DNA of 34,538 nucleotides from an uncultured bacterium (lineage in GTDB: Bacteria > Omnitrophota > Gorgyraeia > Duberdicusellales > 4484-171), in the NCBI GenBank assembly GCA_913050175.1, contig CAJXAF010000006.1, forward strand, positions 1-34,538, read 5' to 3'. The notes below the pieces were generated by a model. The model worked only from the letters and a program-made list of their open reading frames with translations. It searched no databases and was not told where the DNA came from. Below, piece after piece: positions 1 to 34,538 of the stretch. The translations under genes were made by a program, and so were the position numbers. How positions within the stretch are numbered: the stretch's first letter is position 1; each line of letters opens with the position of its first letter.

Positions 1-715
1 AAATGCTATTACCAAAGAAACCGCTGGTGCTGGCCCTCTTATTAAGCGCAACTGAAGTCACAGGTACAAAATTCTCATCCACGTCTAAAAAGTTAAAAAT
101 ATCTTTTACTATGCTTAAAGGATTAGAAATAAGCTCTTCGAATAAGTATGTTCTTATTTGGTCTTCAGAAAATAGAGAGTAGTAATTGCTTAGGGATTCA
201 TAATAGAAACTCCCCTTTATGCCTGACCATTTATCAGATTGCCCCCAATCACCAGAAATCTCTTTCTCTTGGTTTGCCAGCAACTCTCCATAATCTTTTA
301 ATTGATTAGCGCTATTTCTCACTTTTAAAACATGTGTTGAAAAAGCCCGGTCTAAGGGGTTACGTAAAATAACTATCAACTTAGCATGAGGAACTCTTTG
401 TTTTATCAATTTAGCTGTTGAAGAATTGTGCAGGTAACGGACTGAGGCTTCTCCGATTGCTTTTTCGCTTTTTACGTCTTTAAATAACTTTTTATATGAA
501 TCTAGATTTTTTGGCTTTAATGGTCCTTTTGGTTTATCTTGAATAAAATACTCCGGTTCTTTCTCTTGTGGCATAAAAATTTGAGGGTGCTGTCTTAAAT
601 AAAAAAATAAAGAAGTTGTAGCTGAACGTGGAGCTCCAATAATAAAAAAATTAGGAAATTTAGAGCCTGGACTATTATTTCTCTTGATATTAATTGAATT
701 TCTTATTTCTTCCAT
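1..715 (-). CDS. Sulfotransferase family protein, 3' end truncated by window edge
   Basis: Not in ORF track because it runs off the window. Reverse translation from ATG at 715: MEEIRNSINIKRNNSPGSKFPNFFIIGAPRSATTSLFFYLRQHPQIFMPQEKEPEYF..., with a PAPS-binding P-loop-like motif and RNPLDRAFSTH (3'-phosphate-binding-like motif). Overlaps the 3' end of the next gene by 26 bp. Confidence 0.88.
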   Translation of the reverse strand, partial: MEEIRNSINIKRNNSPGSKFPNFFIIGAPRSATTSLFFYLRQHPQIFMPQEKEPEYFIQDKPKGPLKPKNLDSYKKLFKDVKSEKAIGEASVRYLHNSSTAKLIKQRVPHAKLIVILRNPLDRAFSTHVLKVRNSANQLKDYGELLANQEKEISGDWGQSDKWSGIKGSFYYESLSNYYSLFSEDQIRTYLFEELISNPLSIVKDIFNFLDVDENFVPVTSVALNKRASTSGFFGNSI

Positions 716-1751
716 AAAAGACTTCCTTATAAATCTGATAAGTTTTTTCAGCGCAACTCTGCCAGCTAAATTGCTTTGACTTAGCAAACCCATTTTTAAT
801 CAGTTTATCTCTATATGAATCATTTTCTAAGATATTGCTTAACTTGCAATCGAACTCTTCTAAATCACCGGGATTGATAAAGCATACTTCTTGGTCATTA
901 TATAACTCCTTAAATACAGCAATGTCAGAGCAAACAACCGGGCAACCGCAAGCCATTGCCTCCAAAATCGGTAGGCCAAAGCCTTCAGCTAAAGACGGCA
1001 TAAGCAAAACATCAGCTATATTATAAATCTCAATAAGCTCTTTAGAACTTATTGCCGGTTCAGATATGTTAAATATTCTTTTTTTTAGTCCATGCTTGAT
1101 AATATATTTTTTCTGTTTAGCTGTAAATTTTCCGATTTTTATGAATGTGATCTCTTTATTTTTTAGAAGAAGTTTTAATATTAACTCTATGTTTTTTCGG
1201 GGAAATGATGTGCCTACGTGTAAAATAGATTTATTTTTTATTGAGTATTTTTCTTTCAGCTGGCTTCTATTGTTTAAAGTTCTAAAATTACTTGAAACTC
1301 CATAAGGTATTATGCTTATTTTATCCTCAGGATAATTAAAATGGTTTTTGATACTTTTTTTTGTAGTATTTGAAGAAGTAATTATTCTTTCTGCTCTTGG
1401 CAAAAATTTTAAATTATAATTATGTCTTAATCTGCCCAAAAAAGATGTTTCTTTAGGAATGTCCAAAGGAATTAAATCATGACAAGTTAATATTGTTATC
1501 TTGGGATCAAGATATTTAAGTAAGCCGGCATAGCTATGATCAGATATATGGTTTAATTGACCCTGATGTCTTGAAGCTATTTTGGGAAACAAGTACTCTT
1601 TATGCAAATAATGCCTTAAGAGGGGTAGATTTTTTGCCTTTATTGTAAAATCGCTAACGCCATCCGGCATAAACTTAAGTAATTCATTGGTATAGCGCTC
1701 CATACTCATTGTATTTTCACCAATAACATTTCTAAATAATACTACCTGCAT
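690..1751 (-). CDS. Glycosyltransferase family 4 (GT-B)
   Basis: IIPYGVSSNF, ILHVGTSFPRKN, MPSLAEGFGLPILEAMACGCPVVCSDIAVFKEL, the typical GT4 C-terminal donor-binding motif. Confidence 0.93.
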   Translation of the reverse strand: MQVVLFRNVIGENTMSMERYTNELLKFMPDGVSDFTIKAKNLPLLRHYLHKEYLFPKIASRHQGQLNHISDHSYAGLLKYLDPKITILTCHDLIPLDIPKETSFLGRLRHNYNLKFLPRAERIITSSNTTKKSIKNHFNYPEDKISIIPYGVSSNFRTLNNRSQLKEKYSIKNKSILHVGTSFPRKNIELILKLLLKNKEITFIKIGKFTAKQKKYIIKHGLKKRIFNISEPAISSKELIEIYNIADVLLMPSLAEGFGLPILEAMACGCPVVCSDIAVFKELYNDQEVCFINPGDLEEFDCKLSNILENDSYRDKLIKNGFAKSKQFSWQSCAEKTYQIYKEVFYGRNKKFN

Positions 1752-1760
1752 ATGCTAAAA

Positions 1761-2405
1761 TTAATTAATAAAGGATAGAAATACATCTTGAGCTTCCTTT
1801 ATGGAATCGCATTTTTTTAATTCAGACCTTAAATCTTCTTTTAAGCCACGTTGTCTTTCTTTTAAGTCTTCTATTGATTTTGGCCTCCTAAGAGGGACTT
1901 TTCCCAGATTATAAGTAAAATTGGTCCCGTAGCGCTTATTAAGCAATTCAACAGTCAAGCCAGGATTCTCTATTGTTTTATCGAACTCAGCAATAATAAA
2001 ATTATGTTTTATTTTGGCTATACGTTTATAAAAATATATATAGCTGCGGATTATAATTCTATACGACAATAGAGGATCAACGGCCAAAATTGAAGCTATT
2101 GAAAAAAGAGGGTCTCTTATAGTTACTATACAAGGTACATTGTATTTAACGGCAGTAATAATTTTCATAGGCAGATGAATTTGGCTGGGTACGCAGACTC
2201 TCTTATTCCAACTACTAAAACATTGAATAAGAAAATTATTGGCTGATTTTGGGAAACCATCAATACAGATTGCTGTATCAGGATAAACAATATTCTTGCG
2301 AAATTTAGGCATTAGCCACAAACTTTTATACAAGTAGGGATGGCTGCCAAGAAAATTTCTAGATAAATATGGGAAATTTCTTAAAAATTTAGATTTTCTT
2401 ATCAT
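1761..2405 (-). CDS. Divergent sulfotransferase-fold protein
   Basis: ICIDGFPKSANNFLIQCF resembles the sulfotransferase P-loop (GFPKSGNTWL type); VTIRDPLFSIAS resembles the 3'-phosphate motif. Confidence 0.7.
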   Translation of the reverse strand: MIRKSKFLRNFPYLSRNFLGSHPYLYKSLWLMPKFRKNIVYPDTAICIDGFPKSANNFLIQCFSSWNKRVCVPSQIHLPMKIITAVKYNVPCIVTIRDPLFSIASILAVDPLLSYRIIIRSYIYFYKRIAKIKHNFIIAEFDKTIENPGLTVELLNKRYGTNFTYNLGKVPLRRPKSIEDLKERQRGLKEDLRSELKKCDSIKEAQDVFLSFIN

Positions 2406-2435
2406 TATATTAAAAGTAATATTTATCTTCTAAAA

Positions 2436-3830
2436 TCAGTCTACCTTTAAACAAAAGTATTTTTTTCTAGCTAGGGCTAAACCTAAAAACATCCAAAGCA
2501 TTAGTCCAGGCATGGAAACCAATACCCGTGAGAATATTGCCTGGCTGAAGATAGCAACAATTATAGTCTCATTTATTATGGTAAATTGATCCTTCTTGGC
2601 TAGGCTTGTTTGAAAAGTGTTTGATAGTAACCCGAATAAAGCAATTATATAGGTAAGCCCAGCAAAGAACCCCAAGCTATAAGGCAGATAGATAATTTCA
2701 GAGTGTAGTCGCATATATTTATATTTTGATTGATTGATTCTGGCCAATAAACCTATACCGCCAAACCCCTGGCCTTTAAGGTTAAAAAGAGATTGGGGCA
2801 GGAAGACTACATATTCATGAATTCTTTTTTTTAGACTTATGTCATCTTTTATATTAGAAATACTTTGAAAACGTGAGCTCATTTGTTCATTTATTGGCGT
2901 AAAAAATAAAAATGGCATCAATAAGATACAAACTACTATGATGACTAAAAATATATGTATTTTAAACCGTTTTTTTGCTCTTAAAATAGCAAATGATACT
3001 CCTAGCATCCATCCACCCCAGGCAGAACGAACCATAGACAAAAGAAATGCTATATAGCCAAAAGTAGCTGAAGTAGCTGCTACCGCACCTCTATTATTAA
3101 ATAGCAATAGCAAACCAACTAACATTACTCGAGCGAAAACATTGGGTGAGTTTAAAGTACTAAAAACTCTGACCTTAAAACTTTCTGCTCCACCAATTGC
3201 CTTCATCTGAGAACTTATCATCCAGTATTTATCCCAATCAAAGAGAAAGATAAATTGAAGCAGGCCATATGTTCCTATTACTAAGATAATCCAGATAAAT
3301 GTTTTTTGAATTATTGCTTTGCAATGATTATAAGTCTTAAATTGTAAAATTATATGGATTCCAAAAAAAACCGGTAATATCCAAGTAAGTAATTCAAAAC
3401 TGGCACTAAACATACCATTATTTACTACCCCTAGGATATAGCCATAACCTATTGATATAAAAATCATAATAAAGGCCAGAAGGGTCTTTTTTGACAAATA
3501 ACCCAGCCGGTGGATAAAAGTAATAAGTGTTGGCGAAAGTACCAGATAGGGGGTTAAAATAACAGTATTTAAATGATCCCATTCTAATTGAAAATCTACG
3601 ACGCGGCGAATACAAGGATTTAGAACCCAAATCCATAAGATAAAACTTATATAACGAAAGGGCTTTAAAAAATAAAGCAACAAACCAGCAATAAAAGATA
3701 GCGCCGGATAGGAAATCTTAAAATAAAGACTACCTGGCCTAAGAAGACCAAAGACGACAAAAATAATGAAGACTATAATTATAATCCAGTCTGAATAAGT
3801 GTTTATATATTTTTTAATAAATTTAATCAT
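2436..3830 (-). CDS. O-antigen ligase/polymerase (Wzy/WaaL-like) multipass membrane protein
   Basis: About 10-12 hydrophobic segments; central FSTLNSPNVFARVMLVGLLLL and C-terminal RLHSEIIYLPYSLGFFAGLTYI resemble Wzy_C-type proteins; sits between glycosyltransferase genes. Confidence 0.8.
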   Translation of the reverse strand: MIKFIKKYINTYSDWIIIIVFIIFVVFGLLRPGSLYFKISYPALSFIAGLLLYFLKPFRYISFILWIWVLNPCIRRVVDFQLEWDHLNTVILTPYLVLSPTLITFIHRLGYLSKKTLLAFIMIFISIGYGYILGVVNNGMFSASFELLTWILPVFFGIHIILQFKTYNHCKAIIQKTFIWIILVIGTYGLLQFIFLFDWDKYWMISSQMKAIGGAESFKVRVFSTLNSPNVFARVMLVGLLLLFNNRGAVAATSATFGYIAFLLSMVRSAWGGWMLGVSFAILRAKKRFKIHIFLVIIVVCILLMPFLFFTPINEQMSSRFQSISNIKDDISLKKRIHEYVVFLPQSLFNLKGQGFGGIGLLARINQSKYKYMRLHSEIIYLPYSLGFFAGLTYIIALFGLLSNTFQTSLAKKDQFTIINETIIVAIFSQAIFSRVLVSMPGLMLWMFLGLALARKKYFCLKVD

Positions 3831-4762
3831 TTCTTGTAATTTAACTTTTTCCAGGCTTTAAATCCCTGCCACCGACCACGATAACTTGCAAGCAACTTCC
3901 TTAAAATTAGCCCTCTTTGGCTTGGCAAAAATCTTAATAGCTGTACAAAGCCGGGAGCATCTCTGGTGCCAACCGCTAAACACCAAACAATAAAAAAGCA
4001 TCGACTCATAGGCGATAAGTGTTTAAGCACGATAAGGGTCTCATTGTAAACATTATCAGTAAAAACAGCAGGATTAAACTCATCTCTCTTATCCAGCCCT
4101 GGACGTTCTCCTAAATAATGGTCAACAATTATATTGGGATCATAAATAATTTGCCAGTTACGCTGTTTAACTTTTAAAGAAAAATCTAATTCAAAAAACA
4201 TTATTGTGCCAGAACCACGTAAAGACTTCTCAAAGCACAAACCATCTATAGCCTCTCTTCTAAAACTCATATTAACGCCTTTTAAATGATCAACTAATCT
4301 TGGACCACCAAAACCTAAGTGGTGATTGCCAATCATTCGGCCAAACCACTGTAGTTTGCCGACTGTTTCTTTTCTTCCCTCTATAAGCTTACCATCTTTG
4401 AACATATTATCCCGGCCGCCAAGACCACCTAGTTTAGGCTCGGATAAAAAATGAGCTTCAATTTTTTCAAGCCAGGATAACGAAGCACTGGCATCATCAT
4501 CAGTAAAGACAATAATCTGACCCTTGGCTTGGCTGAGCCCTAAATTATAAGCAGGGATTGAACCAATTACATTAATAGTAAGTATGCGTAAATTTAAATT
4601 CTCCGGCCTAAAATTTTCTAAAAAATCAGTAGTAGCTTTATCCTCGGGATGAATAATTAATAGGACCTCTTCCGGCAACCGGTTTTGCTTTGTAAGAGCC
4701 ACGAGACACTGTTTAAGAAGTTCTGATCTTTTGTAGGTAGGTACGATAACGCTAATATTCAT
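3827..4762 (-). CDS. Glycosyltransferase family 2
   Basis: MNISVIVPTYKRSELLKQCLVALTKQ..., IIVFTDDDASASLSWLEKIEAHF, GANMSFRREA-like VNMSFRREAIDG. Confidence 0.93.
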   Translation of the reverse strand: MNISVIVPTYKRSELLKQCLVALTKQNRLPEEVLLIIHPEDKATTDFLENFRPENLNLRILTINVIGSIPAYNLGLSQAKGQIIVFTDDDASASLSWLEKIEAHFLSEPKLGGLGGRDNMFKDGKLIEGRKETVGKLQWFGRMIGNHHLGFGGPRLVDHLKGVNMSFRREAIDGLCFEKSLRGSGTIMFFELDFSLKVKQRNWQIIYDPNIIVDHYLGERPGLDKRDEFNPAVFTDNVYNETLIVLKHLSPMSRCFFIVWCLAVGTRDAPGFVQLLRFLPSQRGLILRKLLASYRGRWQGFKAWKKLNYKK

Positions 4763-4768
4763 AAAAAA

Positions 4769-5680
4769 TCACTTCAACCAATGGCTTAAATCTCTATTGA
4801 TCATATCTGATAGTATTAAGACATCACTTTGGAATTCTTTTATTAATACTTTTTTAAATTCTTCATCAAGGGGCTGGCGCTTTATATGTTTAGCATTTAA
4901 GTTATTAAGTATTTTTTTAATTCCTAGTGTTTTTAAACCTGCAATTTTTTTAAATTTTACAATACCCGAGGACAATTTTTTTGGTGGATCTTTTGTGAGT
5001 CGATTTATAAAATCTCGCCTATAAACCCGGTTCTGATTAAATACCTTAAAAGTAATTTTGTCATCTCTAGGAATAGATAAAAAATCTAACACTTCTTCAT
5101 AGATCTCTCTAGTCTTGCTAATAAAATCGTCAAAAATAATTATTTTAACTTGACCATGAGAGAATACACCTAATAGGCGCTTTACTTGCGCTCCTAATTT
5201 GCCTACCTCTGAATATTGCAAAAATTGTTCGGAATGATTTCTTTTAGGTAGATTAAATCCCTTTTTCCGTAAATCCTGTAAGTTCCAGGCCTCTTTGAAA
5301 GTACTGGCATCTTCATTGCGTCTATAACGCATTTGATAGTATGATGAATAAACTAAATCTACCGGGTTTCTTAACATGACTATTATTTTGGCCTTATCAT
5401 TAAACTGCTTAATATTTTTTAAAGCTACCAGAGATTGTAAATATCTTGTTGAAGCCTCACCAACAGCCTGATGGCAGATTTTAGTTTTTTTAAACAAAGA
5501 TAAGTATTGGGGCATAGTTTTAACTATCTGGTACCTACTAAAATCAGACGAAAAAAATCCCGGCTCTTTCGGAAAGCTCATAAAAATATTAGGATGGCTT
5601 GATAAATAATTGTATAAAGATGTTGTCCCGCAACGGGGCGCTCCGACTATAAAAAAATTAGGTTTAATTACTTTAGACAT
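4769..5680 (-). CDS. Sulfotransferase domain protein
   Basis: NFFIVGAPRCGTTSLYNYLSSHPNIFMSFPKEPGFFSSD and IIVMLRNPVDLVYSSYYQM, canonical sulfotransferase motifs. Confidence 0.93.
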   Translation of the reverse strand: MSKVIKPNFFIVGAPRCGTTSLYNYLSSHPNIFMSFPKEPGFFSSDFSRYQIVKTMPQYLSLFKKTKICHQAVGEASTRYLQSLVALKNIKQFNDKAKIIVMLRNPVDLVYSSYYQMRYRRNEDASTFKEAWNLQDLRKKGFNLPKRNHSEQFLQYSEVGKLGAQVKRLLGVFSHGQVKIIIFDDFISKTREIYEEVLDFLSIPRDDKITFKVFNQNRVYRRDFINRLTKDPPKKLSSGIVKFKKIAGLKTLGIKKILNNLNAKHIKRQPLDEEFKKVLIKEFQSDVLILSDMINRDLSHWLK

Positions 5681-6611
5681 TCAATATATTTTTCTTGATT
5701 GCTGCGTAACGACACTCAATTATTTTTATTACCTTTTCATCTATAAAGTTTTTATACTTATTTATTGATTTTGTATTTAGGCGGTTAAACTCACCTTTTG
5801 CAATATTGGCTTCTAAAAAATCATTTAACTTATTTACATACAATTTAGGTTTAGAAACAAAATCATTATATTGCAATAAAATGTAATTAGTTTTATTAAA
5901 CTTCGTACTATTGCTTACTTTTTCATAGCAGCTTTTTTCCAGATACTCCCATAATAAATATGCTCTTAGGTAATTTGGCCCTTCTATGAAAAGCTCTATA
6001 TCGCTCTTATCTACCCAGTAGGGGACTCTTTTCTCCTTAATAGATTTTATAATGCCTATTTCTGGAATCTGGCTATAGATTTCATTGCTATTTTGCATAT
6101 TTAATATAAGCTCATCACTAAAAGCATTATAGCTCTGGATAAGACTACTGGCACAAGCTCTTGGGTCACGAATAATATGTACTATCTTTGCCTCGGGAAA
6201 AATATCAAGAATTAATTCTGGATTCATAGTTAAAAACGGTTCATGGTATATAAATCTGATATTCTCATAAAAATTTGAGTCCAGTCTGGTTTTTAATAGT
6301 ATGCTATGAGAAAATTCTTTTAGGGATATTTTCCCTTTCAGCAATTTTGCCAGCAAGAGTATCCTTCTCTGTCGTTGCTGGCGGATAGCGCTTTCTATGT
6401 TGGCTCTTATTTCACAGATATAGAATTCATAATCTTGGCTAGAAATACCATCTGCTATCTTATGCACTATATGGGGGGTAATTAAAATATCGTGGAATAA
6501 TTCAGAGTAAGGCATGGAAGAGATAATTTCTGAAAGGACAGTCGTGCCGGATCGGGGAGATCCGATCACAAAAATTGGTGGCCTAGACTTGTATTTCATC
6601 TTAGAAGTCAT
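5673..6611 (-). CDS. Sulfotransferase family protein (Sulfotransfer_3 type)
   Basis: PIFVIGSPRSGTTVLSEIISSMP and KIVHIIRDPRACASSLIQSY. Confidence 0.88.
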   Translation of the reverse strand: MTSKMKYKSRPPIFVIGSPRSGTTVLSEIISSMPYSELFHDILITPHIVHKIADGISSQDYEFYICEIRANIESAIRQQRQRRILLLAKLLKGKISLKEFSHSILLKTRLDSNFYENIRFIYHEPFLTMNPELILDIFPEAKIVHIIRDPRACASSLIQSYNAFSDELILNMQNSNEIYSQIPEIGIIKSIKEKRVPYWVDKSDIELFIEGPNYLRAYLLWEYLEKSCYEKVSNSTKFNKTNYILLQYNDFVSKPKLYVNKLNDFLEANIAKGEFNRLNTKSINKYKNFIDEKVIKIIECRYAAIKKNILNV

Positions 6612-7811
6612 TTAATTATAAATTAGATCTTCTTTTAGATGATTTTCTAGTAAAGCTTTCATCTCTTCTATTTTTGCATTAAAAATACCCTTTTTGTTTA
6701 CCTTTACCCTTCGATTTAACTTTAAATCAAAGAGTTTGCTTCTTTGGGGAAACTTTTTGTTGAGTATAAATTTATAATCCTCTGTTCTAACCATAGTCGC
6801 TCTATTTGTTGAAGCAAAAATAGCTCTTTCGCTCTTATTATCTATATTATTAATTAAACCGATCAGATCACTACCGTCAATTTGGTTGACTCCGGCTATC
6901 TCCAAGACGCTTAATATTGTGGGTACAATATCCACCAATCCGGCTACTTTTTTAATCCGCCTGGGGAGAAAACCAAAAGACTTTGGCATTTTAATAATAA
7001 GAGGAACATGCAAGGATGTATCATCTAAACGGTCGCTGACCTTGATAACAGCACCTTGACTAAGTTCTCTGCCATGAGCTGAAGTAACAATTAAAAGAGT
7101 ATTGTCCCACAAGTTAACTGCTTTTAAAAAGTCAAAGAATCTATTCAAATACCCGTCAATGTACTTTAATTTCTGATCGTAAGAATAATGCATAGTGTCT
7201 GTATTATTTTTGTAATCTTTTTTTTCTAACTCATTCAGTTGTAAAAGAAGAAAAAAATCTTTATCTTGATTTTCTAGAACCCATCTATGCACTTTTGGTA
7301 AAATCAGAGACATTTGTTTGCTTTTATACCAAAAATTAAAATCCTTGCCATAGCTAAGTAAGTGAGAAACGCTTGGGGAGTTACTAAAACCGGCTGTCAT
7401 GAACTTGTGTTTTTTTAAAATATTAATTAAACTTTCTTTTGTATTCAAAATAGCTGAGCTATTTTCAGGTCTTTTTAGATAATCAAAGTTAAGCCTGTAG
7501 TCAGATGTTAACATAGATATGTAAGACAAGACTGTTCTTGGTGACTGACTAAAAGCATTTTCAAATATTAGGCTTTCTTTGGCAAATGTATCAATACCAG
7601 AAGAAGCGTTTGTCTCATACCCATAACAACTTAAATCGCCAGCTCTTAAACCGTCAATAGTGATAAGTATTACCTTGGAAGCATTGTTATGTAAATTAGG
7701 CTTACCTGAATCTTTTTTCCTAAAATCTAAGATAATTAAGGTTAAAGAAACTAATGCTACTAAGACTATTAGAAGCGTAGGTTTACCTTGTTTGGGATAA
7801 AGAAATGACAT
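6612..7811 (-). CDS. Membrane-anchored sulfatase / alkaline-phosphatase-superfamily protein with non-canonical active-site positions
   Basis: N-terminal TM (TLLIVLVALVSLTLIIL), VILITIDGLRAGDLSCYGYETN, FENAFSQSPRTVLSYISMLTS, VTSAHGRELSQ, LHVPLIIKMP. Confidence 0.85.
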   Translation of the reverse strand: MSFLYPKQGKPTLLIVLVALVSLTLIILDFRKKDSGKPNLHNNASKVILITIDGLRAGDLSCYGYETNASSGIDTFAKESLIFENAFSQSPRTVLSYISMLTSDYRLNFDYLKRPENSSAILNTKESLINILKKHKFMTAGFSNSPSVSHLLSYGKDFNFWYKSKQMSLILPKVHRWVLENQDKDFFLLLQLNELEKKDYKNNTDTMHYSYDQKLKYIDGYLNRFFDFLKAVNLWDNTLLIVTSAHGRELSQGAVIKVSDRLDDTSLHVPLIIKMPKSFGFLPRRIKKVAGLVDIVPTILSVLEIAGVNQIDGSDLIGLINNIDNKSERAIFASTNRATMVRTEDYKFILNKKFPQRSKLFDLKLNRRVKVNKKGIFNAKIEEMKALLENHLKEDLIYN

Positions 7812-7833
7812 AATTAATCCTTAAATTCAATAG

Positions 7834-7842
7834 ATTATATCA
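7834..7842 (-). promoter_or_regulatory. Putative extended -10 promoter (TGATATAAT) of the sulfatase/sulfotransferase/glycan operon
   Basis: Minus-strand TGATATAAT 23 nt upstream of the ATG at 7811, in the only sizeable gap (140 bp) above this gene run; the -35 box is weak. Confidence 0.5.
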
Positions 7843-7951
7843 AAAAAACTATTTATCCACTAATAAAACAATCACTATCAAGATATGGCTAAATAAGAGT
7901 ATTATCTGAATTCTTATAGGTTTTGTAATGGTAGGATTAAATAGAAAAACT

Positions 7952-8383
7952 CTAATTTGATTGATCCAAAAGAAAGGCTTTAATTTTTTCTTTAATGCTG
8001 TCTCTGATCTTGCCTGTGGCTTTGAGCTTATCCTCCCAGGACCCGGAAAAACTTGAAGGATCATTAAATTCCCAACTTAGGCGTTTAGCCGGGGAAGGAA
8101 AATTAGGACATCTCTGACCTTGGGCTTGGCTGCAAACAGTAATAATATAATCGTAGGTTTTGGCGTGGCTGTGCAGGTCAAAGACACTTTTTGTGGTTTT
8201 ATTTGAAATATCAATTCCGATCTCCTGCATTGATTCAACAGCCAAGGGGTTTAGCTTACCGGGCTCAATGCCGGCGCTTTCAACTTCAAACCTATCAGAA
8301 GCAATATCATTTAATAAAGCCTCAGCCATTTGGCTGCGGGCTGAATTATGAATGCAGATAAATAAAACTCTTATTTTTCCCAT
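7952..8383 (-). CDS. arsC: Thioredoxin-type arsenate reductase (LMW-PTP family)
   Basis: VLFICIHNSARSQMAEALLN (CX5R P-loop), resolving cysteines in VCSQAQGQRCPNFP, SWEFNDPSSF. Confidence 0.88.
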   Translation of the reverse strand: MGKIRVLFICIHNSARSQMAEALLNDIASDRFEVESAGIEPGKLNPLAVESMQEIGIDISNKTTKSVFDLHSHAKTYDYIITVCSQAQGQRCPNFPSPAKRLSWEFNDPSSFSGSWEDKLKATGKIRDSIKEKIKAFLLDQSN

Positions 8384-8394
8384 AGTAAAAAGAA

Positions 8395-9072
8395 TTATTT
8401 ATCCGTAATATTTCTTTCGTCAAAGTAATCTAAATCAGTAATCGGTACTATGACTGAAGTAGCAATATTAGTTAGATGGGCAGCAATGCGCTTAAAATAC
8501 CTGGCTAAAAGAGTAAAGCAAACGGCTTCATTTACTGAGAGCTCACTTTTTGCTACTCTTTTTAAGATAGAATCGCAACGATTGGATATTTCTTTTTTGA
8601 GGGCCCAGGTTTTCTCTGCCTCATTTTCATCAGATTCCATAAAGGCTTTTTTCGTATCAACAAATAATTCAGAGATCTCCTCCTCTATATTGTTAAAAAG
8701 GTCTTTATACTTTTCTTTATTAAGCGGAGTCTCGGCCAATTTACTGACTTCAAAGATATTTTTAGCGTAATCGCCGAGACGCTCAGCATCCTTTATTACG
8801 CTCATAAGTAATAGACAAGTTGATACGTCTACGGATGGCTGTATAGAAAGATGACCGATAATTCGCTTTCTTATATCCCGCTGCAATTCATTGACTTTTC
8901 TATCAATAGAATAGATCTTATCCCTTAAACCATCTTCAGCAATATTATCAAGCAATTTTGCACAGACAGCATTAAACATAATTTGTGAATCATCTAGCAT
9001 GTTTTTAAATTCATCTAATACCTGCTTTAAGAAATCCTGTCCTTTCCAGAAGTGTAGTAAATTCTTAAACAT
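8395..9072 (-). CDS. PhoU / DUF47-like phosphate regulatory protein
   Basis: All-helical protein; ADDIRxxI-like NELQRDIRKRIIGHLS and IKDAERLGDYAKNIFEV motifs typical of PhoU; next to a Na/Pi cotransporter gene. Confidence 0.87.
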   Translation of the reverse strand: MFKNLLHFWKGQDFLKQVLDEFKNMLDDSQIMFNAVCAKLLDNIAEDGLRDKIYSIDRKVNELQRDIRKRIIGHLSIQPSVDVSTCLLLMSVIKDAERLGDYAKNIFEVSKLAETPLNKEKYKDLFNNIEEEISELFVDTKKAFMESDENEAEKTWALKKEISNRCDSILKRVAKSELSVNEAVCFTLLARYFKRIAAHLTNIATSVIVPITDLDYFDERNITDK

Positions 9073-9088
9073 AATTACCTCCTCTACG

Positions 9089-10228
9089 TTACTTTATCAA
9101 TTTTGAAATCCATATTAAAATTCCGGGAATAATAAAAAAAGTTGTTAGTACGTAAATTACAACATATCTTCTCTTTTTAAAAGCAAGATTACCCAATTTT
9201 TTTGCTAAGAATAAAGGAATTTTCCGTAATTTTTTAATGGGATAAATACAACATACTCCTGTCATATTAAAGAGAAAATGAGTAAAAGCAACTGTAATTG
9301 CAGCAATATTTCCGGTAGCAAAGGAAGCAAGGATAGCAGTAACAGTTGTACCTATATTTGCCCCTATTGTTATGGGAAATACCATTTCTACAGTTAAAAT
9401 ACCGGCTGCAACCAAGGGTACCATGAGTGAAGTAGTGATGGAACTGCTCTGGACTATAGCTGTAACTATTATGCCAGCTACAATAGTTAAACCTCCATGT
9501 TTACCGAGTACATTGTTAAATACTATTTCTGCCCGCTGAACAACTAAGGTTTTCATTATTTTAACAATGAAATAGAGAGAAAAAAACAAAATAATTATTG
9601 ATACTATTAACATTAAGATATAGGTAATGTTTGGCGCAGCGTTTAGCTTTTTAATCAGCTCTTCTATGAAGTGTATTACTGGTTTGGTAGCTACTTTTAA
9701 AGGACTGGTAAATTTAATTCCCCCGGCATTTTGAAAAATGCTGCTCATAAAACCGGCTATCCTGCTCAGTAGGTGAAATGATACTTCCAGAGGAAAAAGA
9801 AGGCAAACGCACATTATATTGAAAAAATCATGGACTGCGCTTCCTGTAACTGCTCTTCTAAACTCTTCCCTCCGGCCGATGTGGCCAAGAGAAACCATCA
9901 TACTCGTTACTGTAGTTCCGATGTTTGCGCCCATAATAATTGGAATAGCATTTTGAATACCAGTAACACCCGGGCCCATGGCTCCGGAAGCAACCATACC
10001 GACAACGATTGAAGTAGTTGTTGATGAACTCTGGACAAGACTTGTGGCGAGAATCCCAATAAAAAGACCGATAAAAGGGTTAGAGGTTGTTCTAATTAGA
10101 CCCTCGGCAAAATCTCTGCCAAAACCTTTAAAAGCAGAACCCATTAAACCAATACTTACTAAAAAAAGATAGACAAAGAAAAAGACTAAGAGGAGCTTAA
10201 GGAGAGCTTCTAGTTTAGCTTTGTTCAT
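9089..10228 (-). CDS. Na+/phosphate cotransporter family protein (NptA/PF02690 type)
   Basis: Two inverted QSSS repeats: TSLVQSSSTTTSIVVGMVASG...ANIGTT and AIVQSSSITTSLMVPLVAAG...GANIGTTVTA. Confidence 0.95.
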   Translation of the reverse strand: MNKAKLEALLKLLLVFFFVYLFLVSIGLMGSAFKGFGRDFAEGLIRTTSNPFIGLFIGILATSLVQSSSTTTSIVVGMVASGAMGPGVTGIQNAIPIIMGANIGTTVTSMMVSLGHIGRREEFRRAVTGSAVHDFFNIMCVCLLFPLEVSFHLLSRIAGFMSSIFQNAGGIKFTSPLKVATKPVIHFIEELIKKLNAAPNITYILMLIVSIIILFFSLYFIVKIMKTLVVQRAEIVFNNVLGKHGGLTIVAGIIVTAIVQSSSITTSLMVPLVAAGILTVEMVFPITIGANIGTTVTAILASFATGNIAAITVAFTHFLFNMTGVCCIYPIKKLRKIPLFLAKKLGNLAFKKRRYVVIYVLTTFFIIPGILIWISKLIK

Positions 10229-10264
10229 AATCCTTGTCTGTCTGAATAATATTTTCTAATATTT

Positions 10265-10290
10265 AAAACCGCTAAAAGATCTTAAAGCGG
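10265..10290 (-). terminator. Weak candidate intrinsic terminator downstream of the OmpA-domain gene
   Basis: Minus strand CCGCT...AGCGG (5 bp, with internal mismatches) followed by TTTT. Confidence 0.3.
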
Positions 10291-10383
10291 GTTGTGGTAT
10301 GCAAAGTATAATGTTTTAATTTAGAGTATTTTAAATCAAATTATGTGATTTAGCAATAAATATTATCTGGCTCAAAAAAATAA

Positions 10384-12813
10384 TTAATTTTGTTGGCGCA
10401 ACTTAACAATTTCTTTAGGCAAAAGTATGATTTCTACCCGCCGGTTTTTCTGACGCCCGGACATAGATTTATTATCAGCTACCGGTTTAAATTCACCAAA
10501 ACCACTTGCTGACAATCTATTTGGATCTAAGTTGTACTCCTTAATAAAAAAATGTAATACTGAAAGAGCCCGAGCACTGGATAAATGCCAATTTGACTTC
10601 CATTTTGAATAACGTATCGGCTCACTATCAGTATGTCCTTCAACAATAATTTGATAATCACCGGCCTCCTGCTTAAGCACCTTAGCAATCTTTTTTATTA
10701 AATCAGCTCTCGATGACCTTATCTCATTACTTCCGGAATTAAATAAGACATCGGCTAAAACAGTAACTGCTATTTTTTCATTAGCCAGTTCTAGTTTCAT
10801 ATTAAGCTCTGATAATTCGCTTTGAAAAGCTTTTTCGAGTTTATTTTTAGTTTTTCTTAAATTCGCCATTTTTTCAGAATTTTGAGTGATAATTTCACTC
10901 TTCTCGGCAGTAAATTGACTTTCCTGGTTTACGATTTCTTCATTCAAGTGCTTTTTGACTAATTGCAATTCAGAAAGCTTTGCTTGTAAATTGCTTGCTT
11001 GAACTTGTTTTTCTTGGTTGATTTTACTGATTTTTTCATTTAAATTTGCTAAAGATAAATCTTTTACTTTGTTGGCTTCATTATTGGCTTTAAGTTTTGT
11101 CTGGAAATCTTTAATTTTATTGTTTAAAGAAACAATCTCCTCTTTATTAACTTTAAGTAAGGTGTCTTTTTTAGCTAAAGCATTCGCAGCCTGCTGTTGG
11201 TTTAAATCCACCTTGCTCTCAACTGAAGCCAGCTTTCTATCTTGGGTTCGCAGTGAATTTCCAAGCTGCTCAATCTCTGTTAACTTCTGTGCTAACTGCT
11301 TATTTAAATCACTTTCTGTATCTTTTAAAACCTTTAATTGAGTATCTTTATCTTTTAAAAGCTTATCTTTCTTAGATAACTCAGAGTTAGTTTTCTTTTG
11401 CCCGGAATTAAATTCACTTTCAAGTGCAAGAACCTGGCGATCCTTGCTTTTTAGTGACACCTCCAAAGCCTTTAAGGTCTTGGATTGTGCAGCTATTTCA
11501 CTATTAAGCTGACTGGTTTTCTTAGTTAGAGAATCAATTTCCTTATCTTTTTTAGCCAAGGAGATTTTGTTTTTATCATTTCCGGAGTTAAACTCACGTG
11601 TAAGTGAGGCAAACTCCCTCTCTTTACTCTTCAATGAACTCTCTAGAGTCTTGATCATTGCTTTCTTGCTGGCTAATTCTTTAATAAGTCTTCCTTGGCC
11701 ATCTGCTAAACTTTTTAGTTTTATATCTTTTTGGCTCAATAGTTTATTTTTCCTTGCTAGAGAACTACTACTTTCTGAAGCTTTTGAATCCAGCCCTGAC
11801 TCCAGGGAGGATATTTTAATATTTTTATTTTTTACTGATTTTTTTAAATCGCTTATTGTCTTTAATTGAGCGGTTAGTTTCTCACTTAATGAGCTATTCT
11901 TAGCTTCCAGCGTCTTTAGGGCTTTTTCCTTTTGAGAAAGTTTAGATAGAGATTTTCTATGATTAGAAGTTAAATCTTTCTCTAAACTGCTAAAGCTACC
12001 TTCTTTTAGGTTAAGTTGATCCTCTAAATCCTTAATTATATCTTGTTTTTGGGATATTTTCTTGGCAAGTTCAGTATTCATAACTTTAAGCCCAGCCAAC
12101 TCTTTATCCTTACTCTCTAAAGTTTTATTTTTCTTTAATACCGTCAAACTTAAGTCCTGATCCTGTAAATTGACCTGTTTTTGAAGGGAAGAATATTCTT
12201 TTTCTTTAAAGAGAAGCTCGGTCTGGAGATCCCTAATCTTAGCTATGTAGTCAGAAACTTTTTCTTTGGAATTACTTTGTTTACTCTTTAAAAAACTTAT
12301 CTCTTTATCTTTTTCGTTAAGTTCAGCTTCCATTCTGGCTTTACTTAAAGACAGTTCTTCCTTATACTTTTCTAAATCCTTTAAGAGAGCCCTGGTCTCT
12401 GTTTCATTCTCATTTAAAGCTGCCTGAAGTGAATAAACGTCATCTTGGTAATCAACTAATTCACCGGAGCGGACTTGATAATCGCTTTTACTGCGAAAAA
12501 GACGGTCTTCAATGTCTTTAATATAACTATCTTTTTCTGACAAATCCGACTCAAAGGCAATATTTTCAGAATTTACGTCGTTCATCCTCTTAAGCAGTCT
12601 TTCAATGCCTTTTATAACCTTTTCGGTCCTTCTTTCAAACATCAGAATCTCATACTCTAAAGTAGAAATATTGCTTGGCCGGGGTGAAGAGAAGTTTTCT
12701 AAAGGTGGTTTTTGGGAATCAGGGCTTTGCCCAAAAGAAATATTTGACAATGATAGACTTAAAATAAAACTTAAAAGACATATGCTTTTAACTAAACCAA
12801 AACGATTTTTCAT
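10384..12813 (-). CDS. Secreted long coiled-coil protein with C-terminal OmpA-like peptidoglycan-binding domain
   Basis: Signal peptide (MKNRFGLVKSICLLSFILSLSLSNISFG); ~570-aa K/E/S/L heptad-rich region; C-terminal VLFNSGSNEIRSS...IIVEGHTDSEPI...NWHLSSARALSVLHFF...RLSASGFGEFKPVADN...GRQKNRRVEI. Confidence 0.92.
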   Translation of the reverse strand: MKNRFGLVKSICLLSFILSLSLSNISFGQSPDSQKPPLENFSSPRPSNISTLEYEILMFERRTEKVIKGIERLLKRMNDVNSENIAFESDLSEKDSYIKDIEDRLFRSKSDYQVRSGELVDYQDDVYSLQAALNENETETRALLKDLEKYKEELSLSKARMEAELNEKDKEISFLKSKQSNSKEKVSDYIAKIRDLQTELLFKEKEYSSLQKQVNLQDQDLSLTVLKKNKTLESKDKELAGLKVMNTELAKKISQKQDIIKDLEDQLNLKEGSFSSLEKDLTSNHRKSLSKLSQKEKALKTLEAKNSSLSEKLTAQLKTISDLKKSVKNKNIKISSLESGLDSKASESSSSLARKNKLLSQKDIKLKSLADGQGRLIKELASKKAMIKTLESSLKSKEREFASLTREFNSGNDKNKISLAKKDKEIDSLTKKTSQLNSEIAAQSKTLKALEVSLKSKDRQVLALESEFNSGQKKTNSELSKKDKLLKDKDTQLKVLKDTESDLNKQLAQKLTEIEQLGNSLRTQDRKLASVESKVDLNQQQAANALAKKDTLLKVNKEEIVSLNNKIKDFQTKLKANNEANKVKDLSLANLNEKISKINQEKQVQASNLQAKLSELQLVKKHLNEEIVNQESQFTAEKSEIITQNSEKMANLRKTKNKLEKAFQSELSELNMKLELANEKIAVTVLADVLFNSGSNEIRSSRADLIKKIAKVLKQEAGDYQIIVEGHTDSEPIRYSKWKSNWHLSSARALSVLHFFIKEYNLDPNRLSASGFGEFKPVADNKSMSGRQKNRRVEIILLPKEIVKLRQQN
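11068..12231 (-). repeat. Six diverged coiled-coil repeat units of 67 or 60 aa inside the OmpA-domain protein
   Basis: Residues 195-582: units starting DLQTELLFKEKEYSSL, DLEDQLNLKEGSFSSL, DLKKSVKNKNIKISSL, TLESSLKSKEREFASL, ALEVSLKSKDRQVLAL, QLGNSLRTQDRKLASV. Confidence 0.8.
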
Positions 12814-12947
12814 GGTTTACCCCCTAAAATTAATTTTAATATTTAACAAATTGATTTTTGTGAAAGATTTGATAAACAGCCTGATTCAAAAGTGCTTAAC
12901 ACTTGGTTGGCAAATATAAAAACGCTCTACTTTTATCTATTTACCAG

Positions 12948-12976
12948 AGCATAACATAAAGCCTAATTTTAGACAA
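12948..12976 (-). promoter_or_regulatory. Putative sigma70 promoter of the OmpA-domain gene
   Basis: Minus strand TTGTCT-17 nt-TATGCT, ~130 bp upstream of the ATG at 12813. Confidence 0.5.
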
Positions 12977-13046
12977 GTAAAATATTATTAAGTATTTATA
13001 CTGACAAAAGACGAATTAACCTTTAAAAATAAGGCTAAATTCAGAG

Positions 13047-14900
13047 TTACTTAGTTGCCTCCTCCATTATATCATTCATTCGCTTGATGAATTCTGAAGG
13101 TGTATTGAGATTGCCATCGATTAAGAGAGCCCCCTCATATACTTGTAAAATGCAGTTGTGAAGTAAAGGACTGCTTGAATCAGATAGATATATCTTAGAA
13201 AGATTCGTAATCAGAGGGTGATCGAGATTAATTTCCATTATTTTTTTTGAAAGAGCATAGTCTTTATTCATTGTTTTCATTATTTTTTCCATTTGCGCAT
13301 CAGGAGCATCCTTGGCCGCAACCAAAGTGACTGCTGAATCAGTAAGACGCTTTGAAGCAAAAACATCTCCTACCTTCTCTTTTAAAACTTCCTTAAAAAC
13401 TCCCAAAAGAGACTTAGATAAAGAGTCTAATGACTTATCTTCACCAGAGGCTGCCTTTAAATCAATATCAGATTTATCAATTGATTTAATCGCCTTTTTA
13501 TCATACTCGCCAACTGCAGGAAAAGTAAAAGCATCAACCGGATCAGTTAAAAATAGAACCTCTATGCCATTTTTAGTAAAGTACTCTAGATTAGGATTTT
13601 TTTCTAAACTGCTTCGGTCTTCACCACAAATATAATAAATTTCTTTCTGATCCTGCCTCATCCTACTGACATAGTCCTTAAGACTACTTAAGCTCATCTT
13701 AGGGTTGAGTGACGTCTGGAATCTAAGTAACTCTACTAACTTATCTCGACTAGCAAAATCACTATTTAGACCTATTTTAAGTAGTGGGCCGAAATTGTTA
13801 TAAAAAGTCTCGTACTTGTCTTTATCACTAAGAGCCCATTGGCTAAGAAGTGATAATATCTCCCGCACTAAAACCTTCTTTATCTTACCCATAGCTGCTG
13901 ATGACTGGGTTACTTCCCGGGAGATGTTAAGTGGTAAATCCTCACTATCAACCACGCCTTTAACAAAGCGAAGATAATCCGGAAGGAGTTCTTTACAATC
14001 AGCCTGAATGAAAATTTTATTGGAGTATAATTGAAGAGATTTTTCATTCTCTACTCTTAATAAATCAAGCGGAGCTGTCGGAGGTATAAAAATAAGAGCT
14101 TTGAAATTAACGTCACCTTCGATATTAATATGCTTAAAGCCTAAGGGATCATTAAAATCATTACTGAGAAACTTATAAAATTCATTAACTTCTGGTGTAT
14201 TTAGGTCAGCAGAGTTTTTCTGCCAAAGAGCATTAACCGTATTTATCTTTCCCTCACCTAAAAAAATAGGAAAATCAACGAAATTTGAGTATTTTTTGAT
14301 AATCTCGGTTATCTTTTCACTATGAGAAAATTCTTTAGCGCTTTCCTTTAGCTTAAAAGAAATTTTTGTTCCTCGGTCTTTTTTGTCAATTTCCTCTATA
14401 CTAAAAGAGCCTTGACCCGAGGACTTAAAGCGAAGGCCTTTTGAATCTAGACTCCCCTGACGAGTTTCAATAACTACCTCGTCAGTAACCATAAATACTG
14501 AATAGAATCCAACTCCGAATTGACCGATTAAATTATCGTCGAGTGACTTTTTATCATTTTTTAATTTTTCTAAAAACTCCATTGTGCCTGATCTAGCAAC
14601 AGTACCGATATTATTAATTAGTTCACTCTTATTCATACCAATGCCTGAATCTTCAATCGAAAACAAATCTTTTTCTGAATCAATGCTTATTTTAATTGCT
14701 AATTCCTTGTCCTTATCTAAGAGATTAGTATCAGTTAACTTTTGAAAGCGCACTTTATTTAAAGCATCGGAAGCATTTGAGATTAACTCCCTTAAAAAAA
14801 CCTCAGGGTGAGTATAAAGAGAGTGGGCAATTATATTAAGTAATTGCTTCATTTGGGCTTTATACTCGAATTTTTCTATTCCTTTGTTCTCTTGACTCAT
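13047..14900 (-). CDS. htpG: Molecular chaperone HtpG (Hsp90)
   Basis: [76 protein letters not shown]. Confidence 0.98.
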   Translation of the reverse strand: [617 protein letters not shown]

Positions 14901-14925
14901 GGCTATAAACCTCCTTATAGATGTA

Positions 14926-15702
14926 TTAAAAAATAATTATTGTTTCTTTTTTTATCCAACCTATTTTTTTATCGCTACGCTCTATCTTACACCAATCTTG
15001 CTTTGACTTAAGCAGAAAGACCTTCATTCCTTCATAAATATTGAAGTGAGTAGTTGAACCATCTCTTGGCTCAAAAGTTACAGCCACTTCTTTATCTAAG
15101 ACAATCGCTTCTTTACCTATGGTTTTAGCTTTATTAATAAAGCCAGAAACACCAAGGACAAAAATAATACTGAAAATGCTTATACCGATAATAAGGCTTC
15201 TTGGATACGACTTTAAGATTACTCTTAAACAGATTAGCAAAACTACCAGGCTTAATATTACTGCTAAGTGAATTGTTAATTCATCTAAGCTAAACTTATC
15301 AAAAATACTCTCATACCGTGATTTAAAAGTATTGAAATCGGTTTGGTTGACTTTAAATTGTACCTGGTCTTTTGCATAATTGAAATTAGCTTCTAAATCA
15401 TTATCCCGGGGGGATAACCGTTTTGCTTTAGCAAAGTTTAGAATAGCTCTAGAGAGTTGGTCGCTCTTAAAATAGCAATTACCAAGATTGTAATACAGAT
15501 TTGCACTCGCATACCCCTGGCTGATAATCTCCTCATACTTTCCAATAGCTTGACTATACTGGGCTTTCTTGTAAAAATCATTAGCTAGATAAAATGAAGA
15601 CTCCAGAGTATTTTTGTTTTGAGCAAAACAAAAAGTACTTACCAAGCCAATAAAAATTAAGAGGATAATTTTTTTCATATTATATTTTTTCGCTCCAAGC
15701 AA
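14926..15702 (-). CDS. BatE-like protein: signal peptide, TPRs, TM, C-terminal SH3-like domain
   Basis: Last Bat gene; TPR region (YYNLGNCYFKSDQLSRAILNFAKAKRLSPRDNDLEANFNYAKDQ) and SH3-like KVFLLKSKQDWCKIERSDKKIGWIKKETI. Confidence 0.82.
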   Translation of the reverse strand: MLGAKKYNMKKIILLIFIGLVSTFCFAQNKNTLESSFYLANDFYKKAQYSQAIGKYEEIISQGYASANLYYNLGNCYFKSDQLSRAILNFAKAKRLSPRDNDLEANFNYAKDQVQFKVNQTDFNTFKSRYESIFDKFSLDELTIHLAVILSLVVLLICLRVILKSYPRSLIIGISIFSIIFVLGVSGFINKAKTIGKEAIVLDKEVAVTFEPRDGSTTHFNIYEGMKVFLLKSKQDWCKIERSDKKIGWIKKETIIIF

Positions 15703-17498
15703 TCGATAGTTTCAACTAAGATTTTAAAAACTTCTTCCATGTCAGATTTAGCAAAGCTATGCGGTGCATAGCGGGCTAAATCGCAAGCTCCGAATACCTT
15801 TTTTACCTTTTCTAAAATATCATTATTTATCTTTTTTTCTAAAATCTTAACCACAGAATCAACAGTTATACCGGCAGTAGCTAAATGCAATTTATCACCT
15901 AAGTATTGACGTAGAGTTTTGAAAACTAAATTAAAAAATTCTTCTGAATTATCGGCACCGAGAGCTACTTTAGCCTCTCTAATCCCATTTTTAGCTTTTT
16001 TGGGGGCAAGTAGTTTGCGGGCATAACGAATATCGGTTTTAAATTTCTGTGTTTTTTGATATAAAACTGTTAGAGAAATTAGAATTATAATAATAAGACT
16101 CTCTAAAAAAATAAATAATTTGTTTTTATACAAATAACTGTCTAAGGGTTTTATTGCCCCTACACTTTCCTTAATAAATATTATGTCTCTACCTATTTTT
16201 TCACTATCAAAATAACTTGGGTCACGATATACGCCTTCAATTACTTTTGCTTGGTCTGTATCCAATTTAGTTACCTTTATTGGTATAGGCCCTTTGACTA
16301 TAACTTCATATTTTTTAGTATCAGGATTAAAGAAACTAAATTCTATTTCTGGTATTTGGCTAATTGTCTCTTTTCTAGGTATTATTACCCGCTCAAAAAT
16401 TTTACTGTTTTTTTCCTTTTTAACTTCTGAGTCATAGATCTTAAAATTACTGCCTAAATTTAAAATTGGCTGTTTTACAGTCTTAAAGTTACCCTCGCCC
16501 TCTATTGTCATTCTCAATGTAATCGGGTCTCCGGCCTTTAAGTCCTTGGGGCTGGCATCTAGTTTAAAAGCATAATCTCCTATGGCGCCGGTAAAAGTTT
16601 TGGGTAGATTATCGGAAGGTAAATCGTTAACCAATATGGCTGGACTATTAGATTGAAGATTTAAAGGGTACTGCTCATAACTGGTAAAAAAACTGTCAAA
16701 GTTATCAAAAACCGAAGGGAATCTCCCTTTTCGCTCCTTCTTTATAACCAGGGTGCAGGCAAAAGAGGCCCCAGATAGAATCAACTCGCCCGAGGAAAGA
16801 GGGTATATGTTGGTCTTAAATTCTAATACTTGAAAACTAACACCATCGATAGCCTCTTGATACTGTAGGGGTTTAGAAACCTCATCAATTAAAAATTTTT
16901 TATTTTCCAGCTTAGGATATTCATTGTAGCGTATAGGAAGGTCATTTACATAAAGCTTAATAGTAAGAGGAATTTTCTCATTCACATAAGCTATTTTTTT
17001 ATCAAGAGAGATTCTTAAAAAAACTCTATCTTCAAGCGTCGCCAAAGCCGGATCGTTAGAATCTTGATTGCTCTGGGAGGAATACTTTTTAGCTTTAATA
17101 ACTTCAACCTCTATTTGCCCTGAGGCATAACTCTTACCTTGATGCTCAACAGTAAGAGAAGGAATAATGAATTTACCTTCTTTAACTGCCAACAATTTAA
17201 AAACATGAGTTATAGATTTTGAAACTTTACCATTAAGAAAAGAAAAATTACTATGCGGACCAAGATACCGAGAATCAAAACCATTTATAGCCGGTAGCTT
17301 TGGTTCGAGGATATCAGTTTCGCCTTTAAAATCAAGACGAAGTTCTATACTTGAACCAAGAGAAACTTTTCTCTTATCAACCGTAACATTAAAAGTCATG
17401 TCGGAGGCGTAAGACACAGGTGAGGCAAAAAAGAAAAGAGCAGAGAGAAGAAGTGAGACGAGAGAGGTGAGCAGGTGGTGTGGGGTTGTTTTATTCAT
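15675..17498 (-). CDS. batD: BatD family protein (oxygen-tolerance/aerotolerance)
   Basis: Signal peptide, MTFNVTVDKRKVSLGSSIELRLDFKG, PAINGFDSRYLGPHSNFSFLNGKVSKSITHVFKLLAVKEGKFIIPSLTV, C-terminal TM; between batC- and batE-like genes. Confidence 0.9.
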   Translation of the reverse strand: MNKTTPHHLLTSLVSLLLSALFFFASPVSYASDMTFNVTVDKRKVSLGSSIELRLDFKGETDILEPKLPAINGFDSRYLGPHSNFSFLNGKVSKSITHVFKLLAVKEGKFIIPSLTVEHQGKSYASGQIEVEVIKAKKYSSQSNQDSNDPALATLEDRVFLRISLDKKIAYVNEKIPLTIKLYVNDLPIRYNEYPKLENKKFLIDEVSKPLQYQEAIDGVSFQVLEFKTNIYPLSSGELILSGASFACTLVIKKERKGRFPSVFDNFDSFFTSYEQYPLNLQSNSPAILVNDLPSDNLPKTFTGAIGDYAFKLDASPKDLKAGDPITLRMTIEGEGNFKTVKQPILNLGSNFKIYDSEVKKEKNSKIFERVIIPRKETISQIPEIEFSFFNPDTKKYEVIVKGPIPIKVTKLDTDQAKVIEGVYRDPSYFDSEKIGRDIIFIKESVGAIKPLDSYLYKNKLFIFLESLIIIILISLTVLYQKTQKFKTDIRYARKLLAPKKAKNGIREAKVALGADNSEEFFNLVFKTLRQYLGDKLHLATAGITVDSVVKILEKKINNDILEKVKKVFGACDLARYAPHSFAKSDMEEVFKILVETIDCLERKNII

Positions 17499-17499
17499 A

Positions 17500-18339
17500 T
17501 TACCAATCTTTTAAAACTTTAATATCGGTTTTAGGTATCAATTTTTGCTGGTACAATCCTTTTGGTTCCTCTTCCTGAGCATAACTTTCAAGCAACATAA
17601 TAGCCTGATCTTTTGACATTTGGCCCTGACTACTATTAATGTCATCGGCTTCTTGGATATCCTCACTTTTTTTATCTTTTTCTGAATCGGCTAAGGATTG
17701 ATTATTTTCTTCTTGGTCTTTAGCTTGTTCCTTATCGGATGTTTTTCTCTCTTGTTTTTTGGTTTCTTTATCCTGGTTTTGTTCTGAATCCTGATTCTCT
17801 GACTTCTCCTGGTTTTCTTGATTCTGGTTTCCTTTAGACTTTTGGCTTTCTAACTCTTTTTTTAAGCGCTCTAACTCTTTTTTTGCAAACTCAAAATTAT
17901 ACTTTGCGTCTTCGTCGCTAGAATCAATACTTAAAGCTTGCTTATAGTGGTGCAGTGACTCCTCTAATAGATTAACTGCCTTTGTTAAACCCTGGTCTCT
18001 GGCTTCTATAGCCTGCATATACTTGGCATTACCACTATTATAATGAGCTTTCCCTTCTAAAGCCTCATCATCGGAAACCAAGGCTTTTTCGAAGTGCTCG
18101 GCTGCTTTTTTATAGTTTTTTTTCTTATAATAAGCTGAGCCAAGATTAAAGTTAACAATACCGGACTCAGGTAAATCTTTAAAAGCTTCTTTATAGCGTT
18201 CTAGGGCCTGGTTAAAATCTTTCTTATTATATAATAAATTACCTTTTTTGACTTCTTTTTTTGCTTTTGAAAAACCAAGACATTCGCCTAAACTAAAAAT
18301 CAAAAAAGATATTAAAAGTAGGCTGATTTTCTTCTTCAT
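17500..18339 (-). CDS. BatC-like TPR protein with low-complexity Q/N/E/K segment
   Basis: GNLLYNKKDFNQALERYKEAFKDLPESGIVNFNLGSAYYKKKNYKKAAEHFEKAL; low-complexity QNQENQEKSENQDSEQNQDKETKK. Confidence 0.82.
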   Translation of the reverse strand: MKKKISLLLISFLIFSLGECLGFSKAKKEVKKGNLLYNKKDFNQALERYKEAFKDLPESGIVNFNLGSAYYKKKNYKKAAEHFEKALVSDDEALEGKAHYNSGNAKYMQAIEARDQGLTKAVNLLEESLHHYKQALSIDSSDEDAKYNFEFAKKELERLKKELESQKSKGNQNQENQEKSENQDSEQNQDKETKKQERKTSDKEQAKDQEENNQSLADSEKDKKSEDIQEADDINSSQGQMSKDQAIMLLESYAQEEEPKGLYQQKLIPKTDIKVLKDW

Positions 18340-19337
18340 GATTTCTTTCCAACTCTTATTAATTGTTCAGTCATTAAAGCTAAAATCGCTAAAGCTATAA
18401 ATATTTGAAATCTCTCATGGTAAAATTTAACCATTTTAGATTTCAACTCTCTTTTCTCCATGTTTTTTAGACGCTTGCGATAAATTGTATCAAGGCCGAA
18501 ATCAGCCAAAGCCGAACGCACATACATACCGCCGGTAGTTAAAGCAATATTTTGTAAAATTTCTTCATTAAGTCTTGTTTTTACAACATTTTCATTTTTA
18601 TCTTTTAAAAATGTTTTCTTTCCTGCTTGGTTATAAGTCTGAATCAACTCCCCCTCCTTAGTACCGATGCCAACAGAGAATATTTTTATCCCTTCCTTTA
18701 AAGCTTTCTTAGCTAACTTCAAGGCACCACCCTGATGATCCTCACCATCAGTGATCAGGATTAATACTTTGTATTTTTTATCGATTTCTGCCAAACTTTT
18801 AATTGCTACTCTTAAAGCCTCTGATATAGAAGTTCCGCCTCGGGGGATTGTATCTGTATTTAAGTCGTCTAAACTTAAACGAAAACCGTCATAATCTGAA
18901 GTTAAAGGGCACTGCAGGTAAGCAGAACCGGAAAAAGCAATTAAACCTACCCGGTCGCCTTTTAGTTTTTCCACCAGGTCTTTAATAGCCATTTTTGAAC
19001 GACTGAGCCGATTAGGCCTTATATCCTCTGCCAACATGCTTTTTGATGTATCCAGAGCAATTAAAATATCTATACCTTCTCTTTTAACTTCCCGCCACTT
19101 AAACCCCCATTGGGGACGCATCAAAGCAATAATTGATAATACAGCTACTAGTAAAATAAGCAAAAATTTTATTTTTATTGCTTTAAAATTTACCAGGGAC
19201 GTTAAATTTTCTAAAAGATTCTTATCGGCAAATTTAGCTAAAAGCTGTTTTTTCTCTTTAAAGGCCCAGATAAAAAACAACCCTAAAGCTAAAATCACCC
19301 AAAAACCACCCAAATAATAAGTTTCAGCAAACTTCAT
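18336..19337 (-). CDS. batB: BatB-like von Willebrand factor A membrane protein
   Basis: MIDAS DxSxS in ILIALDTSKSMLAEDIRPNRLSRSKMAI; LITDGEDHQGGA; flanking TM helices. Confidence 0.9.
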   Translation of the reverse strand: MKFAETYYLGGFWVILALGLFFIWAFKEKKQLLAKFADKNLLENLTSLVNFKAIKIKFLLILLVAVLSIIALMRPQWGFKWREVKREGIDILIALDTSKSMLAEDIRPNRLSRSKMAIKDLVEKLKGDRVGLIAFSGSAYLQCPLTSDYDGFRLSLDDLNTDTIPRGGTSISEALRVAIKSLAEIDKKYKVLILITDGEDHQGGALKLAKKALKEGIKIFSVGIGTKEGELIQTYNQAGKKTFLKDKNENVVKTRLNEEILQNIALTTGGMYVRSALADFGLDTIYRKRLKNMEKRELKSKMVKFYHERFQIFIALAILALMTEQLIRVGKKS

Positions 19338-19349
19338 AATTATTGAAAT

Positions 19350-20345
19350 CTAAGGCAATATTCGTAAATAAGTACTCGCTAATAATTCCTGGAGTATCAA
19401 GAAAAATAACCCCAGGATCAGAAAATAAGAAAATAGCTCTTTATATTGGCGAAAACCTTTATCTTGGAGCTCAGTCGTCTCCAAAGAATCAATCTCAGCA
19501 TAGATTGCCTTTAAAGATTCGGTGTCAGTAGCCCTATAGTACCTACCTTTAGTTTCTTTAGCTATCTCTTTTAGGGTTTCTTCATCAATATCAATCCGTA
19601 CTTGTTGATATATACTGCGGCCAAAAATATCCTTTCCCGGATAGGGAACAGGTCCTTTTGTGCCTACACCGATTGTATAAATTTTAATACCCAGGGCTTT
19701 AGCAGCTTCTGCTGCTAAGCGAGGCGAAATTTTACCGGCATTATTAACCCCATCAGTTAAAAGGATTATAATTCTACTCTTGCTTTTAGTATTTTTTAAC
19801 CTATTTAAGGAAGAATTTATAGCTGAGCCAACTGCTGTCCCGTCTTCAATTTTACCACTCTCTACTCTGGCTAAATTTTCAATGAGCCAATCATAATCTA
19901 AAGTCAAAGGGCAAACTGTATAAGCTAGCCCGGCAAAAGTGACTATTCCGATTCTATCACTCTGCCTCTGGCCAATAAAATCCTTAGCTACATTTTTGAC
20001 GACTTCCAACCTATTTTTTCTTAAGCCTCTTATTTTAAAGTCTTCGGCAAGCATACTGCCTGATGAATCTATGGCTAAAACAATATCTACGCCTTCTGTT
20101 TGAATTTTAGACTCTTTTAAAGGTAATCTTGGCCCAGCCAGGGCAAAAATAAATAAAGCAATGGTTAAAAAGCGCAGATAAAAAATATTTTTGGCAGCCA
20201 CTAATCTTAGGTTTGACTTAAAAGATCCGAGTAAGTTCTGGGAAGAAAAATTAATACTACCTTTAGCATTTTTCCTAAAAAGAAAAAAACTAAAAAAAAT
20301 CAAAGGTATTGTTAGAAATAAAATCCAAATGTCCTTAAAAACCAT
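19350..20345 (-). CDS. batA: BatA-like von Willebrand factor A membrane protein
   Basis: MIDAS IVLAIDSSGSMLAEDF; LLTDGVNNAGKISP; IYTIGVGTKGPVPYP; N- and C-terminal TM. Confidence 0.92.
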   Translation of the reverse strand: MVFKDIWILFLTIPLIFFSFFLFRKNAKGSINFSSQNLLGSFKSNLRLVAAKNIFYLRFLTIALFIFALAGPRLPLKESKIQTEGVDIVLAIDSSGSMLAEDFKIRGLRKNRLEVVKNVAKDFIGQRQSDRIGIVTFAGLAYTVCPLTLDYDWLIENLARVESGKIEDGTAVGSAINSSLNRLKNTKSKSRIIILLTDGVNNAGKISPRLAAEAAKALGIKIYTIGVGTKGPVPYPGKDIFGRSIYQQVRIDIDEETLKEIAKETKGRYYRATDTESLKAIYAEIDSLETTELQDKGFRQYKELFSYFLILGLFFLILQELLASTYLRILP

Positions 20346-20347
20346 AA

Positions 20348-20929
20348 TTAATCTTTGCCCTGTCTTAATTTTGTCTGGTCAATAAGTTCTTTTCCAATTG
20401 ATAAGCTCTGGGCAATCTCAATATCCGTAGGTCCATATTTAGCAAATTTTACAAGATCGCAATGGGTCAAAAATGTCTTAAGTATATTTTTTTGCGAGTC
20501 ATTTAGGCGTGAGCTTTCTTTTAGTAAATTTAGGAATTCTTCGGTTGTCATCTCGGGAGCCCGGTAGGAAAATCTATTTTCTAAGTAATAACGGATAATG
20601 TTAGATAACTCGAAGTAGAATTCCTTTATCTTGCCTGCCTTTAGTAAATTCCTCTCTTCTAAGGACTTAAAAGCCTCATAGGCAATCTCATGGGCTGGTT
20701 TAATATAAGTTTGTTTTTTCTCCGGTTGATTTTTATAGCGCTTCTTTAGAAACCATAAACTTATCGATATAAGTAAAATTACAACTATTATACCTAGTAC
20801 TAAGAAAATTACGGAATAGTCTGCGGGAAATTTTACAGGTGGTTTTATATCCTTTAATCCTTCTGCCAAAGAAAAATTAGCTGTAAGCACTGCCAAAAAT
20901 GTGGTTAAACTTAGGGTATATTTTTTCAC
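20348..20929 (-). CDS. DUF4381-like membrane protein of the Bat operon
   Basis: Signal peptide, single TM, then FKSLEERNLLKAGKIKEFYFELSNIIRYYLENRFSYRAPEMTTEEFLNLL; position between DUF58 and batA. Confidence 0.75.
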   Translation of the reverse strand: MKKYTLSLTTFLAVLTANFSLAEGLKDIKPPVKFPADYSVIFLVLGIIVVILLISISLWFLKKRYKNQPEKKQTYIKPAHEIAYEAFKSLEERNLLKAGKIKEFYFELSNIIRYYLENRFSYRAPEMTTEEFLNLLKESSRLNDSQKNILKTFLTHCDLVKFAKYGPTDIEIAQSLSIGKELIDQTKLRQGKD

Positions 20930-20930
20930 T

Positions 20931-21809
20931 TTAGCGCAACCGGGATTCTCTTAATTTAAAAAATTTTACCAATTCTTTCTCATAAGGTTTATCAGTATAA
21001 ATATCGATGCTATCCACCCCTAGTGAACGAAAAAGAGTAGTTCGTGCCTTTATCCTTTCTTGGGCTTTAATTTTGTAATTTTTCCGAAAGGTTGAACTCC
21101 CCGTATCGACTACTCTTTCTTGATTTGTCTCTTTATCAGAAAACCTGACAATTCCTATATCATCAAGCTCTATTTCCCGGGGATCAGTAATTGTGACACC
21201 AACAATATCATGGCGTCTATTAGCGATAGCCAGGGAAGCTTTAAAATCTTTGGCTAAAAAATCTGATATAAGAAAAGATATAGTTTTTCTCTTTGTCAGA
21301 TGACTTAAATAATCCAGGGCCAAATTAATATCCGTACCTTTGCCTTGCGGCTTAAAGTAGAGTGCTTCCCGGATAACTCTTAAGACATGGCGCAGTCCTT
21401 TTCTGGAAGGAATAAACTTTTCAATCCGATCAGTAAAAATAATTAACCCTACTTTGTCGTTATTTTGAATTGCTGAAAAAGCCAGCACTGAACAAAGCTC
21501 GGCAGCTAATTGAACTTTCAACTGGTTAGATGAACCAAAAAAAGCTGAACCGGACATATCTAAGAGCAACATTACTGTCAGCTCTCTTTCCTCAATAAAT
21601 TTTTTTATAAAAGGATGGCCTGTTCTAGCCGTAACATTCCAGTCAATAGTGCGAATTTCATCACCGGGTAAATACTCTCTCACCTCATGAAATTCCATGC
21701 CCCTTCCCTTAAATACACTGTGGTATTTTCCGGCAAAGGTATTACTTACCATCCGGGAAGTAGTTATCTGGATCTTTCTGATTTTTTTTAATATTTCTTT
21801 GGGAATCAT
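20931..21809 (-). CDS. DUF58 domain protein (VWA-like)
   Basis: GKYHSVFKGRGMEFHEVREYLPGDEIRTIDWNVTARTGHPFIKKFIEERELTVMLLLDMSGS, the DUF58 hallmark. Confidence 0.96.
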   Translation of the reverse strand: MIPKEILKKIRKIQITTSRMVSNTFAGKYHSVFKGRGMEFHEVREYLPGDEIRTIDWNVTARTGHPFIKKFIEERELTVMLLLDMSGSAFFGSSNQLKVQLAAELCSVLAFSAIQNNDKVGLIIFTDRIEKFIPSRKGLRHVLRVIREALYFKPQGKGTDINLALDYLSHLTKRKTISFLISDFLAKDFKASLAIANRRHDIVGVTITDPREIELDDIGIVRFSDKETNQERVVDTGSSTFRKNYKIKAQERIKARTTLFRSLGVDSIDIYTDKPYEKELVKFFKLRESRLR

Positions 21810-21861
21810 CTTGGTTTAAGATGAAAAAATAAGAAGTAATATAGGCGCGTCAAAAGACGCC

Positions 21862-22860
21862 TTAAGGAACTTCTACTTCCTCAAATATCTTCTTAATGAT
21901 ATCTTCAGATGTCATACTTTCAGCTTCAGCTTCATAGCTTACTATTACCCTATGTCTTAAAACATCCATGCCGATATCCTTTACGTCCTGGGGAGTAACA
22001 TAACCTCTCTGGCGGATAAAAGCATAGGCTTTAGAAGCCAGGGTAAGAAAAATAGTTGCCCGGGGAGAGGCGCCATACTGAATTAAATCCTTAAAGCCTT
22101 CTAATTTATACTTTTGAGGCTCTCTAGTAGCAAAAACAATATCCAATATGTACTTTTCTAACTTCTCATCCATATATATCTCATCAACGACACGCCTAGC
22201 CTTAATAATATCTTCCGGCCCGATAACCGGTTGAACTTCTAGTTTTCTGTCAACAAAACTCATGCGTTTTAAGATTTGATGCTCTTGGCCAATATCAGGG
22301 TAAGTAATATTTACTTTAAGCATAAACCTGTCAATTTGAGCTTCGGGCAAAGAATAAGTGCCCTCTTGCTCAATTGGATTTTGAGTTGCCATCACCAAAA
22401 AGGGGTCACTTAAAGGATAGGTATTCTCACCAATAGTCACCTGTCTCTCCTGCATAGCCTCAAGGAGAGCGCTCTGAACTTTTGCCGGAGCCCGGTTAAT
22501 TTCATCGGCTAGAATTATATTTGCAAATATAGGGCCCTTCTTGGTAGTAAAAGTACCTTCCTTAGGATTATAAACTAAAGTTCCAATTAAATCTGCCGGG
22601 AGAAGGTCAGGAGTAAATTGAATTCTTTGAAATTTTGTATTAATACCTTGAGATAAAGTATTAATAGATAGAGTTTTAGCTAATCCGGGAACACCCTCAA
22701 CAAGAACGTGCCCATTAGCCAGTAAACCGACTAAGAGTCGATCAATTAGATAATCCTGACCAATGATAACTTTTTTGATTTCTGAACGCAGATTGCTGAC
22801 AAAAACACTTTCTTTCTTAACCTTCTCATTAATCAGAGTAATTCCTGTACTCATTGTCAC
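21862..22860 (-). CDS. MoxR family AAA+ ATPase
   Basis: GHVLVEGVPGLAKTLSINTLSQ (Walker A), ILADEINRAPAKVQSALLEAMQERQVTI (Walker B), MATQNPIEQEGTYSLPEAQIDRFML. Confidence 0.97.
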   Translation of the reverse strand: MTMSTGITLINEKVKKESVFVSNLRSEIKKVIIGQDYLIDRLLVGLLANGHVLVEGVPGLAKTLSINTLSQGINTKFQRIQFTPDLLPADLIGTLVYNPKEGTFTTKKGPIFANIILADEINRAPAKVQSALLEAMQERQVTIGENTYPLSDPFLVMATQNPIEQEGTYSLPEAQIDRFMLKVNITYPDIGQEHQILKRMSFVDRKLEVQPVIGPEDIIKARRVVDEIYMDEKLEKYILDIVFATREPQKYKLEGFKDLIQYGASPRATIFLTLASKAYAFIRQRGYVTPQDVKDIGMDVLRHRVIVSYEAEAESMTSEDIIKKIFEEVEVP

Positions 22861-22888
22861 TCCTTTTTTAAAAATTAAAAGAAACCGC

Positions 22889-23245
22889 TTATCCTCTTCC
22901 CTTTAAATAATCATCTAATTCACCAGGAGTAGAGATCATAGTATCGTAATACCGACCATAAAGTTCGCAATCAGGGGGATTATGCCTACGGCAAATTTGG
23001 GGACGACCATTGTATTCTTGACAACGGTTATCATCGCCTAAATACATACATTTTCCCTCAACCAGTTGATACCATCTCTTATTCCTAACGTATACCTTTA
23101 CAGTATCAAAATGCAGTTGCCATCTTAAATCGTCAACCTCATTTTTATTCTGAGGTTTGCCAATGCCCATGGCCAGATTCTTACAACAGGTAGCCGGACA
23201 CTCTCGGCAGCCAAAGCTTGTGGGTATTCTTGAATTATCAGTCAT
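22889..23245 (-). CDS. YkgJ-type zinc/iron-chelating Cys-cluster protein
   Basis: CRECPATCCKNLAM...GKCMYLGDDNRCQEYNGRPQICRRHNPPDCELYG cysteine pattern. Confidence 0.82.
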   Translation of the reverse strand: MTDNSRIPTSFGCRECPATCCKNLAMGIGKPQNKNEVDDLRWQLHFDTVKVYVRNKRWYQLVEGKCMYLGDDNRCQEYNGRPQICRRHNPPDCELYGRYYDTMISTPGELDDYLKGRG

Positions 23246-23282
23246 ATTTTCTCCTTTTATATTGATTTCTTAACTTTACATA

Positions 23283-23357
23283 TGGCTGCCCGGCTAGGAC
23301 TCGAACCTAGGAAACAAGAACCAGAATCTTGCGTGTTACCAATTACACTACCGGGCA
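23283..23357 (-). tRNA. tRNA-Gln (anticodon CTG), CCA encoded
   Basis: Minus strand TGCCCGG-TA-GTGTAATTGGTAACAC-G-CAAGA-TTCTGGT-TCTTG-TTTC-CTAGG-TTCGAGT-CCTAG-CCGGGCA-G-CCA; all four stems pair; 75 nt. Confidence 0.96.
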
Positions 23358-23374
23358 AGATTTCAGAATGTTCA

Positions 23375-23403
23375 ATTATAGCAATACTTTTTAAGATTTG
23401 CAA
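23375..23403 (-). promoter_or_regulatory. Sigma70-type promoter of tRNA-Gln
   Basis: Minus strand TTGCAA-17 nt-TATAAT, ending 17 nt upstream of the tRNA 5' end. Confidence 0.7.
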
Positions 23404-23441
23404 ATTCTTTCTGGCAGGTAGTTTTTTATATATTCCTATAT

Positions 23442-23474
23442 AAAAAACAAGGGAGTATTTTATTTACTCCCTTG
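23442..23474 (-). terminator. Strong Rho-independent terminator
   Basis: Minus strand perfect 10-bp stem CAAGGGAGTA / TACTCCCTTG, 7-nt loop, then TTTTTT. Confidence 0.9.
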
Positions 23475-23502
23475 CTCCGTGGCTTAAATCTACTTGTTTC
23501 CT
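23442..23502 (-). ncRNA. Candidate ~60-nt intergenic small RNA (promoter plus terminator only)
   Basis: Minus-strand TTGACT-17-TAAAAT promoter (23509-23537) immediately upstream of a strong intrinsic terminator; no ORF between them. Confidence 0.35.
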
Positions 23503-23508
23503 AATTTT

Positions 23509-23537
23509 ATTTTAAACCTGGGAAAAACCAGAGTCAA
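23509..23537 (-). promoter_or_regulatory. Putative sigma70 promoter between the PHP-like gene and the terminator
   Basis: Minus strand TTGACT-CTGGTTTTTCCCAGGTT (17)-TAAAAT. Confidence 0.45.
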
Positions 23538-23585
23538 CAATAAACTAGGGGGTATTTGGAAACGTTTACAAAGGGCTTTTATTTA

Positions 23586-25040
23586 TTAATTCAAGAAGAT
23601 AGGGTTGGTCACTAAATGCAGGTCTTTACTTATGATTTCTAAGCGATAGTATGTTTTCTCATCCTGGCTAAGATTGTCAATATAATCAATGACAAACGGC
23701 GATTGGACTTTACTATTTACCAAGACTTTGCCTTCTTTTATTATTCTTACTTCTAAAGGTTGTTCACTCTTAAGAAACTCTCCCTTAATATGTATAATAG
23801 ATTTTCCTTTAAAACTAGTTGAGCTACCGACAAAAGCTTTATTTTTATTAAACTCATCGCAAAGGTAAAATTCAGATAGTTTAAAATCAAGGCTCTTTGA
23901 ACCTCTAGCTACATACATTCTCCCCTTTTCGATTGCCTCCAATACACCTGTTTTAGTTTTTTCTTTGGCTAAAATTATGGTTTGAAGATCATCTATACTC
24001 TTAGATAAATCACCGCTCTCAAAAGCTAAAGCACCAATAGCCCAGATAGGAGCTAGACGTTTTCCTTGACAGTAATCTAAGAGAATTTTATCCCAGATAC
24101 CGCCGGGTTTACCAATTATCTCATAGCCTTCATAAAATATAGCAAAACCATTGTAATTGTGAGTTTTTAATAGATCGTAATGGTGTTTTTCTGTTTTAGA
24201 ATGAACTTTGTGAGCAGTGAAAAAATATTCTGCCTCAGGATGGGCCCAAAAACTTAAACCCTCTTTTTCTTTTACATAATCAAAGAAATCTTGAAAAGGC
24301 TCTAGTTTTGATTTGAAACCATATTGATCGAAGCGATAATTTAGAAAAGGCCAATTATTTATAATAAATAAAAGTGAAATAAAGATAAGAAAATAACCTG
24401 TCCGGCGAAACTCGGGTGAATATTGGCCTAATTTAACTCCTTTCTGGTCCTGATAATTATATTTTCTTTTAGATAAACATAATATGCCAATTAAAAACAG
24501 TAAAAACGGCCAGAGTTTTATTGTTGAAAAGTCTTTAGCCAGAGCCGGGGGATTACCAATAACCGGAAGATTTTTATAGTCCTCGGGTCTATCTAAACCA
24601 ATGGCTAAGATATGTTTGTGCCAATCGTGTATGGAAAAACTATCCCTAAAAGGAAACCCTCGCCAGTAGTAATAAGGTGCAGCTTCAAGACCGGCGATTA
24701 AAACAGTATTGGGAAATTTACTCTGAACTTTCGCTATCTCATTTAAATAAGACTTAATGCCGTATGTAGAAATTGACTTATGCTCAACTCTTTTTTTAAT
24801 TAATTTTCGTAAAGGCCAAAGCCCGTATTCCCAACGCATTCGATAGCGATCAGTAGGAATTACTACTGATACACCTTTCTCATAAGCTATGCTAACTATT
24901 TCCTCAAGTGTATATTGTCCTTCGCTGACATTTGAACTTATTTGAATTATGCTTTTAAGTTGGATTAAATTATTCTGAGGCCAGGCCCGAGGAATGAGGA
25001 TTAAAAATAAAATTAAGGTAAGGATTTGGCATTTTCTCAT
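23586..25040 (-). CDS. PHP-domain-like membrane/secreted protein, probably degenerate in metal ligands
   Basis: Signal peptide; SEGQYTLEEIVSIAYEKGVSVVIPTDRYRMRWEYG, VLIAGLEAAPYYYW, FWAHPEAEY, NGFAIFYEGYE follow the PHP layout; central TM segments. Confidence 0.65.
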   Translation of the reverse strand: MRKCQILTLILFLILIPRAWPQNNLIQLKSIIQISSNVSEGQYTLEEIVSIAYEKGVSVVIPTDRYRMRWEYGLWPLRKLIKKRVEHKSISTYGIKSYLNEIAKVQSKFPNTVLIAGLEAAPYYYWRGFPFRDSFSIHDWHKHILAIGLDRPEDYKNLPVIGNPPALAKDFSTIKLWPFLLFLIGILCLSKRKYNYQDQKGVKLGQYSPEFRRTGYFLIFISLLFIINNWPFLNYRFDQYGFKSKLEPFQDFFDYVKEKEGLSFWAHPEAEYFFTAHKVHSKTEKHHYDLLKTHNYNGFAIFYEGYEIIGKPGGIWDKILLDYCQGKRLAPIWAIGALAFESGDLSKSIDDLQTIILAKEKTKTGVLEAIEKGRMYVARGSKSLDFKLSEFYLCDEFNKNKAFVGSSTSFKGKSIIHIKGEFLKSEQPLEVRIIKEGKVLVNSKVQSPFVIDYIDNLSQDEKTYYRLEIISKDLHLVTNPIFLN

Positions 25041-25149
25041 TAAATTTGGATAGTTAGAGATTAGCTTAAGAGAGCAAGAACTATAGACATGCGGACCATA
25101 ACATGATCATCTACTAATATAATATTTATAGCCATTAGTCTATACTTAC

Positions 25150-25170
25150 CTTTATAATTAAATTATAAAG
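25150..25170. promoter_or_regulatory. Perfect 21-bp palindrome (operator-like)
   Basis: CTTTATAATT-A-AATTATAAAG: 10-bp perfect arms, overlapping the -10 of the minus-strand promoter at 25162-25189. Confidence 0.55.
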
Positions 25171-25189
25171 CAAGGTCTCCCCTTGTCAA
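25162..25189 (-). promoter_or_regulatory. Consensus sigma70 promoter for the PHP-like gene
   Basis: Minus strand TTGACA-16 nt-TATAAT, ~120 bp upstream of the ATG at 25040; the -35 overlaps the 3' end of the DUF192 CDS. Confidence 0.75.
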
Positions 25190-25755
25190 GGCAATGCCTT
25201 AAGAGGGTTTTCTTCTAGCCTTAGATCCAATTTATCGCCGATATTAATGCCTAATTTATCAACAAAACCGGCATTAATTTCTAAAACATACTTGGCCTCT
25301 GCTTTCGGGTAGATCGGCTGACAGAAATCATCACTACAGGGTTGGGCCTGTTTCTTAATAAAGACTACTCTTTCTTTACTGTTAATCCAGATCATATCTA
25401 GAGGGATATAAGTATCCTTCATCCAAAAAGAATGCTTGCTTTCGCTTTCGAAGACAAAAATCATACCTCTATCCTCTTCTAATCTAGGCCTAAACATCAG
25501 ACCTCTCCGGCGGGCTTCTAAGGTATCAGCGATCTCGACAGTAAAACAAGTATCTTTAAAGCAAACCTTATCTTCTGATTTAGCCAGGATAGGAAAAAAT
25601 ATAAAAATAAACAAAAATGAAGCTCCGCTGACTAAAGCCCACTGTTTCCTGCGTATCGCTTTTTGCGGAGCGGAATCCTGCAACTGCTTCCATCCCCGGC
25701 TTAAAAGCCGAGGTTTTATCGTGGGGGATAAAGTCAGCCAGTAAAATTTTCTCAT
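25186..25755 (-). CDS. DUF192 family secreted protein with anomalous long N-terminal extension
   Basis: FTVEIADTLEARRRGLMFRPRLEEDRGMIFVFESESKHSFWMKDTYIPLDMIWI, the DUF192 hallmark; hydrophobic signal SFLFIFIFFPILA preceded by ~45 mostly polar residues. Confidence 0.9.
   Translation of the reverse strand: MRKFYWLTLSPTIKPRLLSRGWKQLQDSAPQKAIRRKQWALVSGASFLFIFIFFPILAKSEDKVCFKDTCFTVEIADTLEARRRGLMFRPRLEEDRGMIFVFESESKHSFWMKDTYIPLDMIWINSKERVVFIKKQAQPCSDDFCQPIYPKAEAKYVLEINAGFVDKLGINIGDKLDLRLEENPLKALP
25627..25738. mobile_element. Candidate MITE / insertion-element-end-like remnant
   Basis: GCTGACT (25627-25633) and AGTCAGC (25732-25738) form 7-bp terminal inverted repeats, with subterminal CCCAC/GTGGG; internal hairpin CCCCGGCTT-AA-AAGCCGAGG (25694-25713). 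Confidence 0.4.
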
Positions 25756-25785
25756 AGAAATAGTCTTAATACTTGCCTTGGGCTA

Positions 25786-25813
25786 TTGACAAAAGTTTAT
25801 TTTAATCTATAAT
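25786..25813 (+). promoter_or_regulatory. Perfect-consensus sigma70 promoter on the plus strand
   Basis: TTGACA (25786-25791)-16 nt-TATAAT (25808-25813). Confidence 0.8.
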
Positions 25814-25829
25814 AAAAAATCTCTCATTC

Positions 25830-25881
25830 GTTAATAAAGGTTTTTAAATTAATTGTCTTCATTATCCTTACCTTTATTAAC
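25830..25881 (+). promoter_or_regulatory. Leader stem-loop with perfect 12-bp arms upstream of the 53-aa ORF
   Basis: GTTAATAAAGGT (25830-25841) and ACCTTTATTAAC (25870-25881) are exact reverse complements; 28-nt loop. Confidence 0.6.
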
Positions 25882-25934
25882 AAGGCTCACTGTTTTAACC
25901 AATAACCGCTTCTTTTAAAAATAAAGGTGTTTTA

Positions 25935-26096
25935 ATGAAGGAATTTACTGTAAAAATAAAATACGATAACGAAACTGCCTCTTTTAGCCACAAAGATGTC
26001 TACTGGGCAATGACACATATATTTGGTATTAATACTAATTTTGAAGTCTCAGTGGTTCCTAAAACAAGCGCATCCAACAATAAACAAAATAAATAA
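25935..26096 (+). CDS. Small hypothetical protein, 53 aa
   Basis: Not in the ORF track (too short). MKEFTVKIKYDNETASFSHKDVYWAMTHIFGINTNFEVSVVPKTSASNNKQNK*; SD-like AAAGGTG 5 nt upstream; consensus promoter 121 nt upstream; only plausible plus-strand gene in the window. Confidence 0.65.
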   Translation: MKEFTVKIKYDNETASFSHKDVYWAMTHIFGINTNFEVSVVPKTSASNNKQNK

Positions 26097-26102
26097 TTTA
26101 GC

Positions 26103-27404
26103 CTATTGTTTTTGGCTCCAATAGTCGATAAGCTTATTTAGGCGTTTAATCACTCTTTCCTTGCCTAGAGTTTCTATAGTTTCAAATAATCCCGGGCCGT
26201 GTTTTGTGCCGGTTAAGGCAATTCTAGATGGGTGAACTAAAATTTTTAATTTTATGTTTAAATCCTCAGCTGCCTTGCGAAAGGTTTTCTCAATATCTTC
26301 CTTATTAAAATCACCAATCTTATCAAGGCTATCTCTTAAAAAACTAACCTCTTTTATTAAGGAGTTATCGAGAATTTTCTTAGCCTCATCGCTATAGATA
26401 ACTTCATCATTAAGGTATGGTTTTAGGGCAGTTAATAAATCTGAGAGCCTTAAAGTCCTCTCTTTAAAAAGAGAAGCAAGCTTATTTAGATAATTCTTGT
26501 CAATACTTTCAGGTAGGGCATTATTTTCTTTGAGGTAGTTTATAATTAAATCAGAAAAATCCTCAGTTGTCTTTTGTCTTATATATTCACCGTTAATCCA
26601 ATTGAGTTTATCTAAAGAAAAGGCAGCACCGGTTTTATTTACAGCCTTCATCGTAAAAATTTCTTTTGCCTCAGACAGAGAGATGATTTCCCGATTCTCA
26701 CCGGGAGACCAACCTAGAAGCATAAGATAATTAACAATGCTTTCCGATAAATAACCTTCTTGCCTATATTGACGGATTGAAGTAGCGCCAAAACGTTTTG
26801 AAAGTCTACCTCCCTGGCCTGACAAGATCAAAGGAACGTGGGCAAACTGGGGAGTCTTAAAACCTAAAGCTTTATACATTAAGAGTTGTTTGGGTGTATT
26901 GGATATATGGTCTTCTCCCCGAATAATGCAGTTTATTTCCATTAAAGCATCATCAATTACACAACTGAAATTATAAGTCGGTGAGTTATCACTTTTAATA
27001 ATTACTTCCTCATTCTTAGGTAATTCTTTAAATATGATCTCTCCTCGGATTAAATCATCAATTTTTACTTGATCAAAATTATATTTAAAAAAAACTGCGC
27101 CTTCTTTCTTGTAAGCACTGCCTTGATCAATTAGTTTCTTCGCATACTCATGGTAAATATCAAATCGTTCTGATTGATAGTAGATTTGGTCCCAATCCAT
27201 ACCCAGCCACTCTATGCTTTCTAGAATCTCATCTAAAAATTCTTTTTTTGACCGGGCTAGATCAGTATCCTCAATACGAAGAATCAATTCTCCCGCACAC
27301 TTACGGGCGTATAACCAATTAAAAAGACAAGTTCTGGCTCCGCCAATATGCAGATATCCTGTGGGAGAAGGCGCAAACCTTACCCGTAAAGTTTCTTCAC
27401 TCAC
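26103..27404 (-). CDS. gltX: Glutamyl-tRNA synthetase; start re-assigned to GTG at 27404
   Basis: RVRFAPSPTGYLHIGGARTCLFNWLYARK (HIGH region), RLSKRFGAT (KMSKS-type). The track start at 27437 lacks a clear SD; AGGAGG lies 6 nt upstream of GTG at 27404. Confidence 0.95.
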   Translation of the reverse strand: MSEETLRVRFAPSPTGYLHIGGARTCLFNWLYARKCAGELILRIEDTDLARSKKEFLDEILESIEWLGMDWDQIYYQSERFDIYHEYAKKLIDQGSAYKKEGAVFFKYNFDQVKIDDLIRGEIIFKELPKNEEVIIKSDNSPTYNFSCVIDDALMEINCIIRGEDHISNTPKQLLMYKALGFKTPQFAHVPLILSGQGGRLSKRFGATSIRQYRQEGYLSESIVNYLMLLGWSPGENREIISLSEAKEIFTMKAVNKTGAAFSLDKLNWINGEYIRQKTTEDFSDLIINYLKENNALPESIDKNYLNKLASLFKERTLRLSDLLTALKPYLNDEVIYSDEAKKILDNSLIKEVSFLRDSLDKIGDFNKEDIEKTFRKAAEDLNIKLKILVHPSRIALTGTKHGPGLFETIETLGKERVIKRLNKLIDYWSQKQ

Positions 27405-29343
27405 TATTAACCTCCTGAGAAAATTTGTTAAAATCAATATTGTATTTATCTAAAATCTTACGAGCATCTTGGTTGAATCCGGTTTTAAAATAAATTTTTG
27501 CCATAAGTTTCTGAGCCTTTCCTAAATTTTGCTTATAAAATATTGCCTTACGACAATACTTATAAGCATCGTTATAACTTCCTTCCTGATAAAGCATATC
27601 AGCCAGAAAAAAATAACTTAAAGCATGATCTGGCCTAATAGTTAAAACCTGGTTTAAAAAATCCCGGCTTCCTTGATGCTGACCTAAAATATATAAAACG
27701 TACCCCATATTAAAATGGCCCTTGATTGAAGGCTGATGGCTCTTTAAATTGCCAATTAAATTCAAGGCTTTTGGCTTAACTTTAGAAAAATCAACTACAT
27801 ACTCCATTAAAGAAGGATCTTTAATAAGCTGCTTTCTATCTACGAAAATAAGACCATCCCGGTTAAAATATATACAGATAAAACCCTTATCATAGAGCCG
27901 TTTAATTAGGGTTTGAGGTGTATCACGCAGATAACTTATTAGGAATCCTTCTAGCTTGTACTTTTCGATTAACTCATCAATAACTTTAATATCACCTTTG
28001 GAAGCTTTTACATAGGAGGAAAAAAAATCCTGGCCGTAAACTTCTGTACGGCCATCAATAAAAACTTTTCGCTGGGGATAAAAATTAAAAATTAAAGGCG
28101 CACCCATATTAAAAGTATTAAACATATTATCCGGTAAATCAATATTTTTTGCAAATTCTATTAAGTTTTCCGGGTAAACTTCTGATTCTAGTGACATAAA
28201 GTTTCCCCTAAGTTCAATCTCGCTATCCTTATTAAAATAAGAACGAATGTGTCGGGGTTTCTCTCTTAGCTCTGTAAATAAATTTATTGAAAATACAACT
28301 GTAAAAATAAGAAACCCCAGATGCAAGATTTTAAACCCTGACTCTCTAAGGACTCTCTTCTCCAGAGTCTCTTTAATATATTCGTAGCGATTAGCAAAAA
28401 TAGTTAAGACTATAGGTATAAAAAAATAAATATTCCTAAGGGCGTTAAAAGAAAATAAAGCAAAAGTTATAAACAACCCCGGATAAAATAAATTAAGGTT
28501 TTTCACAAAACATAAAGACAAAGCGCTCAAGATTAAAAGACCGACAAAGATAGACCTTTGAGGATAATAGCTAAAGGGACTTTTTAATTCCTGGATATTA
28601 TCATAAAAAATATTATTGGCGCCTGAAGATATCTGGCCGACTATGCTGAAAGGATAGCTAAGAGCAGCTTGAGGATGGGGAGTTATAAAAGAAGCCAAAA
28701 TTACCAAGAGAAAAATCAGCCTTACCTTCTTATAAAAATCCGCCTCATATGTTTTCTTATTGATTTTTCCAAGAATAAGATAAAGCAGTAAAATAAGCGG
28801 GCCCATAAAGAAAAATCCGTGTATATTTACCCAGAAGATCTGTATGATCGGTAAAAAGAATAGCAGTTTTTTCTTCTTAAAAATAAAAGGTGCCAAAAAG
28901 ATTATTAGAAAAAGAAAACTTACATTATCCGGCCGGAGAGTAAAACGCCTGATTGAAAGTTGCAAGCAGGCAAAAATTATCGGAAAAGAAAATACCCAGT
29001 CTGTTTTTAAGATAAAAGTTGTTAAGAGAAGAAAAGATAGAGAAAAAACCAATACTTTTAACAAAAATAATGCTTCCAACCCGGCAAATTTATGAACAAT
29101 ATATATTACGACCTGATATAACCACTCATGATCAACCCATTTTTGGCCAGAAGCAGTAAAAGAAAATACATCCTGGGTAGGGATTTGTTTCTCGGTTACT
29201 ATATGTTCGCCGGCTTTGATATGAAAAAGATAGTCAACCCCACCTAAGTTGGAGAAAGCTGACATCATCATATAAGAGAAAAAAACAAAAAAAACGAATA
29301 CCTTTGCCAATAGGGCAAGTTTATTTAAATGCTTAAATATCAT
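27397..29343 (-). CDS. Multipass membrane protein with C-terminal TPR repeats (GT-C-like topology)
   Basis: GGVDYLFHIKAGEHIVTEKQIPTQDVFSFTASGQKWVDHEWLYQVV followed by many TM helices; C-terminal TPR (GYVLYILGQHQGSRDFLNQVLTIRPDHALSYFFLADMLYQEGSYNDAYKYCRKAI). Confidence 0.75.
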   Translation of the reverse strand: MIFKHLNKLALLAKVFVFFVFFSYMMMSAFSNLGGVDYLFHIKAGEHIVTEKQIPTQDVFSFTASGQKWVDHEWLYQVVIYIVHKFAGLEALFLLKVLVFSLSFLLLTTFILKTDWVFSFPIIFACLQLSIRRFTLRPDNVSFLFLIIFLAPFIFKKKKLLFFLPIIQIFWVNIHGFFFMGPLILLLYLILGKINKKTYEADFYKKVRLIFLLVILASFITPHPQAALSYPFSIVGQISSGANNIFYDNIQELKSPFSYYPQRSIFVGLLILSALSLCFVKNLNLFYPGLFITFALFSFNALRNIYFFIPIVLTIFANRYEYIKETLEKRVLRESGFKILHLGFLIFTVVFSINLFTELREKPRHIRSYFNKDSEIELRGNFMSLESEVYPENLIEFAKNIDLPDNMFNTFNMGAPLIFNFYPQRKVFIDGRTEVYGQDFFSSYVKASKGDIKVIDELIEKYKLEGFLISYLRDTPQTLIKRLYDKGFICIYFNRDGLIFVDRKQLIKDPSLMEYVVDFSKVKPKALNLIGNLKSHQPSIKGHFNMGYVLYILGQHQGSRDFLNQVLTIRPDHALSYFFLADMLYQEGSYNDAYKYCRKAIFYKQNLGKAQKLMAKIYFKTGFNQDARKILDKYNIDFNKFSQEVNSE

Positions 29344-29357
29344 ACTTTAAATTAGAT

Positions 29358-29900
29358 TCACTTATCTTTATTTAAGATTAGCGATTGGCCGCGATTAAAA
29401 CCTTTTAAGTTTGCTGCTAAAACTCTTGTTTCCTTAAAAGTCTCTTTTAATACCTCGATTACAGTCTCTTTTTTAAGGATATTTTTCAAAGAAACGATTA
29501 TGCCTAAAGCGATATTATTGACTACTTTTATATTACCGCAATTAATCGCTTCTTTATTTAGGGGAAAACTTACAGCTTTAATACCTTGTTTTAATTTAGG
29601 AGGCTGGGCAAGGTCGGAATTTAAAATAAGCAAACTTGATTTTTTAAGCTTACTTTTAAATTTATCCAAAGAGGGTTGGTTCAATATAACTGCTATGTCA
29701 GGAGAGTCAATAAATGGTGAGGCTATGGGCTTATCAGAAATCTTAGTATAACAGTGGGCTGTTCCTCCGCGCATTTCAGCCCCGTAAGAAGGAATCCAGC
29801 TAACAAATTTACCTTCTTTAAGTCCGGCTCTGGCTATGATTTTACCTAAACTCAACAGCCCCTGACCGCCAAATCCAGAAATTAAAATATCTGCTTTCAT
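29358..29900 (-). CDS. 2-oxoacid:ferredoxin oxidoreductase, gamma subunit
   Basis: ILISGFGGQGLLSLGKIIARAGLKEGKFVSWIPSYGAEMRGGTAHCYTKIS. Confidence 0.93.
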   Translation of the reverse strand: MKADILISGFGGQGLLSLGKIIARAGLKEGKFVSWIPSYGAEMRGGTAHCYTKISDKPIASPFIDSPDIAVILNQPSLDKFKSKLKKSSLLILNSDLAQPPKLKQGIKAVSFPLNKEAINCGNIKVVNNIALGIIVSLKNILKKETVIEVLKETFKETRVLAANLKGFNRGQSLILNKDK

Positions 29901-29915
29901 TATATATTTTAAAAT

Positions 29916-30662
29916 TTATTCTTTAATAACGCCTAAAGGAAATTGTTTAACCATTTCTGTATTTATCCACTCATTTGACTGAACTGGATCAAGCCGCCAG
30001 ACAGTGGGGCAAGAACTAAGTATTTCAACCAAAGAAAAACCTTCCCGATTAAGCTGAACTGTAAAAGCCTTCTTTATATAGTTATATGTCTCTTTAACCT
30101 TTGCCGGTGTAGCTACCGATGAGCGGACAACATATTTTACCCCGTTTAGCTTTGCCAGCATCTCACTTATCTGTAAAGGCCAGCCTTGACCTGCCCCAGG
30201 ATCTCTGCCCTTAGGTGTAGTTGCTGTTTTCTGGCCAACTAAAGTAGTCGGTGCCATTTGACCACCAGTCATACCATAACAGGCGTTATTTATAAAAATA
30301 CAACTTATGTTCTCACCACGATTAGCTGCATGAATAGTCTCAGCTAGGCCAATGGAAGCTAAATCTCCGTCACCTTGATAAGAAAATACCAGCTTATCAG
30401 GCTGACAACGCTTAATTCCTGTAGCTACAGCTAAAGTCCTACCATGGGCAGCTTCACTGGAATCAAAAGCCCAATAATCATAAGCAATTACTGCACAACC
30501 GACCGGAGCTATAGCAATGGTATTTTCGGCCATATTTAACTCATCTATGACCTGAGTAATTAAATGATGTACGATGCCATGTCCACAGCCGGAACAATAG
30601 TGAGTATCAACTTCGTTGAGTGACTTTGCTTTTGCAAATTTTTTACTTTCTTTAATTGCCAT
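29916..30662 (-). CDS. 2-oxoacid:ferredoxin oxidoreductase, TPP-binding beta subunit
   Basis: HYCSGCGHGIVHHLI, SYQGDGDLASIGLAETIHAANRGENISCIFINNACYGMTGGQMAPTT. Confidence 0.95.
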   Translation of the reverse strand: MAIKESKKFAKAKSLNEVDTHYCSGCGHGIVHHLITQVIDELNMAENTIAIAPVGCAVIAYDYWAFDSSEAAHGRTLAVATGIKRCQPDKLVFSYQGDGDLASIGLAETIHAANRGENISCIFINNACYGMTGGQMAPTTLVGQKTATTPKGRDPGAGQGWPLQISEMLAKLNGVKYVVRSSVATPAKVKETYNYIKKAFTVQLNREGFSLVEILSSCPTVWRLDPVQSNEWINTEMVKQFPLGVIKE

Positions 30663-30671
30663 TTTTTACTC

Positions 30672-31733
30672 TTAGGTTTTTATTTTTTTCTTAATAAATT
30701 TAATTATCTGACCAACATCAGGAATGCCTCCCCCGGCCTTTCCTAAAAAATGAACTTCGTTTTTCGGTAAAGCTAGCCTTACATCATCAACCATTTGACC
30801 GAGTGATTGTTCAACTACAAATATTTTTTTTACGTCTTTACTAGTTTTCTTTAAACCCTTAACCGGGTAAGGCCATAAACTTATTGGTCTAAATAAACCT
30901 ATTTTTATACCATCTTTACGCAAAATATCTACGGCCTCTTGAATTAAGCGGGCTTGGGAACCATAAGCAATAACTAAATACTCTATAGCCTTAGACTTAT
31001 AAGTAGCAAATCTCTGCTCTTTGGCTTTAATTTCTTCCCACTTCTTCCTCAAATGCTCGTTATGCTCACAAAGAGCACCTTCTTTTAAGATTAAAGACCT
31101 TATTACTTTTGGTTTGCGCTTTCTTGCTCCGGTTAAAGCCCAGGTTTTTTGCGGTAGTTTTCTAGATATTGGATATTTTGTTTTTAAATTTAATGGTTCC
31201 ATCATCTGTCCGATTATAGCATCAGCTAAAATTAAACTCGGGGTTCGATAGTAATCAGATAAATCAAAGATAAGTTTAACTAATTCATAAGCCTCCTGAA
31301 CGCTCCAAGGCGCAAAACAAGGTGTAAAGTAATCACCATGACCGCCGCCGCGAGTAGCTTGAAAATAATCACTTTGAGAAGTTGCGATATTACCTAATCC
31401 CGGACCGCCGCGCATTACATTAATTATTACTGCCGGTAATTCGGCAGCAGCCAGATAAGAAATTCCTTCCTGCTTTAAAGATATTCCCGGGCTTGAAGAT
31501 GAAGTCATAGCTCTCTTGCCAGAGGCTGCTGCTCCAAAAACCATATTAATCGCAGCCAGCTCGCTTTCAGCCTGGATAAAGACTCGTTCCTGATCAGGCA
31601 TATGTTTAGCCATGTAAGCAATAAGCTCGTTCTGAGGAGTTATCGGATAACCAGCATAAAAATGGCACCCTGCCGTAATAGCAGCTTGGGCCATAGCTTC
31701 ATTACCAGTCATTAAAATATTTTCGCTTACCAT
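30672..31733 (-). CDS. vorB: 2-oxoacid:ferredoxin oxidoreductase, alpha subunit (VorB-like)
   Basis: GNEAMAQAAITAGCHFYAGYPITPQNELIAYMAKHMP, MTSSSSPGISLKQEGISYLAAAELPAVIINVMRGGPGLGNIATSQSDYFQATRGGGHGDY; closest recalled family is VorB. Substrate not provable from sequence. Confidence 0.85.
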   Translation of the reverse strand: MVSENILMTGNEAMAQAAITAGCHFYAGYPITPQNELIAYMAKHMPDQERVFIQAESELAAINMVFGAAASGKRAMTSSSSPGISLKQEGISYLAAAELPAVIINVMRGGPGLGNIATSQSDYFQATRGGGHGDYFTPCFAPWSVQEAYELVKLIFDLSDYYRTPSLILADAIIGQMMEPLNLKTKYPISRKLPQKTWALTGARKRKPKVIRSLILKEGALCEHNEHLRKKWEEIKAKEQRFATYKSKAIEYLVIAYGSQARLIQEAVDILRKDGIKIGLFRPISLWPYPVKGLKKTSKDVKKIFVVEQSLGQMVDDVRLALPKNEVHFLGKAGGGIPDVGQIIKFIKKKIKT

Positions 31734-31739
31734 TTTAAA

Positions 31740-32018
31740 TTAGATATTTTTTATCTCAAAAACTTCGATACAGCCGTCAGGACACATAAAAAAACAAAAG
31801 CCACAACCAATACACTTGGTTTTACTGTCAGTTATCGCAAAAACAACCCCTCTTTTATTTAGTTTAGAGGAAAATTTAAGATGCTTAGTAGGACAGTGGA
31901 TTATACAAAGGTTACAACTCTTACACTTATCTTTTGCTATCTTTACTTTGTAAGAGTTTGACTTTTTATTCATCTCTAAGCTGGCGGATGCTTTCTGGCA
32001 ATTTAAGTAATTGCTCAT
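31740..32018 (-). CDS. 4Fe-4S ferredoxin-type (delta) subunit of the oxidoreductase
   Basis: CKSCNLCIIHCP and CIGCGFCFFMCP: two 4Fe-4S motifs. Confidence 0.92.
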   Translation of the reverse strand: MSNYLNCQKASASLEMNKKSNSYKVKIAKDKCKSCNLCIIHCPTKHLKFSSKLNKRGVVFAITDSKTKCIGCGFCFFMCPDGCIEVFEIKNI

Positions 32019-32039
32019 AAAATTTAATTGTAAAAATAC

Positions 32040-33920
32040 CTATAGTTTCTGATATTGTTCTAAAGTTTTAGTCAAAACCTCTTTTACTCTCTCCACCAAA
32101 GAATTAGCGTCAAATTTATGAAAATTAAAAAGTAAATCTATCTTACCGGGAGGCGAAAACATATCAGGTAAGCCGACAGTAATTAAGTTGGCCTTATTAA
32201 GAAGCCCCTCTTTTTGATAAAATTCCATAACTGCACTGCCAAATCCGCAAGCCTTAACCCCCTCTTCAAGAGTAATAATTACTTTAAATTTATCGACTAA
32301 ACCTCTTAGCATGTCTTCATCTAAAGGTTTAATAAAGCGGGCATTGATTAAAGAAGCTTCTATGTTTTGATTTTTTAATAAGGCAAGGCACTGCCGAGAA
32401 ACCTTTACCATTGAACCTAAAGCCAGAAAACATACTTCACTGCCTTCGCTTATAATTTCTGACTTACCTAATTCAATCGGACTAACATTTCCCAAAGAAT
32501 AAGCCTGACTCCGGGGAAATCTAATGCTTACCGGAGAATCTAGATTAGTGGCAAACTCAAGCATATCTTCAAATTCCCGGCTGTCTTTAGGAGCCATGCA
32601 AATCATATTAGGAATAAGCCTAAGATAGCCTATATCAAAAACTCCGTGGTGAGTTGGTCCGTCTTCTCCCACAAGACCTGCCCGGTCTAAAGCAAAAACT
32701 ACACCTACATTCTGCAGACAGACATCGTGGATTATCTGGTCAAAAGCCCTCTGCAAAAAGGTTGAGTAAATTGCAACCACGGGTTTAAGGCCCTGCTTCG
32801 CCAGGCCGCTGGCAAAACCAACAGCATGAGCTTCAGCAATACCAACATCGTAAAATCTCTTAGGAAATTTTTTTCTAAATAGGTGTAAACCTGTTCCTTT
32901 AGGCATGGCTGCTGTAATAGCAACTATTTTTTTATTGGTTTTAGCCAGAGAAATTAATTTCTTAGCAAAAATTTCACTATAGGAATCAGTAGCTTTTTTG
33001 GGAGACTGTCCGGTGGCAACATCAAAGGAAGAAACCCCGTGAAAATTTTCCGGGTTTTCTTCAGAGTAAGAATAGCCCTTACCTTTTTTGGTAACTACAT
33101 GTAATATTTTAGGACCGGGTAAAGATGATACGTTTTTTAAAGTAGGGATTAAAACTTCCAGATTATGCCCATCTATTGGTCCAAAATAACGAAAACCTAA
33201 TTCTTCAAAAAATATTCCCGGAACAATTAAACCTTTTATAGATTCTTCAAATTTTCTGGCTTGCTGGACCAATTTCTTAGCCAAAGAAAAATTATCCAAA
33301 AATTTCTCCAGCTCATCTTTAAGACGATTATAAATAGGAGCGGATATAATCTTGGTTAGATGACTGCTTAAGGCGCCTACCGAGGGTGAGATGCTCATCT
33401 CATTGTGATTTACAATAATTAAAACATCGGTTTGTGAATGACCGCAAGCATTCAAACCCTCAAAACACATGCCTCCGGTTAAAGAACCATCGCCTACTAA
33501 AGCTACTGTTTTGTGGGATTTTTTCTTAAGACGGTTTGCCTCGGCAATACCCTGGGCCCAGGAGATTGCTGTAGAAGCATGTCCTGAAATATAAATATCA
33601 TGATTTGACTCATTAAAATTTGGAAACCCACTTATGCCTTCATACTGGCGAAGAGTAGAAAAAGAATCTTTTCTCCCGGTAATTATCTTATGGGCATAAG
33701 CTTGATGACCAACATCAAAGATGATTGAATCTTTGGGTGTGTCTAGACAGTGTTGCAAAGCTACACATAGCTCTACCGCACCCAAGGAAGAGGCCAAATG
33801 GCCTCCGTTAACAGATATGACTTTAACGATTAAATCTCGTATCTCTTGACTTAAGATTTTGAGTTCGTCTATCTTAAGTTTTTTAAGGTTTTTTGGTGAG
33901 GTAATTTTGTCTAAAATCAT
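32040..33920 (-). CDS. dxs: 1-deoxy-D-xylulose-5-phosphate synthase
   Basis: GGHLASSLGAVELCVALQ, FDVGHQAYAHKIITGR, VALVGDGSLTGGMCFEGLNACG, DRAGLVGEDGPTHHGVFDIGYLR. Confidence 0.98.
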   Translation of the reverse strand: MILDKITSPKNLKKLKIDELKILSQEIRDLIVKVISVNGGHLASSLGAVELCVALQHCLDTPKDSIIFDVGHQAYAHKIITGRKDSFSTLRQYEGISGFPNFNESNHDIYISGHASTAISWAQGIAEANRLKKKSHKTVALVGDGSLTGGMCFEGLNACGHSQTDVLIIVNHNEMSISPSVGALSSHLTKIISAPIYNRLKDELEKFLDNFSLAKKLVQQARKFEESIKGLIVPGIFFEELGFRYFGPIDGHNLEVLIPTLKNVSSLPGPKILHVVTKKGKGYSYSEENPENFHGVSSFDVATGQSPKKATDSYSEIFAKKLISLAKTNKKIVAITAAMPKGTGLHLFRKKFPKRFYDVGIAEAHAVGFASGLAKQGLKPVVAIYSTFLQRAFDQIIHDVCLQNVGVVFALDRAGLVGEDGPTHHGVFDIGYLRLIPNMICMAPKDSREFEDMLEFATNLDSPVSIRFPRSQAYSLGNVSPIELGKSEIISEGSEVCFLALGSMVKVSRQCLALLKNQNIEASLINARFIKPLDEDMLRGLVDKFKVIITLEEGVKACGFGSAVMEFYQKEGLLNKANLITVGLPDMFSPPGKIDLLFNFHKFDANSLVERVKEVLTKTLEQYQKL

Positions 33921-33936
33921 TTTACTTCAAAAATTA

Positions 33937-34302
33937 TTAGCCGGAACTCTTATCATCAATTATTTTTTTAACCATGTCATTTATTTTTTTCTGGTCTTTA
34001 TCTTTTATTTGGGAAAATTCTATTCCCGTATCATAAAGAGTAGACTCATCAATGCCTGGAGTCTTTTTTTCAAGAACCCAGACTATCCTTGCTTGGCAAC
34101 TAATCGGCTCGCCATTTAGATGTAACTCTAAATTCACTTGGGCGTGAACATCTAATTTTTCCTCAATAAGCACCCTTACACCACCGGCACCAATGTCTTC
34201 AGTATGAGTAGCAATCATATGCTCTAAAGGAGTTTGTATGATTATCTTACAAGGAAAATTAGCTCTTACAAATCTTCTTTTTTCTGAACCTTCATAACCC
34301 AT
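33937..34302 (-). CDS. PilZ domain protein
   Basis: KRRFVRANFPCKIII...TEDIGAGGVRVLIEEKL...ARIVWV...YDTGIEFSQI. Confidence 0.85.
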   Translation of the reverse strand: MGYEGSEKRRFVRANFPCKIIIQTPLEHMIATHTEDIGAGGVRVLIEEKLDVHAQVNLELHLNGEPISCQARIVWVLEKKTPGIDESTLYDTGIEFSQIKDKDQKKINDMVKKIIDDKSSG

Positions 34303-34319
34303 AAATTTACCCTCTGGTT

Positions 34320-34538
34320 TTAATTCTGATTATCTTTTTTATACTCCACTCGTTTAATCGATAAAGCTTTGCCTGATAAATCATCTACCTCAATTAAAAC
34401 TCCTTGGAGACGCAGGTCAGCTTGCGCCAAGTTAAACCGTACCGGCAGATTCGTTACAAACCTCTCAATAATCTGCTGTTTTTCTCGTCCCAGGATTGAG
34501 TCACAACTACCGACCATACCTAAATCTGTAATATAAGC
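34320..34538 (-). CDS. Partial hypothetical protein (5' end beyond window)
   Basis: Frame stays open upstream of the track ATG (AYITDLGMVGSCDSILGREKQQ...), so the listed 65-aa start is probably internal. Confidence 0.5.
   Translation of the reverse strand, partial: AYITDLGMVGSCDSILGREKQQIIERFVTNLPVRFNLAQADLRLQGVLIEVDDLSGKALSIKRVEYKKDNQN

Follow-up and report, generated by a model that had tools for sequence, protein, structure and literature searches.

The window, i.e., the whole stretch of DNA that was analyzed, is the 34,538-nt contig C6 of a 1.36-Mb Omnitrophota genome that is 91% complete. Its clear long protein genes are located on the minus strand, as judged by eye from the list of open reading frames (ORFs), and a plus-strand transcription unit is flanked by the start of a DUF192-like gene on one side and by the gltX end on the other. 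The parts of this unit and its two neighbors are as follows.

25186-25755, minus strand: DUF192-like gene, named by eye.
25786-25813, plus strand: predicted sigma-70-type promoter, TTGACA-16-TATAAT, 12 of 12 consensus matches.
25830-25841, plus strand: arm 1, the putative mimic of the ribosome-binding site (RBS), GTTAATAAAGGT; pairs perfectly with arm 2 early on, in the open state.
25833-25852, plus strand: first copy of a 20-nt direct repeat; the second copy (25920-25939; 85% identity, spacing 87) holds the RBS and the start codon.
25853-25918, plus strand: possible but weak leader ORF of 21 codons with a TTG start, running through arm 2 and stopping just before the RBS.
25856-25864, plus strand: putative toehold UCUUCAUUA in the hairpin loop between arm 1 and arm 2; its closed-state partner is the start-codon region 25933-25941, according to the fold and a duplex estimate.
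25869-25881, plus strand: arm 2, the anti-RBS (ACCTTTATTAAC at 25870-25881), with arm 1 or the RBS as alternative partners.
25920-25929, plus strand: RBS region, AATAAAGGTG.
25935-26096, plus strand: P0001, the putatively regulated gene for a 53-amino-acid protein of an uncharacterized Omnitrophota family, recognized by homologues and the pattern of substitutions over codon positions.
26103-27437, minus strand: gltX, whose end adjoins the plus-strand unit.

Transcription is expected to start near 25819-25821, resulting in a leader of about 115 nt in a region with 26% G+C. Perfect -35 and -10 hexamers (TTGACA and TATAAT) are present upstream of all four family genes, i.e., the family promoters are unusually strong and conserved, though the leaders are otherwise unalignable. 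The unit (25756-26102) is reversed relative to gltX, and read-through from the latter would yield an antisense RNA to the whole unit, including the leader; no strong gltX terminator was seen, and a promoter scan revealed no strong antisense promoter within the leader. At the other end of the window, positions 1-7811 contain several sulfotransferase-like genes together with glycosyltransferases and O-antigen ligase-like and sulfatase-like proteins (by eye) and may be devoted to a sulfated surface polysaccharide.

On comparative grounds, P0001 is a real gene. Homologues were detected in three other Omnitrophota genomes of different genera, G018 and G007 from the same family and G391 from another one, and the substitutions between the window and G018 concentrate at the third codon position (9, 8, and 17 by position). 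The search drew on about 390 Omnitrophota genomes in each draw, on searches at the family and order level, and on contig, viral, and plasmid collections; no further homologues were found in those genomes and collections, and weak matches in G024, G193, G015, and contig C34 of G007 were dismissed as short chance matches. A second copy is absent from its own genome. The sole same-genus genome compared, G001, has no match at the locus (L044), where gltX is directly followed by the DUF192-like gene with nothing between them, and none elsewhere; given this gap and the few homologues, the family is rare and patchy. In G018, the homologue is likewise located near the end of gltX, and the homologue of G007 carries an N-terminal fusion to a PilZ domain (E = 1.2e-14). 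The P0001 protein is hydrophilic and without a match in Pfam, NCBIfam, or the PDB, its homologues adding a single nonsignificant Pfam match. The family consensus reads MKELTVKIKYDN-TA-FS--DV--AM-HLFGINTNFEVE, and an AlphaFold model of low confidence (pLDDT 65) predicts a strand-strand-helix arrangement.

An earlier note on this DNA had described the two arms as perfectly complementary and the RBS region as a repeat of 9 nt of arm 1, and both descriptions hold. Arm 1 and arm 2 are exact reverse complements of each other, and AATAAAGGT at 25920-25928 is the 9-nt repeat, which in fact belongs to the 20-nt repeat at 85% identity; because of this extension, arm 1 is regarded as an RBS mimic. Arm 2 can pair either with arm 1 (25870-25881 with 25830-25841; 12 bp) or with the RBS region (25869-25878 with 25920-25929; 10 bp). 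The pairing of the RBS with rRNA is predicted at about -6.5 kcal/mol, assuming a standard anti-Shine-Dalgarno (anti-SD) tail, as the assembly lacks a 16S rRNA gene. The previous description lacked a third pairing, namely, that of UCUUCAUUA (25856-25864) with UAAUGAAGG (25933-25941), which spans 9 bp across the AUG. The end of the leader (25904-25930) also forms a 27-nt direct repeat of 74% identity with codons 13 to 22 of the ORF (25973-25999).

Folding of RNA 25819-25970 at 37°C yielded -24.6 kcal/mol for the closed fold versus -18.6 kcal/mol for the best arm 1:arm 2 fold, i.e., the hidden state is the predicted ground state and better by about 6 kcal/mol. The minimum-energy fold contains the 10-bp helix of arm 2 with the RBS as well as the loop:start-codon helix and so buries RBS and AUG alike. 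The picture differs in short RNAs. In a series of truncated transcripts, which represents equilibrium folding at each length and is not a kinetic test, the arm 1:arm 2 helix (about -12 to -13 kcal/mol) forms first and has a probability of 0.999 in transcripts ending at 25885-25935; it is about balanced (0.6 to 0.7) at 25940-25950, yields at 25955-25960, and falls below 0.01 from 25960 on. The helix is thus dominant to about position 25950, i.e., until about codon 7 is transcribed, and blocks the capture of the RBS in these equilibrium folds of the nascent RNA. When arm 1 was forbidden to pair, the RBS pairing reached 0.99 to 1.0 from 25928 on (15 and 37°C), and a ribosome modeled over 25915-25950 brought the arm 1:arm 2 helix back to 1.0. 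A weak local hairpin still engages the RBS in the open state and leaves it only about 20% unpaired, so that openness is meant here in a relative sense: the site becomes far more accessible without being fully free.

The predicted barrier of the direct path from the open to the closed state amounts to about 18 to 19 kcal/mol. This is an upper bound, because a pseudoknot between the loop and the start codon (9 bp within a -11.1-kcal/mol duplex), which is invisible to nested-fold programs, could start strand displacement. Were about 19 kcal/mol the true barrier, the RNA might perhaps never switch within its lifetime. The same loop-toehold pseudoknot over the AUG, ignored by these programs, could form even in the open state.

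How unusual this arrangement is depends on what is counted. A perfect 12-bp inverted repeat arose in 52 of 20,000 leader shuffles (0.26%), and two are present in the whole window, where about 0.5 are expected; the other one, at 23421-23448, is located close to a tRNA gene (23286-23357, minus strand). Complementarity to the RBS of at least 9 nt occurred in about 2.7% of shuffles. The inverted repeat alone is hence unusual for a leader of such composition and not remarkable window-wide; it is the combined geometry that is remarkable. The latter was captured by a switch index, which gives the probability that the RBS bases take their partners from those leader bases that are already engaged in pairs in a transcript lacking the RBS. 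The index is 0.98 at the locus, a value equaled by none of 15,105 dinucleotide shuffles; four of them exceeded 0.8, and in none of these four was the AUG hidden too. In a genome control of 40 contig stretches plus the window (720 kb), the best of 693 other ATG starts had an index of 0.72, so that the locus ranks first of 694, and it is the only start of the 694 with both RBS and AUG open by 5% or less. Since the index was devised after the case had been seen, these control figures somewhat favor the locus.

Conservation of the three arms in relatives, on which the earlier note had staked its proposal, was found in none of the three homologues. Their leaders comprise 211, 141, and 61 nt (the last in G391), local alignments between pairs of leaders are no better than chance (best P value of 0.07), the masking of the RBS seen in the window is absent in 3/3, and the switch indices are 0.34, 0.06, and 0.02. 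The arms are therefore not conserved, given leaders that cannot be aligned, an RBS that is not masked in this manner, and low indices; this result has limited force, as the three homologues are distant and such leaders may turn over quickly. With the leader as a DNA query against relatives, only short AT-rich noise was retrieved outside the coding part. Rfam searches with gathering and relaxed thresholds returned tRNAs and subthreshold noise only and no leader or riboswitch family, which bears out the former statement that no nameable riboswitch class is matched. A cyclic-di-GMP riboswitch, considered because of the PilZ fusion, was rejected for the same lack of an Rfam match. A type I toxin-antitoxin mRNA is not supported, as the protein is hydrophilic and PilZ-fused in G007 and the leader is without a strong antisense promoter. 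For a conceivable role of the arms as DNA operator sites, the evidence points neither way: the extended arm motif has two sites in the leader and one weaker match in the window, which is within chance expectation.

Taken together, the leader is tentatively explained, with a probability that we place a little short of even, as a lineage-specific and kinetically controlled RBS-sequestering switch that is set by folding order. According to the computed folds, arm 1 and arm 2 would pair first as RNA polymerase leaves the promoter, so that the RBS, on emerging, would find the anti-RBS already taken. With about 20 to 25 nt of coding sequence made, the larger fold covering the RBS and the AUG is predicted to become the ground state. 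Ribosomes loading on the nascent RNA would keep it open, and RNA not loaded in time would refold and fall silent, probably through invasion of the hairpin loop by the start-codon region, which would displace arm 1. The outcome would be a limited burst of small protein per transcript, and its synthesis would be tied to free ribosomes and to transcription still under way. An additional influence on the balance by a ligand, a protein, or a small RNA is conceivable, but the mechanism would not need it. Whether cells exploit this interval for translation, and whether a further factor tips the balance, we can only infer. The device appears to be specific to the lineage; a function is plausible, and it is unproven because no gene-carrying relative shares the switch. 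Of the translational switch seen in the earlier note, the exclusive pairings, the predicted control of a strong RBS, and the real gene stand, while the two states are not evenly balanced, with more than 97% hidden. Both structures anticipated there were recovered by folding, the open one being favored in short RNA only and the closed one at full length, and this dependence on length is easier to attribute to folding order than to a ligand.

Other explanations have to be weighed against this folding-order switch. The repeats could be a mutational relic: an inverted and a direct duplication, e.g., by template switching in replication, would have placed a partial copy of the RBS region upstream, and the resulting pairing would hardly matter for regulation, if at all, since the RNA is held open by the ribosomes translating it. 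The coincidence of a 20-nt direct and a perfect inverted repeat in one short stretch is what such events leave, the switch is missing from all homologues, and the shuffle tests rule out chance pairing based on composition and not a duplication origin; since shuffles do not model duplications, a template switch may still have produced the repeats. We nevertheless consider a mere relic somewhat unlikely, as the anti-RBS also matches the start-codon region, outside the perfect copy of arm 1, and as no other of the 694 starts is predicted to be so strongly occluded; occlusion without a function would usually cost expression. The arrangement of an anti-RBS and an anti-anti-RBS is typical of ligand- or protein-dependent leaders, and its presence here would suit a switch in which a metabolite or gene product stabilizes the open or closed state; the small protein itself could regulate its own leader. 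Such a dependence is improbable, however, in view of the missing Rfam family, the lack of a compact conserved core in a region of such low G+C content, the absence of any such element from the homologues' leaders, and the roughly 6 kcal/mol that a ligand of the open state must pay at full length.

The leader ORF offers another way to expose the RBS. Ribosomes on its 21 codons would traverse arm 2 and free the RBS, and stalling or starvation would alter the outcome, as in erm-type control. The ORF spans arm 2 and ends 4 nt before AAAGG, and ribosomes modeled on arm 2 or at the ORF stop left the RBS 71 to 100% unpaired. It begins with TTG behind a weak SD sequence 12 nt away, though, a similar ORF is found in 6.6% of shuffles, and the G391 homologue, with its 61-nt leader, has no evident one; we accordingly rate leader-peptide control as slightly less probable still than a ligand or protein. 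An RNA thermosensor, one of the mechanisms named in the earlier note, would melt an AU-rich stem over the RBS on warming, and RBS and AUG are indeed placed within such a stem. At full length, the closed state holds a share of 0.976 to 0.998 over 10 to 55°C, with 97.6% at 55°C, and the predicted opening of the RBS is at most 2% throughout; a thermosensor is therefore highly improbable.

A more far-reaching form of the folding-order switch would be a purpose-built cotranscriptional timer on a bacterial chromosome, in which the RBS mimic holds the anti-RBS for a few seconds of translatability before loop-initiated strand displacement at the start codon silences the mRNA of a new small-protein family linked to PilZ. 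The folding models permit this proposal, which we regard as rather unlikely in its entirety. If true, cotranscriptional strand displacement could be studied in a simple system, as the leader combines RBS mimic, anti-RBS, and loop toehold in compact form, and synthetic toehold switches would have a counterpart in nature. Attention would also be drawn to a small orphan gene family of Omnitrophota with a perfect promoter in all four known copies. To our knowledge, almost no RNA regulation has been studied in this phylum, and the natural leaders we know of that limit translation by folding order rather than by a ligand are mainly those of RNA phages and type I toxin mRNAs.

With translational riboswitches of the anti-SD/anti-anti-SD type, the leader shares the three-part arrangement of anti-RBS and anti-anti-RBS; unlike them, it has no aptamer, Rfam match, or conservation. 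The overlap of a leader ORF with the RBS-hiding segment recalls erm-type translational attenuators, but the ORF is weak here and could be due to chance, as its frequency in shuffles indicates. The likeness to the type I toxin mRNAs aapA/IsoA and hok/Sok comprises a short mRNA, a small protein, a metastable 5' hairpin, and a stabler, SD-hiding final fold (PMC6733600). In hok and aapA, this final fold consists of a 5'-3' interaction that is undone by 3' processing, and in aapA3 it is the metastable hairpins that hide the SD (PMC6733600), whereas the early hairpin found here is predicted to free the RBS; moreover, no antitoxin RNA was found at our locus, and the protein is hydrophilic and PilZ-fused in one genome. 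In the maturation gene of MS2, a transient structure permits translation before the final fold forms (Groeneveld 1995 and van Meerten 2001, as described in PMC6733600). In this phage, a long-range fold hides the SD at equilibrium, as is predicted here, and a transient fold gives new RNA time for translation, as the early hairpin may do here. The two differ in that MS2 uses a cloverleaf, whereas the present leader is DNA-templated from a bacterial chromosome, with a single anti-RBS, an RBS-mimic competitor, and a timing that is only computed. Delayed folding entails an equilibrium fold that hides the RBS, as the closed state (0.976 to 0.998) is predicted to do here, and the leader is tentatively best read as one that would work like the leader of the MS2 maturation gene.
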